NCBI GenBank assembly: GCA_919902505.1
Contig: CAKKRE010000012.1
Coordinates: 1 to 64,000 of the forward strand
Source of the DNA: Nitrospiraceae bacterium
Lineage (GTDB): Bacteria; Nitrospirota; Nitrospiria; Nitrospirales; Nitrospiraceae
Length of the DNA stretch: 64,000 bases
Direction: 5' to 3'
Shown here: positions 1-64,000 of the stretch, piece by piece
How the letters are laid out: every line of letters starts with the position of its first letter
How positions within the stretch are numbered: the first letter of the stretch is position 1
Program-made: the position numbers and the translations under genes
The notes under the pieces: model-generated
Database searches by the model: none
Told to the model about the DNA's origin: nothing
Seen by the model: only the letters and a program-made list of their open reading frames with translations

Positions 1-138
1 CCCTCGGTTCAGCATGATGCTACACCAGTTCCACTCTCGTGACGACACTATCTAGAAGAAAAGCACCAATGTCCGATGTAAACCCGTCCGAAAATCTTTA
101 GAAGGGTGCAGCACTGATGGGACTCAGAGGGCGAAGCT
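1..138. other. Upstream region of the antiterminator gene
   Basis: This leader precedes the first gene of the exopolysaccharide cluster. I see a short palindrome, AGCATGATGCT, at about 13-23, and a Shine-Dalgarno-like GAGGG just before the start codon at 139. I see no convincing -35/-10 pair and no match to the RfaH ops element. Nothing else could be supported. Confidence 0.3.
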
Positions 139-690
139 ATGTTGAACACGATTCAATCCGGTTCTGAAATCACGAATCCGTCGATGACCGCAGCGGCTGT
201 CGATCTTCATTGGTATGCCGTCAGCACCCGCTCCCGACATGAGAAGCTGGTCCGGGATCGCCTGGCCGCCATTGGTATCGACCCGTTTCTTCCCTTGGCG
301 AAGAAGTTGAGCCAGTGGTCGGATCGAAAGGTCTGGACTGAAAATCCGCTTTTTTCCGGCTATTGTTTCGCCCGGTTTTCCCTCAGGAATAGTCATGCCG
401 TGCTCCAGACGCCCGGTGTCGTTCGCATCATCGGGTCGCTCATGCCCGAAGCGATCCCTGATGAAGAGCTCGAGGCGATCAGGACGCTGGCCGAAAGCAA
501 ACGCTCCTTTGAGCCCCATGACTATATGACGGAAGGGACCCTGGTGGAGGTCGTCCGTGGCCCATTGACAGGTGTGCGCGGCCAATTACTCAGGAAGGCG
601 GGTCATGATTGTCTGGTTATTCGTGTGAACCTCATCCAGCAAGCTGCGACCGTTCACATCGAGATGAGCGAAGTCGTCGCCGTTCAATAA
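139..690 (+). CDS. UpxY/RfaH-type NusG-like transcription antiterminator
   Basis: This 183-aa protein has the NusG N-terminal fold, starting at the WYAVSTRSRHEK segment (residues 25-36) and running to about residue 120. A KOW-type segment follows (about 133-160, EVVRGPLTGVRGQL). Specialised NusG paralogues (RfaH, UpxY, LoaP) ride on RNA polymerase and suppress premature termination in long polysaccharide operons. Its place as the first gene of a roughly 38-47 kb glycan cluster fits that role exactly. A GAGGG element precedes the ATG. An alternative start is the internal ATG at 184. The family call is strong; the extent of its target operon is inferred from position only. Confidence 0.85.
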   Translation: MLNTIQSGSEITNPSMTAAAVDLHWYAVSTRSRHEKLVRDRLAAIGIDPFLPLAKKLSQWSDRKVWTENPLFSGYCFARFSLRNSHAVLQTPGVVRIIGSLMPEAIPDEELEAIRTLAESKRSFEPHDYMTEGTLVEVVRGPLTGVRGQLLRKAGHDCLVIRVNLIQQAATVHIEMSEVVAVQ

Positions 691-757
691 TCTCTTCCCT
701 TTCGCTTCTCCCTTCACGCTCCCTGGATGTAGCAGGGACACGTGCTGCGAATCCATT

Positions 758-1036
758 ATGCCGAAATCCCGTTTTAGCCACGATCAAATCAGAGCCATCG
801 TGTTGGAGATGGCGACGGCGGGCACCCTCAAGGACCTGGCGCGAAAGCACGGGGTCTCGACGGCGACGCTCCATCGATGGAGGCGCGCGGTGAGCGATGA
901 GCGGAAGCCTGCGAGGGATCGGCTTCGTTCACTGGAGATGGAGCATCGTCGGCTCAAGAACAGATATGCTGAGCTTTCGCTGGATTATCTTTCGCTTCGC
1001 GCCGCCTTGGTGAAAGATGTCAACCGGGAGTGTTGA
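758..1036 (+). CDS. Orphan IS3-family OrfA-like helix-turn-helix protein
   Basis: The 92-aa product resembles OrfA of IS3-type insertion sequences. It opens with a MPKSRFSHDQI segment, has a helix-turn-helix (DLARKHGVSTATLHRWRR, about residues 27-44) and ends in a Leu/Arg/Glu-rich helix (about 54-85) like the OrfA leucine zipper. In intact elements OrfA is followed by OrfB with the DDE integrase core. Here no OrfB follows and the next gene, a Wza homologue, starts 55 bp downstream. It is probably a remnant of an insertion sequence. A domesticated DNA-binding regulator of the cluster cannot be excluded. No clear ribosome-binding site is visible. Confidence 0.7.
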   Translation: MPKSRFSHDQIRAIVLEMATAGTLKDLARKHGVSTATLHRWRRAVSDERKPARDRLRSLEMEHRRLKNRYAELSLDYLSLRAALVKDVNREC

Positions 1037-1091
1037 TCGCGGCTCGCGGGGTGTCGTCTGTCTGAATTTCTAACCGTGTGGAGGATTTCCA

Positions 1092-1814
1092 ATGCGCTGG
1101 TTTACCGCCGTAGCAGTCGGATTGACAGTCATCTGGGGAGTCGCCCCGGCATTTTCTCAGGCGCCAGGCCCATCTGCATCCACCGGTTCTTCTGAAATGG
1201 GCGGGAAAGACGGCGCCCCCTCGTCTACGACCGCGCCACTGCATCCGGGAGGTCATCCGGGCGAGAAGCTGTCGAACATCGTCACCGATGCGTACACCAT
1301 CGGCGCGGAAGACATTCTGGAGATTACCGTCTGGAGAAACCAGGATCTATCGAAGACGGTCCAGGTGCGTCCGGACGGCAGATTTTCATTGCCGGTGATT
1401 CGCGATGTCGTCGCAGTCGGAAAGACGCCGTCGCAACTGGCCGACGAAATTACGCGCAAGCTGAAAGAATATGTGCAGAACCCGGTCGTCGCCATCAGCG
1501 TTCGAGAGGTCAATAGTTACAATATCTTCGTGCTGGGGGAAGTCGTGAGGCCGGGAAAATATCCGCTCAAGAGTCGGACCACGCTGTTGCAGGGGGTGAC
1601 GATCGCGGGAGGGTTTACGCCGGTTGCAGCGAGAAATCAGGTGGTCATTTTCCGGTTTACAGACAATGGCTCGACGATGCAAACGCTGACGTCCAGCTAT
1701 GACGACATCGTGTTGCGCGGAGCCATCGCGGGGAATCTCGAACTCCGGGCCGGAGATACCATCGTGGTGCCAAGCGAAGCCATGGTCGTGTTCCCGGGGC
1801 AGCAACAACAATAA
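1092..1814 (+). CDS. Wza-like polysaccharide export protein (first of tandem pair)
   Basis: This 240-aa outer-membrane polysaccharide export (OPX) protein starts with a signal peptide (residues 1-24, ending AFSQA). A low-complexity Ser/Gly/Pro linker follows, then the Poly_export domain (about 66-138, YTIGAEDILEITVWRNQD) and one SLBB domain (about 143-192, VLGEVVRPGKYPLKS). There is no lipobox cysteine, so unlike classical Wza it is not predicted to be acylated. A GTGGAGG element lies before the ATG. It is followed 27 bp later by a paralogue with the same domain order. It should form or assist the periplasmic/outer-membrane channel for the polymer made by this cluster. Confidence 0.88.
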   Translation: MRWFTAVAVGLTVIWGVAPAFSQAPGPSASTGSSEMGGKDGAPSSTTAPLHPGGHPGEKLSNIVTDAYTIGAEDILEITVWRNQDLSKTVQVRPDGRFSLPVIRDVVAVGKTPSQLADEITRKLKEYVQNPVVAISVREVNSYNIFVLGEVVRPGKYPLKSRTTLLQGVTIAGGFTPVAARNQVVIFRFTDNGSTMQTLTSSYDDIVLRGAIAGNLELRAGDTIVVPSEAMVVFPGQQQQ

Positions 1815-1841
1815 GACATCTTTCAGGCAGGCAGAGATCAT

Positions 1842-2456
1842 ATGCATATGAAACAGGCAATCAATTCTCTCGTGCTGCTGTGTGCGGTCGCCTTCATTAG
1901 CGTCTCTCCGGTGGGATGTGCCGCGGTCGTCCAGGAACGCGAGTATGAGGCGCCGGGCGGATTCCTGTTGGGTCCGGAAGATCTCCTGGAGATCACCGTC
2001 TGGAAAAATGCTGACTTGTCGAGAATTACGGCCGTTCGTCCGGATGGCTTGATCTCGATGCCGTTGATCGGCGATGTGCAGGCGTCGGGCCTTACGGCGG
2101 ATGGTCTGGCCCATAGGATTACGGAGCGGCTCAAACAGTTCGTCGCCAGCAGTCCAGCCGTTTCCGTCAGTGTCAAAGAACTGAATAGTTATTCCATCTT
2201 TGTGCTGGGAGAAGTCACAAGGCCGGGCAAGTATCAGGCCAAATCATACGTGACGCTGCTGCAGGCCATTTCGATGGGTGGCGGCTTTACCGAGTATGCC
2301 AAGAAGAACAAGCTGCAGGTGGTCCGCAATCGGTTGAACGGCGACAACAAGATCCATGAGACGCGGATTCCCGTTCGGTATGACGACTTATTGGCCGGCA
2401 GCGGAGAACCGGGCAACATGATCCTCTTGTCTGGTGACACGGTCATCGTCCCCTAA
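1842..2456 (+). CDS. Wza-like polysaccharide export lipoprotein (second of tandem pair)
   Basis: The 204-aa product has a signal peptide ending in a lipobox-like SPVGC (Cys26), so it is probably an outer-membrane lipoprotein. A Poly_export domain (FLLGPEDLLEITVWKNADLS, about residues 41-60 onward) and one SLBB domain (FVLGEVTRPGKYQAKS) follow. It matches the preceding protein closely along its length, which points to a tandem duplication. It ends directly after the last SLBB strand (GDTVIVP), so it lacks the C-terminal amphipathic helix that forms the Wza outer-membrane pore. The start could be 1842 or the in-frame ATG at 1848. Confidence 0.88.
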   Translation: MHMKQAINSLVLLCAVAFISVSPVGCAAVVQEREYEAPGGFLLGPEDLLEITVWKNADLSRITAVRPDGLISMPLIGDVQASGLTADGLAHRITERLKQFVASSPAVSVSVKELNSYSIFVLGEVTRPGKYQAKSYVTLLQAISMGGGFTEYAKKNKLQVVRNRLNGDNKIHETRIPVRYDDLLAGSGEPGNMILLSGDTVIVP

Positions 2457-2668
2457 GCCCACCCAGCGCAGTCGATACTTGTCGCGACCGAAGGCCCAGG
2501 TAGTTCCGGACCGGCTCGGCCAATCCTCATCCTCCGATCTCCGGCAATCTCTGCGGTTGTCAGGGTTTCATGATCTCCCGTCTGCGTCCGACGGGTGGGC
2601 GGCCGCTCGCAACACTTTGTCCGGTGATCGAATTGTGGAGTCCTAATCGGTGCAAACGGAATCATGGC

Positions 2669-3904
2669 ATGCGATGGGCGCTTGCGGTGGTTCTTATTTC
2701 CGGAGCGGTCGTCGCGACGATCGCCGCCCGGCCTACTCACGCGCAGGCCGACACGAAGGTGATCCCGTCCGTGACGTTATCGGAACGTTACGACAGCAAC
2801 GTGTTTTTCGCGCCACCGGAATTCCTTCCTCCTGGACAGCGGCGGAGCGATTTTGTCTCGACCATTGCCGGCGGGCTGCAAGTACTGCACAAGACGAGAA
2901 ATATCGAAGCGAGCCTGACCGGTGGAGCCGATGCCAACGCGTACGCGTACAACTCGAGCTTGAACTATTTCTCCACCTCGGCCGACGCCTATGCCAAGCT
3001 GGATGGGTTAGTGGGGCAGCTCACTGAAGGCGCCCATCTGTTGATCAGCGAGCGGTTTCGCTATACGCCTGAACAGCCGAGCTTTTTGACGGGAGCAAAA
3101 GGTCAGGGCCTCGACGATCCGTTTCTTCGGGGTATTCAGGGGTTTCGAGCCAATACCTTCTCAAACACCGCGGCCGTCAACGGCGAATACCCGCTGTTCA
3201 GAGGGTTGGGACTTCAAGGGAGCTACTCCTTCTCCACCTATAGAGTCGGCTCAATCCTGGTTTTGAACACGACCGGCGCGACGTTTTTCGATACGAACCT
3301 TCACACCTGGTCGGTCGGTCCCAGTTACCGGCTCTCTCCAGTCGATCATCTGTCCCTGTCGTATCAGCAGAGCCTGGTGACGCAGACGGTGACGGATGGC
3401 AGCCAGAACATCGAGTACAACACGCAGGAACTCTGGGCGAACTATACGCGTGTCATGCCTGAATGGACGGTGACCGTCCGCGGCGGTGCCACCCTGATTG
3501 AGCCGGCGAGTCGAGCATTCCCGAGCGCGGTCTTGAGCATTACGAGCAATCCCGAGCGCGCGACATCGATTCGCTTAGATCTGTCACGGCGCGCGGCCCC
3601 GTCATTTTTTATCGTGGGAGGCGCGACGATCAGTAACGTGGGACAGGTGGAAGTGACCCAACGACTGTCCAAGCGATTCAGCCTCCGGGGCAGTTTTAGT
3701 TACGGGTACAACGAAGTCGTGCCGATGAAAACCGTGAAATTCGAAAATCTGAACGCCGTGGCGGGGTTGAATTACAGTCTTTCAAGAACCATGTCGATCG
3801 ATCTGTTCTACAGCTATAACGATTTCAAACTCACTCAGCCTGGTGTGCCATTCGATGTGTTGCGCGAGGTGGTGATGCTGTCGCTGACCGCGCAGTGGAA
3901 ATAG
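2669..3904 (+). CDS. Outer-membrane beta-barrel protein of the exopolysaccharide/exosortase cluster
   Basis: I start this protein at the ATG at 2669 because it gives a clean signal peptide (MRWALAVVLISGAVV...THAQA); an upstream in-frame ATG at 2570 would add an unlikely N-terminus. The mature part (about 385 aa) is rich in alternating aromatic/polar strands, for example LNYFSTSADAYAKL and LSLSYQQSLVTQTV, and ends in a strand finishing LSLTAQWK, as in outer-membrane beta-barrels. It resembles the PEP-CTERM-system-associated outer-membrane proteins found in exosortase EPS clusters. Its job is probably envelope passage or anchoring of the polymer. I see no catalytic motif. Confidence 0.7.
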   Translation: MRWALAVVLISGAVVATIAARPTHAQADTKVIPSVTLSERYDSNVFFAPPEFLPPGQRRSDFVSTIAGGLQVLHKTRNIEASLTGGADANAYAYNSSLNYFSTSADAYAKLDGLVGQLTEGAHLLISERFRYTPEQPSFLTGAKGQGLDDPFLRGIQGFRANTFSNTAAVNGEYPLFRGLGLQGSYSFSTYRVGSILVLNTTGATFFDTNLHTWSVGPSYRLSPVDHLSLSYQQSLVTQTVTDGSQNIEYNTQELWANYTRVMPEWTVTVRGGATLIEPASRAFPSAVLSITSNPERATSIRLDLSRRAAPSFFIVGGATISNVGQVEVTQRLSKRFSLRGSFSYGYNEVVPMKTVKFENLNAVAGLNYSLSRTMSIDLFYSYNDFKLTQPGVPFDVLREVVMLSLTAQWK

Positions 3905-4001
3905 TCCGTGTATGGGGCCTAATGGCGGCACTCGGTCGGGATGGCAGAGCGCCGGCGCATCTGAATGGCCTGGCAGGAAGCACAGGGGGAGAGGTGAAGA
4001 C

Positions 4002-4871
4002 GTGGAAGAGATAATCAAACTCGCCCCGATAGCGGGCGCAGCTGGGGTCCAGGAGCCGCTGCTGGTCCTTCGTCCCAGACGCGGGTGGCAGCGTCTCGGC
4101 CTGAAAGACCTCTGGCAGTATCGTGAGTTGCTCTATTTCCTCTGCTGGCGGGACATCAAGGTTCGTTACAAACAGACCGCGCTGGGCGTGGCCTGGGCGA
4201 TTCTTCAGCCGCTGATGACCATGGTGCTCTTCAGTTTGTTTTTCGGAAAGCTGGCGAAGATGCCTTCCGATGGCATTCCTTATCCGCTTTTCGTGCTCAC
4301 TGCCCTGGTGCCCTGGATGTTTTTCTCCAATGGAATCACCCAGTCCGCGGGGAGCCTGGTGGAAAATGCCAGCCTGTTGAAGAAGGTCTATTTTCCGCGT
4401 CTGGCTGTTCCCATCGCAAGTATCATCGCCGGCTGCGTCGATTTCCTCTGTTCGTTCGTGCTCCTGATCGGCATGATGCTGTTCTACGGGATTGTACCGT
4501 CGGCGTCTGTCGTCTGGTTGCCCTTCTTCCTTGCGCTGGCCTGTATTGCCTCGTTGGGAGTGGGGCTCTGGCTCTCCGCGCTCAACGTGCAATTCCGCGA
4601 TGTACGGTATGTAATCCCGTTTTTGACGCAACTGTGGTTGTTCGCGACCCCGATCGCCTATCCCAGCAGTTTGCTATCCGAGCCGTTGCGGACGGTGTAC
4701 GGCCTCAACCCGATGGTGGGTGTGGTCGAGGGATTCCGCTGGGCATTACTTGGAACCGAGACCTCGCCGGGTCCCATGTTGCTGGTGTCGGCAGTGGCGA
4801 GCGTGCTCGTGCTGCTCACCGGGGCATTCTATTTTCGCCGGATGGAAGTCACCTTTTCCGACAGGGTGTGA
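4002..4871 (+). CDS. ABC-2 type polysaccharide transporter permease (Wzm-like)
   Basis: This 289-aa inner-membrane protein has about six hydrophobic segments and the typical polysaccharide-export permease opening (YRELLYFLCWRDIKVRYKQTALG). It belongs to the ABC-2 family that exports O-antigen, teichoic acid or capsule together with a Wzt-type ATPase. I prefer the GTG at 4002, preceded by GGGAGAGG; in-frame ATG starts upstream lack that signal. The ATPase gene begins 5 bp after the stop. Members of this family move complete undecaprenyl-linked chains across the inner membrane. Confidence 0.88.
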   Translation: MEEIIKLAPIAGAAGVQEPLLVLRPRRGWQRLGLKDLWQYRELLYFLCWRDIKVRYKQTALGVAWAILQPLMTMVLFSLFFGKLAKMPSDGIPYPLFVLTALVPWMFFSNGITQSAGSLVENASLLKKVYFPRLAVPIASIIAGCVDFLCSFVLLIGMMLFYGIVPSASVVWLPFFLALACIASLGVGLWLSALNVQFRDVRYVIPFLTQLWLFATPIAYPSSLLSEPLRTVYGLNPMVGVVEGFRWALLGTETSPGPMLLVSAVASVLVLLTGAFYFRRMEVTFSDRV

Positions 4872-4876
4872 GGCAC

Positions 4877-6232
4877 ATGGCTGATCTTGCGGTTCGTGTC
4901 GAAAATCTCTGGAAGCAGTATCGTGTCGGACGGCAGCCGGAACGGTATTCCACGCTGCGCGATACGATGGCCAATATGTTCCGGGCCCCGTTTCGGAAGC
5001 TGCAAGGGCTTGTCCCGGGGCAGGGGAGCCCCGACGCTGCGGGCGATGACCGGTTCTGGGCCGTGAAGGACGTGTCGTTCGATATCCGCCGCGGCGAAGT
5101 CGTCGGCATTATCGGACGCAACGGCGCGGGGAAAAGCACTTTGTTGAAAATCCTCTCGCGGATCACCGAGCCGACTCGGGGGCAAGTCTCGCTCTACGGG
5201 CGTGTCGGCTCGTTGCTGGAGGTGGGGACGGGGTTTCACCCGGAACTCACCGGGCGGGAGAATATCCAGCTCAATGCCGCCATTCTCGGCATGAAGCGGG
5301 AAGAGTTGACGGCGAAGTTCGACGAAATTGTGGCCTTTGCCGAAGTGGAAAAATTCATCGATACGCCGGTCAAGCACTATTCGAGCGGCATGTATCTGCG
5401 CCTGGCATTTGCCGTGGCGGCCCATCTCGAACCGGAGATTCTCATCGTGGACGAGGTGCTGGCGGTCGGCGACGCGGCGTTTCAGAAGAAATGCCTCGGC
5501 AAGATGGAGGGCGTCGCGAAAGAGGGCCGCACGGTCTTGTTCGTCAGCCATAACATGCAAGCCGTGACTCGCCTCTGCGAACGCGTGATTCTCCTGGACG
5601 GCGGAGGGGTAGTCGGTGATGGACCCGCGGGCCAGCTGGTGACCCGCTACTTATCCTCCGGTGACGGGAATACCAAAATGCGGGCATGGGACGATCCCGT
5701 GCGAGCTCCCGGAAGCGACGTGGTGCGGCTCTGCGCGGTTCGAACGCGCACTGAAGACGGTCAACCCACAGATCTGGTGGATATCCGCAAACCTCTTGGG
5801 GTCGAGATCGAGTACGACGTGCTCAAGCCGGGTCATATCTTTCATCCCTGTTTCAGCGTGCACAACAGCGAAGGGGTGCACCTGTTTTCCGCGCAGGATA
5901 CCGATGGCACATGGAGACGTCGCGCTCGACCGACAGGGCGTTATGTCAGCACCGGATGGATTCCCGGCGACTTGCTGAACGAAGGGGCGATGTTCGTCGG
6001 CGTCGCGGTCTGGACGCTCAACCCTGAACATTGCCACTTCTATGAACGGGATGCCGTCGCATTTCATGTCGTGGACTCGTACGACGAGGAATCCGCCCGA
6101 GGCGGTTGGCCGTTTTCTGTGCCGGGCGCCATCAGGCCGTTCTGCAAGTGGGAGACGCAATCTGAGCACGGAACGGTCGTCGTGCCTGACGACTTGCCGG
6201 ACGATGTGCCGCAGGCGCAATGCAAAGGGTAA
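4877..6232 (+). CDS. ABC transporter ATPase with C-terminal glycan-binding-type domain (Wzt-like)
   Basis: This 451-aa protein starts MADLAVRVENLWKQYRVG. Walker A is GRNGAGKST (residues 80-88), the signature is YSSGMYLRL (168-176) and Walker B is ILIVDE (188-193), with the H-loop in SHNM (about 224). From about residue 265 a second domain (about 185 aa) matches the Wzt C-terminal beta-sandwich that, in studied systems, recognises the modified chain end of the polymer. It is paired with the permease just upstream. The long C-terminal domain suggests export coupled to chain-terminal modification, an inference from the Wzt family. Confidence 0.88.
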   Translation: MADLAVRVENLWKQYRVGRQPERYSTLRDTMANMFRAPFRKLQGLVPGQGSPDAAGDDRFWAVKDVSFDIRRGEVVGIIGRNGAGKSTLLKILSRITEPTRGQVSLYGRVGSLLEVGTGFHPELTGRENIQLNAAILGMKREELTAKFDEIVAFAEVEKFIDTPVKHYSSGMYLRLAFAVAAHLEPEILIVDEVLAVGDAAFQKKCLGKMEGVAKEGRTVLFVSHNMQAVTRLCERVILLDGGGVVGDGPAGQLVTRYLSSGDGNTKMRAWDDPVRAPGSDVVRLCAVRTRTEDGQPTDLVDIRKPLGVEIEYDVLKPGHIFHPCFSVHNSEGVHLFSAQDTDGTWRRRARPTGRYVSTGWIPGDLLNEGAMFVGVAVWTLNPEHCHFYERDAVAFHVVDSYDEESARGGWPFSVPGAIRPFCKWETQSEHGTVVVPDDLPDDVPQAQCKG

Positions 6233-6251
6233 CCGCTGACAATTGCCCGTC

Positions 6252-6974
6252 ATGCCCATGCTGAAAACGTTTGCCCTCCGCTGCGCGCACGTCTGCATGC
6301 TCTGGGCCTGGACCTGGCCGGTCGGAAGAGTGGCGACCTGGTGCGCGACGTGTTTCGTGCCCCCGGACCGGGGTCGTTCCTGCCTGGCCTGGTTCAACCG
6401 GAAAGGATATGTCTCGCTCAAGGCGACGATTCATGCAACAGACCTTCGCCTGGGAAACAATGTGTTTCTCGGGGACCGGGTCGTGTTGTTTCAGGACCGT
6501 GACGGCGGCCCCATCGAAGTGGGGAACGGGGCGCACATCTTCGGCGATACGCATCTTCAAACGGCGCAAGGTGGACGTATCAGCATCGGTACGAATACCC
6601 ATATTCAGCCCAGGTGTCAGTTCACGGCCTGCTTGGCTCCGATCGAGATCGGGGTCGGCGCCCATATTGCGGTGGGGTGCGCTTTTTACTCCTATGATCA
6701 CGGCGTGGAGCCGAATATCCTCATCGGCCAACAGCCGTTACAGACCAAGGGCGGCATTCTGATCGGTGACGACGCCTGGTTGGGATTCGGCGTCATCGTG
6801 TTGTCGGGAGTGTGCATCGGAAAAGGCGCGGTCGTAGGTGCCGGTTCCGTCGTGACTCACGACATCCCTGATGGGGCCATCGCCGTCGGGTCGCCGGCCC
6901 GTGTCATCAAGATGCGCGGCCAACCTGGTGGAGCGGTCGCTGTTGAGGAAAATTCCCCGCTGAGCCGTAAGTAG
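6252..6974 (+). CDS. Left-handed beta-helix (hexapeptide repeat) acyltransferase
   Basis: The 240-aa product contains hexapeptide repeats from about residue 65 (LGNNVFLGDRVVLFQD) to the typical end IGKGAVVGAGSVVTHDIPDGAIAVGSPARVIK (about 190-220). Such WcaF/WcaB-like enzymes transfer acetyl or other acyl groups from CoA to sugars. The N-terminal 40 residues are Trp- and Cys-rich (MLWAWTWPVGRVATWC) and may form a membrane-contacting helix. The start is uncertain: ATG at 6252 or 6258, or an upstream TTG at 6243. It follows the ABC exporter and probably modifies a sugar of the exported polymer. Confidence 0.78.
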   Translation: MPMLKTFALRCAHVCMLWAWTWPVGRVATWCATCFVPPDRGRSCLAWFNRKGYVSLKATIHATDLRLGNNVFLGDRVVLFQDRDGGPIEVGNGAHIFGDTHLQTAQGGRISIGTNTHIQPRCQFTACLAPIEIGVGAHIAVGCAFYSYDHGVEPNILIGQQPLQTKGGILIGDDAWLGFGVIVLSGVCIGKGAVVGAGSVVTHDIPDGAIAVGSPARVIKMRGQPGGAVAVEENSPLSRK

Positions 6975-7072
6975 CTCTCCAATGCCGTGATTGCTCGTCG
7001 AATCGATCGCAGCGTCGCTCCCGGGTGATGACGCGCGCGGCATCTGGCCACGAACAAGTGAGGCGTTCATAC

Positions 7073-8050
7073 ATGCGATCGCATACGCAACCGTTGGTGA
7101 CCGTGCTGACGCCCGTGTACAACGGTGAAAAGTACCTGACGGAATGTATTGAGAGCGTGTTGGCGCAGACCTATGCCAATTGGGAATACTACATCCTCAA
7201 CAATCGCAGCACCGACCGGACTCTGAAGATTGCCGAATCCTATGCGGCAAAGGACGCCCGGGTTCGCGTGGTGACGACCGAACGGTTCCTTCCGATCATG
7301 GAAAACCACAATACGGCGTTCCGGCTCATGTCGAAGGACAGCAAGTATTGCAAAATGGTGCACGCTCCCGACTGGTTGTTCCCGGAATGTGTCGAGAAAA
7401 TGGTGGACCTGGCGGAGGCCCATCCTAGCGTGGGAATCGTGGGGGCCTACAGTCTCAAGGATCATACGGTCATCTGCAACGGGTTGCCCTATCCGAGCCC
7501 TGTGACGAACGGGAAAGAACTGGGCAGAAAGACATTTTTGGGCGGCCCCAGTGTCTTCGGGACGCCGACCACGGTGCTCTTCGCAGCCGATGTGGTGAGG
7601 AGCCGGCCTCAGTTCTACAATGAGGCGAGCTTTCACGCCGATTCGGAAGCCTGTTTCGATGTCTTGAGAGATCGGGACTTCGGGTTTGTCCATCAAGTAC
7701 TGACCTACTCGCGCGTGTTTCCCGAGAATGCCAGTCGGTTCGATGAGGTGTGTCTGCTCTTCCCGGAGATCGAAACCCTCTTCAAGTATGGCCGCGACTA
7801 TCTCAGTCCCGAAGAATTCAGCCGGGAAACTGGGCGGCTGTGGGATCGCTACTATACGTCCTTGGGATCGCGAGTCTTCCGCAACCGGGCGAAGGGGTTT
7901 TGGCAGTATCACCGCACGAATCTCAAGCGGATCGGCCACTCACTGAGGGTAGAACGAATCGCCAAAGCGGTGATCGTGAAGTGTTTCGACATCGCCCTCA
8001 ATCCACTCAATACCTCCCTCCGGATAACCAGGAAGCTGGTGAGTTTCTGA
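7073..8050 (+). CDS. Family 2 glycosyltransferase
   Basis: This 325-aa GT-A-fold transferase opens with PLVTVLTPVYNGEKYLTECIESVLAQTY and a NNRSTDRT segment in place of the common NDGSTD. The ATG at 7073 is preceded by GTGAGG; upstream in-frame starts add a tail with no family match. No transmembrane segments are evident. It should add one sugar from a nucleotide donor on the cytoplasmic face. Donor and acceptor cannot be read from the sequence. Confidence 0.8.
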   Translation: MRSHTQPLVTVLTPVYNGEKYLTECIESVLAQTYANWEYYILNNRSTDRTLKIAESYAAKDARVRVVTTERFLPIMENHNTAFRLMSKDSKYCKMVHAPDWLFPECVEKMVDLAEAHPSVGIVGAYSLKDHTVICNGLPYPSPVTNGKELGRKTFLGGPSVFGTPTTVLFAADVVRSRPQFYNEASFHADSEACFDVLRDRDFGFVHQVLTYSRVFPENASRFDEVCLLFPEIETLFKYGRDYLSPEEFSRETGRLWDRYYTSLGSRVFRNRAKGFWQYHRTNLKRIGHSLRVERIAKAVIVKCFDIALNPLNTSLRITRKLVSF

Positions 8051-8112
8051 CGGCTGACGAATCAAACACCCTTCCGCACCAGCAGCGTATTTCAGAACGA
8101 TAGGTCTGAGTC

Positions 8113-9543
8113 ATGAAAAAAATCCTGATGGTCGCCCGGTTTTTCCCGCCCGAGGGGTCCGCCACGTCGTTTCGAACCCTGCGGTTTGTACGACAACTCT
8201 CGAAGCTGGGGTGGAATGTCACGGTGGTGACCGCGACCCCCAGTCAGTACGAACGGCATGATGCCAAGCTGGTTACGACGGTCCCCAGCCAAGTCCGGGT
8301 GATCCGGGCCAAGGGATATGATCTGTGGCAGTGGTTTCAGTCCTGGCGCTTTCGAAGAATCGAGCAGCAGTCTGCCGGCCGACAGAGCGACGCGGCTCGG
8401 AAGCCGGCCGTTCAGGGGGGCGGCAGTCTGCGGGCCTGGGCGCGCGAGATGGTTCGGCGCGTAGAGGCCTGGTGGTATCAGCCGGATGTGGACATGCCCT
8501 GGATCCGGCCGGGGGTGAAGGCCTGCCTGGACGTCTGCGCGGATCAGCGTCCCACTATCATCTGGGCGAACGCAGGACGGCTCGCCGCATTCCGGGTCGT
8601 CCGGGAAGTTTCGAAACACACGGGAGTGCCCTATGTGCTGGATTTCGACGATGCGTGGACGGTGACATCGAACGATCACGATAGGCGCAGGCCGAGAGCA
8701 GCTACAGGGCGAATCCGCCGGGACATGTACGAGCTGCTCAAAGGGGCCCACGCCGTGGTCTTCAGGTATGAAAGCGAGGCGGAATGTTTCTGGCGGGCCT
8801 ATAGAGGCGCATTGCAGGCCTCACGCGTCTATATCATTCCGAACGGGTTCGAGGCTCCCATCGACCGGTTCGAGGCGCCTGCCGGAGAGAGGTGTACCGT
8901 TCTCTATTCCGGCACCTTACCCGATTACCGCTACGACACACTCCTCAGCGCTCTCGGGATGTTGAAGGAGCAGGACCCGGAGGGGGCCAAACAGTTGCTT
9001 CTGCGCTTCGTCGGCGAGGGAATGGAGCCTCTTGCCGCCGAGGTCAACGCTCGTGGCCTCTCGGCCATGGTCGAAACCTCCGGCCCAACCTCCTTCGACG
9101 AGGTGTCCCGCCTCCAGCGGGAAGCGCACGCGTTATTGGCCCTCGGAAGGCCCGCGACCATGAAAGGATATGAACTCTTTGCCGGCGCCAAGCTGTTCGG
9201 GTACCTGAAGGGCGGCCGGCCGATCATCGGGGTGTTGCCGCCGGATGAAACGAAACAAGCGCTGATTCGCGTTGGTGTCCGCACGATCGCGGATGTCGAC
9301 TCGGTGCCGGAGATCGTGGCGGTACTGCAGATGCTTCTTGCAAAATGGTCGGCTCGGGATTTGGAGTCGTTGGTGCCGGACCGCAAAGCGTGTGAAGCCT
9401 ATTCGTCCGAGCGGCAAACCGAGATTCTGGTACGCGCGTTGGAGGGAGTACCTCCGGAGAAGCCGTTTGTTCCCGGCGCGCAGCCCATCCCGCCGAGTTT
9501 GAGGGAAATCGAAGATCCGAAATGGCTGGAAGGCGGCCGTTAG
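8113..9543 (+). CDS. GT4-like glycosyltransferase
   Basis: This 476-aa GT-B type protein starts MKKILMVARFFPPEGSATSFRTLRFVRQL, the standard N-terminal Rossmann opening, including the glycine turn that binds acceptor or phosphate. The C-terminal half keeps family landmarks (PNGFEAP, TVLYSGTLPDYRYDTLL, YELFAGAKLFGYLKGGRPIIGVL). An Arg-rich insertion of about 40 residues (about 80-120) interrupts the N-terminal domain. It is soluble or peripherally membrane-bound. The acceptor is unknown. Confidence 0.78.
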   Translation: MKKILMVARFFPPEGSATSFRTLRFVRQLSKLGWNVTVVTATPSQYERHDAKLVTTVPSQVRVIRAKGYDLWQWFQSWRFRRIEQQSAGRQSDAARKPAVQGGGSLRAWAREMVRRVEAWWYQPDVDMPWIRPGVKACLDVCADQRPTIIWANAGRLAAFRVVREVSKHTGVPYVLDFDDAWTVTSNDHDRRRPRAATGRIRRDMYELLKGAHAVVFRYESEAECFWRAYRGALQASRVYIIPNGFEAPIDRFEAPAGERCTVLYSGTLPDYRYDTLLSALGMLKEQDPEGAKQLLLRFVGEGMEPLAAEVNARGLSAMVETSGPTSFDEVSRLQREAHALLALGRPATMKGYELFAGAKLFGYLKGGRPIIGVLPPDETKQALIRVGVRTIADVDSVPEIVAVLQMLLAKWSARDLESLVPDRKACEAYSSERQTEILVRALEGVPPEKPFVPGAQPIPPSLREIEDPKWLEGGR

Positions 9544-9614
9544 GACCCAGATTCAACATTCCGACGTGATCGTCGCCTCGCGGTGCGCATCAAGCGAGTG
9601 AGCAGGAGCCGAAC

Positions 9615-10457
9615 GTGTATTTTTGTATCCGTGACGATGACACCAGCTTCTTCACTGCACCGCATGAACTGGAGCGAGCCTACGGCGAGGTGACGAAACA
9701 TGGCCCGGTGTCGCTGGCGATCATTCCATTTTGCCGGGCGGGGAACAGCAAAGGGGTGCCGGCGGCCTACCGAGAGCAAGGGTCGATCCATGCGCTCGAG
9801 GAAAACGGAGCGTTGGTAGAGTATCTGCGTCGCGGGATCGCCGGTGGTCGCTATGAAGCCATGCTGCACGGGTACCATCACGACGAGCCGGAGAACCGCC
9901 GTGAGTTTTTGCACGGTTCCGAGTTAGCCCGGAAAGTCCGTGAAGGTAAACAGTATTTAGAACGGCTGTTGGAGACCACCATCCGCGTCTTCGTTCCACC
10001 ACACAATGCAATCGGCAGGGAAGGATTACAGGCGATCAGCGCAGCGGGACTGCACCTTGGCGGCGTCGCAGGCATGCGTCACGGCTGGCCCTGGTGGTCT
10101 CCATCGTGCCTTGGAATCTGGTGGCACTTGAGACGGCGCCGAATAAACGGACTTGACGGGTTACCCTATGTGCTGGATGTACCGGGTCATAGGGAACTGG
10201 CCGGAACCCCTATCACCCCGGCGGCCGTGCTCCGGGGAAGCCTGCGACGCTTTGACGAGGCCATCGGACTTGATGGCGTATTTTGCGCCGCCACACATTA
10301 TTGGGAACTCGGTCATCCGGTCACCGATCCAGATGCCACCACCGTCGGGGATCATCTCTATAAGTTGGTCCAACGGGCGATGGCTGATTCGAAGGTTCGC
10401 TGGCAGTCTGTGGGAGCCGTGATGACCGGAAGCCCACCACTAGGCAAGCGACCCTAG
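9615..10457 (+). CDS. Polysaccharide deacetylase-like protein (NodB-fold, DUF2334-like)
   Basis: The 280-aa protein has a RDDD metal-binding motif at residues 6-9, HGYHH at 85-89 (the second metal motif) and FVPPHN at about 126-131, an arrangement typical of NodB-fold carbohydrate esterases. There is no signal peptide, so it would act in the cytoplasm or on lipid-linked intermediates. The start is a GTG at 9615 preceded by AGCAGGAGC. It is one of three deacetylase-like genes in this cluster. The catalytic residues look intact; the substrate is unknown. Confidence 0.65.
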   Translation: MYFCIRDDDTSFFTAPHELERAYGEVTKHGPVSLAIIPFCRAGNSKGVPAAYREQGSIHALEENGALVEYLRRGIAGGRYEAMLHGYHHDEPENRREFLHGSELARKVREGKQYLERLLETTIRVFVPPHNAIGREGLQAISAAGLHLGGVAGMRHGWPWWSPSCLGIWWHLRRRRINGLDGLPYVLDVPGHRELAGTPITPAAVLRGSLRRFDEAIGLDGVFCAATHYWELGHPVTDPDATTVGDHLYKLVQRAMADSKVRWQSVGAVMTGSPPLGKRP

Positions 10458-10537
10458 CAGCCACGCTTCCCGGCTCTCCTCGACCACCTACACGCCTGTC
10501 CGCTCGGTTTCTCTCGTGCTCGAATCAGAAGGTACCT

Positions 10538-12391
10538 ATGTGCGGTTTTCTGGCCATACTTCAGGATGCTCCCCGCATCGAGCTTCACACGGCGCAGGCT
10601 GCCGCCGACCGTCTTGCCCATCGAGGGCCGGATGGGTCGGGGAAATGGACGGAAGCGCAGGTGATGCTCTTTCATCGGCGTCTATCGATCATCGATTTGG
10701 CCACGGGCCAACAGCCGATGGTGAGTCGGGATCAGCGATACGTCATCGTCTTCAACGGCGAGATTTATAACTATGCGGAGATCCGCGAACAGCTGAGCCG
10801 GGAGGGCGTCCGGTTCCGGACGCAATCCGACACGGAGGTCTTGCTGGAAGGGTTCGCTCGCTGGGGGGCGGCCGTCGTCGGTCAGGTGAACGGCATCTTC
10901 GCATTTGTCGTGTGGGATCGGCTGAACAAGGTGGCGTTCGGCGCGCGGGACCGGTTGGGAATCAAACCGCTCTGTTGGGCCGTCTCTAAGGGAACCCTCG
11001 TCGCGTCCTCGACCCTGGAACCGTTCGATGCCCTGCCAGGATTCGGCCAGGTAGATCCGGTCGCCGTGCGGGATCTGCTGGCGTTCGATTACATCCCTTC
11101 GCCGCAATCGATCTTGCAGGGCGTTCAGAAATTGGAACCAGGCTGCAGGTTCCTGTGGCGATTAGGTGATGAGGCCCCCCGGATCGAGCGGTATTGGACT
11201 CCTCCAGGTCCGGACAGACAGGCCGTCGCACCCGATGAAAATGACCTTGAACGGTTACTCCAGCAGGTCGTGCGGCGCCAGATGATCAGCGATGTGCCGG
11301 TCGGCGTGTTTCTCTCCGGCGGCATCGACTCTTCACTGTTGGTGGCCCTGATGGCGCGTGAGAGCGAAAAGCCGGTGCGATCCTTCTCCATCGCCTTCAA
11401 GGACGCCTCCGCCGATGAATCCTCCATCGCGGGGCTCGTGGCGAGGCAGTTCGGAACCGATCATACGGTGCTGCCTGCCGAGGATTTTGGGCCGGATATG
11501 CTGCTCGATTTGCTTGGACGGTTGGATGAGCCGTTTGCCGATCCGGCCGTCGTGCCGACCTATGCGCTCGCAAAAATGACGGCCGGTCACGTGAAAGTCG
11601 CACTGTCCGGTGACGGGGGCGATGAGGTCTTCGGGGGCTATCCGAAATACCTGCTCGGCAACGATCAGTCGTCGCCGCTTCCCGGTCACCGCATCCTCGA
11701 CCGATCGCTTCGCCTATCGAACTGGAGGCCGCGAGGCATGGCCCATCTCTATTGGCGAACGCTCTCCCCGAAAGATCGTATCCGATGGTCCTGGGTCCGG
11801 TACGGCGATTTTCCAATTTTCCGAAAAGACCTCCGACAGGTGCTGGCGGGCACGTACCACGATGCAGCCCGCGTGTCAGAGTATTTCGAGCCTTGGGCGC
11901 GACGAGCACGTCGATACGGCGAATCCATCGATAGGGATCTCTTGATGCGGGCCGATTTGGAAACGTATTTGAGCGAGAATTGCCTGGTGAAGACCGATCG
12001 AGCCAGCATGCTGGCCTCGCTTGAGGTCCGGGTGCCATTTCTCGACGAGCTGATCCTGGATCGTATGCTGCCGCTGCATGCGGACCGGAAAATCGTCAAC
12101 GGCACGTTGAAGGCCTTGCTGATCCCGATCGCGCAACGACTCCTGCCCCGGCAGGTCTGGGACCGGCCCAAGCATGGATTTAACGTCCCGCTCGACAAGT
12201 TTCTATCCGGTCTCTGGAGGCCGGCCTTCGACGCTGCGATAGATTGGGGAGAACAGCATATCGGCCTCTTCAACTATCCGTACCTCCGGCGCCTCCAGAC
12301 TATCAGTAGATCGGAAAGCGGGATCGGGCGAGAGCTCTGGAATCCGTTTGTCTTTCTCGCCTGGGCGATGAGACGCAAGGTCACCATATGA
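10538..12391 (+). CDS. Asparagine synthase (glutamine-hydrolysing) type amidotransferase
   Basis: This 617-aa protein has an N-terminal class II glutaminase whose nucleophile is Cys2 (MCGFLAILQ), with HRGPDG (28-33) and FNGEIYNY (72-79). The synthetase domain carries the pyrophosphate-loop motif SGGIDS (260-265). AsnB homologues are frequent in exosortase-type polysaccharide clusters, where they probably amidate uronic acids or other carboxyl sugars rather than aspartate; that substrate is inferred from context. The gene overlaps the following glycosyltransferase by 4 bp (ATGA). A more AT-rich second copy lies at 19077. Confidence 0.88.
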   Translation: MCGFLAILQDAPRIELHTAQAAADRLAHRGPDGSGKWTEAQVMLFHRRLSIIDLATGQQPMVSRDQRYVIVFNGEIYNYAEIREQLSREGVRFRTQSDTEVLLEGFARWGAAVVGQVNGIFAFVVWDRLNKVAFGARDRLGIKPLCWAVSKGTLVASSTLEPFDALPGFGQVDPVAVRDLLAFDYIPSPQSILQGVQKLEPGCRFLWRLGDEAPRIERYWTPPGPDRQAVAPDENDLERLLQQVVRRQMISDVPVGVFLSGGIDSSLLVALMARESEKPVRSFSIAFKDASADESSIAGLVARQFGTDHTVLPAEDFGPDMLLDLLGRLDEPFADPAVVPTYALAKMTAGHVKVALSGDGGDEVFGGYPKYLLGNDQSSPLPGHRILDRSLRLSNWRPRGMAHLYWRTLSPKDRIRWSWVRYGDFPIFRKDLRQVLAGTYHDAARVSEYFEPWARRARRYGESIDRDLLMRADLETYLSENCLVKTDRASMLASLEVRVPFLDELILDRMLPLHADRKIVNGTLKALLIPIAQRLLPRQVWDRPKHGFNVPLDKFLSGLWRPAFDAAIDWGEQHIGLFNYPYLRRLQTISRSESGIGRELWNPFVFLAWAMRRKVTI

Positions 12392-13473
12392 AAATCGTAT
12401 TTCTGAACGATGTCGCGTACGAATACGCCATAGGATCGCCGAAGGCGGTCGGAGGGACTGAGCGCGATATTTGGATTCTGTCGCGTGCCTTGGCTGCAGC
12501 AGGGTGGTCGGTTGTCGTGGGAGTGTGCGGAGCAATCGCGATTGGACAGCGCAGGATTATCGAAGGCGTGGAGTATGTAGGAATCAACCCTGGAAACCCC
12601 GTTGTCGCGTGGTATAGATTTCTCGCCGCTGAGCGGCCCGACTGGCTGTTTTGGGAGGGCGCGTCCCATTGGTGGGGGATTCTCGTGGAGTTAGCGAAAC
12701 GACACGGAGCCCGCACCGTCTTCCATACAGCGTTCGATACCGATGTGTCGCCACGACAGGCGTTGGTGAGGCGGAGTCGCTGGTGGCCGCTGTATGCATG
12801 GGGACTCAAGCGAACCGACAGGATCTTTGTTCAGCACATGGGGCAGTTCGACATGTTGCCTTCGCCATGGAGGGCAAAATCGGAGGTTCTGCCGAAGGTG
12901 TGCCAGCTCCCGCCGGTCATGAATACCCACTCCGGGCGATCTCCATATATCGCGTGGGTCGCCATGTTGCGCACACCGAAACGCCCTGATCTTCTGGTTG
13001 AAATTGCACGTAAATCTCCAAATTTGAAATTTGTCGTGTGTGGTGGCTTGACGGCACATAGGTCGCAAGGGGATTCCACTGCGCAGGCTGCGGAGTCCCT
13101 CAAACAGTTGCCGAACGTCGAGTATCGTGGGCGGGTGGATCCTGAGGAAGCCGCTGGAGTGATCGAAAACGCCGCCCTGCTTTTGTGCACCTCCGATCAA
13201 GAGGGGTTTCCGAATACATTTGTGCAGGCATGGAGCCACGGCACACCTGTCGTCACGCTCCGGGTCGATCCCGACAACATCATCAAGCAGCGCAACGTGG
13301 GAATTGTCACGGGTACGGTTGATGCCACGGTTGAACGGTTGCAGCGATTAATGTCCAGTACTCAGGAGCGCCAGGCCATGGCCATCAGGGCGCGTGAATA
13401 CATTCTCGAGCAACACAGTGCGGAAGTCGTGGTCAAAAAGTTCGATGCCGCGACGCGTCATTGGATTCGATGA
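12388..13473 (+). CDS. GT4 family glycosyltransferase
   Basis: This 361-aa GT-B protein begins MKIVFLNDVAYEYAIGSPKAVGGTERDIWILSRAL, with the GGTER loop seen in many GT4 enzymes. Its C-terminal half has the donor-binding segment CTSDQEGFPNTFVQAWSHG (the EGFPN...E equivalent of the EX7E motif). Its start overlaps the asnB stop, so translation is probably coupled. Donor and acceptor are unknown. Confidence 0.82.
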   Translation: MKIVFLNDVAYEYAIGSPKAVGGTERDIWILSRALAAAGWSVVVGVCGAIAIGQRRIIEGVEYVGINPGNPVVAWYRFLAAERPDWLFWEGASHWWGILVELAKRHGARTVFHTAFDTDVSPRQALVRRSRWWPLYAWGLKRTDRIFVQHMGQFDMLPSPWRAKSEVLPKVCQLPPVMNTHSGRSPYIAWVAMLRTPKRPDLLVEIARKSPNLKFVVCGGLTAHRSQGDSTAQAAESLKQLPNVEYRGRVDPEEAAGVIENAALLLCTSDQEGFPNTFVQAWSHGTPVVTLRVDPDNIIKQRNVGIVTGTVDATVERLQRLMSSTQERQAMAIRAREYILEQHSAEVVVKKFDAATRHWIR

Positions 13474-13620
13474 TCATATGATGACCACCCAGCACGTGCG
13501 GAACTGAACGATTTGACGGGTACGATAACGAGGTTCGAGATCCGGCCAGAGCCTTGCTGCCGAGCTTGCATTCCAAGGTTCGTCTGAGAATCGGACTGGT
13601 CTAATTGAGCGCAAGATAGC

Positions 13621-14829
13621 ATGAGAGTGTTGGTCATACAGTCAGAGCTTGGGGTTCTTCGGGGTGGGGGAGAGAACTTCACGCGGAACTTGTTTCAGTC
13701 CTTCGCCGACCGGGGGCATGAGGTCTGGGCGACCTTCATTGCCGATTATAGGGGGCAGTATCCCCTCGCCCTCCCTCCGGCATTTCGCCCGCTCCCACTG
13801 GCCGGATGCTGGTCAAGAAAGCTGGGGCAGGACGCGCTCTCCACGATGGCGGCTTGTTTGCCGAAGCGAACGTCACTGAGAGCTCATTGGGATCGCGTGC
13901 AAGCGGCACTCTGCTGGCGAACTGTTCGGTGGCACGATGGGCGGTTTACGCGTCGCGTCGTACAGGAGTTCGGTGGCCGTTGGAAAGAGTTCGATGCGGC
14001 ATACGTGCATGCAAGCGCGGTCTTGGCATCGCGAATTGCTCCCCATTGCCCGACCATGTTGCGGTTGCCAGGACCGATCTCGTCGGATTTCGAACCGGTG
14101 CTCAGGTCAATTCCGGTTGTCTGCGCCAATGGAGACGCGTTGAGCAAGATTCGTGAATTTGTGGGCGATCATGCTCTCGAACTTCCAATCGGTTTGGACG
14201 GTGAGTTGTTCAAGCCGGGTGCGTCCCGGATTCGACAGCAGTTGGGATGGACGGACAAAGATTGGGTAATTGGATACGTGGGGCGGCTGGCCTACATCAA
14301 GGGTATCGATCTGCTCGTCCGCGCGTTCACAAAAATACGCCGAACAGTGCCGCAGGCGAGGCTCCTGGTCATCGGGTCGGGGGAAGAACAGGGAAAGCTG
14401 CGACTGTGCTTGAAGCAGGAACTCGCGCAAGGGATCGCGCGGCTCGAAGCCGATGTGCCGCACGCTGCGTTGCCTGAATGGTATCGCGCCATGGATCTCT
14501 TCGTCATGCCGAGCCGATATGAAAATTATTCCAATGCGGTCCTCGAAGCCCAGGCGTGCGGGGTGCCGTTCCTGGCATCCGGAATAGGTGGGAACCGGAG
14601 CCTGGCCGAGACTTGCGGTGGGCGGCTGTTTGAGCAGGGTTCGGACGATGCGTTGACTCAGGCGTTGCAGTCCATCGCCGGCAATCCCGGTGAGGCTCGA
14701 TTGCGGGGCATGCTCGGGGGAGAAGTAATCAGAAATCACTACAGCTGGTCTGCCAGCGCGAAACGGTTAGAGGCCCTGTTGGAGCAAGCCTGCTCAACCG
14801 TCGCCAGGAACGCCGCATGCACGTCATAG
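13621..14829 (+). CDS. GT4 family glycosyltransferase
   Basis: The 402-aa product starts MRVLVIQSELGVLRGGGENFTRNLFQSFADRGHEV, with the glycine-rich acceptor loop. It carries WVIGYVGRLAYIKGIDLLVRAF and PSRYENYSNAVLEAQACGVP, the latter containing the EX7E-like donor motif. A 147-bp spacer separates it from the preceding gene. Its 3-prime end overlaps the next gene by 13 bp. It is a cytoplasmic-face sugar transferase of unknown specificity. Confidence 0.82.
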   Translation: MRVLVIQSELGVLRGGGENFTRNLFQSFADRGHEVWATFIADYRGQYPLALPPAFRPLPLAGCWSRKLGQDALSTMAACLPKRTSLRAHWDRVQAALCWRTVRWHDGRFTRRVVQEFGGRWKEFDAAYVHASAVLASRIAPHCPTMLRLPGPISSDFEPVLRSIPVVCANGDALSKIREFVGDHALELPIGLDGELFKPGASRIRQQLGWTDKDWVIGYVGRLAYIKGIDLLVRAFTKIRRTVPQARLLVIGSGEEQGKLRLCLKQELAQGIARLEADVPHAALPEWYRAMDLFVMPSRYENYSNAVLEAQACGVPFLASGIGGNRSLAETCGGRLFEQGSDDALTQALQSIAGNPGEARLRGMLGGEVIRNHYSWSASAKRLEALLEQACSTVARNAACTS

Positions 14830-16031
14830 ATGCCATGCCCATGGAATGTCCGCGACGCGCGGCCTCCGCAGCATTGGCTCCGGCCGAGTACGGGTATTAC
14901 TTCGTCATCTTCTATACGGTCCTGGGAGCGCCGCTGGGGATCATCCTGATGGGAAGCATCGGCTCCGGATTTCTGTTGATTCCGGTTCTGGCGCTGTGTT
15001 TTCTCGCCCTTGGCCCGGCGATCCTGAATACCATGCAGACGGCATGGGTCCCCCTTGCCTGCGGTATCACCTATCTCTTCATCCAACTCGGCGTGCATGG
15101 GGAGTCCCTCTACGAACCCTACGTGTACCCGTTCGGCCAGTGGATCATTTCGCTGGTCATTGTTCAGGCGCTCGCGGCGCATCGTCCCAACTTCCTGAAC
15201 CGGTTTCTCTGGTTCACGCTGTTCATGGGACTCTCCATGTTGCCGTTCATGACACCGAGTCAGGGCGGGGGCTATGAACGTGTGGCCTTGAACCGAGAAT
15301 TGGGCTATGCGAATGCCAATGCCATGGCGGGCTGGTTTGGTTTCTGCGTGGTCTGCATGGTCATCAAGGGATATCTGGAGAAGAAACCGGCATCACGGCT
15401 GGTGGCATGGGTTCTGGCGCTCGTCTCATTCTACGTGGTGACATTGACCGTAAGCCGCAGCGCGCTTCTTGCTATCTGCGCTGCGCTCCTGGTGGCGAGC
15501 AGACGTTTGCTGAAGGGAGGCTTCCTTCCTCTTCTGTTATTGGCCGGGTTTGTTCTAGGACTAGTGGAACTCGGGGTGTTCGACCAGGCGGTCCGGTCCT
15601 ATTCGCTGCGTGCGGGAGAGGAGACGGGACGTTTTCGGGTCTGGCCGCTGCTGATCGAAAGATTTCTCGCCTCTCCGTTGATCGGAGTCGGCGCTGCGCA
15701 TCCGGGAGCCATCACCAGCACCGGCATGTACGTGACTCCGCACAATAGTTTCCTGCTGTTTGCGGTGGCATCAGGATTCCTTCCATTGCTGCTGTTTTGT
15801 GCGTACCTGGTTCGGAGCGGGCTGGCGGCTTTACGCACGGGGAGGTCGGCAGAGTACGAAAGTGCGTTCCACCTCCCACTCGTCGTGTATGCGATGTTGA
15901 TCACCTGTGCCGGGAACATGGATTTCATGTCTCCTTGGGCCATTGCGTGTCTCTCTCTGCCGATTGCAGGCGATGTGGCTTCCATGGCCGGCGGCGAGGC
16001 ACCGCCGCGGCAGAGATCACCGATCGTCTGA
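14817..16031 (+). CDS. O-antigen ligase/polymerase-like membrane protein (Wzy/WaaL superfamily)
   Basis: This 404-aa integral membrane protein has about ten or more hydrophobic helices. A large loop (about residues 255-300) contains GRFRVWPLLIERFLASPLIGVGAAHPG and HNSFLL, the Wzy_C-type signature. Family members polymerise repeat units or ligate glycans at the periplasmic face. Finding it beside a Wzm/Wzt-type exporter is unusual, because ABC-exported polymers are normally polymerised in the cytoplasm. The first 20 residues look non-helical, so the true start may be a little downstream. Confidence 0.75.
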   Translation: MHVIDAMPMECPRRAASAALAPAEYGYYFVIFYTVLGAPLGIILMGSIGSGFLLIPVLALCFLALGPAILNTMQTAWVPLACGITYLFIQLGVHGESLYEPYVYPFGQWIISLVIVQALAAHRPNFLNRFLWFTLFMGLSMLPFMTPSQGGGYERVALNRELGYANANAMAGWFGFCVVCMVIKGYLEKKPASRLVAWVLALVSFYVVTLTVSRSALLAICAALLVASRRLLKGGFLPLLLLAGFVLGLVELGVFDQAVRSYSLRAGEETGRFRVWPLLIERFLASPLIGVGAAHPGAITSTGMYVTPHNSFLLFAVASGFLPLLLFCAYLVRSGLAALRTGRSAEYESAFHLPLVVYAMLITCAGNMDFMSPWAIACLSLPIAGDVASMAGGEAPPRQRSPIV

Positions 16032-16105
16032 ATCTACGTGCGGCAGACTCTGCCTTGGATGCTCAGCCATCCTTCCGAACCGTTTCAGGGTATAGATCGC
16101 TTTCT

Positions 16106-17485
16106 ATGAACACTATCGTCGGGGATTCCCTCCGTCGGCAGGAGTCGCCGTCAACATGTGCCTCATGGCTGCGGGACCATCCCCTTCTCGCATCATTGCT
16201 TATATTGGTGTGTGCTCTCTCCGTTCGGCTGATCCTCACGTGGCGCGCCGACCCGGTTGAGCTCGTGTTTCCCGACTCCAGAACCTACTTCGACCCGGCG
16301 TTGAGCCTCCATGAGTCGGGATCGTTTCTCAATAGGTATCAGACCCCGGAGATCACCCGGACGCCCGGGTATCCGCTGTTCCTTACGATCCTCATGACTG
16401 TCTTTGGCACGGAAGTACGCGCCCTCTTGATTGCCCAGACGGTCATCGTGTCGTTGAGCGTGGTCATTCTGTATTGGTTGGCGAGACAAATTCTCCCGCC
16501 GGTGATGGCATACGCGGGAGCGTGGCTGGCCGCCGTTTCACCCTGGGGGGCAGTAAGGGCCGGTTTCCTGCTTACCGATGGGGTGTTTCTTCTGCTCTTA
16601 GTGTCATTGTTCGCTCTGATGTACGGCGTCATTCGATCTGCGCGGACCACGGTGATGGTCATCGTCAGCGGTAGCCTGGTGGGGTTACTGACAAGCGCCG
16701 TGGTGCTGGTCAGGCCGATCTTTCCCCTGATTCTCTTCGTCGCCGTTGTACTGGTGCTGTTCTTTCCCGGTCGGCGGAGTCGCGCCTGGCTGCTGGTGAC
16801 GATGATGGTGATGAGCGCGTCGATACCATTGCATTTCTGGAAGATGCGTAACCTCCAAGAGGCGCAGTTTCACGGTTTCAGTGACGTGTCGGGCAAGGCG
16901 GCCTGGCAGTGGTTGGCCTCCAGCGTGAAAGCGAAGGTTCCAGGGGCATCCGGAGATCGCTGGGCGATGCTCAAAGCCGCCGAGCAGGACGAAACTCATT
17001 GGACCCTGTCGCTCCAGCAAGCCGATGACGAACGGTGGCGGCTGGCGAACGATGTGTTTACGGCACATCCGTTCCTCACGGTCTATGCGTTCACGCTCAA
17101 CGCAATCGAAGCCCTTATCCATCCTGAGCCGGATATCCTGGCTCCGGCGCGTTTGCGCTTCTACGGCGATACAATTCTTTTGGGAGGGATTTGGATGGCG
17201 TTCATCGTCTGCGCCGCCATTGGACTAGGGCATGTTTGGAATAGTGGCCAAGCCGATCGGGCTATTGACCGGAACTGGCTGCTGGCAATGCTAATTATTT
17301 GCTGTGCGTTAACTCTGACTGCAGGGGTGTCGTTCGGGGCCGGGTCACGATATCGAGTGCCGTTGGAGCCGATTGTGCCGTTGCTGGCAGGTGTTGGCCT
17401 CGTGCGACTCGCGACTCTTCTCTACGCGAATCGCCGGGAGGAATCTGGTGGCAGCAACCCTTTTCAAGTTCAGGATATCGGGTAA
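16106..17485 (+). CDS. GT39/ArnT-like membrane glycosyltransferase
   Basis: I place the start at the ATG at 16106; upstream frames overlap the previous gene without homology. The 459-aa protein has a first membrane helix at about 30-47, then a periplasmic loop with PDSRTYFDPAL and RTPGYPLFLTIL (the acidic motif and RTPxYP of polyprenyl-phosphate-sugar-dependent transferases), and about ten further helices. Such enzymes transfer a sugar from a polyprenyl-phosphate donor in the periplasm. The stop codon lies inside a strong inverted repeat at 17484-17517. Confidence 0.75.
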   Translation: MNTIVGDSLRRQESPSTCASWLRDHPLLASLLILVCALSVRLILTWRADPVELVFPDSRTYFDPALSLHESGSFLNRYQTPEITRTPGYPLFLTILMTVFGTEVRALLIAQTVIVSLSVVILYWLARQILPPVMAYAGAWLAAVSPWGAVRAGFLLTDGVFLLLLVSLFALMYGVIRSARTTVMVIVSGSLVGLLTSAVVLVRPIFPLILFVAVVLVLFFPGRRSRAWLLVTMMVMSASIPLHFWKMRNLQEAQFHGFSDVSGKAAWQWLASSVKAKVPGASGDRWAMLKAAEQDETHWTLSLQQADDERWRLANDVFTAHPFLTVYAFTLNAIEALIHPEPDILAPARLRFYGDTILLGGIWMAFIVCAAIGLGHVWNSGQADRAIDRNWLLAMLIICCALTLTAGVSFGAGSRYRVPLEPIVPLLAGVGLVRLATLLYANRREESGGSNPFQVQDIG

Positions 17486-17517
17486 TGTTTCGAGTGTGCT
17501 GTCAGCATCGAAACATT
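17484..17517 (+). terminator. Inverted repeat overlapping the GT39 stop codon
   Basis: AATGTTTCGA at 17484-17493 and TCGAAACATT at 17508-17517 are perfectly complementary (10 bp). The loop itself can pair TGCT with AGCA. There is no U-tract after it, so it may be a rho-dependent or attenuating structure, or a processing site, rather than a classical intrinsic terminator. It marks the border where the sequence becomes AT-richer. Confidence 0.5.
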
Positions 17518-17691
17518 GAAGCGCGTCTTGCAATCGGTAGCAAGTCACTCCACATGCGGTTACTTCCCCGTTAAATTCGCGTCGAGAATGTCCTGGTTTG
17601 ACCAGGCGTTCATGGATTGGGGTAGTCATTCCATAGTCTTAGGAAGATCATTGCATGGGGGGCAGTTAATGTGCCCTGGAGGGAATAGCAA

Positions 17692-18870
17692 TTGATCCAA
17701 GAGTCGAGGTCGATGGACTTTGTCGAGGATATCACGAGACCTCCCCTTCAGAGTCATGCTCTCAAGGCCTGTCGGCTTCTGTATGTTGTCGGCCAGCTCG
17801 GGCTCGGGGGATTAGAGCGACAGCTGTTCTATCTTCTCAAGACAATGGATCGACAACGCTATAGACCGATTGTTGCCGTGTGGGATTACCGTGAAAAAGA
17901 TCCGTACGTCCAGGAATTTCAACGACTCCATGTTCCGGTGCTGGGTCTCGGTGACAAACCTTCACGCATGGAAAAGCTGGCGGCTTTTCGCCGCATGGTC
18001 TCTCAATTTCAGCCTGAGGTGGTTCATTCTTATACCTTCCATACAAATTTTGCTGCTTGGTGGGCCACTCTTGGTTCGACAGTCCTACCCCTGGGATCGG
18101 TTCGGAACAGTTTTCTCTTCGATCGTCAAACTACAGGTACGGTGTTAGGTCGAATGTGCGCTCGATGGCCTCATGTGCAAATATGCAATAGTGTGGCTGC
18201 CAAATACACAGCGGAACATTGCGCAACTATGTTTAAAGCTGGCCGCCTGTGCGTTGTCCGGAACAGCTTAGACTTAAGCTACTTCAGCCCTCGTCCTTTT
18301 CCACAAAAGATAACGCTTCTTGCCGTCGGTAGCCTTTATCAGAGAAAACGCTGGGATAGATTAATCATGAGTTTATCTCTGCTTTCAACGAGGGGGATAC
18401 GATTCCATGTCCGCCATGTGGGGGAAGGGCCGTTGCGAGGAGAGCTAGAAGATCTGGCTAAACGTGTCGGTGTGGCGGGGCTGATTCAATTCCTCGGCGC
18501 CCGAAATGATATTCCAGAATTGCTTGCCGATTCTGCCTTCCTGGTCCACACAGCTGAAGATGAAGGTTGCCCCAATGTTGTGATGGAAGCCATGGCATGC
18601 GGTCGTGCAGTTGTTGCCATGGATGCCGGAGATATCCCGTTTCTCGTGGAGGACGGCAAGACCGGTTTCGTCGTTAGCCGTGGTGATGTGACGAGGTTTG
18701 CTGAACGTGTGTTCCAATTGCTCACAGACAACGATCTCCGCAACCGCATGAGTCTGGCTGCTCGAGAAAAGGCAGAGCGGGAACTGGGGTTGGATCGCCT
18801 AATCTCCGAAACGCTAGCGGTCTACAAATCTGCAGGCTGGAAGGATGCAAGAGTTGGAGTGTCCCTATGA
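17692..18870 (+). CDS. GT4 family glycosyltransferase
   Basis: This 392-aa GT-B protein has the acceptor loop LLYVVGQLGLGGLERQLFYLLKTM near residues 28-49 and the donor motif HTAEDEGCPNVVMEAMACGRAVVA near 285-308. The TTG start at 17692 is chosen because GGAGGG sits 8 nt upstream; an internal ATG at 17713 lacks such a signal. It is the first gene of the AT-richer segment and has a 206-bp untranslated gap before it. Confidence 0.83.
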   Translation: MIQESRSMDFVEDITRPPLQSHALKACRLLYVVGQLGLGGLERQLFYLLKTMDRQRYRPIVAVWDYREKDPYVQEFQRLHVPVLGLGDKPSRMEKLAAFRRMVSQFQPEVVHSYTFHTNFAAWWATLGSTVLPLGSVRNSFLFDRQTTGTVLGRMCARWPHVQICNSVAAKYTAEHCATMFKAGRLCVVRNSLDLSYFSPRPFPQKITLLAVGSLYQRKRWDRLIMSLSLLSTRGIRFHVRHVGEGPLRGELEDLAKRVGVAGLIQFLGARNDIPELLADSAFLVHTAEDEGCPNVVMEAMACGRAVVAMDAGDIPFLVEDGKTGFVVSRGDVTRFAERVFQLLTDNDLRNRMSLAAREKAERELGLDRLISETLAVYKSAGWKDARVGVSL

Positions 18871-19076
18871 CTCAGTGAGGGTGAATATATCTTCATTGAT
18901 CGGTTGGGGTAGACAACACGGATTGATGAAGGAATGGCATGCCAGAGAGCATCGGTGAACGCTCACTGAGCCTTTTCGAGTATCGGTCTTGGGATGCGTT
19001 CGAGCTCAAGGCGTCAAAAGATCTGCCGACTCTCGATGTAGTGAGTGCTGGAGCGGGTTGTGGAGCAAAAATTTAT
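18871..19076. other. Spacer before the second asparagine synthase
   Basis: This 206-bp gap holds two 9-mers that are each other's reverse complement, CTCAGTGAG at 18871-18879 and CTCACTGAG at 18962-18970. An in-frame extension of the downstream gene is possible from 18939 but would bury the catalytic cysteine. I see a Shine-Dalgarno-like TGGAGC before 19077 and no convincing promoter. Confidence 0.3.
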
Positions 19077-21023
19077 ATGTGTGGAATAGCTGGATTTGTG
19101 CATGACGGAGTGGAGCCTGCAGCGGCACGAACCGTGGTAAGACAAATGGTCGCGTTACAGCGGCATCGCGGGCCTGATGGTGAAGGGTTCTTCGATAGTC
19201 ACGGAGTTACTCTGGGCCATTGTCGCCTGGCGATTATTGATTTGAGTGACGCCGGACATCAACCGATGAGCGATCACGAGGGGAGATATTGGATCACCTT
19301 CAACGGAGAAATTTATAATTATCTAGAGTTAAGAGAAGAATTACGGGAACTTGGGGTTCGTTTTAAGGGTCGTTCGGACACTGAGGTCCTTCTGGCAGCC
19401 TTTCGTCAGTGGGGGGAGAAATGTTTGGAACGACTCAGAGGTATGTTCGCATTTGCCATTTGGGATGAGCGGACAGGATGTCTCTTCGCAGCACGAGACC
19501 GACTTGGAATCAAGCCCTTTCATTACTGGGTCAATGGTACGGACCAATTTGCGTTCTCCTCGGAGTTGAAAGCGCTGCTGGAGTTTATTCCTACTCGGTC
19601 AGCCAATATTGTCTTGGCGCAACAGTTTATTGCCTGGAACCTCCTTGATCATGAACCCGGAGAAACAATGGTCTCCGGAATCAAACGACTGATTCCTGGG
19701 CACGCATTGCTCTGGCGGCAAGGCGAAGGACTTCGAACTTGGCGTTATTGGGAGCTTAAGGTTAGTGATGATTTTAAAGTGACCCCTGCGCGTGAGGCGA
19801 GCCTGATTGGTGAGTTTCGTCACCAATTTGAAGAGACCGTTTCGCTGCATCTCAGGTCTGATGTGCCCGTGGGGACCTGTTTGAGCGGCGGCCTAGATTC
19901 TTCTGCAATTGCATGCGTGGTCAGTCAGGAATTACGCCGACGAGAGGTTTGGCATAAAGATTTACAGCACACATTTAGCGCCTGTTTTGAAGATCCTGCA
20001 CTTGATGAGCGTCCCTTCATGGAGACCGTGGTGGACGCGATCGACTGCCAGAGTCATTACGTCTTCCCCTCTGGCGAACGGCTTGCCGAAGACCTTGATC
20101 AATGGATCTGGCATCAGGAGGAGCCAGTGGGAGGATCTGGCGTGTATGCGCAATATTGTGTGGCGCGCCTCGCCAGGGACAGTGGTATCAAGGTGCTGCT
20201 TGATGGCCAGGGTGCCGATGAGCAGTTGGCTGGGTATCGAAAATTTATTCTTGTATACCTTCGACAACTTCTTAAGGCAGGGAAGTATGCAGAGATGGTG
20301 CGCGAAGCTTTCTCATTTTTTGGCAGACTAGATATTCTCCGTACAAGCCGGTTTGTAGACGCAAGGCGGTATATCTATAAATCCTTGCCTGAGGGGGCCG
20401 ACCTGTGGCCGGGAGATTCTTTCCCGGATCGTCCGGGAGCACTCATTATCGGCACCTCTCTTGGAAGTCGCATCGAATCAGACTTGACTCGATTCAGTTT
20501 GCCACCACTGCTGAGGTTTGAGGACCGGAACATGATGGCATTCGGAGTCGAATCGAGAGTCCCATTTGTCGACCATCTGTTTGTCGAATGGGTCGCCAAA
20601 CTCCCGGCTTCACTACGCCTGTCTGGAGGATGGACAAAACGCATTCTTCGCGAGGGGCTTCGGGGTGTCCTTCCAGAACGTATTCGCACTCGGAGGAGCA
20701 AATTGGGTTTCTCTACTCCCGAGCCGGCTTGGCTTGCCGGACCTCTTTCGACCTGGATCAAGAAGACGCTGAGCTCAGCTCACCACCTGGGCAGCGTAGT
20801 AGATCTTCAAGGAGTTGGCCGTATTCTAGAGAGATATAATGCCGGTGACCGATCTCTGCCGCTGGAGAACCTTATATTTCGCCTAGCCATGTATGAGTCC
20901 TGGGCTGGCCAGTTCTTGGGGACTAAACTGATAGAGAATAAGAGCTGCGTCAATTCTGGGAATCAGTTGAACGAAACGATGAAAACTACATGTAATGAGG
21001 AACCCAAGACATGTCAGTTGTAA
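19077..21023 (+). CDS. Second asparagine synthase-type amidotransferase (AT-rich copy)
   Basis: The start at 19077 puts the glutaminase nucleophile at Cys2 (MCGIAGFVHDG), which must be N-terminal after Met removal; a 46-codon upstream extension would be inactive, so I reject it. The 648-aa protein has RHRGPDGEG (29-37), FNGEIYNY (75-82) and the PPi loop SGGLDS (270-275). It is closer in length to exosortase-associated amidotransferases than to housekeeping AsnB. It differs from the copy at 10538 in sequence and base composition, suggesting separate origin rather than recent duplication. It overlaps the next gene by 13 bp. Confidence 0.88.
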   Translation: MCGIAGFVHDGVEPAAARTVVRQMVALQRHRGPDGEGFFDSHGVTLGHCRLAIIDLSDAGHQPMSDHEGRYWITFNGEIYNYLELREELRELGVRFKGRSDTEVLLAAFRQWGEKCLERLRGMFAFAIWDERTGCLFAARDRLGIKPFHYWVNGTDQFAFSSELKALLEFIPTRSANIVLAQQFIAWNLLDHEPGETMVSGIKRLIPGHALLWRQGEGLRTWRYWELKVSDDFKVTPAREASLIGEFRHQFEETVSLHLRSDVPVGTCLSGGLDSSAIACVVSQELRRREVWHKDLQHTFSACFEDPALDERPFMETVVDAIDCQSHYVFPSGERLAEDLDQWIWHQEEPVGGSGVYAQYCVARLARDSGIKVLLDGQGADEQLAGYRKFILVYLRQLLKAGKYAEMVREAFSFFGRLDILRTSRFVDARRYIYKSLPEGADLWPGDSFPDRPGALIIGTSLGSRIESDLTRFSLPPLLRFEDRNMMAFGVESRVPFVDHLFVEWVAKLPASLRLSGGWTKRILREGLRGVLPERIRTRRSKLGFSTPEPAWLAGPLSTWIKKTLSSAHHLGSVVDLQGVGRILERYNAGDRSLPLENLIFRLAMYESWAGQFLGTKLIENKSCVNSGNQLNETMKTTCNEEPKTCQL

Positions 21024-22723
21024 GGGCACCCCACGTTCTTATCGTTTCTAATCATTGGGGCGCAAAGAACTTGTCTCCTTCCGCAGGCATCTTCGTGGAT
21101 CGCCAGATTACTTCCCTAGAAAGAGTAGGGGTAAAGATCAGCACCTTCGATATTGGCCTTAGCCACTCGCCAATCGGCCTCATCAAAAAGTGGTTGGAAC
21201 TTCGAAAGTTGGTTCGAATGCTGAATCCAGACCTGTTGCACGGCAGGTATGGAACTATTGTAGGTCTTGTGACGGCATTTGTTGGTAAACCAAGTGTGAT
21301 CTCTTTCTGCGGAGGTGATTTGCTCCTGGGGGCATCTATTCCCCTTTTCCGCCAGCGTGTCGGGGTATTGCTCTCAAATCTTGCCGCTCTTCGTGCGAAG
21401 CGCCTTATTTGTGTGAGTGAGGAATTAAGAGAAGCTTTATGGTGGCGAAAGAGTCGGACAATTGTCATACCTGATGGAGTTGATCTTGATCTTTTCTCCC
21501 CTGGGACCCAAGAAACTGCGCGCAGAGAATTGGGATGGAACGCCCATAATCCAATCGTATTGCTGAATGTTCGGAACGACCCAAAGGCTAAGGGGCTGGA
21601 TTTGGCTAAGGCGGCAATTCAACTGGCACAGTTACGGATTCCCGATGCGGAATTGTGTGTGATTGAGAATGTAGCGCCCGATAGAATGCCATTGCATTAC
21701 CAAGCGGCGGATGCACTTTTATGTCTGAGCCTATCAGAAGGTTCTCCGAACGTTGTCAAAGAAGCGCTGGCTTGTAACCTACCTGTAATCTCTACGCTCG
21801 TCGGAGATGTTCCTGAGAGGTTAGCAGGGGTCCAACCCTCCGCGGTAGTGGAGAGAGATGTGGAGGCCATAGCGAAAGCGATGGTGCAAATTCTGCAGCA
21901 TCGAAAGCGTAGCAATGGGCGAGAGCATGTTCGCAGCTTATCCTTGGAGAATATCGCCCAACGTATTGTGGACGTTTACCAAACTGCTCTGGATAAGGAG
22001 TCGAACGAAAATACGGGTTTGGGCATCCCTCGACTCGAGGCGCCTATAGTTGTGCCCATCACGAATGAGGAGATGTTGAAGAACGTAGCCGGAATTCACT
22101 TGGAGGCATTCGCTGGCTATCTGAATGCGCAGTTCGGGCGAGGATATGCAAAAGCTTTCGTAAGGTGGTTTTCCAAAAGAAAGGGCGCCATAGCAATTGC
22201 CGCAGTCGATAGCAATCGAAATGTCATTGGCTATGCACTTGGTGCTCCTGTTGGATATGGCCAGACGCTTAATCGTGAGTTGTTCTGGAGCGTCGCTGGC
22301 AGAATCATTTTACGGCCCTGGTTATTCCTTAATCCTCAGCTGTGGAAAGTTCTCATAGCACGAGTTAAAATTTTATTGGGTCTTACTCAGACAGCAAGCG
22401 ATGTACTCGAGCTCCCTGAACCGTCGATGTCTTTGGTGGCGATTGGCGTGGTTCCAACTCAACGTAGAGGTAAGATTGGCCAGCGGTTGATGGAGGCCTT
22501 TGAAGCAAGGGCTCGAGAGTCCCAGATGCGCTCGGCGGTACTATCTGTGTATGAGAACCGAACAGCGGCACGTCGATTTTATGAGAAGTGTGGATGGCAA
22601 CCTGACGGCACTCAAGCAGGCGGCGGGACTGTTATGCGCTATTTTAAAATGTTCCAGTCAGATCACGTCTCGTCTTGTGGGTCAATCAAAGTCAGCACGC
22701 GGTCCATTGACTCCACTAATTGA
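21011..22723 (+). CDS. GT4 glycosyltransferase fused to a GNAT N-acetyltransferase
   Basis: The 570-aa protein has two enzymes in one chain. Residues 1 to about 335 form a GT4-type transferase (VSNHWGAKNLSPSAGIFV start; LSEGSPNVVKEALACNLPV donor motif). Residues from about 345 form a GNAT domain with motif A SLVAIGVVPTQRRGKIGQRLM near 474-494 and the C-terminal NRTAARRFYEKCGW. GNAT domains bind acetyl-CoA and acylate amines. The fusion suggests that an amino sugar is acylated as it is added, or before the next addition. Overlap with the upstream asn-synthase gene implies coupled translation. The end overlaps the convergent gene by 8 bp. Both domains look complete. Confidence 0.82.
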   Translation: MSVVRAPHVLIVSNHWGAKNLSPSAGIFVDRQITSLERVGVKISTFDIGLSHSPIGLIKKWLELRKLVRMLNPDLLHGRYGTIVGLVTAFVGKPSVISFCGGDLLLGASIPLFRQRVGVLLSNLAALRAKRLICVSEELREALWWRKSRTIVIPDGVDLDLFSPGTQETARRELGWNAHNPIVLLNVRNDPKAKGLDLAKAAIQLAQLRIPDAELCVIENVAPDRMPLHYQAADALLCLSLSEGSPNVVKEALACNLPVISTLVGDVPERLAGVQPSAVVERDVEAIAKAMVQILQHRKRSNGREHVRSLSLENIAQRIVDVYQTALDKESNENTGLGIPRLEAPIVVPITNEEMLKNVAGIHLEAFAGYLNAQFGRGYAKAFVRWFSKRKGAIAIAAVDSNRNVIGYALGAPVGYGQTLNRELFWSVAGRIILRPWLFLNPQLWKVLIARVKILLGLTQTASDVLELPEPSMSLVAIGVVPTQRRGKIGQRLMEAFEARARESQMRSAVLSVYENRTAARRFYEKCGWQPDGTQAGGGTVMRYFKMFQSDHVSSCGSIKVSTRSIDSTN

Positions 22724-24050
22724 TAACTTGAATATTCCGTGGAGGCACTGGTGCGGTTGTATCAGTTGTTCCGTTCGCCTCATATGCCCCAATGTCATAG
22801 TTGGGCCCTTGTGGCCTTGCAGCTCGGGCGAAATCATTTCCGACTAGACTTAAGGGAGTTCCAGCATCTATGGCAGGACTTCCAGCTTGGATACGTAGGT
22901 CAAATCCGGCGGCATTGGCAAACTTGGGGTCGCCAATGAGAGAACAACCAAGTGCCGCAGCTGGACAGAGATTATTTGAAAAAAATGTACCACTGCCGGT
23001 ATTTGCGATGCCGAAACCATTTTGAAAAAGAATGTTGTTCCTTACTTGGGCATTTATGCTCTCGGAGCTTACGTTAATACCGTACAAATTCGCGTAGAAG
23101 GTATTATTGTAAACCAGAGCGCCGGAGACGGGCCTTGTGCCGGACCCAGTGGTTTGGAAGCCCCAGTAATTTGAATAAATCAGATTATTGTAAGCGGCAT
23201 TGTTTGCATCACCGAGTACTATCCCACCGCCCCCAGATCCACATGTAGCAGTGCCAGAAAAAGCTACACCGCGTCCATTCCCATAGATACGTGTATTCCT
23301 TACGACATTATTGTCTGAACTTTGGGCCGCCGAACTGTCCATGAAGCGGACTCCGAAGCACTGATTATTATAGTATTCCCCCCCATCCACAATACTGTTA
23401 TCGGTTGTGAGATACGCTCCATTGTTTCCCGGTCCGTAACCAGTAGACATTGACCATGCTCCGTTGTCATGGACCTTGAGGTTGATAAATTCATGAAAGC
23501 TCCCCGCAACAATGATGCCGTTCCATGGGCTATTTTTGACCTCCAGATTTTGGAATCGCAAATGATGCGTGCTGGGCTGCGTACTAATTCCGTAGCAGCC
23601 AACACCAGTATTTCTAACGAGGTTGATCCCATCCAGTACGAGGTCCTTAAAAATGATGTATTGGAGATAGGATGCCGGCAGGTTTAGGATTTCGCAGGCA
23701 GATGGATTGAGGGTGACAGTCTCCCCTGGATACCCAGAGATTGTTACGGGTGCACTCCAAGAAGTGCCTGTAGGGATGGTGTGCTGATTACTGTTAATTG
23801 CCTCCGCATAGGTGCCGGCTCTGATGAAAAGCGTATCTCCAGGCATTGGACAATCCAAAGCACTATTGATTGTCCGCTTTGGAGTTGAAATGTTGGATGC
23901 ATTTACACAAAGCACGCTATCATTTCCGTTCGGAGCAACATAGTACGTCGCCGCCTCCGACACCAGCGCTCCAGAGAATAGAGAGAGGATGCTCAGTCCC
24001 CATGCGAACAGGTGAGCATGGCTCTTATTGACACGTCGTTTCAATGCCAT
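22716..24050 (-). CDS. Secreted right-handed parallel beta-helix protein
   Basis: This 444-aa protein is the only minus-strand gene inside the glycan cluster. It has a signal peptide (residues 1 to about 34, ending VSEA) followed by the YYVAPNGNDS opening of DUF1565-type domains. Repeated beta-helix rungs rich in Asn follow (YNNQCFGVRF, NNLIYSNYWGF, YNNTFYANLYGI). A C-terminal PAIDAGTP...DIGAYE segment is typical of choice-of-anchor surface proteins. Such folds bind or cleave polysaccharides; no catalytic pair is evident. A strong AGGAGGT lies before the start. Composition is AT-richer than the flanks. There is no PEP-CTERM tail. Confidence 0.8.
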   Translation of the reverse strand: MALKRRVNKSHAHLFAWGLSILSLFSGALVSEAATYYVAPNGNDSVLCVNASNISTPKRTINSALDCPMPGDTLFIRAGTYAEAINSNQHTIPTGTSWSAPVTISGYPGETVTLNPSACEILNLPASYLQYIIFKDLVLDGINLVRNTGVGCYGISTQPSTHHLRFQNLEVKNSPWNGIIVAGSFHEFINLKVHDNGAWSMSTGYGPGNNGAYLTTDNSIVDGGEYYNNQCFGVRFMDSSAAQSSDNNVVRNTRIYGNGRGVAFSGTATCGSGGGGIVLGDANNAAYNNLIYSNYWGFQTTGSGTRPVSGALVYNNTFYANLYGINVSSESINAQVRNNILFQNGFGIANTGSGTFFSNNLCPAAALGCSLIGDPKFANAAGFDLRIQAGSPAIDAGTPLSLVGNDFARAARPQGPNYDIGAYEANGTTDTTAPVPPRNIQVIN

Positions 24051-24422
24051 CCGGACCTCCTCTTAAGATTCTGACGGCGGGGGGCGCTCTTGTGTCCTAT
24101 GGCTAGAGCAGAATACATGCCGTCTTGATGATGTCTAATAAATTCTTTCGTTTTCAATAGGTTACTTCCAGGTACCCTAAATGGGCCTGTTCGAGATTGT
24201 AGGTAAATGCCTGCAGCAAGCTACAGGAATCGTTGTGATTGTCGAAATGTAGCCCAGGGCCCGGGTGCCTGCCTCAAGACGATACGGCCACGGAGACAGG
24301 TTGTGCAGCGGCGAGGGCTAACGGGTAATTTTGAGGAACGCAACAACTGAGAAGCCGAGTGTGCCAGTTTTGACAGACAAAAAGAAAGCCGAAAATACAA
24401 GTTTTTCCAGAGGGCCTGTCTC
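24051..24422. other. Divergent intergenic region (372 bp)
   Basis: This region separates the minus-strand beta-helix gene from the plus-strand glycosyltransferase, so it should contain promoters in both directions. I see a GC-rich stretch at about 24246-24260 (CCCAGGGCCCGGG) and a possible long-range pairing of CCTCAA near 24271 with TTGAGG near 24332. The half near the beta-helix gene is AT-rich. No gene, known riboswitch or certain promoter could be assigned. Confidence 0.35.
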
Positions 24423-25541
24423 GTGCACGTGAACTCTCCATCAATTAACGAATCTTCGAGCACCATTCTGCGTCTGCCGTCGTCGATGACGCGCTGTATC
24501 GTGACGGCCATCGTGCCCTGCCGGAATGAGAAAGAATCGATCGAAGCCTGTGTGCGATCGATCCTGGAACAGGAGATGCCGGGGGGGGATTTTGAACTGA
24601 TTGTGGTCGATGGTCTTTCAGACGACGGGACACGTGAGATTCTCTCGAGGTTGTCCGGGGAATACCCGGCGTTGAAGGTCATTGCGAACCGCAAGCGAAC
24701 GATGCCGAGCGGTGTCAATCTCGCGATCACGGCTGCGTGTGGTCGCTACATCGCCATCATGGGCGCGCACAACCGTTATGCTCCTGACTATCTGCGGCAG
24801 GCGGTGCGAGTACTGGAGGAAACCCAGGCGGATAATGCCGGCGGCAGCATGGTCTGCGAAGGCGAGTCCTATGTCCAGGAAGCTATTGCTCTGGCTCACC
24901 ACAGCGGGTTCAGCGTAGGCGGAGCGCGATGGCACGATCCGCAGTACGAAGGCCCAGCCGATACTGTATTCGGCGGTGTCTATCGCCGCGAGGTTTTCGA
25001 CCGGATCGGACTGTTCGACGAAGAGTTGGTCCGCAATCAAGACGATGAGCTCAACCTTCGGCTGGTGCAGCTCGGTGGAAGCATCTGGCATTCACCGCGC
25101 ATCAAGAGTTGGTACAAACCACGGCGCAGTCTCAAGGCGCTCCTCCGGCAATATGTACAATACGGGTACTGGCGGGTCCGTGTCGTCCAGAAGCGGAAAG
25201 CGGTTGCATCGCTCCGGCAGTATGTTCCCGGGACGTTTGTGTTTGCCTTGTTGTCGCTGCCTCTCGCCGCGTTTCTGTGGTCGCCTCTATGGTGGCTCTG
25301 GTTAGGCATTCTCACGGCATATTGTTTCTGCACCATCGGCATTTCACTTACTGTGGCCGCAAGACGGGGGTGGCGCTATTTTCCGATCCTGCCGCCGGTG
25401 TTTGCTTGCTACCACCTTGGATATGGTGCTGGGTTCCTTCATGGCATGGTCGATTTCGTCTTGCTTCGCCGCCGGGCAGCAGGATTCCACAGCACACTCA
25501 CCCGTTCCTCAGAGTCAACCGAGCGGTCAAGCCCTTCATAG
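24423..25541 (+). CDS. Family 2 glycosyltransferase, ExoA-like, with C-terminal membrane helices
   Basis: The 372-aa protein has the GT2 domain VTAIVPCRNEKESIEACVRSILEQ (from about residue 27) with DGLSDDGT, and an acceptor-side NQDDELNLRL segment. Three hydrophobic segments lie at about 270-340 near the C-terminus. This layout matches ExoA-type succinoglycan transferases working on lipid-linked acceptors. The start is uncertain: GTG at 24423, or ATG at 24486, which begins just before the catalytic domain. It returns to the GC-rich composition of the main cluster. Confidence 0.8.
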   Translation: MHVNSPSINESSSTILRLPSSMTRCIVTAIVPCRNEKESIEACVRSILEQEMPGGDFELIVVDGLSDDGTREILSRLSGEYPALKVIANRKRTMPSGVNLAITAACGRYIAIMGAHNRYAPDYLRQAVRVLEETQADNAGGSMVCEGESYVQEAIALAHHSGFSVGGARWHDPQYEGPADTVFGGVYRREVFDRIGLFDEELVRNQDDELNLRLVQLGGSIWHSPRIKSWYKPRRSLKALLRQYVQYGYWRVRVVQKRKAVASLRQYVPGTFVFALLSLPLAAFLWSPLWWLWLGILTAYCFCTIGISLTVAARRGWRYFPILPPVFACYHLGYGAGFLHGMVDFVLLRRRAAGFHSTLTRSSESTERSSPS

Positions 25542-26001
25542 AAGCATGGTGTCGTCTTGCAATCAATTTCTCGGAAACAGGAGCCCCTTGCCTCGAACCG
25601 ATTCCGACAATGCGGAGATACATTCCTAATCCCTGGAATCCCAAAAGGCAGAGACCACGCGATTGTTTCCTGACTGCGATATTACGCTCGATCGCGTTTC
25701 GCTCGCCTTGCCGGTGGCCAAACGTCTGGCGCACCGGTCCTGGTTTCTTTGTTACCTCCTCGATCATCTCCGGTTGTTGAATACTCACTATCTGGGCCTG
25801 ATCCGCAAACGATAGTTTCTCGGCTTTCTTGACCGAATCCCGTTGGATCTTCTTCTCCTGTTTGGCAGAGCAGGGATCCGCTCGAAACAGTCACGGTCGG
25901 CACGTCTCACGACACGCACTCCCATACTCAGCAGAAAGCGGTTGCCGGAATCTTGTCGTCGACGAGATCGGGCGGCTGCCACAAAGGAAAGGTTGACCAT
26001 C
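25542..26001. other. Intergenic region with decayed gene remains
   Basis: No intact gene fits these 460 bp. A stop-bounded + strand stretch at 25630-25815 resembles the C-terminus of a methyltransferase and is listed separately. The remaining part up to 26001 shows no gene; a GGAAAGG element serves the next start codon. A minus-strand open frame over 25788-26033 shows no family likeness and no start signals. Confidence 0.4.
25630..25815 (+). pseudogene. C-terminal remnant of a class I methyltransferase
   Basis: The frame from 25630 to the TAG at 25813-25815 reads FPDCDITLDRVSLALPVAK, then a RLAHRSWFLCYLLDHL segment, and ends TNTHYLGLIRK-like (NTHYLGLIRKR). This is the usual C-terminal pattern of small SAM-dependent methyltransferases found beside glycosyltransferases. 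There is no start codon in this frame; a stop lies directly upstream. The frame one base over, just upstream, reads RRYIPNPWNPK and may continue the same gene. I read it as a frameshifted, N-terminally deleted remnant. The family call is from memory of sequence patterns. Confidence 0.4.
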
Positions 26002-27651
26002 ATGATGGCCACGCAGAGCAATTCGCCTGCCATTCGTCAGAGCATTGCCGTGATCGGGTCCGGGTATTGGGGAAAGAATCTTGTCCGTAACTTCGCCGAG
26101 CTCGGTGCGTTGGCGGCGATTTGCGACACCGATAAGGCCACGCGGGAAGCTCTGGCAGCACAGTATCCCGGCTGCCGTGCGGTGGCCGACTTTGCGGAGG
26201 TGTTGCAGGACGACAGTATTCAGGCTGTCTCGATCGCCACGCCGGCCGAGACCCATGGAACCCTTGTACGGCAAGCGCTGCTGGCGGGTAAGGATGTCCT
26301 GGTCGAGAAGCCATTGTGCCTGATCGAGGACGAAGCCCGATCGCTGGTGGCATTGGCCAAACAGCAGGGCCGTCTGCTCATGGTCGGCCATTTGCTCTGG
26401 TATCACCCGGCGATTCTCAAGCTGAAGGAGTTGATCGACAGCGGGGAATTGGGGCGCATTCAGTACGTGTACTCGAACCGGTTGAATCTGGGAAAGATCC
26501 GTCGTGAAGAGAACATTCTCTGGTCGTTTGCGCCGCACGATGTCTCTGTCATTCTCGGGTTGCTGGGCGAAATGCCGGATGCCGTGTCGGCACAAGGCGG
26601 CAACTATCTCCACCAACAGATTGCGGATATCACGGTGACGATGCTGGCCTTTCCCAGCGGTGTGAAGTCCCATATTTTCGTGTCCTGGCTGCACCCGTTC
26701 AAAGAGCAGAAGTTGATCGTGGTGGGCGATCGCAAGATGGCGGTCTTCGATGACATGGAGAAGAAGGACAAGCTGCTCTTGTACCCGCATTCGATCCAGT
26801 GGAAGGGACAGATCCCCGTCGCGAACCGGGCCGAGGCGCAACCGGTGGAGTTGGACAAGGCCGAACCTCTTCGCGAAGAATGCGCTCATTTTCTCGATTG
26901 TCTGAAGACCCGTCGCCGTCCACGGACGGATGGCGAAGAAGGGGTGAGAGTGCTTTCGGTTTTGCAGCGATGTCAGGAAGCCTTGGAGCGGAAGGAGCCC
27001 AAGCCTGTGCGGACTCCGTCACCGGCCCCGCGCCCCTGGTTTGCGCATGGGTCTGCCTTCATCGACGACGGCGTGGAAATCGGGGAGGGAACCAGTATCT
27101 GGCATGTCTCGCATGTCTTGAAAGGCTCCAAAATCGGTCGGTCCTGCAAGATTGGCCAAAATGTGGTGATCGGTCCGAATGCGGTCGTTGGAAACGGTGT
27201 AAAGGTGCAGAACAACGTGTCGGTCTACGAGGGTGTCACGCTCGAGGATCATGTGTTTTGCGGCCCCTCCATGGTGTTCACGAATGTGTTCAACCCGCGC
27301 AGTGAAATCCCTCGCATGTCTGAGCTGAAACCGACGCTGGTGAAGCGGGGGGCGACGCTCGGCGCCAACTGCACGATCGTGTGCGGTACGACTATCGGAC
27401 GATATGCCTTTGTCGGGGCCGGCGCGGTGGTGACGAAGGACGTCCCGGACTATGCCTGTGTCATGGGATCTCCCGCCAGGGTCTCGGGATGGATGTGCGA
27501 ATGCGGAGCCAAATTGATCTGGCAGGCGGAGACCTCGCGCTGCTCCTGTGGCGCGCACTATGGTAAGTCCACGGCCGGAGTATCGCGCGTGCCGGAGCGT
27601 GCTGCGGTCGAGGAACAGCCGGCGGCGTTGGCATCGGTGCTGGAAGGGTAG
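26002..27651 (+). CDS. Fused Gfo/Idh/MocA dehydrogenase and beta-helix N-acetyltransferase (WbpB-WbpD-like)
   Basis: The 549-aa product joins two enzymes. The N-terminal part has the NAD-binding [12 protein letters not shown] (about 15-26) and EKPLC (about 102-106) of Gfo/Idh/MocA oxidoreductases. From about residue 348 a left-handed beta-helix follows, with the WbpD/WlbB-type stretch [20 protein letters not shown] and [18 protein letters not shown]. The tail (about 499-525) has CECG and CSCG pairs like a small zinc site. In the WbpB-WbpE-WbpD route, UDP-GlcNAcA is oxidised at C3, transaminated and N-acetylated. This fusion would supply steps one and three; the aminotransferase at 34078 fits step two. 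The start ATG follows GGAAAGG. Confidence 0.85.
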
Positions 27652-27654
27652 TCC

Positions 27655-28620
27655 ATGGTCGGCGGTATGGTTCACACGGCGATCCCACAGTCGTCCATCG
27701 AAGCGCAGGCGAGCAGCCGGACGGAATGTCCGCTCTGCGGGAGTACCGAGCTACGCGCGGTGTATCGATTTGCTCAGTTCTCAGTGCTCAAGTGCCGGAG
27801 ATGCTCGGGATCCTGGCGTAGCAACATGTATTCCGCCGGTGACATTGCCGCGATGTATACGGGTGAGGAATATTCACGGAACCCTTATTTCTCCTATGAC
27901 GTCGGGGAATTCAAGGCGCTGGCCAGGGGGCGGTATGCCAACTATGTCAAGGCGCTGTCCGACATCGAGTCGATGGTTGGTGTTGGGAATTTGCTGGACG
28001 TCGGCTGCGGGGCCGGTGCGTTTCTGAATGTGGCCCGGCAGCGGGGATGGGACGTATCCGGGGTGGAACTCTCGCCGAAACTGAGCGACGTCTCGCGCCG
28101 TGCCGTTCGGGCCGAGGTGATCACCGCCTCGTTCGAATCGGTGGAGCTGCCCGCCGCATCCTATGATGTGATTACCATGTGGGACATCATCGAACATGTG
28201 GTCGACCCTGTCCTGTGCATGAAAAAGGTCAGCCGGTTGCTGAAGCCGGGAGGTGTCGCCCTCTTCTGTACTCCGGATGAAGACAGCGTGCTCGCGCGCG
28301 CCGGTCTGTTCCTGTATCGGATCTCCGGGGGACGAGTGTCCTATCCGGCCTTGGCCCTGCATCCCACCTACCATACCTATTTCTTCTCCAGAAGCGGGTT
28401 CACGAGAATGGTTCGAAACAGCGGGATGCAAGCCATGCGCTCTTATTCGCAGGAGGCGTTTTTCGAGCACTCGCAACTGCCAAGTCCTGTCGTCAAGTGG
28501 GGAATCTGGGCGATCGAGAAGGTGAGCGCGCTTGCCGATCGACGGTACGAGCTCGTCTGTCTGGCGCAGAAACCCCATCGCAGTGAGCCTTTTAACCCTC
28601 GGAGCGTGCCATGCTCGTGA
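27655..28620 (+). CDS. Class I SAM-dependent methyltransferase with N-terminal zinc ribbon
   Basis: The 321-aa protein has a CPLCGS...CRRCSGSW cysteine pair set at about 25-50, a zinc-ribbon typical of sugar-modifying methyltransferases. The SAM-binding motif LLDVGCGAGAFLNVARQRGWDVSGVE follows at about 113-138, then DVITMWDIIEHV. It begins 4 bp after the previous stop and overlaps the next gene by 10 bp, so it is part of a tight operon. The acceptor is probably a sugar or lipid-linked glycan; this is inferred from context. Confidence 0.82.
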   Translation: MVGGMVHTAIPQSSIEAQASSRTECPLCGSTELRAVYRFAQFSVLKCRRCSGSWRSNMYSAGDIAAMYTGEEYSRNPYFSYDVGEFKALARGRYANYVKALSDIESMVGVGNLLDVGCGAGAFLNVARQRGWDVSGVELSPKLSDVSRRAVRAEVITASFESVELPAASYDVITMWDIIEHVVDPVLCMKKVSRLLKPGGVALFCTPDEDSVLARAGLFLYRISGGRVSYPALALHPTYHTYFFSRSGFTRMVRNSGMQAMRSYSQEAFFEHSQLPSPVVKWGIWAIEKVSALADRRYELVCLAQKPHRSEPFNPRSVPCS

Positions 28621-29744
28621 CGACTTCTTCTGCCCCTCCCGCGCCGAACGGAGACGCGCGGACTACTGCCGGGAGGGACCCCATTGCCCACCGGCCGGAC
28701 AGCGATCGCCCGCTGGTGTCGATCGTCATTCCGGCATTCAACGAGGGTGCGATGTTGCCCTCGACGCTGGCGAGAGTCTGCCGGTATATGGGTTCCCTCG
28801 AAGCGCAGTATCGATGGGAAGTCGTCGTCGTCAATGACGGCAGCACGGACCATACCGCGCTGGTCGCCGAGGAATTCTCCAAAGGACGACAAGAGATCCG
28901 CGTGGCGCACCACCAGCGGAATCGCGGCCTGGGGCACGCGCTTCGCACCGGCTTCGAGTGCAGTCTCGGCCGATATGTGGTCGTGCTCGATTGCGATCTC
29001 AGTTATGCGCCGGACCATGTCGGACGGTTGCTCGATCGAATTCAACAGACCAAGGCGACGATCGTCGTGGCCTCGCCTTACGCGACCGGCGGGCAGGTCA
29101 GCGACGTGCCCTGGCTCCGGCGCACCATGAGTCGGTGGGCCAACCGGTTTCTGGCCGGTTTCGCCCGCTGCAACTTGTCTACCCTGACCGGCATGGTGCG
29201 GGTGTATGACGGCCCGTTCATCCGGGCGGTCAGCCTGAGGGCTCGCGGACAGGAAATCAGCCCCGAGATCATCTACAAGGGCATGTTGCTTCGGGCGCAG
29301 ATCGAGGAGATTCCCGCGCATCTCGACTGGAGGCTTCAGCACGAAGCGGGCAAGGGGCGGAACTCCAGCATGAAAATGCTGCCGCATGTGTTGTCCACGA
29401 TCGTATCCGGATTCATCTTCCGCCCGTTTATGTTTTTTCTGCTCCCCGGCCTGCTACTCGCGTTGCTGGCCGCCTATGCCGATGTCTGGATGCTGATCCA
29501 TTTCTACGATGCCTACCAGCCGCTGGCTCAACACGATTGGATTCTGACGCGCGCGTCGCTGGCTGTCGCGCAGGCGTATCAAGCCTATCCCCACACCTTC
29601 ATCATCGGAGGATTATCATCGATGCTGAGCATTCAATTGATCAGCCTTGGTCTGTTGTCCATGCAGAGCAAACGCTATTTCGAAGAAATGTTCCATCTGG
29701 TCAGTTCCATGTATCGGCATACACGCGACCACGAACGCGCGTGA
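28611..29744 (+). CDS. Family 2 glycosyltransferase, polyprenyl-phosphate sugar synthase-like
   Basis: This 377-aa protein has the GT2 core VSIVIPAFNEGAMLPSTLARV with VVNDGSTDHT and the DxD equivalent VVLDCDLSYAPDH. Two hydrophobic segments at about 270-290 and 325-350 anchor it in the membrane. This layout is typical of DPM1/ArnC-like enzymes that load a sugar onto a polyprenyl phosphate, which would supply donors to the GT39-like protein at 16106. That link is inferred. Confidence 0.8.
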   Translation: MLVTTSSAPPAPNGDARTTAGRDPIAHRPDSDRPLVSIVIPAFNEGAMLPSTLARVCRYMGSLEAQYRWEVVVVNDGSTDHTALVAEEFSKGRQEIRVAHHQRNRGLGHALRTGFECSLGRYVVVLDCDLSYAPDHVGRLLDRIQQTKATIVVASPYATGGQVSDVPWLRRTMSRWANRFLAGFARCNLSTLTGMVRVYDGPFIRAVSLRARGQEISPEIIYKGMLLRAQIEEIPAHLDWRLQHEAGKGRNSSMKMLPHVLSTIVSGFIFRPFMFFLLPGLLLALLAAYADVWMLIHFYDAYQPLAQHDWILTRASLAVAQAYQAYPHTFIIGGLSSMLSIQLISLGLLSMQSKRYFEEMFHLVSSMYRHTRDHERA

Positions 29745-29841
29745 CCGGCAGCGCAAACGACCCACGTCTCGGAGGCCGCCCAATCCGACGTGCGGTGCAG
29801 ACAGTCCACATCGGGCATGACCAAGAAAGAGCGGAGCGCGC

Positions 29842-30891
29842 ATGTCACTATCCGTGGTCTCATCCAAATATATTCTGGTAACGGGCGTGGCGGGATTTCT
29901 GGGTTCGCATTTGCTGGACCGCTTGTTGGCGGTCGGCCATCGGGTCATCGGCATGGACGATCTGTCGAAGGGATCGTTGAGCAACATTGCGGGGCATATC
30001 GGCAATCCCGCCTTTCGGTTTCTCGAACGCGACGCGACCGATCCTGCCGCATTCAGCGATTTGAGCGAAGACGCCGGCTGTCTCGTCCACCTGGCCTCCC
30101 ATAAGATCCCCCGGTACGGCAATGCATTGGCGACTCTGCAGGTGAATACCAGAAGTTGTGAAAACGCGTTGGAGTTTGCGCGGAAGGTCGGATGTAAGTC
30201 CGTTCTGGCCTCGACCTCCGATGTGTATGGACGAAATCCCAAGCTGCCATTCGCTGAAGACGATGACTCTGTCTTCGGTTCTTCAAAGGTCGCCCGTTGG
30301 GGTTACGCCGTGTCCAAACTGTTTACCGAACACTTGGCTTTTGCCTATCAAGAGGCATATGGGATCCCGGTTTCCCTCCTGAGATTTTTCGGATCCTATG
30401 GACCGCGAAACCATGTGAGTTGGTGGGGAGGCCCACAGGCGGTGTTTATCGATGCCATCTTGAACGATCATGACATTTCCATTCACGGTGACGGCCTCCA
30501 GACGCGGAGCTTCACCTATGTTGCCGACACCATCGATGGAATCTATGCTGCGATGACGACCCCCGAGGCGAATGGGGAAATTTTGAATGTGGGATCCACC
30601 CATGAGATCACCATTCTCGATCTGGCCCGCACCATTCACCGCCTGGCCAGGACGCCATGGCCGCTCAAATGTACCTTTGTGTCCTACGAAAGCTTTACCG
30701 GTGGAAAGTATGAAGATGTTCGAAGACGAGTGCCCGACATTGAGCGGTCACAGCGGATCCTGGGTATCAAGGCCCGGGTCGGCCTGGAAGAGGGACTGTT
30801 GCAGACGATTTGTTGGCAGCGCTCGCTTGTGAGTTCGGCTGCCGTGGTCAGTGAGTCGCCCCGCTTGCAGGAGACGGCTGTCAGGCTGTGA
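29842..30891 (+). CDS. NAD-dependent sugar-nucleotide epimerase/dehydratase
   Basis: The 349-aa extended SDR protein has the Rossmann motif VTGVAGFLGSHLLDRLL (about 12-28) and the catalytic pair in WGYAVSKLFTEH (YxxxK, about 153-164), with a STSDVYG segment supplying the Ser/Thr. It should epimerise or dehydrate an NDP-sugar. The exact product cannot be read. It is followed by an FAD protein 34 bp downstream. Confidence 0.82.
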   Translation: MSLSVVSSKYILVTGVAGFLGSHLLDRLLAVGHRVIGMDDLSKGSLSNIAGHIGNPAFRFLERDATDPAAFSDLSEDAGCLVHLASHKIPRYGNALATLQVNTRSCENALEFARKVGCKSVLASTSDVYGRNPKLPFAEDDDSVFGSSKVARWGYAVSKLFTEHLAFAYQEAYGIPVSLLRFFGSYGPRNHVSWWGGPQAVFIDAILNDHDISIHGDGLQTRSFTYVADTIDGIYAAMTTPEANGEILNVGSTHEITILDLARTIHRLARTPWPLKCTFVSYESFTGGKYEDVRRRVPDIERSQRILGIKARVGLEEGLLQTICWQRSLVSSAAVVSESPRLQETAVRL

Positions 30892-30925
30892 GCCGGTTCA
30901 CAGCGGGATAGGAAGAGGTGTGCCG

Positions 30926-32278
30926 TTGCGTGTCGGAATTGTCGGAGCCGGAATCATGGGGCTGTCGCTGGCCCAGCGCCTATCGGCTCAAGGTGCGCGG
31001 GTGACCGTCTTCGAACGCGAAAGCCAGGCAGGCGGGTTGACGACCTATCATGATTACGAACACTTCTGGTGGGATCGTTTCTATCACGTCATTCTCTCTT
31101 CCGATACCCACCTGATTCAGTATCTGCAGGAGATCGGTCTGGGAGATCGGCTTCGATGGAGCGCGGCCCGGGCCGGCCTCTATGCGAAGGGGCGGTTCTA
31201 TCCGGTCAGCACCACGCTGGATTTATTGCGGTTTCCCCTGGTGGGGATCATTGGCAAGCTGCGACTGGCGCGGACGATTGTGGCCTGCAATCGAATCCGC
31301 GACTGGCGTGAGTTGGAGACGGTATCGGTGGAAGAGTGGCTGCTGCGCATGTGCGGGCAGCGCACCTATGAGGCGTTTTGGAAACCGCTGCTGCTGGCCA
31401 GGCTGGGCGCCCACTACAAACGAGTGTCGGCGGTGTTTATCTGGTCGTACATCACCCGCCTGTTTTCCACGCGCGATACGACCGCCCAACGGAATCAATT
31501 GGGGTATGTGGCCGGCGGGTATCGCACGGTGATCGAGCGGCTCGAATCCCTGGTGCAGGCGGCGGGCGGGACGATCAGGCTGAACACCCCCGTCCAGGCC
31601 ATCGAGTCCGATGCTCATGCCGGCATCACCATCAAGACGAACGGGTGTCGCGAGCATTACGACAAGGTGATTTGGACAAGCCCGATCGATGGGGGCAGTC
31701 CGTTGGCGACGCAGGGACTGGTGTCGGTAGGAGCCTCGTCCGGACCTGTCGAGTATCTGGGTGTGATTTGTCCGGTGTTGGTGACGCGACGACCGCTGCT
31801 GCCGTACTACACCCTGAATCTGGCCGATTCGGATGTGCCCTTTACCGGTGTCATCGGCATGAGCAGCATCGTGTCGACGGAAGAAACCGCGGGATATTAT
31901 CTCACGTACTTTCCGAAGTATGTGCCGTCCGGTGATCCGGAGTTCCAACTCCCTGACGAGACGATCACACAGCGGTTCTTTCAGGGCGCGCGCAGGCTGT
32001 TTCCGGATCTCCACGACTCGGATATTGTCGGCCTCCATCTCAACAAGGCTGCGAAGGTTCAACCCCTGCAAGTGCTGGACTATTCGAAGCGCGTGCCCCG
32101 TGTCACGACACGGCATCAGGACTTCTTCGTCCTCAATACCTCGCAATTCGTGAACTCGACGCTGAACAACAACGCTGTCATTCGAGCCGTGAATGAGTTC
32201 GTCAGACAACATCGTCTGAGCTTCGAACCGGCCGGGGATCGATTCGCCTCCGCTCTCCCCGCCGTGTCCCGTCCATAG
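30926..32278 (+). CDS. FAD-dependent oxidoreductase (amine-oxidase/protoporphyrinogen-oxidase-like fold)
   Basis: I choose the TTG at 30926, giving MRVGIVGAGIMGLSLAQRLSAQG, because GGAAGAGG lies 7 nt upstream and the FAD-binding GxGxxG then sits at residues 7-12 as usual. The 450-aa protein continues with FERESQAGGLTTY and a C-terminal FAD segment near VTTRHQDFFVLNTSQF. Relatives are common in polysaccharide clusters and resemble UDP-galactopyranose mutase or desaturases in fold. The substrate is unknown. It sits between a sugar epimerase and a methyltransferase. Confidence 0.78.
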   Translation: MRVGIVGAGIMGLSLAQRLSAQGARVTVFERESQAGGLTTYHDYEHFWWDRFYHVILSSDTHLIQYLQEIGLGDRLRWSAARAGLYAKGRFYPVSTTLDLLRFPLVGIIGKLRLARTIVACNRIRDWRELETVSVEEWLLRMCGQRTYEAFWKPLLLARLGAHYKRVSAVFIWSYITRLFSTRDTTAQRNQLGYVAGGYRTVIERLESLVQAAGGTIRLNTPVQAIESDAHAGITIKTNGCREHYDKVIWTSPIDGGSPLATQGLVSVGASSGPVEYLGVICPVLVTRRPLLPYYTLNLADSDVPFTGVIGMSSIVSTEETAGYYLTYFPKYVPSGDPEFQLPDETITQRFFQGARRLFPDLHDSDIVGLHLNKAAKVQPLQVLDYSKRVPRVTTRHQDFFVLNTSQFVNSTLNNNAVIRAVNEFVRQHRLSFEPAGDRFASALPAVSRP

Positions 32279-32288
32279 ATTGGATCAC

Positions 32289-32987
32289 ATGAGCATGACT
32301 ACCCCTGGTCTGGTTCCGACGCTCCTGCCGCAGAGTGCGCTGGTCAAGACCAGCGACGTCGATAAAGCGGAGTGGAATTTCCATCCGCTGCTCGGCCTGA
32401 TCCAGCGCCTCCGGTTCAAATTGATTCTTTCGCTGCTGCCGAACCGACGAATCGGACGGTTGCTTGAAATCGGGTACGGAAGCGGAGTGTTTTTGCCTGA
32501 GTTGGCCAAGCGCTGCGACGAGCTTTACGGGATCGATACACACCAAGCGGCCGCGTCCGTGTCGCGCAATCTGAGCCGTCATCGTGTCGCTGCGAAGTTA
32601 TCGTGCGGAAGCGCCGTGGCATTGCCCTTCGAAGATCGGTCATTCGATTGCGTGGTGGCGGTCAGCTGCCTGGAATATGTGGATCCCTTCGAGCAGGCCG
32701 CGGCGGAGATCACGCGGGTGTTGAAGCCGGACGGTGTCCTGGTGTTCGTCACGCCGGGGAACTCTCCCATTCTCGATCTGGGGCACTATCTGTTGACCGG
32801 CTGCCGGGCGCAGGAGCATTACGGCCGACGGCGAGATGCCCTCGTGCCGACACTCTTGAACGCCTTGACGGTGCAGAGTGACATCACCGCTCCGAGAATC
32901 GGCAGCAGCCTTTTCACGCTGTATCGGGCGATGCGTGTGAGTCCTCGCGAACTGCCGTCGCCTTCTGCCGGTGTCCGCCATGCTTGA
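32289..32987 (+). CDS. Class I SAM-dependent methyltransferase
   Basis: The 232-aa protein has RLLEIGYGSGVFLPELAKRCDELYGID as SAM-binding motif I (about 57-83) and an acidic post-motif in FDCVVAVSCLEYVDPFEQA. No membrane segment is evident. It overlaps the next gene by 8 bp. It probably methylates a sugar residue or a lipid-linked intermediate; the target is unknown. The ATG at 32289 is preferred over the TTG at 32280. Confidence 0.8.
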   Translation: MSMTTPGLVPTLLPQSALVKTSDVDKAEWNFHPLLGLIQRLRFKLILSLLPNRRIGRLLEIGYGSGVFLPELAKRCDELYGIDTHQAAASVSRNLSRHRVAAKLSCGSAVALPFEDRSFDCVVAVSCLEYVDPFEQAAAEITRVLKPDGVLVFVTPGNSPILDLGHYLLTGCRAQEHYGRRRDALVPTLLNALTVQSDITAPRIGSSLFTLYRAMRVSPRELPSPSAGVRHA

Positions 32988-33981
32988 GTTGCCTTCCGTG
33001 CGCAATAGAAAGGGAGAGATGGCGAAGCCGATCGCGAGTCTGTCGTGCGACCTGGACGATAAGTGGGCCTACATGAAAACGCACGGCAATCCGGCGTGGC
33101 AGACGCTGCCGTCTTACCACGATGTGGTGGTGCCACGCATTCTGTCCTGCCTGGACCGGCATCACCTCAAGGCGACATTTTTTCTCGTAGGTCAGGACGC
33201 CGCGCTCCCGAGGAATCAGGAGCAGTTCAGGGCGATCTCCGCAGCGGGACATGAAATCGGGAACCACTCGTTCCATCACGATCCCTGGCTGCACCGGTAT
33301 GCCGAAGACGACATGGTCCGTGAACTGGCGATGGCCGAAGAGCACATCGAGCGGGCTACGGGGCAACGACCGATCGGATTCCGGGGGCCCGGCTACAGCC
33401 TGTCGGAGACCACGGTCATCGAATTGGCCAGGCGGGGGTATCTCTACGATGCCTCCACGCTGCCCACGTTCATTGGTCCGCTGGCCCGCGCGTATTTCTT
33501 TATGTCCAGCGCATTCACCCGGGAAGAGGCCGACTGCCGGAGCACGATCTTCGGCGGGCTGCGTGACGGATTCAGGCGGATTCAACCCTATCGGTGGGAT
33601 GTGGGCGGGCAGGGCCTTATTGAAATCCCCGTGACGACCATGCCCTTTCTACGGGTTCCCATTCATTTCAGCTATGTGCTGTATCTGAGCCTCTATTCTC
33701 CGGCGCTGGCCGAACGATATTTTCGCACGTCTCTGCAGCTCTGTCGGCTCGCGGGTGTCGAACCATCCCTGTTGCTCCACCCGTTGGATTTTTTAGGCAG
33801 TCACGAATCGGCGGGCGTCGAGTTTTTCCCCGGCATGAAACTGCCGCTGGAGCAGAAACTGGAGCGGATCGATGCGCTCGTGGCCAGCCTGAGTGACGCA
33901 TTCCGGGTCGTGCCGATGCGGGACCATGCCATGGCCGTCGCTCAGAATGTGACCCTGCCTCTGCTGAGTGTGGCGATGTGA
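32980..33981 (+). CDS. Polysaccharide deacetylase (NodB homology domain)
   Basis: This protein of about 333 aa has CDLDDKW (about 23-29) as the first metal motif and GHEIGNHSFHHDPW (about 88-101) as the second, then FRGPGYS as motif three. It matches cytoplasmic-type polysaccharide deacetylases of exosortase/EPS clusters. No signal peptide is visible. The start is ambiguous between ATG 32980 and ATG 33019, which follows AAAGGGAG. It should remove N- or O-acetyl groups from the growing glycan. Confidence 0.83.
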   Translation: MLELPSVRNRKGEMAKPIASLSCDLDDKWAYMKTHGNPAWQTLPSYHDVVVPRILSCLDRHHLKATFFLVGQDAALPRNQEQFRAISAAGHEIGNHSFHHDPWLHRYAEDDMVRELAMAEEHIERATGQRPIGFRGPGYSLSETTVIELARRGYLYDASTLPTFIGPLARAYFFMSSAFTREEADCRSTIFGGLRDGFRRIQPYRWDVGGQGLIEIPVTTMPFLRVPIHFSYVLYLSLYSPALAERYFRTSLQLCRLAGVEPSLLLHPLDFLGSHESAGVEFFPGMKLPLEQKLERIDALVASLSDAFRVVPMRDHAMAVAQNVTLPLLSVAM

Positions 33982-34077
33982 CGATTCTGCCTGTGCGGTG
34001 CATCGTGCGGACGTGATTGCCTGAGGTGAGTCCTGTTGTCCGGTCGGGGAAGTTCCCCCAATCTAAGGAGTTGTTGT

Positions 34078-35217
34078 ATGAACGTGCCATTGCTCGATCT
34101 CAAAGCCCAACATGAACCCATCCGGAAGGACCTGCTTGCCGCCATGGAACGGGTGCTTGATCAGAACAACTTCATCCTGGGCCGTGAGGTGAGCGAACTG
34201 GAGGAGCAGGTAGCCGCCTATTCCGGAACCCGATACGCCGTCGGCGTCTCGTCCGGTACCGATGCGCTGTTGGCCGCATTGATGGCGTTGGACCTGAAGC
34301 CGGGGGATGAAGTCATCACCACGCCGCTCTCATTTTTTGCGACCGTGGGGGCGATTGTCCGCCTCGGGGCCGTACCGGTCTTCGTTGATATCGATCCAGT
34401 GACCTATAACCTCGATTCCAGCCGGATTGAGGCGGCGGTCACGCCTCGTACTCGCGCCATCATTCCGGTCCATTTATACGGGCAATGCGCGGACATGACA
34501 CCGATTCTACAAGTGGCTGCGGCGCACAATCTGGCCGTGGTGGAAGATGCGGCTCAGGCCATCGGCGCGGAGTATGGCGACGGACGCAGGGCGGGGAGCA
34601 TGGGGACGATGGGGTGTTTTTCGTTTTTTCCCAGCAAAAATCTCGGTGGCCTCGGCGACGGCGGCATGATCGTGACCAATGATGCGCCACTGGCCGAGCG
34701 CCTGCGAGTGCTTCGCGTGCAGGGCGGCAAGCCGAAATACTACCATCGTGTACTGGGGGGAAATTTCCGGCTCGACACGATTCAGGCCGCGGTATTGAAC
34801 GTCAAGTTGCCCTATCTGGATCGCTGGACGGCTCTACGCCAGCAACATGCCGATCTGTACGAATCGTTGTTTCGAAGCCTGAATGTCGAATCGGAATTCG
34901 GCGTACGCCTTCCGCAGGCTGTCTACAAACAGAATGGGGTGCGGCATTACCATATTTATAACCAGTTTGTGATCGGCGTTCCGAAACGCGAGGCGCTGCG
35001 CGAGTATCTCAAGGCTAAAGGCATCGGGACGGAAATCTACTATCCGGTTCCGCTCCATCGGCAGGAATGTCTCCAGAGTTTGGGGTACAAAGAAGGAGCC
35101 TATCCAGAGGCCGAGCGGGCCTGTCGCGATTTGGTCGCGCTTCCGATCTACCCTGAGCTGAACGAAGATCAGCAACACTATGTGGCGCAAACCGTTCGCG
35201 AGGGTCTGGCTCAATGA
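34078..35217 (+). CDS. DegT/DnrJ/EryC1 sugar aminotransferase (WbpE-like)
   Basis: The 379-aa PLP enzyme starts MNVPLLDLKAQHEPIRKDLLAAM after a clear TAAGGAG. The PLP lysine is K187 in CFSFFPSKNLGGLGDGGM; VVEDAAQAIGA (154-164) holds the cofactor-contacting Asp. This start and lysine context are typical of WbpE/WlbC enzymes, which transaminate 3-oxo-UDP-GlcNAcA made by WbpB. The matching WbpB-WbpD fusion is at 26002 and the 2-epimerase follows with a 4-bp overlap. Specificity is inferred from that trio. Confidence 0.86.
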   Translation: MNVPLLDLKAQHEPIRKDLLAAMERVLDQNNFILGREVSELEEQVAAYSGTRYAVGVSSGTDALLAALMALDLKPGDEVITTPLSFFATVGAIVRLGAVPVFVDIDPVTYNLDSSRIEAAVTPRTRAIIPVHLYGQCADMTPILQVAAAHNLAVVEDAAQAIGAEYGDGRRAGSMGTMGCFSFFPSKNLGGLGDGGMIVTNDAPLAERLRVLRVQGGKPKYYHRVLGGNFRLDTIQAAVLNVKLPYLDRWTALRQQHADLYESLFRSLNVESEFGVRLPQAVYKQNGVRHYHIYNQFVIGVPKREALREYLKAKGIGTEIYYPVPLHRQECLQSLGYKEGAYPEAERACRDLVALPIYPELNEDQQHYVAQTVREGLAQ

Positions 35218-36383
35218 AGGTGGTCTCGATCATCGGGGCACGCCCGCAATTCATCAAGTGCGCGCCCGTCTCTCGTGAATTGCGGGCGCTCGCCGATGAG
35301 GTACTGGTTCATACCGGACAGCATTATGACGACGCCATGAGCGGCGTATTCTTTCGTGAACTCGGCATTGCCGCTCCGGATTACCAGCTCGGCGTCGGGT
35401 CTGGCTCTCATGGACGGCAGACCGGCGAGATGTTACGACGCATTGAAGAGGTTCTGGAGAAGGAAGCACCGGCAGCCGTTCTCGTCTATGGCGATACCAA
35501 TTCCACCCTGGCGGGCGCGCTTGCGGCGGCCAAGCTGCATGTGCCGGTGGTCCATGTCGAAGCTGGGCTCCGGAGTTTCAACCGGAGAATGCCGGAGGAA
35601 ATCAACCGAGTATTGACCGATCAGCTCTCCGACCTGTTGCTCTGTCCGACAGCCACAGCCGTTGAAAATCTTCGACGGGAGGGGGTGACTGCCGGGGTCC
35701 ATCTCGTCGGTGATGTGATGTACGATGCGCTCCTCGACAGCGCTGAGCGGGCCGATCACACCTCGACCATCCTCGAACGGTTGGGAGTGGAGCCTCATGA
35801 ATATCTCCTGGCGACCGTGCACCGGGCGGACAACACCGATCGTCTGCCGCAGCTCGAAGCGATTATGACGGCCTTTCAGGCGCTCGTCGATTCCGGGCGG
35901 ACCATCGTGTTTCCCGTTCATCCGCGAACACGCAAACAACTCGGGCGGGTCTCCTTCAAGAATCACGAGCGGCTGCTGCTGATCGACCCCGTGCCCTATC
36001 TTGATATGGTACGTTTGGAATCCATGGCTCAGGCTCTCGTGACGGACTCGGGCGGCATTCAAAAGGAAGCGTATTGGCTCGGGGTGCCTTGTATCACGCT
36101 TCGGGAGGAGACCGAATGGGTCGAAACGGTGGAGCGCGGGTGGAACCGACTGGTGGGGACTCATCCGGATTCCATAGTGAATGCGGTCCGGACGGCCGGT
36201 CCCGGCCTGGCCGGCGAGTGGCCCTGGAAGCGGGGCGAGTCGTCCCACACGGTGGCTCGAATGATCGTTCAGTATCGACAGGGTCAAGGCAGTCCTGCTG
36301 ATGTGCCTGAGCAAGATTGGCTGCGCAGTCCACGTGACTCCAGCCATGCGGTGGGTCTGGCGGTGACGGACTGCGCGGGGTGA
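35214..36383 (+). CDS. UDP-N-acetylglucosamine 2-epimerase family (WecB/WbpI-like)
   Basis: This 389-aa non-hydrolysing 2-epimerase has the start MKVVSIIGARPQFIKCAPVSRELR, YGDTNSTLAGALAA and HVEAGLRSFNRRMPEEINR, and the C-terminal TDSGGIQKEAYWLGVPCITLREETEW. It overlaps the aminotransferase by ATGA. Beside WbpB/D/E-like genes the likely reaction is UDP-GlcNAc3NAcA to UDP-ManNAc3NAcA (WbpI). Plain UDP-GlcNAc/UDP-ManNAc epimerisation (WecB) is the alternative. Confidence 0.88.
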   Translation: MKVVSIIGARPQFIKCAPVSRELRALADEVLVHTGQHYDDAMSGVFFRELGIAAPDYQLGVGSGSHGRQTGEMLRRIEEVLEKEAPAAVLVYGDTNSTLAGALAAAKLHVPVVHVEAGLRSFNRRMPEEINRVLTDQLSDLLLCPTATAVENLRREGVTAGVHLVGDVMYDALLDSAERADHTSTILERLGVEPHEYLLATVHRADNTDRLPQLEAIMTAFQALVDSGRTIVFPVHPRTRKQLGRVSFKNHERLLLIDPVPYLDMVRLESMAQALVTDSGGIQKEAYWLGVPCITLREETEWVETVERGWNRLVGTHPDSIVNAVRTAGPGLAGEWPWKRGESSHTVARMIVQYRQGQGSPADVPEQDWLRSPRDSSHAVGLAVTDCAG

Positions 36384-36392
36384 CGAGAGATT

Positions 36393-37331
36393 ATGCATCG
36401 CCGAATCCAGTGGCCTGAAGGGAAATCGTTTGCCTTCACGATTTTTGACGACACCGACTATCAGACTGCGACGAACGTCGCGCCGGTCTATGACTTCTTG
36501 GCGGACATCGGGCTCCACACGACCAAATCGGTGTGGCCGATTCTCGGAAAAGGAACGGCCAAGGTCGGAGGGGCGACTTGTGAGGATCCGGCCTATCGGA
36601 CCTGGGTCGTCGATCTGCAGAAGCGAGGCGTGGAAATCGCCTTGCACAATGTCACGCATCATACGTCCACCCGTCGGGAGACGGCAGAGGGGTTGGAGCG
36701 ATTCCGGGATTTGTTCGAGCACTATCCCCATACCATGGCCAATCACACGGGGTGCCGGGAGGGAATCTATTGGGGACGCACCCGTCTCTCCGGGTTTCAC
36801 CGTTTGATCTATGATTTCATCCACATGAGCCAGCCTCGTACTGAGTTCCAGGGGCACATTGAGAAAAGCCCGTTGTTTTGGGGGGATCTGTGTCGGGACA
36901 AGATCCGGTATGTGCGGAACTTCACATTCTCCGAAATCAACACCCTCAAGGCCTGTCCAGCTATGCCGTATCATGATCCGAGTCGGCCCTTCGTCAACCG
37001 TTGGTTTGCCGGCACCGACGGCGCTGCGGTTCTCCCGTTCACGAATATGCTGTGTGAGCAGAACCAGGAGCGGCTGCTGGCCGAAGGGGGCGCGTGCATC
37101 ATGTACACGCATTTCGCGCAGGGGTTTGTCGGCAATGGGCATCTGCATAACCGGTTTGTCACCCTGATGAGGCGGTTGAGCAGAATGAACGGGTGGTTTG
37201 TGCCGACTCATAGGCTGTTGGATTTTCTCGCAAGCACGCAATCGGTCCGGACCATTTCGATTCCGGAGCGATCCCGAATCGAGCGCCGATGGTTGTTACA
37301 AAAGATATTCAGGACGAAAGGCCGGACCTAA
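36393..37331 (+). CDS. Divergent polysaccharide deacetylase-like protein
   Basis: The 312-aa protein shows FTIFDDTDY at residues 15-23 (D19/D20 as the metal motif) and EIALHNVTHH (81-90, H85 and H89/H90), compatible with the NodB fold. The rest is unlike common deacetylases, with RTEFQGHIEKSPLFWGDLC in the middle. It follows the 2-epimerase by 9 bp. It may act on a lipid-linked intermediate. The catalytic residues look present but the third motif is not obvious, so activity is uncertain. Confidence 0.6.
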   Translation: MHRRIQWPEGKSFAFTIFDDTDYQTATNVAPVYDFLADIGLHTTKSVWPILGKGTAKVGGATCEDPAYRTWVVDLQKRGVEIALHNVTHHTSTRRETAEGLERFRDLFEHYPHTMANHTGCREGIYWGRTRLSGFHRLIYDFIHMSQPRTEFQGHIEKSPLFWGDLCRDKIRYVRNFTFSEINTLKACPAMPYHDPSRPFVNRWFAGTDGAAVLPFTNMLCEQNQERLLAEGGACIMYTHFAQGFVGNGHLHNRFVTLMRRLSRMNGWFVPTHRLLDFLASTQSVRTISIPERSRIERRWLLQKIFRTKGRT

Positions 37332-37340
37332 CAGGCTGCA

Positions 37341-37384
37341 CCTTTCACGTCTTACCTTTCACGTTTGACGCTTCACGTTTCCCG
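37341..37384 (-). repeat. Heptamer (GTGAARC) array, locus 1
   Basis: Read on the minus strand this spacer is a run of 7-bp units close to GTGAARC: GTGAAGC, GTCAAAC, GTGAAAG, GTAAGAC, GTGAAAG. The same unit recurs at 49393, 52868 and 59525. It fills most of the gap between the deacetylase-like gene and the FemAB-like gene. Confidence 0.75.
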
Positions 37385-37410
37385 CGACGAATCGCGAGGC
37401 ATTTACGGTC

Positions 37411-38487
37411 ATGTATCGATACGAACAGGTGGATGTCGGGGATGAGCGCTGGTGGAGCGAGGCGCGGTCTTATCGCGACAGCACGGTGTTTCAAACCCGC
37501 GCATGGATTACGTTTGTGGCGACTACGCAATGCGGCACACCGGTTCTCGCCGCGCTCAAGGACGGCGAGCGCACGGTCGGTTATTTTGCCGGGTTAATCG
37601 TGAAGAAATTCGGCATCCGAATTCTTGGAAGTCCCTGTCCGGGATGGAGCACGGACTACATGGGGTTTGTACTGGAACCAGGCGCCAGTCGAACGGCGGC
37701 CCTTCGCGGACTCTTTGCGTTTGCGTTCGACCAGTTGGGCTGTGTGCACGTGGAAGTGATGGATCGGCACCTCACCCAGGAAGATCTGCTCGGCAGCGAC
37801 GTGGAGTACCGTGTGTATCACGGATTTGCCGTCGATCTAAACCAGGATGAGGCGGCGCTCTTCGGGAATTTCACCAGTGCCTGCCGTCGATGTGTCCGGA
37901 AAGCCGACAAAGAGGGAGTGGTCGTCGAAGTCGCGCAGGCTGCCGGTTTTGCCGAGGATTATTTCGACCAGCTTTGGGATGTCTTCGCGAAGCAAGGGTT
38001 GGTTCCGACCTATCGCCTGGATCGAGTGAAACAGTTGATCGCCCATCTCCATCCGACAGGGCAGGCGCTCCTCTTGCGCGCGCGAGACCGTAACGGACGC
38101 AGCATCGCCACCGGCATTTTTCCATTTCTCAACGGGACGATGTATTTTTGGGGAGGAGCGAGTTGGCGGGAGTTCCACAGTCTGCGTCCTAATCAGGCCT
38201 TGCACTGGTTCGCCATGAGATATGCCAAGGCCCATGATGCCCACACGTACGATATGGGCGGGGGCGGCGAGTACAAGCGACAGTATGGCGGGCAGGAAAT
38301 CCATGTTCCGTGGATCAGAAAGTCCAAATACGGCTGGATAGAACCCGCCAGAGATTTCGCCCAGAGCGCCTACAAACTACGCCAGCGTGTCCTGGGTCGA
38401 ATTCAGCATGCCGTCGCGCTGCCCCGACGGGTATTCCACACATCATCGGTGGGCAGCAGGTGTCTCGATGAGTGTGCCCAATCCTGA
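37411..38487 (+). CDS. FemAB-like / GNAT-superfamily acyltransferase
   Basis: The 358-aa protein matches the FemAB-like family found with exosortase EPS clusters. It has an N-terminal DSTVFQTRAWITFV segment, a central NFTSACRRCVRKADKEGV, and the acyl-CoA/aminoacyl domain ending YAKAHDAHTYDMGGGGEYKRQYGG. FemAB enzymes add amino acids to cell-wall precursors; the EPS versions are thought to acylate sugars. It closes the first part of the cluster. Its stop is followed by a 309-bp gap. Confidence 0.78.
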   Translation: MYRYEQVDVGDERWWSEARSYRDSTVFQTRAWITFVATTQCGTPVLAALKDGERTVGYFAGLIVKKFGIRILGSPCPGWSTDYMGFVLEPGASRTAALRGLFAFAFDQLGCVHVEVMDRHLTQEDLLGSDVEYRVYHGFAVDLNQDEAALFGNFTSACRRCVRKADKEGVVVEVAQAAGFAEDYFDQLWDVFAKQGLVPTYRLDRVKQLIAHLHPTGQALLLRARDRNGRSIATGIFPFLNGTMYFWGGASWREFHSLRPNQALHWFAMRYAKAHDAHTYDMGGGGEYKRQYGGQEIHVPWIRKSKYGWIEPARDFAQSAYKLRQRVLGRIQHAVALPRRVFHTSSVGSRCLDECAQS

Positions 38488-38796
38488 ATCTGCGAGTACT
38501 GGCGCGCCGTTTTTTACAGACTCAGTCTGACTACGTATGATGGCGTAATCAATTTCCTGCCTGAGCCTCGCCGGTGATGGAACGTACCGGCTCCACGAAT
38601 CAGGTTGTTCCGACGATAATTTCAGGCCGCCGGCGTAGAAATCTTCACCGCCATCTCAGTTTGGAGCGGGCAAAGGCCCTGTCTTTGGTGAGAGATCTCT
38701 GGACAGCTTCTCTGAGCACCCATTCGCAGAACCAGACAACCTGACCAGGTAGGGGCAACGGCGGCTCTCGTTCGTCCCTGCTCCGAAGGAACACCG
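38488..38796. other. Intergenic gap with two small inverted repeats
   Basis: No gene is seen. CAGACTCAGTCTG at 38517-38529 is a 13-bp palindrome, preceded by a T-run. GCCGGT at 38570-38575 pairs with ACCGGC at 38586-38591. Either might help end transcription of the long cluster. AAGGAA before 38797 is the Shine-Dalgarno of the next gene. Confidence 0.35.
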
Positions 38797-39294
38797 ATGA
38801 CAAGTCGCGGTCAACTCATCAAGGCCAGACTCGCTATTCTCACGATGGCGGCGGAGTTGAAGAATGTCGTCAAGGCCTGTCGGGTGGCCGGGGTCAGCCG
38901 CTCACAGTTCTATGCGATGAAGAAGGCCTACGAGACGCACGGGACGGAAGGTTTGGCGCCGCGGGTGCGACGAAAACCCCAGATGCCGAATCGCACCCCT
39001 GCAACATTAGAGGGGCTCATTTTAAAGAAAACACAAGATAATCCCACCGTGAGTTACGTGCGGCTTGCCGGACAACTGCAGGTGGATGGGACTCCCGCCA
39101 CCCCGGCGATGGTCCGGTATGTCTGGCAACGAAAAGGTCTGTCCACCCGCCAGGCCCGAATACAGTGGGTCAAAACAATGACCCGGCAGCGTGGACCGTT
39201 GAGGTCGGCTGTCGGGAGCCAGCCGGGTCAGGCCGATCATGCGTGTAACCGTCTCGCGCGGACTCCGCATTCGATTCCGGTCTCAGTCGAGTAA
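38797..39294 (+). CDS. Truncated IS481-type transposase (N-terminal HTH part)
   Basis: The 165-aa product starts MTSRGQLIKARLAILTMAAEL and carries the HTH and linker typical of IS481-family transposases (KNVVKACRVAGVSRSQFYAMKKAYETHG; YVRLAGQLQVDG; MVRYVWQRKGLSTR). After about residue 130 the similarity stops; the rest (GSQPGQADHACNRLARTPHS) is unrelated. The DDE integrase core is absent, so it cannot transpose. An intact reading frame and an AAGGAA site remain. It sits just upstream of the exosortase region. Confidence 0.7.
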   Translation: MTSRGQLIKARLAILTMAAELKNVVKACRVAGVSRSQFYAMKKAYETHGTEGLAPRVRRKPQMPNRTPATLEGLILKKTQDNPTVSYVRLAGQLQVDGTPATPAMVRYVWQRKGLSTRQARIQWVKTMTRQRGPLRSAVGSQPGQADHACNRLARTPHSIPVSVE

Positions 39295-39373
39295 TCCTGG
39301 TGGTCCGGCGGTACAGGGACCGCGGCAGTGGGTGTCCGGAGAACATTAACTAAGTAGTTGGCCTATATTTTTC

Positions 39374-39402
39374 TTGACGAAAGTGAGTCAGCGCGAGACA
39401 AT
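39374..39402 (+). promoter_or_regulatory. Possible sigma-70-type promoter for the small PEP-CTERM-like gene
   Basis: TTGACG at 39374-39379 and GACAAT at 39397-39402 are separated by 17 bp, close to the sigma-70 pattern, with AT-rich sequence just upstream. It would leave a leader of roughly 140 nt. This is a single by-eye match. Confidence 0.3.
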
Positions 39403-39547
39403 GCGCCGCAAGAAATCGATGGAATCATTCCAGGCGTGTTACGAATAGTCGGTGCGGAACGGATCTCGGAGGCGTGAAGTAGTTTGCGTAGGCATGTTGC
39501 TGTTCACGGGTCTTGGCGGTGCGTATCTTTAACGAAAGGGGGCCTCA

Positions 39548-39730
39548 ATGATGGCGTTACACATGGAGCACTGGTACAACTGGCACCAGTGGTACCACTG
39601 GATCATTGGCATTATTAACGGCGGAACCCCTGGCAATGGTGGCTCCGTTCCCGGGCCTGAAACCTTGGTGGCCTTTGGTCTCGGTTTCGCGGCTTTTGTG
39701 GTCTGGCGGGCGAAACGAGTAGAAGCGTAG
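39548..39730 (+). CDS. 60-aa protein with PEP-CTERM-like tail and His/Trp/Tyr-rich head
   Basis: This tiny gene follows AAGGGGG at a good distance. Residues 8-18 read HWYNWHQWYHW, an unusual His/Trp/Tyr cluster. A Gly/Pro linker follows, then a sorting-signal-like tail: VPGPETL (about 34-40), a hydrophobic helix (VAFGLGFAAFVVW) and a basic end (RAKRVEA). This matches the layout of PEP-CTERM signals (VPEPxTL, helix, Arg-rich tail), with a PGPE variant of the PEP triplet. The exosortase begins 290 bp downstream on the same strand. There is no signal peptide, unlike normal substrates. It may be a miniature sorted protein or a peptide partner of the exosortase. Coding is supported by the Shine-Dalgarno, the domain-like tail and a terminator after it. 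Confidence 0.75.
   Translation: MMALHMEHWYNWHQWYHWIIGIINGGTPGNGGSVPGPETLVAFGLGFAAFVVWRAKRVEA
39586..39601. repeat. 16-bp perfect palindrome inside the small PEP-CTERM-like gene
   Basis: CCAGTGGTACCACTGG reads the same on both strands and lies in the codons for HQWYHW. Related words (CACTGG, ACTGGC) occur just before it, so the head of the gene is made of short near-repeats. Confidence 0.7.
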
Positions 39731-39757
39731 CCTTCTTTTTGTTTCTTTTAATGGAAG

Positions 39758-39791
39758 GCACCACTCGCGCGGACAAGCCGGCGAGTGGTGC
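39758..39791 (+). terminator. Terminator-like hairpin after the small PEP-CTERM-like gene
   Basis: GCACCACTCGC at 39758-39768 pairs perfectly with GCGAGTGGTGC at 39781-39791; the loop can add CGG/CCG pairs. It is preceded by a T-rich stretch at 39734-39749 and followed by TTCTTCCC rather than a full U-run. It would insulate the small gene from the exosortase. Confidence 0.6.
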
Positions 39792-40019
39792 TTCTTCCCG
39801 ATGCGGTTCACGCTTCCTCAACTCAGACTTCAACGTTTCTGGGTTTTCCTCTCTGGTGAGCGTCCTTCACAGGTCTCCTTGTTAAACGCCATGACTCAGG
39901 TGAGAGCCTGGCGCCTGTTCCGAAGATGACGAGGGCGTGGCCCACCGGGTCATCGAGTCTTGCTCGTTGGCCGAACCACCGCATATGCCTCAGTGCGTCA
40001 TCATCATGCCGGTGAGCCC

Positions 40020-41009
40020 ATGAAAGACGTGACTCTGATCCCCCTGCGGCAGGTTCCGATGGGGCGTCCGACGTTCCCCGAGCGGCAGGCGGCAGGATTG
40101 ATGCTCCTTTCGGCGACACTGTGCGTCGTCGCGATGTTTTGGCCGACCATTCTATCGATGGTGGATGTGTGGCTGAGTTCCCGAACCTTTGCGCATGGAT
40201 TTCTGGTCTTGCCGGTGGTGGGGTATCTCGTCTGGTCGTCTCGTCGGCGGCTCGTCGGGTTGACCCCTCACCCGAGCGTCTGGGGGCTCGTGGCCCTGCT
40301 TCTCTCAGGGAGCGGATGGATTGCGGGGGCTCTGAGTGGATTAGTATGGCTGCAACAGGCTGCGGTCGTCGCGGTGCTGCCGGGTCTGGTGTGGACGATT
40401 TATGGAACGGAGATCGTCCGAACGCTCTCATGGCCTCTGGGGTTTCTCATCTTTCTCCTCCCCGTCGGGACATCGCTTGAACCCTGGCTTCAGGACGTGA
40501 CGGCCTGGCTCATTCTCCGGGGGCTTGATCTCTCTGGCATTGCCTATATGTATCGGGATTATCACATCATCGTCGGCCCGGCGAACTGGGAGGTCGCGCC
40601 TGACTGCGCCGGGTTGCGTTACCTGCTTCCCGGTCTGTCGTTGGGGTATGCGTTCGCCGCGCTGATCTATCGGCAACCTGCCAGACGGATCGTGTTTCTG
40701 GTTTTCTGCGCCGTGGCGTTGATGGTGGCCAATGGCATTCGTGCGTACGGAGTGATCGTGGGCAATCACCTCGGCATCGCTGCCGGCGCCGACCATCGGA
40801 TCTTCAGCTACACGATCTATGGCCTCACCATGCCCTGTCTGTTCTGGCTGGGTCTCAAATGGAAACAACGGGTCGCGCCCGATGCCAACCTGCACCCCGG
40901 CGCGATCCATCGCTTGGATACCCGCAAGGCAGTCGTGATGTCTTTCTGTGGCGTCGGCCTGTTGCTGCTGGCCCGCTTCGCCCTATGGTTTTTCCCCGCG
41001 TCGTCCTGA
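40020..41009 (+). CDS. Exosortase (PEP-CTERM sorting transpeptidase)
   Basis: The 329-aa multi-spanning protein has the exosortase catalytic residues: Cys196 in VAPDCAGLRYLLPG, Arg241 in VANGIRAYGV, and His259 in GADHRIFSYTIYG. The early FAHGFLVLPV motif (58-67) is also present. About eight membrane helices are visible plus one near the C-terminus. There is no fused EpsI domain. Exosortases process proteins with PEP-CTERM tails, usually next to EPS genes as here. The ATG at 40020 is chosen because an upstream in-frame start adds a non-hydrophobic tail. Confidence 0.9.
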   Translation: MKDVTLIPLRQVPMGRPTFPERQAAGLMLLSATLCVVAMFWPTILSMVDVWLSSRTFAHGFLVLPVVGYLVWSSRRRLVGLTPHPSVWGLVALLLSGSGWIAGALSGLVWLQQAAVVAVLPGLVWTIYGTEIVRTLSWPLGFLIFLLPVGTSLEPWLQDVTAWLILRGLDLSGIAYMYRDYHIIVGPANWEVAPDCAGLRYLLPGLSLGYAFAALIYRQPARRIVFLVFCAVALMVANGIRAYGVIVGNHLGIAAGADHRIFSYTIYGLTMPCLFWLGLKWKQRVAPDANLHPGAIHRLDTRKAVVMSFCGVGLLLLARFALWFFPASS

Positions 41010-41137
41010 TTCAGCGACACATTCGTCGTTGTCCCGCGTCGCCGTCTCGCACGGCGTGCCGGTCTTTCGCGTGTTGCGTCGCTGTGGCGACGGAATCGAA
41101 TTTCTTATTTTCCTTGTCATGTGAGAGGAGCTCCGAG

Positions 41138-42295
41138 ATGGCGGACTTTCTTCCTTTTCATGTTCCGGACATTGATGACGAGGACATCGAGGCGGTCGTT
41201 GGAGTGCTCCGTTCAGGGTGGCTGACCACCGGCGGAAAGGCGAGACAGTTCGAGCAGGAGTTTGCCGCCAAGGTCGGAGCGCGGTACGCGGTGGCGCTCA
41301 ATTCCTGCACGGCCGCTTTGCACTTGGCGCTGGAGGCCATCGGTCTTCGCGAGGGCGACGAAGTGCTCGTTCCGACGATGACCTTTGCCGCCACGGCCGA
41401 GGTGGTGACTTATTTCAAAGCCAAGCCCGTGCTGATCGATTGTCTCCCCGATACCTTGAACATGGACCCGGACTTGCTCGAACGCGCCATGACGCCCAGG
41501 ACCAAGGCATTGATCCCGGTCCATTTTGCCGGACAGCCCTGTGACATGGCTCGCGTGCTCGATATCGCCCGTCGCCACGGCCTTCGCGTTGTGGAAGATG
41601 CGGCCCATGCCTTTCCGGCGTCGTACAAAGGCAAGACCATCGGGAGCATCGGCGACTACACCTGCTTTTCGTTTTATGCGACGAAGAATATCACCACCGG
41701 TGAAGGCGGGATGGTGACGACAGACGATCCTGAGGGGGCTGATCGTATCCGGAAGATGAGTTTGCACGGCCTCAGCCGTGATGCCTGGAAACGATATACC
41801 AACCAGGGGTCCTGGTATTACGAAATCGTCGCGCCGGGGTTCAAATACAATCTGACCGACATGGCCGCCGCGTTGGGGTTGTCGCAGCTCCGAAAGGCCG
41901 ATCGTTTCTGGAAGACGCGCGAACGATACGCGGCCTTGTATGCGGAGGGGTTCAGGGATCTCCCTGAAATTCTCCCCGTGGCGACTCAGGATGAGGTGCA
42001 GCACGCGTGGCATCTGTACGTGATCCGCTTGGATATGGACCGGTTACGAATCGGACGGGCCGAATTCATCGATCGGCTGCAGCAGAAGCAGATCGGTTGT
42101 AGTGTTCATTTCATTCCCCTCCATCTGCATCCGTACTACCAACGCACCTGGGGCTACCGACCGGGGGATTTCCCGGTGGCGACGCATGCTTTTGAACGGA
42201 TGGTGTCGCTCCCGTTGTATTCCAAAATGTCGGAGACGGACGTCTGCCGCACCATCGAGGCCGTACGGGACCTCATTCTCGAGTTCAGGCGATGA
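41138..42295 (+). CDS. DegT/DnrJ/EryC1 sugar aminotransferase (PglE/ArnB-like)
   Basis: This 385-aa PLP enzyme starts MADFLPFHVPDIDDEDIEAVVGVLRSGWLTTGGKA after GAGAGGAG. The PLP lysine is K183 in CFSFYATKNITTGEGG, with VVEDAAHAF at 151-159. Its start and middle match enzymes that transaminate 4-keto-sugars (PglE, ArnB). The next gene, overlapping by ATGA, contains a UDP-GlcNAc 4,6-dehydratase-like domain that would supply the 4-keto substrate. UDP-4-amino-4,6-dideoxy-GlcNAc is the likely product. Confidence 0.86.
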   Translation: MADFLPFHVPDIDDEDIEAVVGVLRSGWLTTGGKARQFEQEFAAKVGARYAVALNSCTAALHLALEAIGLREGDEVLVPTMTFAATAEVVTYFKAKPVLIDCLPDTLNMDPDLLERAMTPRTKALIPVHFAGQPCDMARVLDIARRHGLRVVEDAAHAFPASYKGKTIGSIGDYTCFSFYATKNITTGEGGMVTTDDPEGADRIRKMSLHGLSRDAWKRYTNQGSWYYEIVAPGFKYNLTDMAAALGLSQLRKADRFWKTRERYAALYAEGFRDLPEILPVATQDEVQHAWHLYVIRLDMDRLRIGRAEFIDRLQQKQIGCSVHFIPLHLHPYYQRTWGYRPGDFPVATHAFERMVSLPLYSKMSETDVCRTIEAVRDLILEFRR

Positions 42296-44859
42296 TGAAG
42301 CGAACGATTGACCTCATCGGTGCGTGTTGCGGGCTCATGCTGACATGGCCGCTGTGGTTGCTTGCCGCAGCCTCGATTAAGCTCGATTCCCCAGGACCGG
42401 TCTTCTTCACGCAGGTCCGGATGGGACGCGCCCGGCGCCCGTTCGGAATCTACAAATTTCGCACCATGACGGCGGACGCGCCGTCGAAGGGCGGTCAACT
42501 GACCATCGGCCGTGATGCCCGCGTGACGCGCGTCGGCGCGGTGCTGCGAAAATATAAGCTCGATGAACTGCCGCAACTGTGGAACATTCTGACGGGCGAT
42601 ATGAGCCTGGTCGGTCCACGTCCGGAGGTGCCCCGCTACGTGGACATGTTTGCCGATGCCTATGCCGATATTCTCACCGTGCGCCCGGGGCTGACCGATC
42701 TCGCCTCGTTGAAATACATCGACGAAGCGACCGTTCTTGCTGCTGCGGCCAGTCCTGACGAAGAATATGTGTCGGTCATCCTGCCGGAAAAAATCAAATT
42801 GGCGAAGTTTTATGTCCGGCACGCATCGACGCTGCTGGATCTGGCGATCGTCATCCAAACGCTGCTCTGCCTGCTGAAGATTCCTCTGGTGGTCTGCGAT
42901 CTGCCAGATCTTCAGGTGACCCGACCGGCGCAATCATCGGACTGGGGCCCACGCGTGATCGCCTTCGTGCTGAGACGGCGCCGCCCGTTGATCGTCTTGC
43001 TCGACGTCGCCCTGATGGTGCTGTCCAATTACCTGGCCTTCTGGCTGCGGTTCGACGGAAGGATACCGGACGCGGAATGGGGAAGCTTTCTGTTGGTACT
43101 GCCCTGGCTCCTGATGATTCGCACCGCGGCCTTCTTCGTCTTCCGGCTTAACGAGGGCCTCTGGCGATACACCAGCTTGTGGGATCTGCAGAACATCGTC
43201 ATTGGGGTGATGAGCAGCACCGTAGTCCTCTACGCCTTGACACGCTGGGGCATGGAGGTGACGGAGTACCCGCGCTCGATTTTCGTCATCGATGCGCTGT
43301 TACTCGTCGGGTTTACCGCCGGCGTGCGCCTCCCTCGACGAGTGTTGCGCGAAGCAGTGATTTATCGCCCGAAGAAAACCGTGCTCATCATCGGCGCTGG
43401 GGACAGGGGCGAACGAGTCGCGCGGGAAATGAAACAGAGTCCGACCTCCCAATATCAGCCCATTGGGTTCATCGACGATCATAGTTCTCTTCGGTACAAA
43501 AGAATTCACGGGGTCAAGGTGCTCGGCGCACGGGAGGAGTTAGGGACCATTCTTTCCAGCGAACGGCCGGATGAGGTGGTGCTCGCCCTCCCGCAGGTCA
43601 CTCCTGACGTTTTACGCCAGATCATGTCCGCGATCGGCCCGTTCAAAGTCTCTGTGAAGATGTTGCCGAGTATGCGGGATCTGCTGGGGGACCGCAGCGT
43701 GGTGAGTCAGATCAGAAATGTCGCAGTGGAGGATTTGCTGGCGCGGGCGCCGGTGCATCTGAAGACCGACGCCATGGTCAATATGGTGGCCGGCCGGCGC
43801 ATGTTGATTACCGGTGCCGGCGGGTCGATCGGCTCCGAACTGTCTCGCCAGATCGCCGCGATGAGACCGGAATGCGTGGTGCTCTATGAGCGTCATGAGA
43901 ACAGTCTGTACACCATTGCCAAAGAGCTGGAGGATCAGGGGTTGTCTGCGCTGATCCATCCCGTGCTCGGTGACGTGACGGACCGGCGCCGTCTCATGGA
44001 GACGATGACCCGGTATCGGCCCTGTATCGTGTTCCACGCGGCGGCCCATAAGCATGTGCCCCTGGTGGAGCTCAATCCATCGGAGGCGCTGAAGAATAAC
44101 TGCCTCGGGACGCGGATCGCCGCGGAAACGGCTGACCGATGCGGGGTGGAGCGCTTCGTCCTGATTTCGACGGATAAGGCCGTCAATCCTTCCAGCGTGA
44201 TGGGTGCCACGAAACGCGCGGCCGAGCTTGTCGTGCAGGATATGGCCGACCGGAGCGCGACACGGTTCCTGACCGTCCGGTTCGGAAACGTCCTAGGCAG
44301 CAATGGCAGCGTGTTGCTGCGGTTTCAGGAGCAGATCCGGGCGGGTGGCCCGGTGACCGTCACGCATCCCGATATTCGTCGGTTCTTTATGTTGATTCCT
44401 GAGGCCGTCCACCTGGTCTTGCAGGCTGCGACATTGGGTGAACAGGGCGCGACCTATGTGCTGGATATGGGGGACCAGATCAAGGTGCTGGATCTGGCCA
44501 GAAATCTGATTCGCTTGTCCGGGTTTGTGCCAGGGCGGGAGATTCCCATCCGTTTCGTCGGCTTACGGCCGGGTGAAAAACTCTACGAAGAATTGGTGGG
44601 AACGGACGAAATTGCAGAGCGGTCGTCGCTGAACAAGATCTTGCAGATTCGCCGGCTGGGAGGGCCCGAGGTGAGCAAGGTTGCCGGCATGATGATGGCG
44701 ATAGAGGCCGCGGCCTATCTGAACAATTCCGCGAAAGCGATCGAACGGCTGCGCGAGCTGGTTCCGGACTTTCGCTCTCCGGAAAAGATCGAAGATGTGG
44801 GCGTCCCGGGTACCGATTGGATTGAGGAAGAACCGGCGTTTTCGGCGCCTCCACAGTAG
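42292..44859 (+). CDS. Fused phosphoglycosyltransferase and UDP-GlcNAc 4,6-dehydratase (PglC-PglF/CapD-like)
   Basis: The 855-aa protein joins two normally separate enzymes. Residues 1 to about 210 form a bacterial sugar transferase: a membrane helix, [35 protein letters not shown] and SLVGPRPE, which load a sugar phosphate on undecaprenyl phosphate. A membrane region follows (about 235-350). From there comes a CapD/PglF-like protein with a first Rossmann motif GAGDRGE near 366 and a second, [12 protein letters not shown], near 504-515. The catalytic segment [20 protein letters not shown] lies near 624. Neighbour 41138 supplies the aminotransferase. All motifs look intact. Confidence 0.88.
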
Positions 44860-44885
44860 GCCGGGCAGGGCACCGCGGGCAGGAA

Positions 44886-44915
44886 GGCCCGAATGGTGCC
44901 TCTGTGATTCGGGCC
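44886..44915 (+). promoter_or_regulatory. Hairpin between the dehydratase fusion and the BY-kinase
   Basis: GGCCCGAAT at 44886-44894 and ATTCGGGCC at 44907-44915 are perfect complements with a 12-nt loop. GGCACC (about 44869) and GGTGCC (44895-44900) offer an alternative, exclusive pairing. There is no U-run. It may set differential expression of the downstream kinase. Confidence 0.45.
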
Positions 44916-44984
44916 AGAGGTTGTGGTTCGGCAGCGGAGAGAAGAGTGATCGGCAGATTGACGGTAACAGGTAAGGTGGAGGCT

Positions 44985-47309
44985 ATGGGTCAAACTACTA
45001 TGATGCCGCAGAACGACAATTCCGCAGCCAGTCTGGCCCATGAATATTGGGGCATGGTATTGCGCCGGAAATGGATACTCCTTGGCGCCATCGTGTTCTC
45101 GCTCGGCGCCGCCTTGGTCTATTGCAAACTCGCCACCAAGGTCTATCGTTCCGACACGTTGATCCTGCTCGAAGATCAAAAGGTCCCCGAAAGTTATGTG
45201 CAGGCGAACGCTGAAGGTAACAGTAATTTCGATCGCCGGATTTTCGTCATCGAAACCCAGGTGCGGGATCGCGCGCGTCTCGAAAAAATTCGCAAGGAAT
45301 TGAATCTCTATCCGACTCAAGTCGAGCAATTCGGCCCGGAGTGGGCGGTGTTGCAGATGAATGCCGCGCTGGAAGTCACGACCGTCAGCAAAGGCAGCGT
45401 GCCCGGGCAGAATACCATCGGGGCCTTTACGGTGTCGTTTGCTCATGAGGATCCGGCCACCGCGATGACGGTGATTTCAAAAATTTCGACCATGTTGATT
45501 GATGAAGATCTCAAAGATCGCACGCAGGCGGCGGAAGGGACCACCGAGTTTCTCGATAATGAGGTGAACCGGACGCGGGTCCAACTCGATAAGAAAGAGG
45601 AAGAGATCAGCCAATTCAAATCGCAGCACGTCGGCCAGCTTCCCCAGCAGACCGAAGCGAACCTCCGGGCGCTCGACCGTCTGCATGACGATCTCAACGT
45701 GGTCAGCGAAAGCATCCATCGCCAATCCGACCGGCTTGCGCTCGTAGAGAGCGCGATTCAGAAGTACCTCGAATTCGGTGTGACGATTCCTGCGCTGGTC
45801 AATGGTCCGGTGCAACCGAATCCCTCGTTCGCTCGATTGAATGAACTGAAAAATAAGTTGGCTCAGCTGGAAGCGGAATTCTGGGAGGGGTATCCCGAGG
45901 TCGCCTTGACCAAGGAGGAGATCAACCAGATCGAACAGAAGCTTCGACGACAATATGGGCCTGACGCCGCAGGATCGGATGAGCAAACGAAAGACCCCTA
46001 CTATCAGGATCTCCGTAAGCAGCGGAGTGAATTGCGGAGCGAGTTGGCGCTGCTTAAACAGCGCCAGCACACGCTCCGGGCCGAGAAGAAGGAGTATGAC
46101 AGCCGCGTTGAGACCGCTCCGGCGGTCGAGCAGGGGTTGCTCACGCTCATGCGGGACTATGAGAATCTCAAGGGGCTCTATCAGTCGCTGCTTGATAAAC
46201 GGCTGCATGCGTCCGTCGCGGAGAACCTTGAGAAACGACAGAAGGGTGCGCAGCTGAAAATTCTGGAACGACCCAAATTTCCGCGTGTTCCGGAACGGCC
46301 GAATCAGCCTCGGGTGATCATGCTGGGGTTGCTCATGGGCTGCGCCATGGGAATCGGCCTGGCAGTGCTACTCGAACAGTTGAATCCTCAATTCAGACGC
46401 CCGGAGGATGTCGAGTCGATGTTCGGCCCGCAACTGTTGGCCGCCATTCCGGACTTTGCCTTGGACTACGCGTATTCGAACTGGAGACGGTTCTTTCCGA
46501 CCTATCACTTCGGGCGCGGAGCCAAATCGATTCAACAGACTCCCGGCCTCGTGCCGATGCAGTCCGGGGACATGGGCGTCAACGGATCCAGCGGCCAGTC
46601 GTTCGATCGCAGTTTTGTCGTCAAATGGATGCCCAATGCGATCGTCTCGGAACAGTATCGCGTGGCAGCGACCCGATTGTTTCTCCTGGGAACTGAAAAA
46701 CAATCGACGGTCGTGGCGGTCAGCAGCGCAGTCAAAGGCGAGGGAAAGACCACGACGGTCATCAACCTCGGGTATACGCTGGCGCGCGACCTGGGCAAGC
46801 GAGTGCTCCTGGTGGATTGTGATCTGAAATGCCCAGGGCTCCATACGTTTATGGAAGGCAGCACGGACGGGGGCTTGGCCGACTATCTGGCCGGCGACCG
46901 GGAGATCGACGACTGTGTGGCGGGATTCGGTGAAGTGCCATGCTGGATCATGCCGGTGGGAAATCCGGTCGTCAATTCGACGGAACTGCTTCGGACGGAT
47001 CGACTCGCGGCCCTGTTCGCCCGGCTGCGGAACCGGTTCGACTATATTATCCTGAACACGCCCCCGATTCTCCCTCAGGCAACGATGAATATTCTGGCCG
47101 GACATTCCGATATCCTGCTGCTTGTGGTCCGAGCGAACTCCACACCGCATGATGTGGTGAAGAGGGCCGTGAGTTCACTGGGAAGCCGTAAGCCGCTGCA
47201 CGTGCTGCTGAATGCGGTTGGGAGTCAGTCGTTACCCTCCTATGTCTACCAATACGCGCAGCCGCAAGTCGCTGCTGTGCGCGGCGGTTTGAAGGGAAAG
47301 TCTGTGTGA
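44985..47309 (+). CDS. Wzc-like chain-length regulator and tyrosine autokinase (BY-kinase)
   Basis: From the ATG at 44985, preceded by AAGGTGGAGG, the 774-aa protein has a Wzz domain with a first membrane helix (WILLGAIVFSLGAALVYC). A long periplasmic coiled-coil region (KKEEEISQFKSQHVG) and a second helix near 455 (VIMLGLLMGCAMGIGLAVLL) follow, then a cytoplasmic kinase. Walker A is SAVKGEGKTT (about 583-592) and Walker A' is VLLVDCDLK (about 607). The extreme C-terminus has three tyrosines in SYVYQYAQ, a short autophosphorylation cluster. It controls polymer length and export. Confidence 0.88.
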   Translation: MGQTTMMPQNDNSAASLAHEYWGMVLRRKWILLGAIVFSLGAALVYCKLATKVYRSDTLILLEDQKVPESYVQANAEGNSNFDRRIFVIETQVRDRARLEKIRKELNLYPTQVEQFGPEWAVLQMNAALEVTTVSKGSVPGQNTIGAFTVSFAHEDPATAMTVISKISTMLIDEDLKDRTQAAEGTTEFLDNEVNRTRVQLDKKEEEISQFKSQHVGQLPQQTEANLRALDRLHDDLNVVSESIHRQSDRLALVESAIQKYLEFGVTIPALVNGPVQPNPSFARLNELKNKLAQLEAEFWEGYPEVALTKEEINQIEQKLRRQYGPDAAGSDEQTKDPYYQDLRKQRSELRSELALLKQRQHTLRAEKKEYDSRVETAPAVEQGLLTLMRDYENLKGLYQSLLDKRLHASVAENLEKRQKGAQLKILERPKFPRVPERPNQPRVIMLGLLMGCAMGIGLAVLLEQLNPQFRRPEDVESMFGPQLLAAIPDFALDYAYSNWRRFFPTYHFGRGAKSIQQTPGLVPMQSGDMGVNGSSGQSFDRSFVVKWMPNAIVSEQYRVAATRLFLLGTEKQSTVVAVSSAVKGEGKTTTVINLGYTLARDLGKRVLLVDCDLKCPGLHTFMEGSTDGGLADYLAGDREIDDCVAGFGEVPCWIMPVGNPVVNSTELLRTDRLAALFARLRNRFDYIILNTPPILPQATMNILAGHSDILLLVVRANSTPHDVVKRAVSSLGSRKPLHVLLNAVGSQSLPSYVYQYAQPQVAAVRGGLKGKSV

Positions 47310-47386
47310 TGCCGCTTGCACCGGTGGTGCTTGCAGGAAATGGTGTCAGCCACGAATCGCGATGTCGAGTGACAGGAGGTGCGGTT

Positions 47387-47647
47387 ATGAGCAGCGATCA
47401 CTGGATTGTGAGCAATCGGGCAGGGGAAGAATGGGGGCTGATCAGACGCTTGATTTTCGATTCTGTCACCCGGCAAATCAGTTTTGCCGATGTGGTCGTG
47501 ATTCAGACAGGCCACGTGGCCCGGATCCCTTGGGAGGGTTTTGAGATCCGGCCTGAGGGCATCATGCTTGGCGTGGCCGAGGCCCAGGTGACGGTTGGTG
47601 ATACGCGAGTGGCCGAAGAAGGGTTAGCCATGGATGTGGGGCTTTGA
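47387..47647 (+). CDS. Small PRC-barrel-like protein
   Basis: The 86-aa product follows a strong AGGAGGT. It has the pattern of a PRC-barrel domain (WIVSNRAGEEWGLIRRLIFDSVTRQISFADVVVIQTGHVARIPWEGFEI), a small beta-barrel found in RimM and in photosynthetic reaction-centre H subunits and also alone in many bacteria. No membrane or signal segment is seen. It lies after the BY-kinase at the end of the glycan cluster. Its function is unknown. Confidence 0.6.
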   Translation: MSSDHWIVSNRAGEEWGLIRRLIFDSVTRQISFADVVVIQTGHVARIPWEGFEIRPEGIMLGVAEAQVTVGDTRVAEEGLAMDVGL

Positions 47648-47940
47648 TACCTCGGTTTGAGTGAGAGGCATATTGTTTGATATTCCCGTCATTCTTCCTT
47701 CATTGATCGCAAGCGATCCGCACCCACTCTGTGTTGCTGTCACGATTCACGATAGCCGGGTACCGGTGCGGACTCCTCAACTCTTCTCCCTATCCCAGCC
47801 AGCAGCGACCATCCGTTTCAGTTCCAGCCTAACTTCTTCCCCCTTCGTCTCCCTGTTTCCTTGCCTCTGAACATCATCGCAATTCTCTGCCAAGGGGGCG
47901 CATCGCGCCTCACGCAGATAGCTGCGAACTTTCCGGGTTG
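47648..47940. other. Intergenic gap between glycan cluster and lipoprotein gene
   Basis: This 293-bp stretch is pyrimidine-rich on the + strand (47775-47870). I see no gene, hairpin terminator or RNA that can be supported. A short open frame at 47661-47870 has no ribosome-binding site. Confidence 0.35.
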
Positions 47941-48303
47941 CTAGGGCTCAGTCCCCGGAATACATTCTTGCGGCATGAGTTCGCCGCCATGGAAATGGGA
48001 CACCTGTCTCCATTTCTGGAGCACGGCCTTGTCGTCGAAGGTGACGAGATAGTGTTCGCACCACATTCCGGGTGCGGTCAGCCGGTTCCCGGACTGTTGC
48101 TCGCGCAATTCATACACCCACACGGTGGCTCCGCCCTCATCCTGCCGAACAGTCTTGGGAGCACCTAGTTTCTCCCGCACCTGGGCTTGAGTGGCCCACC
48201 CCTTGGCGGAATCCAGATAGGTGGCTTCCCGGTTCTGGAAATGGCTGCATGCCGCGATCAGCATGGAGATGATGACAAGGCTGAGCGACCGACTGATCTT
48301 CAT
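47941..48303 (-). CDS. Small lipoprotein (OmlA/SmpA-like fold possible)
   Basis: The start at 48303 (minus strand) is chosen because GGGAGG lies 7 nt upstream; a longer frame exists but has no signal. The 120-aa product has MKISRSLSLVIISMLIAACSHFQ, a lipobox IAAC with Cys19. The mature part (YLDSAKGWATQAQVREKLGAPKTVRQDEGGATVWVYEL) resembles the SmpA/OmlA (BamE-like) fold. It is therefore probably an outer-membrane lipoprotein. No partner genes are adjacent. Confidence 0.7.
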   Translation of the reverse strand: MKISRSLSLVIISMLIAACSHFQNREATYLDSAKGWATQAQVREKLGAPKTVRQDEGGATVWVYELREQQSGNRLTAPGMWCEHYLVTFDDKAVLQKWRQVSHFHGGELMPQECIPGTEP

Positions 48304-48565
48304 CGTGTTGCCTCCCGATTCGACTGGGATCCGTTTTTTTCCACCAGCTTGCTTGGCAGGGGATTGTACACGGATCGTGGGGGCGCGTCTCCTCCAGGGA
48401 AGATTTCCTACATCGTCCCCGGTCCCCGCGAGTCCGAGGCGGCAGACTATTCGTGTGGGTGTGTGAGGCCGTACCGAATCTGAAGCAGGGCGAACGGGGA
48501 GAAGGCGCAACTTGGGCGTGTGATCAGATCATGAACTGACGAGAGAAGGGAGAAAAGCAGATCAA

Positions 48566-48757
48566 TCAGACGGCTTTTTTGACCAGGCCGGACCGCAGGC
48601 AACGCGTGCACACCCGAATGCGCAAGGCCGACCCGTTCACGAGTGCCTTCACGCGTTGCAGGTTGGGATTAAAGACGCGCTTGGTCTTGTTGTTTGCGTG
48701 GCTGACGTTATTACCGGTTTGATGCTTTTTCCCACAGAGATCACAGGCAAATGCCAC
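48566..48757 (-). CDS. rpmB: 50S ribosomal protein L28
   Basis: The 63-aa product is a canonical L28: it starts [36 protein letters not shown] and ends [19 protein letters not shown], with the two CxxC pairs of the zinc-binding form. It is a structural protein of the large ribosomal subunit. It is isolated on the minus strand with no ribosomal neighbour in view. Confidence 0.95.
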
Positions 48758-48915
48758 GGCCCTACTCCTTTGTTGCGGCGTCTTTCAACGACTAGTCCTT
48801 GGATGGGAGGGGATGCTACCATAGCGCCGCGGGTCATGACAAGCTGCTGAGGTGAATTCTCCCTACCAGGATGCCCTCTCCCGCTCGCGCCGCTCACTCC
48901 ACTGAGGTTGCAGAT

Positions 48916-49173
48916 ATGGATCAGGTCACGCTCATCGGATTGCTGGCAGGGACCCTCACCACCATCGCGTTCATTCCTCAGCTGCAACAGACCTGGCGCA
49001 CCCGTTCCGCCCAGGACGTGTCGCTGGGAATGTTGCTCACTTTTGTGACCGGCGTGTTTCTCTGGTTGATCTATGGGCTCATGCTCGGCGCCTTGCCCAT
49101 TATTCTGGCGAATCTCGTGACCCTGGTGCTGACCCTGGCGATTCTCATCCTGAAGCTCCGGTATCGCTCATAA
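48916..49173 (+). CDS. SemiSWEET-like sugar transporter
   Basis: The 85-aa protein has three membrane helices and a PQ-loop motif (FIPQLQQTWRTRSAQDVS) at about 20-37, the half-repeat architecture of bacterial SemiSWEET transporters that work as dimers. I use the ATG at 48916, with TGAGG upstream, over an in-frame ATG at 48871 that adds a polar tail. The transported sugar is unknown. It lies just before the cobalamin riboswitch. Confidence 0.85.
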   Translation: MDQVTLIGLLAGTLTTIAFIPQLQQTWRTRSAQDVSLGMLLTFVTGVFLWLIYGLMLGALPIILANLVTLVLTLAILILKLRYRS

Positions 49174-49307
49174 CGCGGATATGCTTGTGCACGTGCGAGG
49201 ACCTCGTGTGCACCGGCGTCGGGTTAGTTGACCACATCCCGGTCGGGCAAGTTTGAACTTGACAAGATCGGCCATGCGCTTCTAGAGTTTGTCTCTTTTC
49301 AAGACAC

Positions 49308-49524
49308 CTCGGGTCAAGGGAAGAGGGTGAAAAACCCTCGCGGTCCCGCCGCTGTAAATGGGGACGAAACCCGCCGATGCCACTCGCGTGGCCGTGAAGC
49401 GTTGTTCGTGAAGCGTGAAGCGTCTGGTTCCTGACGCAAGATACGGTTCACGAGGGACGAATCACGGGCCTGCTGGGAAGGCGCGGGGAGTAGGATGAAC
49501 CATGAGCCAGAAGACCTGCCTGAG
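49308..49524 (+). ncRNA. Adenosylcobalamin riboswitch 1
   Basis: The conserved core is clear: GGGAAGAGGGTGAAAAACCC, a CCGCTGTAAATGGGG segment and the 3-prime B12 box GCCAGAAGACCTGCC (49506-49520). P1 can be drawn as CTCGGGT (49308-49314) with GCCTGAG (49518-49524), using two wobble pairs. A long peripheral stem (about 49390-49470) is built from GTGAARC-type heptamers. It precedes the btuF-btuC-btuD operon and should turn it off when cobalamin is plentiful. Confidence 0.88.
49393..49470 (+). repeat. Heptamer (GTGAARC) arrays inside riboswitch 1
   Basis: On the + strand the left arm reads GTGAAGC, GTTGTTC, GTGAAGC, GTGAAGC, GTC. On the minus strand the right arm reads GTGATTC, GTCCCTC, GTGAACC, GTATCTT. 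The two facing arrays form the arms of a peripheral hairpin. GTATCTT recurs in riboswitch 2. Confidence 0.7.
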
Positions 49525-49561
49525 GGAGACCCTTTATTCCCTCGTGGGCTGGGGAATAGGC

Positions 49562-49588
49562 GAGGATGATATTGCGGGTGCAATCCTC
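49562..49588 (+). promoter_or_regulatory. Antiterminator-like hairpin of riboswitch 1
   Basis: GAGG (49562-49565) and ATTGC (49571-49575) pair with GCAAT (49580-49584) and CCTC (49585-49588), leaving a 5-nt bulge. Positions 49583-49588 are also the left arm of the terminator that follows, so the two cannot form together. Confidence 0.6.
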
Positions 49589-49619
49589 AGGGTTCCACGT
49601 TGGCCCTGGGGATTTTTTT
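49583..49619 (+). terminator. Intrinsic terminator controlling btuF
   Basis: ATCCTCAGGG (49583-49592) pairs with CCCTGGGGAT (49604-49613), 10 bp with one G-T wobble and an 11-nt loop, followed by a run of seven T. The btuF coding start must lie after it. The arm also contains CTGGGGA, the likely Shine-Dalgarno for the TTG at 49622. Confidence 0.85.
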
Positions 49620-49621
49620 AT

Positions 49622-50644
49622 TTGCGCGCCGTTCGAATCGTCCCCAGTCGCCGGTTCGCAGCCGCATGCATCGGCGTGGTCGCGTCTGTGCTGCTGGCCT
49701 GCCTTGCCTTCGCATTCGGAGAGACTCAGGAAGATCACACGGTGATGAAACGTCGTCAGCAAGGCATCCTGACCGGCATGCCGTTCATGGCCAACATTAC
49801 CCCGCGCACCTTCATCGACGATGCGGGCAGAAAACTCTATGTCGCCAAGGCGCCCACACGGGTCGTGTCATTGGCGCCGAGCATCACGGAGATGTTGTTT
49901 GCGTTGGGGCTGGACGAACAGATCGTCGGGGTCACGGAGTTTTGCGATTTCCCGGTCGCAGCCAAGGCCAAATCCAAAGTCGGGTACGCCAACCCCAATC
50001 TTGAATCCCTCGTCGCCCTCCGGCCGGAATTGATCGTCGCGCCGCGGGAATTTCACCGCGCGAATGTGCTGGCCAAGCTGGAGGAATTGAAGATTCCGGT
50101 ACTCCTGCTGGAAGCCACTTCGGTGGAAAACATTTTTTCCCACATTCACACGCTGGGACGCATTTTCGATCGTTCGACGGAAGCCCATGCCATGACCGCG
50201 GCCATGCGGAGCCGAATGGCCGAGATCAGCCGTCGAACCGAACACCTGCCGCGCATCCGGGTGCTGTACGTGATCAACAGCCAGCCCTTGATCACGGTCG
50301 GCCCCGGCAGTTACCTCCACCAAATGATCGGCCTAGCCGGGGGAACCAATATCGCATCCGGAGCTGCAACACCCTATCCACGCCTGACCATGGAAACGGT
50401 CCTGAAAGAAGATCCCGAAGTGCTGATCTTTCCGATGGGGTCGGTTGAAACGGTGCCCCGCCGCGAACAGCAGGAGTGGCGGCGCTGGACGACTCTGACC
50501 GCTGTGCAGCAGAACCGGTTGCGCGAAGTGTCGGCCAACGCCTTGAATCGGCCCGGCCCGCGCGTCATGGACGGGCTGGAAGAACTCGTCAGGGTGATTC
50601 ACCCCGAGGCCTTTTCTCCCCAAGCGGTGCCTGTCCAGCCATGA
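49622..50644 (+). CDS. btuF: Cobalamin ABC transporter substrate-binding protein BtuF
   Basis: I place the start at the TTG at 49622, after the riboswitch terminator; the in-frame ATG at 49502 lies inside the riboswitch. This gives a signal peptide (MRAVRIVPSRRFAAACIGVVASVLLACLAFAFG). The mature protein has RVVSLAPSITEMLFALGLDEQIVGVTEFCDFP and the two-lobe periplasmic binding fold of class III proteins. It should capture corrinoids and hand them to BtuCD. It overlaps btuC by ATGA. Iron-siderophore binding is the alternative, made unlikely by the riboswitch. Confidence 0.85.
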   Translation: MRAVRIVPSRRFAAACIGVVASVLLACLAFAFGETQEDHTVMKRRQQGILTGMPFMANITPRTFIDDAGRKLYVAKAPTRVVSLAPSITEMLFALGLDEQIVGVTEFCDFPVAAKAKSKVGYANPNLESLVALRPELIVAPREFHRANVLAKLEELKIPVLLLEATSVENIFSHIHTLGRIFDRSTEAHAMTAAMRSRMAEISRRTEHLPRIRVLYVINSQPLITVGPGSYLHQMIGLAGGTNIASGAATPYPRLTMETVLKEDPEVLIFPMGSVETVPRREQQEWRRWTTLTAVQQNRLREVSANALNRPGPRVMDGLEELVRVIHPEAFSPQAVPVQP

Positions 50645-51801
50645 TGCCCTCAGCCGGCGACTCTACATCACCTGCTCCCGCATTGGCCTCGCCCCCGTTG
50701 CCTTCCACGAGCCGTCACAGTTCCGCTCCCATGACCGGACAGGAACGGCCGTTTCAGGGGGCCATCCTGACTCCGGCGCGCTGGTGCGTCATCATGGGTA
50801 GTTTGTCGGTCGTCGCGCTGATCCTGGCTGTCGTCTGTCTGCAACTCGGGACACAGTACATCGGACTCGGGAAACTCGTCGGCGTCCTTTCGTCCGCTCT
50901 GTTCGACCAGCCAACGGAGAACGAGGCGATCAAGACGACCAGCGTGATCCTGCTGCAGGTGCGCCTGCCGCGAGTCTTTCTTGGATTTTTGGTGGGAGTC
51001 TGCCTGGCATCCGTCGGTGTGGCGCTACAAGCCCTGCTCAGAAATCCTCTGGCCGATCCCTATGTGCTCGGGGTCTCCAGCGGAGCCGCGCTGGGTGTGG
51101 CTGTTGCGGTGCTGTTCGGGATCGGAACCACGGTCCTCGCATTTTCGCTCCTGCCGGTCTGCGGGTTTGTAGGTGGACTGGTGGCCTTGCTGGTGGTCTA
51201 TCGTATGGCGGCCACCTACGACCGGCTGCCGATTCATTCCGTGCTGCTGGCCGGTGTGATCCTAAACGCGATTTTCTCGGCGCTGATCATGTTCATTACC
51301 TCGATTATGGAACCCAACCGTTCCTTCGGCATGATGGCCTGGCTCATGGGATCGCTCACGGCACCGGCCTATCCTGCGCTGGCTGCGCTCTCAGTCTATC
51401 TGTTGGCCGGTCTCTTCCTGCTCTTCAAGCAGGTCCGGGTCCTGAACATCCTGGCCTTGGGTGAAGAGCCGGCACGGTCGTTGGGAATCGATACCGAACG
51501 CGCCAAGCGGGTGATCTTCCTGGTGTCGGCGCTGCTCACCGGCGCCGTGGTGTCTGTCAGCGGCATGATCGGATTCATCGGGATGATCATTCCTCACGCG
51601 GTGCGCCTGGTGATCGGGGCGGATCATCGATTGCTCCTGCCGGCCTCAGCGCTCGTGGGCGGCATATTTTTGATGGTGGCCGATACCATGGCCCGGACAT
51701 TCTTCGTGCCGTCGGAAGTCCCGGTCGGAATCATCACGGCCCTCGCGGGCGGCCCGTTCTTTGTCTACCTGCTGGTCTGGCGAAAGGATCGGCTCGTATG
51801 A
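50641..51801 (+). CDS. btuC: Cobalamin ABC transporter permease BtuC (FecCD family)
   Basis: The 386-aa membrane protein starts with a polar, Pro/Ser-rich tail, then about ten helices with FecCD signatures (LQVRLPRVFLGFLVGVCLASVGVALQALLRNPLADPYVLGVSSGAALG; GFIGMIIPHAVRLVIGADHRLLLPASALVGG). The start overlaps btuF by 4 bp and its end overlaps btuD by ATGA, so the three are coupled. Confidence 0.88.
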   Translation: MMPSAGDSTSPAPALASPPLPSTSRHSSAPMTGQERPFQGAILTPARWCVIMGSLSVVALILAVVCLQLGTQYIGLGKLVGVLSSALFDQPTENEAIKTTSVILLQVRLPRVFLGFLVGVCLASVGVALQALLRNPLADPYVLGVSSGAALGVAVAVLFGIGTTVLAFSLLPVCGFVGGLVALLVVYRMAATYDRLPIHSVLLAGVILNAIFSALIMFITSIMEPNRSFGMMAWLMGSLTAPAYPALAALSVYLLAGLFLLFKQVRVLNILALGEEPARSLGIDTERAKRVIFLVSALLTGAVVSVSGMIGFIGMIIPHAVRLVIGADHRLLLPASALVGGIFLMVADTMARTFFVPSEVPVGIITALAGGPFFVYLLVWRKDRLV

Positions 51802-52682
51802 GGCTTCCTGTAGACCCGATGTGTACGGCTGATGCCTACTCGGACCGGCACCATGCCTACGATGTGCAGGGGGCCTCGTTCTGCTATGGCAAGTTGCCCG
51901 TGCGGGAAAGCCGGTGGGTCCTCAGCGATGTGAGCCTGCACGTCGAGGCAGGCGAAATACTCGGTATTGTCGGACCCAACGGGTCGGGCAAGACATCACT
52001 CGTGAAACTCCTGGCCAAGCTGGCCGTGCCTCAGCGGGGACGCCTCTCGCTCTTCGGGAGAAACCTGTCTGACCTTTCACGAGAGGAGGCGGCGCGGACC
52101 GTGGCGTTCGTCCCGCAAGAGAGTCCGACGGCCTTCTCCTTTACGGTGGCGGAAACGGTGTTGATGGGACGGTATCCTCATCGCCGACAGAGCAGGTGGA
52201 GTCTCGGGTTCGGCTGGGAAGATCGGGAGGATTGTGCGGCGGCCGCTCGGGCCATGGCCACGATGGATATCGGCCATCTGGCTTCGCGTGCGGTGACCGA
52301 TCTGTCGGGCGGCGAACGTCAACGCGCGATGATCGCCCGGGCCTTAGCCCAAACGCCCCGGGTCCTCTTGCTCGATGAGCCGACCGCGTTTCTCGATCTT
52401 CAGCATCAACTCGAGATTTGCTCGGTGCTGCGCCGTCTGACCGACGAGCAGGGCCTGACCGTCGTCATCGTGTCGCACGATTTGAACCTGGCCAGTCAGT
52501 ATTGCGATCGGATCGTGATGCTGAAGGACGGGGCGATGTATTCGATGGGCACGCCCGCTGAGGTGTTGTCGGTAGAAGCCTTGCGGGCCGTCTATGGCTG
52601 TGAAGTTTTGATCGATCCGCATCCGGAGTCGGGGCTGCCCAGGATTACCTTGCCGAGGCAGGCTGGGCCGTTCAGGGGTTGA
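51798..52682 (+). CDS. btuD: Cobalamin ABC transporter ATPase BtuD
   Basis: The 294-aa ATPase has Walker A GPNGSGKTS, the signature LSGGERQR and Walker B LLLDEPTAFLDLQHQ with the H-loop in VSHDLNLASQYCDR. It matches the ATPases of cobalamin/iron-siderophore importers. It is coupled to btuC by overlapping start and stop codons. The first 20 residues are not part of the ATPase fold; a later start is possible. Confidence 0.88.
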   Translation: MRLPVDPMCTADAYSDRHHAYDVQGASFCYGKLPVRESRWVLSDVSLHVEAGEILGIVGPNGSGKTSLVKLLAKLAVPQRGRLSLFGRNLSDLSREEAARTVAFVPQESPTAFSFTVAETVLMGRYPHRRQSRWSLGFGWEDREDCAAAARAMATMDIGHLASRAVTDLSGGERQRAMIARALAQTPRVLLLDEPTAFLDLQHQLEICSVLRRLTDEQGLTVVIVSHDLNLASQYCDRIVMLKDGAMYSMGTPAEVLSVEALRAVYGCEVLIDPHPESGLPRITLPRQAGPFRG

Positions 52683-52770
52683 TCACGTGTTGCGGGATGG
52701 GTTCGTGCCCGGCCCACCCGCGTGAAACGCAAGGGCGTGTCATCATTGGAGAGCGGAGTGTCAGGAAGAC

Positions 52771-52997
52771 GCCGTCAGCGTTGGGGAAGATGGTGCAAAA
52801 CCATCACGGTGCCGCCACTGTAAGCGGGGAGTGACTCTGCATCGAGCCACTGGCGAGCGGTGTGGTTCGTGAATCGTATCTTGTGAAGCGCGGGAGGTTC
52901 CCTCTGACCGTTTCACGAACATCGTTTCACGTTTCACGCTGCGCTGGGAAGGCGCAGAGAAACGAGGATCCGCAAGTCAGGAGACCCAACTGACGGC
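52771..52997 (+). ncRNA. Adenosylcobalamin riboswitch 2
   Basis: P1 is perfect: GCCGTCAG (52771-52778) with CTGACGGC (52990-52997). The core has GGGGAAGATGGTGCAAAACCATC and GCCGCCACTGTAAGCGGGG, and the 3-prime box is GCAAGTCAGGAGACCC. A long peripheral stem of GTGAARC heptamers lies between. It should control btuB and probably the genes after it. Confidence 0.9.
52868..52940 (+). repeat. Heptamer (GTGAARC) arrays inside riboswitch 2
   Basis: The left arm (+ strand) reads GTGAATC, GTATCTT, GTGAAGC. The right arm (minus strand) reads GTGAAAC, GTGAAAC, GATGTTC, GTGAAAC. The two oppositely oriented arrays pair into one peripheral stem. Unit length is 7 bp throughout. Confidence 0.75.
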
Positions 52998-53010
52998 CGT
53001 TACGACTGAG

Positions 53011-53027
53011 CCCTTCGAGCGAAAGGG
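53011..53027 (+). promoter_or_regulatory. Shine-Dalgarno-sequestering hairpin before btuB
   Basis: CCCTT (53011-53015) pairs with AAGGG (53023-53027), which is part of the btuB Shine-Dalgarno AAAGGGAG; one more C-G pair can form across a bulged A. The start codon is at 53037. No U-run is present. This suggests control of translation start. Confidence 0.6.
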
Positions 53028-53036
53028 AGCGTCAGT

Positions 53037-55019
53037 ATGTCGAGTTTTGTCCGGGAATGGTCTGTCTATGTCGTGTTGTTGTGTGCCGCAAGTGTCCCAC
53101 CTGTGTGGACGGCCGTCGCATCTGCCGAGGAGCCTCTGGAGCCTGATCCCGTGGTGCAAGCCGAGGAGGTCGTGGTCTCGGCCACCAAAACTCCGGTGCC
53201 GGTGAGCCAAGTGACCAGCGCGGTGGAAGTGATCACCGCCCAGGACATGAAAAAACAAAACATCAGAAACGTGGCTGATGCCCTTCGATTGGCTCAGGGA
53301 CTGGCAGTGTTCTCCAATGGAGGGCCGGGGACTGAGGTCAACGCGAGAATTCGCGGGGGCAGTTCGAGCCAGACGTTAGTGTTGATCGACGGGGCCATCG
53401 TCAACAGCGGGACCCTCGGAAGTTATAACTTCGCCAATCTGACCACCGACAATATCGAGCGGGTCGAAATTCTCCGTGGGGCGCAGAGTATGTTATGGGG
53501 GTCTGACGCCATGGGCGGTGTCATCAACATCGTGACGAAGAAGGGGCAGGGGCCGCTTTCCGCCACTGGCTTTATGGAATACGGGTCCTTCGCCTCCCTT
53601 CGTGAAGGGGGCACGGTGTCCGGGAAACAGGGCGCGGTCGACTACAGCTTCTCGCTGTCCCGCTGGGACACCTCCAGTTTTTCGGCCGTCAATTATCGGC
53701 GTGGTGCTAGCGAGCGAGACTCCTATCGTAACTGGCAGGGATCAGGGCGAATCGGTGTAGACCTTCCAAAGGACGGCCGTCTTGATTTCATGATGCGCTG
53801 GATGAATTCCGACGTGCAACTCGACAGTGTATCGGCGACCTCACCAAGCGACGTCTTTGGCTCAAAAAATCGGAGTCAGGAATATGTGTTCAGCGGCAGT
53901 TATGAGCAGCCGATCACGACCTGGTGGTCCCAGAAGCTCACCCTTGCGCGTGCGCAGGAGGCCTCGCAGTTTTTGTCAGGAACATTGCAGCGCAGTCTGA
54001 TCACAGGGGCATTCAGCACGCCCTTCAACTCCAACAATGAAATTCGCGTCCTCTCGAATCGGTTGGAGTGGCAGCACAATTTCCAAATCACGAAACTGTT
54101 GCTGATCAGCGCCGGATACCAGTTCCGCGAACAACAGGGCGAGAATGATACGGGGATTACCAACCGGATTCTGAGTTCCAACGCCGGGTTCGCGCAGGCA
54201 CAATTCAATCTGTGGGATCGCCTGTTCGCAACCGCGGGCATTCGCCATGACAGTTACAACGTGTTCGGCGACGCGACGACCTATCGACTGACTGCTGGGT
54301 ATCTCCACAAGGAAACCGACACGAAAATCCGAGGCAGCTATTCCACCGGTTTCCGAGCTCCGACAATGAACGAATTGTATTTTCCCAATTTCGGTAATTC
54401 CCAATTAGGGCCGGAAAAAAGCCAAAGCATGGACGTGGGAATCGACCAGTATTTCTTCTCCAAGCAGCTGAAGTTCACGGGAGGGTTTTTCTGGAACCGC
54501 TACCGGAATTTGATCACGACCACGTTCGATCCGGTATTTTGCGCGCCGTTCAGCACGTTCGGGTTCTGCCCGCAGCAGCTCGGTGAAGCCTCGACAAAGG
54601 GCTGGGAGGCTGGACTCTCGTACACCTATTCCAGCGACCGTCCGTTCCTCAAGGGCGTTGTGGTGCAGGCCAACTATACCAACACCATCACCCGAGATTT
54701 GGTCACCCAGACTCGTCTGCCTCGTTGGCCCACTGACCAGTGGAGTGCGTCTGTCAGCTATCAGCCCATCGATCCGCTATGGATCACGCTGATCGGCCGG
54801 TACGTGGGTTCGCGCTTCAATACAACCGGGGATCGGCAAGCTCTACCGGCGTTCGATGTATGGTCGTTGGCGGTTACCTACGATGTCACGAAGCAGCTAC
54901 AGGCCTATCTCCGGGCTGAGAATTTGTTCAATGAGAAGTATGAAGAAGTCGCCAGCGCCGGCACACCGATCCGCTCGATTTTTGGTGGTGTGCGGGTCAC
55001 GTTCGGTGGGAAGTCATAA
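53037..55019 (+). CDS. btuB: TonB-dependent cobalamin receptor BtuB
   Basis: The 660-aa protein has a signal peptide (to about residue 30, ASAEE) and a TonB-box-like EEVVVSATKTP near 40-52. A plug domain follows (IRNVADALRLAQGLAVFSNGG; RIRGGSSSQTLVLIDGAIVNS; IERVEILRGAQSMLWGSDAMGGVINIVTKKG), then a beta-barrel ending in VRVTFGGKS. It imports corrinoids across the outer membrane. The upstream riboswitch supports the substrate. Confidence 0.9.
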   Translation: MSSFVREWSVYVVLLCAASVPPVWTAVASAEEPLEPDPVVQAEEVVVSATKTPVPVSQVTSAVEVITAQDMKKQNIRNVADALRLAQGLAVFSNGGPGTEVNARIRGGSSSQTLVLIDGAIVNSGTLGSYNFANLTTDNIERVEILRGAQSMLWGSDAMGGVINIVTKKGQGPLSATGFMEYGSFASLREGGTVSGKQGAVDYSFSLSRWDTSSFSAVNYRRGASERDSYRNWQGSGRIGVDLPKDGRLDFMMRWMNSDVQLDSVSATSPSDVFGSKNRSQEYVFSGSYEQPITTWWSQKLTLARAQEASQFLSGTLQRSLITGAFSTPFNSNNEIRVLSNRLEWQHNFQITKLLLISAGYQFREQQGENDTGITNRILSSNAGFAQAQFNLWDRLFATAGIRHDSYNVFGDATTYRLTAGYLHKETDTKIRGSYSTGFRAPTMNELYFPNFGNSQLGPEKSQSMDVGIDQYFFSKQLKFTGGFFWNRYRNLITTTFDPVFCAPFSTFGFCPQQLGEASTKGWEAGLSYTYSSDRPFLKGVVVQANYTNTITRDLVTQTRLPRWPTDQWSASVSYQPIDPLWITLIGRYVGSRFNTTGDRQALPAFDVWSLAVTYDVTKQLQAYLRAENLFNEKYEEVASAGTPIRSIFGGVRVTFGGKS

Positions 55020-55043
55020 ACAAGAGATGAGAGCCAGAGCATA

Positions 55044-56441
55044 ATGCATCGTCCGCGTCTGGTCATCGCCGGCACCCACAGTGGTGCCGGCAAAACCACG
55101 GTCACCCTGGCGCTCATGGCCGCATTGAAAGCCAAAGGGCTGGTGGTGCAGCCGTTTAAGGCCGGGCCGGACTTCATCGATCCCGGCCATCACCAAGCGG
55201 TGATTGGGCGTCCGTCGCGAAATCTGGATGGCTGGATGTTGGGGGAGAGCGCCAACCGTGCCATCTTCGCGCGCGCCTCGGCCGATGCGGACTTGTCGAT
55301 CATCGAAGGCATGATGGGGTTGTTCGACGGCAGCTCACCGGTGCATGAGCAGGGCAGCACGGCTGAACTGGCGAAGCAGCTCAACGCGCCGGTGCTGCTG
55401 GTCATCGACGGGAGCGCCATGGCGAGATCGGCCGCAGCCATGGCATCCGGGTATGCGAAATTCGATGCAGCCGTACAGGTTCGCGGAGTGTTGTTCAATC
55501 GCGTGCGGAGTGAGGGCCATTACCAGTTATTGCGGCAGGCGGTAGAGTCGGAGACGGATCTGGCGGTTGTGGGATACCTGCAGCCCGATGCTTCGGTGAC
55601 GATTCAGGACCGCCATCTCGGGCTGAGGACTGCCATCGAGCAGGGGCAGGGCGATCTCTACGACCGGTTGGCGCGATCCGCGGCACAGACGGTCGACTTG
55701 GATCGGGTAGAGGCCATGGCTCGATCTACCGGTGAATGTCCGGGAGAGGATCTCCCAATCACGAGGCCGCCGGCAACGCAACAACCGGTTCGAGTCGGCG
55801 TGGCCTACGATGCGGCCTTTTGTTTTTACTATCAGGACAATCTGGATTTGCTGGAAGCAGCGGGGGCCGAGCTCGTGAAGTTTTCACCGTTGCGCGATGC
55901 CAAGTTGCCTGATGTGGACCTGCTGTATTTCGGTGGAGGCTACCCCGAACTGTATGGCGAGACATTGGCGGCCAATCTGTCCATGCGTTCGGCCGTGCAG
56001 ACATTTGCCCGGCGTGGTGGGGCTGTGTATGCCGAATGTGGCGGGCTGATGTACTTGACGGAAGCCATTCGCGACGGGGAAGGCAGGCGACATGAAATGG
56101 TCGGGGTGTTTCCGGCGGATGCGGTCATGCGGAAAAACGGGATGACGTTAGGGTATCGAACCGTGGAGATCGCTGAATCCTGCATGCTGGGCGGAGCCGG
56201 GACAGTGGTGCGCGGGCATGAGTTTCACTATTCGATGCTCGAACCGACCGGCGAACTCCATCATGCCTGTACCCTGTCGGATGCAGCGGGGAAACCCGTC
56301 GGGCAGGACGGGTTGACGATGGGGAATACCCTTGCGTTGTACAGCCACCTGCACTTCGGCAGTCATCCGGCTGTCGTGGCCGATCTGCTGGGGACTGCCC
56401 GTCGACTGCGCGGGGCACAGGCCTCTGCAACGAAAGGATGA
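55044..56441 (+). CDS. cbiA: Cobyrinate a,c-diamide synthase
   Basis: The 465-aa protein has the N-terminal P-loop AGTHSGAGKTTVTLALMAALK and PFKAGPDFIDPGHH, and a C-terminal class I glutaminase with the nucleophile in VYAECGGLMYLTEA. It uses glutamine and ATP to amidate cobyrinate at the a and c side chains. The following cobO begins 1 bp after its stop. Confidence 0.92.
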   Translation: MHRPRLVIAGTHSGAGKTTVTLALMAALKAKGLVVQPFKAGPDFIDPGHHQAVIGRPSRNLDGWMLGESANRAIFARASADADLSIIEGMMGLFDGSSPVHEQGSTAELAKQLNAPVLLVIDGSAMARSAAAMASGYAKFDAAVQVRGVLFNRVRSEGHYQLLRQAVESETDLAVVGYLQPDASVTIQDRHLGLRTAIEQGQGDLYDRLARSAAQTVDLDRVEAMARSTGECPGEDLPITRPPATQQPVRVGVAYDAAFCFYYQDNLDLLEAAGAELVKFSPLRDAKLPDVDLLYFGGGYPELYGETLAANLSMRSAVQTFARRGGAVYAECGGLMYLTEAIRDGEGRRHEMVGVFPADAVMRKNGMTLGYRTVEIAESCMLGGAGTVVRGHEFHYSMLEPTGELHHACTLSDAAGKPVGQDGLTMGNTLALYSHLHFGSHPAVVADLLGTARRLRGAQASATKG

Positions 56442-56442
56442 G

Positions 56443-57042
56443 ATGGCGGAACAGGACGAGCATACGGCGAAGATGCAACGCTTGAAGGCCTCCGTGGATC
56501 GGCGGATCGAAGCGGCGCAGGACGAGAAGGGGCTTCTGATCGTGTACACCGGCGCGGGAAAGGGAAAAACGACCGCCGCGCTCGGCATGGCCCTCCGTTG
56601 CCTCGGCCACGGCATGAAGGTGGCGATCGTGCAATTCATCAAGGGGGCGATCGACACGGCAGAGGAGCGCATCCTGAAATCGTTCGGCGACCGCGTGACG
56701 TTCCTCCGTATGGGCGAAGGGTATACCTGGGAGACGCAGGATCGGGAGCGCGATACGAGCCATGCGCAAGCGGCCTGGGCCAAGGCCTGCGAGTTCATGC
56801 GTGATCCGTCGTATGCGATGGTGATCCTGGATGAATTCAATATTGCGCTGCACCACGGCTATGTGGCGGTGACTGAAGTTCTGCCGCGTGTGCAGCAGCG
56901 GCCGGCGATGCAACATGTCGTGATCACCGGCAGAGGGGCTCCGGAGGAATTGATCGAGGCTGCAGATCTGGTGACGGAGATGAAGCAGGTGAAGCATCCG
57001 TTCCGCAACGGCATCAAGGCGCAGGCGGGGGTGGAGTTTTGA
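56443..57042 (+). CDS. cobO: Cob(I)yrinic acid a,c-diamide adenosyltransferase (CobO/BtuR type)
   Basis: From the ATG at 56443 the 199-aa protein has LLIVYTGAGKGKTTAALGMALRCLGHGMKVAIVQFIKG, the CobA/CobO P-loop, and MVILDEFNIALHHGYV. It attaches the 5-prime-deoxyadenosyl group to the corrin cobalt. A second, unrelated adenosyltransferase (PduO type) lies two genes downstream. Confidence 0.92.
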   Translation: MAEQDEHTAKMQRLKASVDRRIEAAQDEKGLLIVYTGAGKGKTTAALGMALRCLGHGMKVAIVQFIKGAIDTAEERILKSFGDRVTFLRMGEGYTWETQDRERDTSHAQAAWAKACEFMRDPSYAMVILDEFNIALHHGYVAVTEVLPRVQQRPAMQHVVITGRGAPEELIEAADLVTEMKQVKHPFRNGIKAQAGVEF

Positions 57043-57050
57043 GAGGGCCG

Positions 57051-57305
57051 GTGACCAAAACCTGTGAGCATTGCCGACAGCCATTCTCCTGTGGCGGGTA
57101 TCAATGCTGGTGCGGGAAGATCGGAATTACCGAAGCGCAGATGGATTGGATTGCAGCACGGTTCCAGGACTGCCTCTGTCCGACCTGTCTGCAACTGGTG
57201 GCGGATGGAGTACTCGGACCGGAAGTCTCGCAGCAGAAGCAAGTTGATCTGCCGGTAGCCGAAGAAGAACGTCCTGCCTCGTCAGAGAGAGGACCGTGCG
57301 GGTAG
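57051..57305 (+). CDS. Small cysteine-rich CWC-family protein
   Basis: I prefer the GTG at 57051 (MTKTCEHCRQPFSCGGYQCWCGKIGIT). The 84-aa protein has cysteines in CEHC, FSC, CWC and CLCPTC, likely to bind metal. This Cys-rich CWC family is widely distributed but has no known function. It lies between two adenosyltransferase genes in a tight operon, so a corrinoid or metal-handling role is possible but unproven. Confidence 0.75.
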   Translation: MTKTCEHCRQPFSCGGYQCWCGKIGITEAQMDWIAARFQDCLCPTCLQLVADGVLGPEVSQQKQVDLPVAEEERPASSERGPCG

Positions 57306-57325
57306 GGGAGGGAAAGGAATAGGGG

Positions 57326-57922
57326 ATGCGAATCACCAAGGTCTATACAAGAACGGGCGACGCGGGCCAAACGAGGTTAGCCGGCGGACAACAGGTCTGG
57401 AAAGACTGTCTGCGGGTCGAGGCCTACGGCACAGTCGATGAGTTGAACGCCTCCGTCGGATTGGTGCGTGCGATGAACGCCGAAGCCGGGAGCGGGTCTG
57501 CCGCTTCGACGCAATTGGAGGCGGATTTGCGCTGGGTACAGAACAAGCTCTTCGATGTCGGGAGTATTCTGGCTACGGCGCCTGGCCAAACCTTTCCCAA
57601 CATGCCGGAGGTGACGGCCAAGGATGTGACGAAGCTCGAAGAGATGATCGATCGATGCCAGGAGGAGCTTGCCCCGCTGAAGGAGTTCATTCTACCCGGT
57701 GGCGGCAAGGTCTCGGCGACGCTCCACCAAGCGCGAACGATCTGCCGCCGCGCGGAACGAATCTGTATCCGGTTGAGCCGCGAGGAACCGGTGGCAGCCG
57801 AGCTCAATAAGTATCTGAACCGGTTGAGCGACGCGCTGTTCGTCCTCGCTCGTTGGGTGTCGAAGACCCAGGGCGAACCGGAATTCTTATGGCAACGCGA
57901 ATCCGGCGCAACCGCCGAGTAA
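57326..57922 (+). CDS. pduO: ATP:cob(I)alamin adenosyltransferase, PduO type
   Basis: The 198-aa protein starts MRITKVYTRTGDAGQTRLAGGQQVWKDCLRVEAYGTVDELNA, the ATP-binding opening of PduO-type enzymes. It has FILPGGGKVSATLHQARTICRRAER and ends LNRLSDALFVLARWVSK. It makes adenosylcobalamin or adenosylcobinamide from reduced corrinoid. Its presence with CobO in one operon gives two independent adenosylation routes. Confidence 0.93.
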   Translation: MRITKVYTRTGDAGQTRLAGGQQVWKDCLRVEAYGTVDELNASVGLVRAMNAEAGSGSAASTQLEADLRWVQNKLFDVGSILATAPGQTFPNMPEVTAKDVTKLEEMIDRCQEELAPLKEFILPGGGKVSATLHQARTICRRAERICIRLSREEPVAAELNKYLNRLSDALFVLARWVSKTQGEPEFLWQRESGATAE

Positions 57923-57926
57923 GTCG

Positions 57927-58463
57927 ATGAAGAAGAACTCGGCCACAGGATCCCATCTTATTCTGGTGCTTGGCGGCGCCGCATCGGGAAAAAGTGAGGC
58001 AGCGCTCGATCGGGCTGGCCGTCGAGGCCCGAAGGCCTTTGTCGCGACCGGGCAGGCGCTGGACGGTGAGATGAAAGCGCGTATTGCGCGGCACCGCGAG
58101 ACCCGTCCCACCGACTGGATCACCGCCGAGGTGCCGCGTGATCTGGCCGGCTGGTTTCGAACGGAAGGACTGGCCTATCGAACGGTCGTGGTGGATTGTC
58201 TCACACTCTGGTTAAGCAACGTGTGCGGCCGTCGTATTGCCGGGCAGGAGATGGTCCCTCATGTGGAGGAGTTGCTGCAGGCTATTCGTGGCACCAAGGC
58301 TCGGGTGGTGTTGGTGAGCAACGAGTTGGGCTTGGGGCTGGTGCCGACGAGTCGCAGTGCGCGGGCGTTTCGCGATGTCGCGGGGCGGGTCAACCAACAG
58401 ATTGCTGCAGCGTCCGACGAAGTCTACTTTGTCGTCAGCGGCCAGTCGCTCAAACTCAAATGA
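57927..58463 (+). CDS. cobU: Adenosylcobinamide kinase/guanylyltransferase
   Basis: The 178-aa protein has the P-loop [18 protein letters not shown] and the guanylylated-His region [20 protein letters not shown], then [13 protein letters not shown] and [33 protein letters not shown], all typical of CobU/CobP. It phosphorylates adenosylcobinamide and converts it to the GDP derivative. Confidence 0.94.
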
Positions 58464-58479
58464 CAGGGGAGAAGACCCG

Positions 58480-59535
58480 ATGACGCTCCAGGAAGTGTTG
58501 ACACGCATTCAACCGGTGGATCAGGCGATCGCCGCGGCGACGCAAGCCCGCCTGGACCGGTTGACCAAACCCCTCGGCAGTCTGGGGCGGCTGGAAGAAA
58601 CCGCGGTGCGGTATGCCACGATCACGGGCGAAGTGAAACCGGTTGTGCCGCGCGGGGTCGTGTTTACGTTTGCGGCCGACCATGGCGTGGCGACTGAAGG
58701 GGTGAGCGCCTATCCGCGTGAAGTCACGCCGCAAATGGTGTTGAACTTCTTGCGTGGCGGCGCCGGGGTCAATGTGTTGGCTCGTCATGCCGGGGTCGAA
58801 GTGCGGGTGGTGGATATCGGGGTCGCATACGACTTTGGGTCGGTCCCCGGGCTGATTCACAAGAAGGTGATGGCGGGAACGAACAATCTCCTGGTGGAAG
58901 CCGCCATGAGTCGTGACCAGGCCGTGCAAGCGTTGCAGGTCGGGATCGGGTTGGCCACGGAGGCCGCGCGTGAAGGGGTCGGGCTGATCGGGACCGGCGA
59001 GATGGGAATCGGCAATACGACGCCGAGCGCGGCGATCACAGCCGTCATGACCGGGAGGCCGGTGGCTGAAGTGACAGGTCGAGGAACCGGCATCGACGAA
59101 GCGGGCCATGCCCGCAAAGTCGCGGTCATTCAGCAGGCACTTGAGCGGCATCACCCGAACCGGGCGGATGCCATGGATGTGCTCGCCAAGGTGGGTGGCC
59201 TCGAGATAGCCGGGCTGGCCGGGTTGATCCTGGGTGCAGCGGCAGCACGGGTTCCCGTGGTGTTGGACGGCTTCATTGCCGGGGCTGCGGCATTGATCGC
59301 GGCGGGGTTGCAGCCGCTCTGTCGGGATTATCTGATCGCCTCGCACCGCTCGGTGGAGCGTGGTCATCAGGCGATTCTGGAACATCTGAGCTTGAAGCCG
59401 CTGCTCGATCTCGATCTGCGGTTAGGCGAAGGGACTGGAGCTTGCCTGGGGATGGGCCTCGTGCAGGCGTCGATCAAGATTCTCACTGAGATGGCGACCT
59501 TCGAAGAAGCGGGTGTCTCGGATCGTGAGGCGTGA
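58480..59535 (+). CDS. cobT: Nicotinate-nucleotide-dimethylbenzimidazole phosphoribosyltransferase
   Basis: From the ATG at 58480, preceded by CAGGGGAGAA, the 351-aa protein has [48 protein letters not shown] and [15 protein letters not shown]. It makes alpha-ribazole phosphate, the lower-ligand nucleotide. A GTGAARC heptamer run overlaps its 3-prime end. Confidence 0.94.
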
Positions 59536-59559
59536 AAGGTGAAACGTGAAGCGTGAAAT
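59525..59559 (+). repeat. Heptamer (GTGAARC) array, cobT-cobS junction
   Basis: Five 7-bp units in tandem: GTGAGGC, GTGAAAG, GTGAAAC, GTGAAGC, GTGAAAT. They straddle the cobT stop codon. A looser copy in the other orientation is visible near 59650-59670. Confidence 0.8.
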
Positions 59560-59617
59560 GCCGAGCGAGGGAACCGTAGAAACGGCGCGTTCGTATCCGG
59601 CAGAATCCGGGCTCCGC

Positions 59618-60424
59618 ATGCAACATAAGAGTCGCGATGATTCTCGAGTTTCACATTTTACGCATGACGTTTTCCGCCCGTTCATCCTGGCCTGGCATTT
59701 CCTTACGGCGATTCCGATCAGTCGGAGCCACCATGAGCCCTCGTCCGCGGAGTTGGCTACGTCGATGGCCTGGTACTCCACGGTCGGGCTTCTGATCGGC
59801 GGATTACTTGTGGCGGCTGACCAGGGCTTGCGCTTGTTCTTGACGGCCGAGGTGGTCAATGTCCTGCTGATCGTCCTGCTGGTGCTCCTGACACGCGGGC
59901 TGCATCAAGACGGGCTCGCGGACACCCTGGATGGCCTGGCGGGCGGGCGGACCGCAGCCGATCGGCTGCGCATCATGCGCGATCCGAGCGTGGGGGCACT
60001 GGGCGCGACCGGTCTCTTTCTCTCCCTGTTGTTACGCTATGCCGGTTTGCTCGCCCTCCCTCAACCGCTGCGCCTTCCCGTTCTACTCTGTATGCCGGCG
60101 CTGGGCCGTTGGGCGATGGTGTCCGTCGCCTGGGCCTCTCCCTATGCCAGGCGAGAAGGTGGGCTGGCGGCGGCGTTTCTGACTCATCTCTCCTGGCAAC
60201 ATGTGTTGCTGTCGAGTTTCGTGGTGGCCTGTGCGCTGATGGCCGGACTAGGAGTGATGGCGGCAGCGGCGACCATCGGGTTGGGAGCCGTGATGGTGGT
60301 GGTGGTGCGGCGGGGTTGTCGGACATGGTTCGGCGGAGTGACGGGAGATCTGCTCGGCGCCACGAATGAATTGATCGAAATACTTTTCCTCTTGTTGATC
60401 CCGCTGTTGGTGATGGCGCGATGA
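59618..60424 (+). CDS. cobS: Adenosylcobinamide-GDP ribazoletransferase
   Basis: The membrane protein has the CobS opening FRPFILAWHFLTAIPISR, the LLTRGLHQDGLADTLDGLAGGR motif and the RIMRDPSVGALGATGL motif, with about six helices. It joins adenosylcobinamide-GDP to alpha-ribazole. An in-frame GTG at 59546 would give 292 aa, but it lies in the heptamer array, so I favour the ATG at 59618 (268 aa), with modest certainty. It overlaps cbiB by ATGA. Confidence 0.88.
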   Translation: MQHKSRDDSRVSHFTHDVFRPFILAWHFLTAIPISRSHHEPSSAELATSMAWYSTVGLLIGGLLVAADQGLRLFLTAEVVNVLLIVLLVLLTRGLHQDGLADTLDGLAGGRTAADRLRIMRDPSVGALGATGLFLSLLLRYAGLLALPQPLRLPVLLCMPALGRWAMVSVAWASPYARREGGLAAAFLTHLSWQHVLLSSFVVACALMAGLGVMAAAATIGLGAVMVVVVRRGCRTWFGGVTGDLLGATNELIEILFLLLIPLLVMAR

Positions 60425-61377
60425 CCGGCGGCGAGTTGGTGTTGGCGGCGGCGCTGGATGTCGTGGCGGGAGATCCCCGTTGGTTGCCCCATCCGGTACG
60501 GGGCATGGGTATGCTCATTGCCTGGTACGATCACCGGGTCAGAACATTCTGCCGGAGTGATCAATCCTTACAAATCGCCGGAGCCTGTCTTGCGCTGGGG
60601 CTGCCGGCGGCGGTCTATGCGGCGGCCACCTGGCTGATTGCGCAGGCGGCTGCATATTCTCCGCTACTCGGACAACTGGTCGGGATCGGCTTGGCCTATA
60701 CCTCACTGGCGGGCCGTGATCTCTTCGATCATGTTCAACCGGTCAGTCGTGCGTTGCAGGAGGGGAATCTTGCAGCGGCGCGCGAGGCCGTGGCCAGGAT
60801 TGTCGGTCGGGACAGCGCCACATTGGAAGAACCGGAGATCGTGCGCGCCACGGTGGAGACGATCGCCGAAAGCACTTCCGACGGCATTATTGCGCCGCTC
60901 GTATACCTCTCCCTTGGCGGCGCGCCGCTCGCGCTGGCCTATAAGGCGGTGAATACGCTCGACTCGATGGTGGGACACCACGATGACCGGTATGAACATT
61001 TCGGCTGGGCCTCGGCACGGTTGGACGATGTGATGAACTGGGTACCTGCCCGGCTGACGGGCGGCTTCATCGCGCTGGCCTCTGGTCTGGCGACCGCTCA
61101 GTGGCATCGTGTGCAGGACAGTTGGTGCATCCTGCATCGGGACGGCGATAAACATTCCAGCCCGAACAGCGGCCTGCCGGAAGCGGCCATGGCCGGCGCA
61201 TTGGGCGTGCAACTCGGCGGCCTGAACTATTACGACGGGGTGCCCCACGAGGGTGAATTGATCGGCGACGACGGCATCGTGTTGTCACCTGGGCACATCG
61301 ATCAGGCTACCCGCATCATGGTGATCGCTGCGGGGCTGGGTCTCTTCTTTGCGCTACTCTCCCTATGGGTATCATGA
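60421..61377 (+). CDS. cbiB: Adenosylcobinamide-phosphate synthase
   Basis: The 318-aa membrane protein has AALDVVAGDPRWLPHPVRGMG, VGRDSATLEEPEIVRATVETIAESTSDGIIAPL and AVNTLDSMVGHHDDRYEHFGWASARLDD, all typical of CbiB/CobD. It attaches aminopropanol phosphate to adenosylcobyric acid. Start and stop codons overlap those of its neighbours. In some nomenclatures this gene is called cobD. Confidence 0.93.
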   Translation: MTGGELVLAAALDVVAGDPRWLPHPVRGMGMLIAWYDHRVRTFCRSDQSLQIAGACLALGLPAAVYAAATWLIAQAAAYSPLLGQLVGIGLAYTSLAGRDLFDHVQPVSRALQEGNLAAAREAVARIVGRDSATLEEPEIVRATVETIAESTSDGIIAPLVYLSLGGAPLALAYKAVNTLDSMVGHHDDRYEHFGWASARLDDVMNWVPARLTGGFIALASGLATAQWHRVQDSWCILHRDGDKHSSPNSGLPEAAMAGALGVQLGGLNYYDGVPHEGELIGDDGIVLSPGHIDQATRIMVIAAGLGLFFALLSLWVS

Positions 61378-62483
61378 GACGCATCGGTCACGGCGGGGAT
61401 GTGTATGCGGCGGCCCGTGAGTTAGGGCGAGATCTCCACCGTCTCCTCGATTTCAGCGCCAGCATCAATCCCTTGGGGCCGTCCCCCGCCGCAGTGCGGA
61501 CCCTTCGAGGAGCCGAGGCCTTGCTCGGTCATTATCCAGACCCGGCCTGTTGGGGGCTGCGGCAGGCGCTGGCCGCGTATTGGCATCGTCCGAGTCAGGA
61601 GTTTCTAGTCGGCAACGGATCGACCGAGTTGATCCATCTTCTTCCCAGGACATTGGGGATCAGGCATCTCCTGTTGATCGGCCCGACGTTTTCCGAATAT
61701 GCCGAGGCGATGACACGCTCCGGAGGACAGGTCACCATGTTGATGGCGGATCGTGCCGACGGATATCGTCCTCCGCTGGAGTTGGTCCTCGCAGCGCTGC
61801 AGAAGCGGCGGCAGTCTGCGAGCGGCGCCTATCCCATTGATGCAGTACTCCTCTGTAATCCCAATAGCCCGACCGGTCGCGCCTGCGAGGCTGCCGCCGT
61901 GAGAACGCTTGCGCGTCTGGTGGCCCGCCGGGGGCTCTGGTGTGTCGTGGACGAAACCTTCGCTGAATATGCGGATCACGCGTCGATCTTGTCCCAGCCT
62001 CTTCCCTCACGGACCGTCGTGCTGCGCAGCTTTACCAAGTTTTATGGGTTGCCGGGGCTTCGGGTGGGATACGCGGTGGCCAAGCCGGGCGTGATTGCTC
62101 AAATTGCGACGCAGCAGCCGCCCTGGTCGGTGAATATGGTGGCGCAGCAAACTGCCCTCGCCGCCTTGCTGGATGTGCGACACGCCGGGCGAAGTCTTGG
62201 TTTTATGGAACGGGAGCGAGCCCGCTTTCAGAAGGCACTGACCCGGTTGCCCGGTTGCACGGTCTTTCCCTCTGCCGCCAATTTTCTGCTGATAGAGTTG
62301 CCGGTCGGGCAGAAAGCGGCGGCCCTGGTAGCCGCGCTTCGCCGGCAGGGACTCTTGATAAGGGATTGTTCGCAAGTGCCTGGGCTGAATGGCCGTTCGG
62401 TGCGCGTCGCAGTGCGTCCCAGGGCCGACAATGATCGCCTCCTGCGAGCCCTGTCGGTTCTCCTTCGCAAGGGTGGCGCATGA
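61374..62483 (+). CDS. cobD: Threonine-phosphate decarboxylase (CobD, class I/II aminotransferase fold)
   Basis: I start at the ATG at 61374, which overlaps the cbiB stop. The 369-aa PLP enzyme has RRIGHGGDVYAAARELG, LDFSASINPLGPSP, VLLCNPNSPTGRACE and the PLP-lysine region VVLRSFTKFYGLPGLRVGYAV. It makes (R)-1-amino-2-propanol phosphate for CbiB, its direct neighbour. Histidinol-phosphate aminotransferase is the alternative, made unlikely by context. Confidence 0.88.
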   Translation: MRRIGHGGDVYAAARELGRDLHRLLDFSASINPLGPSPAAVRTLRGAEALLGHYPDPACWGLRQALAAYWHRPSQEFLVGNGSTELIHLLPRTLGIRHLLLIGPTFSEYAEAMTRSGGQVTMLMADRADGYRPPLELVLAALQKRRQSASGAYPIDAVLLCNPNSPTGRACEAAAVRTLARLVARRGLWCVVDETFAEYADHASILSQPLPSRTVVLRSFTKFYGLPGLRVGYAVAKPGVIAQIATQQPPWSVNMVAQQTALAALLDVRHAGRSLGFMERERARFQKALTRLPGCTVFPSAANFLLIELPVGQKAAALVAALRRQGLLIRDCSQVPGLNGRSVRVAVRPRADNDRLLRALSVLLRKGGA

Positions 62484-63208
62484 CGAGGTGTCCGGATGGT
62501 TTCACCACTCGCTCTCGAATTGCCAAGGACACGCTCATCCTCGATCTGGGAACCCGCATGCGGGTGTTGTCGTCCGCTCCAAGAGGGGGAGGGCTTCGAA
62601 CGACGCGCTACATAGTGAATCATCGGGTGCCCTCCAATCCTGTTCGGCAGGCGACTCATTCGAAGTGGGAACATCCTGCCCGTTACCTCAAGCGAATCGC
62701 GGTGGATTTGGGAGTGGATCCTGATTGTGTCGGCCTGATGACAGCAGTTCCGATGAAACAGGTCGTGACCTGTCGTAAGGCGCAGGATGGAATCTGGGTC
62801 GAGTGTTTTGCCACGGTCGGTGTCACCAACGCGGTGCGGGCAGGTGAGCCGCCACCGCGAGAAGAGAGTGAGAGCAAAGTCGACCGAGCCGGGACGATCA
62901 ATCTGATGGTGGTCACCAATGCCTGCCTCGCCGTGCCGGCCCTGGTCTGTGCGGTGCAGGTGGTGACGGAGAGCAAAACCGGGGTGTTGCGTGACCATGC
63001 GGTGCCCAGTTGGACCGGTCGTCCCGGCGCGACCGGCACGGGAACGGACGCAGTGGTCGTCGCCTGTGCCCTGCGGGGGAATGGCCTGCGGTCGGACTAT
63101 GCCGGAACCCATACTGTGATCGGGTCCTTGATCGGACGAGTCGTCGCCGAGTGCCTGAAACAAGGTCTGGCTAGCGCGACGGAGTGGACTGCAACACATC
63201 GCGGCTGA
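62480..63208 (+). CDS. cbiZ: Adenosylcobinamide amidohydrolase
   Basis: The 242-aa protein has ILDLGTRMRVLSSAPRGGGL, GLMTAVPMKQVVTC and RAGTINLMVVTNACLAVPALVCAVQVVTESKTGVL, and ends in a VPSWTGRPGATGTGTDAVVVAC segment, as in CbiZ. This enzyme cuts the nucleotide loop off foreign corrinoids so they can be rebuilt with the cell's own lower ligand. It points to salvage of imported cobamides. Confidence 0.9.
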   Translation: MTRCPDGFTTRSRIAKDTLILDLGTRMRVLSSAPRGGGLRTTRYIVNHRVPSNPVRQATHSKWEHPARYLKRIAVDLGVDPDCVGLMTAVPMKQVVTCRKAQDGIWVECFATVGVTNAVRAGEPPPREESESKVDRAGTINLMVVTNACLAVPALVCAVQVVTESKTGVLRDHAVPSWTGRPGATGTGTDAVVVACALRGNGLRSDYAGTHTVIGSLIGRVVAECLKQGLASATEWTATHRG

Positions 63209-63224
63209 CCATTCATCATTTCCT

Positions 63225-64000
63225 ATGTCCCAATCACCTCGTGCCAAAGCCATCGCGATCCTGGGGACCGGCTCGGACGTCGGGAAAAGCATGATCACGT
63301 CGGGGCTCTGCCGGCTGTTGCATCGCGCCGGGTTCCGCGTCGCGCCTTTCAAGGCGCAGAATATGTCATTGAACTCCTTTGTCACGCCGGAGGGTGGAGA
63401 GATCGGGCGTGCTCAGGCCCTGCAAGCCGAAGCCTGTGGAATTCCCCCCCATGTAGATATGAATCCCATTCTGCTCAAGCCGGAATCCGATTCCAGGTCG
63501 CAGATCATCGTGCAGGGAAAAGTGTTTGCCACGCGCGAGGCCCGGGCCTATTTCGCGCGCAGCCGGGACTCTGAATTGTTTCAGGCGGTGGAACGCAGTT
63601 ACCACCGCCTCGCCTCGCAGTATGAGGTCATGGTCATCGAAGGCGCCGGCAGCGCTGCGGAGGTCAATCTGCGAGATCGCGACCTGGTGAACTGGCCGGT
63701 CGTCGAGATGGCCGATGCCAAGGTGGTGTTGGTGGGGGATATCGATCGCGGCGGCGTGTTCGCGCAGATTATCGGCACGCTCGATCTCATCGCGCCGGAG
63801 GAGCGCGACCGGGTGTGCGGGATCGTCATCAACAAGTTCCGGGGAGACGCGGCGCTCTTTGCCGACGGCGTCCGTTTTTTGACGGAGCGGACAGGGATTC
63901 CTGTGCTGGGCGTCTTGCCGTTTTTGCGCGACCTGGCACTCGATCAGGAGGATAGTCTGGACGTCGATATCCGACGACAGGTCGCGTTTCAGCGTGACCG
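63225..64000 (+). CDS. cobQ: Cobyric acid synthase, 3-prime end outside window
   Basis: The gene starts at the ATG at 63225 and runs off the window; 258 codons are visible. It has AIAILGTGSDVGKSMITSGLCRLLHRAGFRVAPFKAQNMSLNSFVTPEGGEIGRAQALQAEACGIPP in pieces typical of CobQ/CbiP, and VVLVGDIDRGGVFAQIIGTL. It amidates side chains b, d, e and g of the corrin ring. The C-terminal glutaminase domain lies beyond 64000. Confidence 0.92.
   Translation, partial: MSQSPRAKAIAILGTGSDVGKSMITSGLCRLLHRAGFRVAPFKAQNMSLNSFVTPEGGEIGRAQALQAEACGIPPHVDMNPILLKPESDSRSQIIVQGKVFATREARAYFARSRDSELFQAVERSYHRLASQYEVMVIEGAGSAAEVNLRDRDLVNWPVVEMADAKVVLVGDIDRGGVFAQIIGTLDLIAPEERDRVCGIVINKFRGDAALFADGVRFLTERTGIPVLGVLPFLRDLALDQEDSLDVDIRRQVAFQRD

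Follow-up and report, generated by a model that had tools for sequence, protein, structure and literature searches.

Neither the chemistry nor the acceptor of exosortases is well defined, in part since the substrates within one genome are often numerous and diverse, and, to our knowledge, exosortase cleavage itself is thinly documented. In a survey of PEP-CTERM proteins, the substrates of these enzymes, 97% were found to have a signal peptide (PMC1569441), and a later account gives it as 'always' present (PMC3237569); while near-universal in these reports, the N-terminal signal peptide nevertheless lies outside the definition of the PEP-CTERM domain (PMC1569441). Systems with one target, which is often encoded beside the enzyme, have been termed 'dedicated'; such pairing has been shown for rhombosortase and GlyGly-CTERM and is put forward as a concept for sortase and exosortase (PMC3237569). 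One PEP-CTERM protein, PepA of Aquincola tertiaricarbonis, ties exopolysaccharide to cells during floc formation (PMC9850573). Short translocated protein tails, for their part, are taken by Oxa1/YidC and not by the SecY channel (PMC7616256).

The window analysed here (the whole stretch of DNA, 64,000 nucleotides) belongs to a Nitrospira genome of 4.24 Mb in 84 contigs (G000), and all genome-wide statements about G000 rest on searches against its contigs. The ORF at 39548-39730 is a real, conserved gene, and its product represents a new variant of PEP-CTERM substrate, minimal and signal-peptide-less, which is most likely the dedicated target of the neighbouring exosortase XrtA. The features of the locus are as follows.

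38797-39294, plus strand: IS481-transposase-derived DNA-binding protein without the catalytic core, a candidate regulator, co-inherited with the mini-gene.
39348-39359, no strand assigned: inverted repeat AACTA-AG-TAGTT, a candidate operator, conserved in carriers of the mini-gene.
39374-39402, plus strand: sigma70-type promoter TTGACG-17-GACAAT, conserved in 7 loci.
39534-39542, plus strand: ribosome-binding site GAAAGGGGG (in relatives GAAGGGAGG and similar), conserved in the alignment.
39548-39730, plus strand: mini PEP-CTERM gene, 60 aa without signal peptide, ATG to stop.
39569-39604, plus strand: 18-bp tandem duplication, the source of most of the His/Trp/Tyr stretch, 14/18 identical, in this genome only.
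39644-39727, plus strand: sorting tail SVPGPETL-(TM helix)-RAKRVEA, conserved by pN/pS and with an AF2-predicted helix.
39753-39798, plus strand: terminator-like hairpin with a weak U-tract closing the transcript, present in 7/7 loci.
40020-41009, plus strand: XrtA-type exosortase, above the TIGR03109 cut-off, with Cys196, Arg241 and His259 intact.

The translation of the mini-gene, MMALHMEHWYNWHQWYHWIIGIINGGTPGNGGSVPGPETLVAFGLGFAAFVVWRAKRVEA, consists of the 11-residue stretch HWYNWHQWYHW (residues 8-18), a Gly/Pro linker, the PEP-type motif SVPGPETL, a hydrophobic helix and RAKR, all of which the original prediction had described correctly. AF2 places a helix at residues 37-59, with a mean pLDDT of 91 for residues 41-50. 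The protein thus carries the C-terminal PEP-like motif, TM helix and basic cluster that define PEP-CTERM proteins, with an exosortase in the same genome, and scores at the curated border: it falls just under the per-protein cut-off of PF07589 (20.2 bits against 20.7, E=0.0006), rises above it in the genome search where frame context is included (21 against 20.7), and lies below that of TIGR02595 (13.1 against 16). The adjoining exosortase scores 228 bits against TIGR03109 (XrtA; cut-off 208) and retains Cys196, Arg241 and His259, as a ten-exosortase alignment shows; a search by sequence found no matching solved structure. Its ATG at 40020, conserved in 7/7 aligned loci, lies 289 bp past the end of the mini-gene, in good agreement with the 290 bp of the original prediction. 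The surrounding genes form an exopolysaccharide (EPS) cluster with glycosyltransferases, a polysaccharide deacetylase, a FemAB/GNAT-type protein, PseC-like aminotransferases, an EPS sugar transferase and an XrtA-type chain-length/tyrosine-kinase protein.

A further five genomes of the genus (6/29 with this one) contain orthologues of 53-58 aa, and the sister-genus genome G116 has two copies, so that carriers amount to 7/236 genomes of the order. Within the same EPS locus and gene order, the orthologues sit some 215-330 bp 5' of the exosortase match, and the exosortases beside them form one clade with 67-74% identity. As anticipated, small-ORF homologues near exosortases were recovered in relatives, at each XrtA locus of this clade with a readable upstream side; the only other genome with a near exosortase is G014 (64% identity), where that gene starts its contig, which makes its upstream side unreadable. 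In the Nitrospira MAG ACE_NIT7 (L033, L034), the HTH/mini/XrtA locus occurs twice in copies 93% identical, either paralogues or an assembly strain mixture. Across eight copies, the tail from SVP on has a pN of 0.09 and a pS of 0.49 (pN/pS 0.18), and the head a pN of 0.32 and a pS of 0.68 (pN/pS 0.48); the head is poorly conserved among orthologues, with that of NOB2 unrelated, and the PEP-type motif is largely retained in the forms VPGPE, VPVPE, VPVPG and VSAPE. Rather than random substitution across the frame, we therefore see a strongly constrained tail, and because the conserved orthologues are under purifying selection, the gene is beyond chance.

The signals for its expression are conserved as well. 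The Shine-Dalgarno/start block is conserved while the 5' region ahead of it is not; conservation is 0.98 for the inverted repeat, 1.00 for the -35 and 0.95 for the -10 element, and drops to 0.52 in the untranslated region that follows. The hairpin 3' of the mini-gene stop, which the original prediction had also noticed, folds at -33 kcal/mol (z=-6).

As predicted, the 60-aa protein has no apparent signal peptide: K/R is missing from the first 10 residues, an AxA site is lacking, and five codons 5' of the start there is an in-frame stop. Judged by sequence features, none is apparent in any of the eight orthologous copies either, the first ten residues being free of Lys/Arg throughout. We considered whether a wrong start masks a signal peptide and rejected this, given the upstream in-frame stop, the ribosome-binding site conserved at the ATG and the non-conserved 5' region; in-frame stops directly 5' of the start exclude a longer N-terminus wherever this was checked. 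Across the orthologues, summed Hessa-scale energies range from 4.7 to 9.0 in the head and from -0.2 to -1.7 in the tail helix, and by this measure the head is insufficiently hydrophobic for a membrane segment. The N-tail of all orthologues carries 0-1 positive charges, against three behind the helix, a pattern from which N-out/C-in would be the expected topology. Since the literature gives signal peptides first for nearly all PEP-CTERM proteins and then for all, the family is an exception that breaks the stated rule, which suggests that the tail alone may suffice for targeting. Longer proteins encoded at the same position in three more distant Nitrospira (G019, G021 and G022) have signal-peptide-like N-termini. 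G021 (L080 3061-3444 and 3851-4117) encodes two small signal-peptide PEP-CTERM proteins before XrtA, one with a head rich in Phe/Trp/Asn/Gly.

Searches of G000 with PF07589 and with a profile of the mini-protein family itself returned the mini-gene ORF as the only credible PEP-CTERM match, and no further credible PEP-CTERM protein. G000 thus has one recognisable target beside the enzyme, as in a dedicated pair. Several other carriers have one or more additional PEP-CTERM proteins; the strict one-to-one state holds for G000 and for recognisable tails, and substrates with an unrecognised tail could exist. A second exosortase locus (L081, contig C37, 2473-7259) encodes a long, EpsI-fused type and has no large PEP-CTERM gene, whereas in relatives (L082, L083) such a gene separates the response regulator from the TPR gene; judged from its sequence, the C37 exosortase is without a recognisable substrate. 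A PEP-CTERM or VPLPA-type gene immediately precedes many other exosortases of the genus, and encoding the enzyme next to its cognate target is thus general there. In G009, a PEP-CTERM protein of 86 aa (L076 1691-1951, minus strand), whose start resembles a signal peptide and which contains two cysteines, is encoded near a different exosortase.

Among the interpretations offered by the original prediction, the minimal substrate is the best supported: the product is probably the dedicated, single substrate of XrtA, composed of a sorting tail and a head of ~35 residues. This is backed by the conserved gene order, the constrained tail with its AF2 helix, the charge pattern and hydrophobicity of the orthologues, the intact exosortase triad, the conserved promoter and hairpin, the single credible PEP-CTERM hit in G000, the missing large PEP-CTERM gene at the C37 locus, and the same-position signal-peptide proteins of the three distant genomes; against it count the PF07589 and TIGR02595 scores below cut-off, the missing signal peptide and the poorly conserved head. 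The only likely membrane helix spans residues 39-53, and because the N-tail before it lacks Lys/Arg and R-A-K-R follows it, the protein would insert N-out/C-in without a signal peptide, perhaps by YidC, as short-N-tail clients do. The PEP motif would then lie at the periplasmic face, just as in a normal PEP-CTERM protein once its signal peptide has been removed. XrtA would cut at this motif, leaving the helix-RAKR stub behind, and the head would pass to an acceptor in the exopolysaccharide or outer envelope, or be released. With a promoter and a hairpin ahead of xrtA, many substrate copies could be made per enzyme. By analogy with PepA of Aquincola (PMC9850573), and from the nature of the locus, we infer that the mini-protein may take part in binding exopolysaccharide to the cell.

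The peptide could instead be a standing partner of XrtA, an activator or assembly subunit whose tail docks on the enzyme and which is not, or not mainly, a substrate. The better conservation of tail than head, the lack of a recognisable cargo domain and the strict pairing of the mini-gene with XrtA would all suit such a role; we consider it unlikely, as it would leave XrtA without any recognisable substrate in G000, the PEP-type motif is largely retained, and the same-position proteins of sister lineages resemble ordinary signal-peptide substrates. Activator or released-peptide roles of the mini-protein, both named by the original prediction, are possible. A third proposal, that of a pseudo-substrate or decoy inhibiting the exosortase, is compatible with a small, signal-less, adjacent product and yet very unlikely: the mini-gene is found in all readable loci of the XrtA clade, and the genome holds no other recognisable PEP-CTERM protein for it to regulate. 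As the sole recognisable PEP-CTERM protein leaves a decoy nothing to compete with, the one-enzyme/one-substrate pair fits best.

A further reading takes the His/Trp/Tyr stretch as the hallmark of a surface peptide that is metal-binding or rich in aromatics. G000 does encode this stretch, but six residues of HWYNWHQWYHW are an insertion resembling an 18-bp tandem duplication, a level of identity between halves that 1 in 2000 shuffles of the ORF matches, and this insertion is missing from the other orthologues, where the corresponding region reads HMGNWYN-WIIGI or similar. We looked for a conserved pattern of His ligands across the orthologues and found none: His5 is the only His common to most copies; a single His is usual among the orthologues, and in NOB2 the residue is absent. 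The aromatic/His pattern is likewise absent from the other orthologues. Because the extra histidines come mainly from the local duplication and His is not conserved, we reject metal binding; a function defined by the stretch is highly improbable, although Trp-rich heads recur in the longer same-position proteins of G019, G021 and G022 and weakly hint at aromatic heads, and possibly aromatic cargo, as a common theme. Finally, a PEP-CTERM gene degenerating after loss of its signal peptide, for which the shared position with the signal-peptide genes of those genomes could speak, is scarcely credible in view of purifying selection and of a start, ribosome-binding site, promoter and hairpin conserved across divergent copies, and selection on the tail likewise refutes a pseudogene.

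The mini-gene also has a neighbour on its upstream side. The 165-aa ORF at 38797-39294 matches only positions 2-115 of the 284-position IS481 profile, its DNA-binding part, and fails as an IS481 transposase for want of the rve/DDE catalytic core; it is a derivative. A model of moderate confidence shows two helical, helix-turn-helix-like halves, and no solved structure matching this HTH protein was found by sequence. The gene is single-copy in the genome and under selection (pN 0.13, pS 0.64), and all carriers have it next to the mini-gene. It is absent from the other genus genomes (0/23), where any counterparts are distant (33-45%) IS transposases, mostly full-length. Between the two genes, at 39348-39402 of the window, the inverted repeat AACTAAGTAGTT is joined to the conserved sigma70-type promoter. 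It is the single site in the genome at <=1 mismatch, so that a search for a regulon at this threshold gave no second site, and it was not found in the loci read in G019, G021 and G022. A comparison with five IS481 copies in G001 and one in G006, made to see whether the repeat marks the end of a living element, gave no convincing match; it could still derive from a lost parent element. It is a reasonable hypothesis that the apparently domesticated transposase domain regulates the mini-gene promoter. Tentatively, the locus might even be a self-contained module of one Nitrospira lineage in which this protein acts via the unique inverted repeat on one promoter, and through it on a signal-less substrate whose ~35-residue head is released or EPS-attached; it would then be an exosortase system with a short peptide as its natural product.

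The recognisable substrates of G000 come down to a single 60-residue peptide, whose gene adjoins that of the enzyme and whose size puts direct mass spectrometry or chemical synthesis within reach. With the PEP-CTERM proteins (PF07589/TIGR02595) of exosortase A (TIGR03109) it shares the C-terminal motif, the short TM helix and the basic cluster, as well as transcription as a single-gene unit that follows a long intergenic region and the location in an EPS locus (PMC1569441); it differs from them in its total length of 53-60 aa, the lack of a signal peptide and its being the sole recognisable one in the genome. As in dedicated sorting pairs, a single target gene adjoins the sorting enzyme; unlike in those pairs, the target lacks a signal peptide and is nearly devoid of cargo. 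PepA shares a stem-loop between the PEP-CTERM gene and a downstream gene of the system (prsT), but is made with a signal peptide and from an RpoN promoter (PMC9850573), where the mini-gene has a sigma70-type promoter and no signal peptide. Finally, a short low-charge N-tail, a single helix, a positive C-tail and the absence of a signal peptide are shared with Sec-independent YidC clients such as the Pf3 coat protein (PMC7616256), a likeness of predicted topology only for which we claim no homology.
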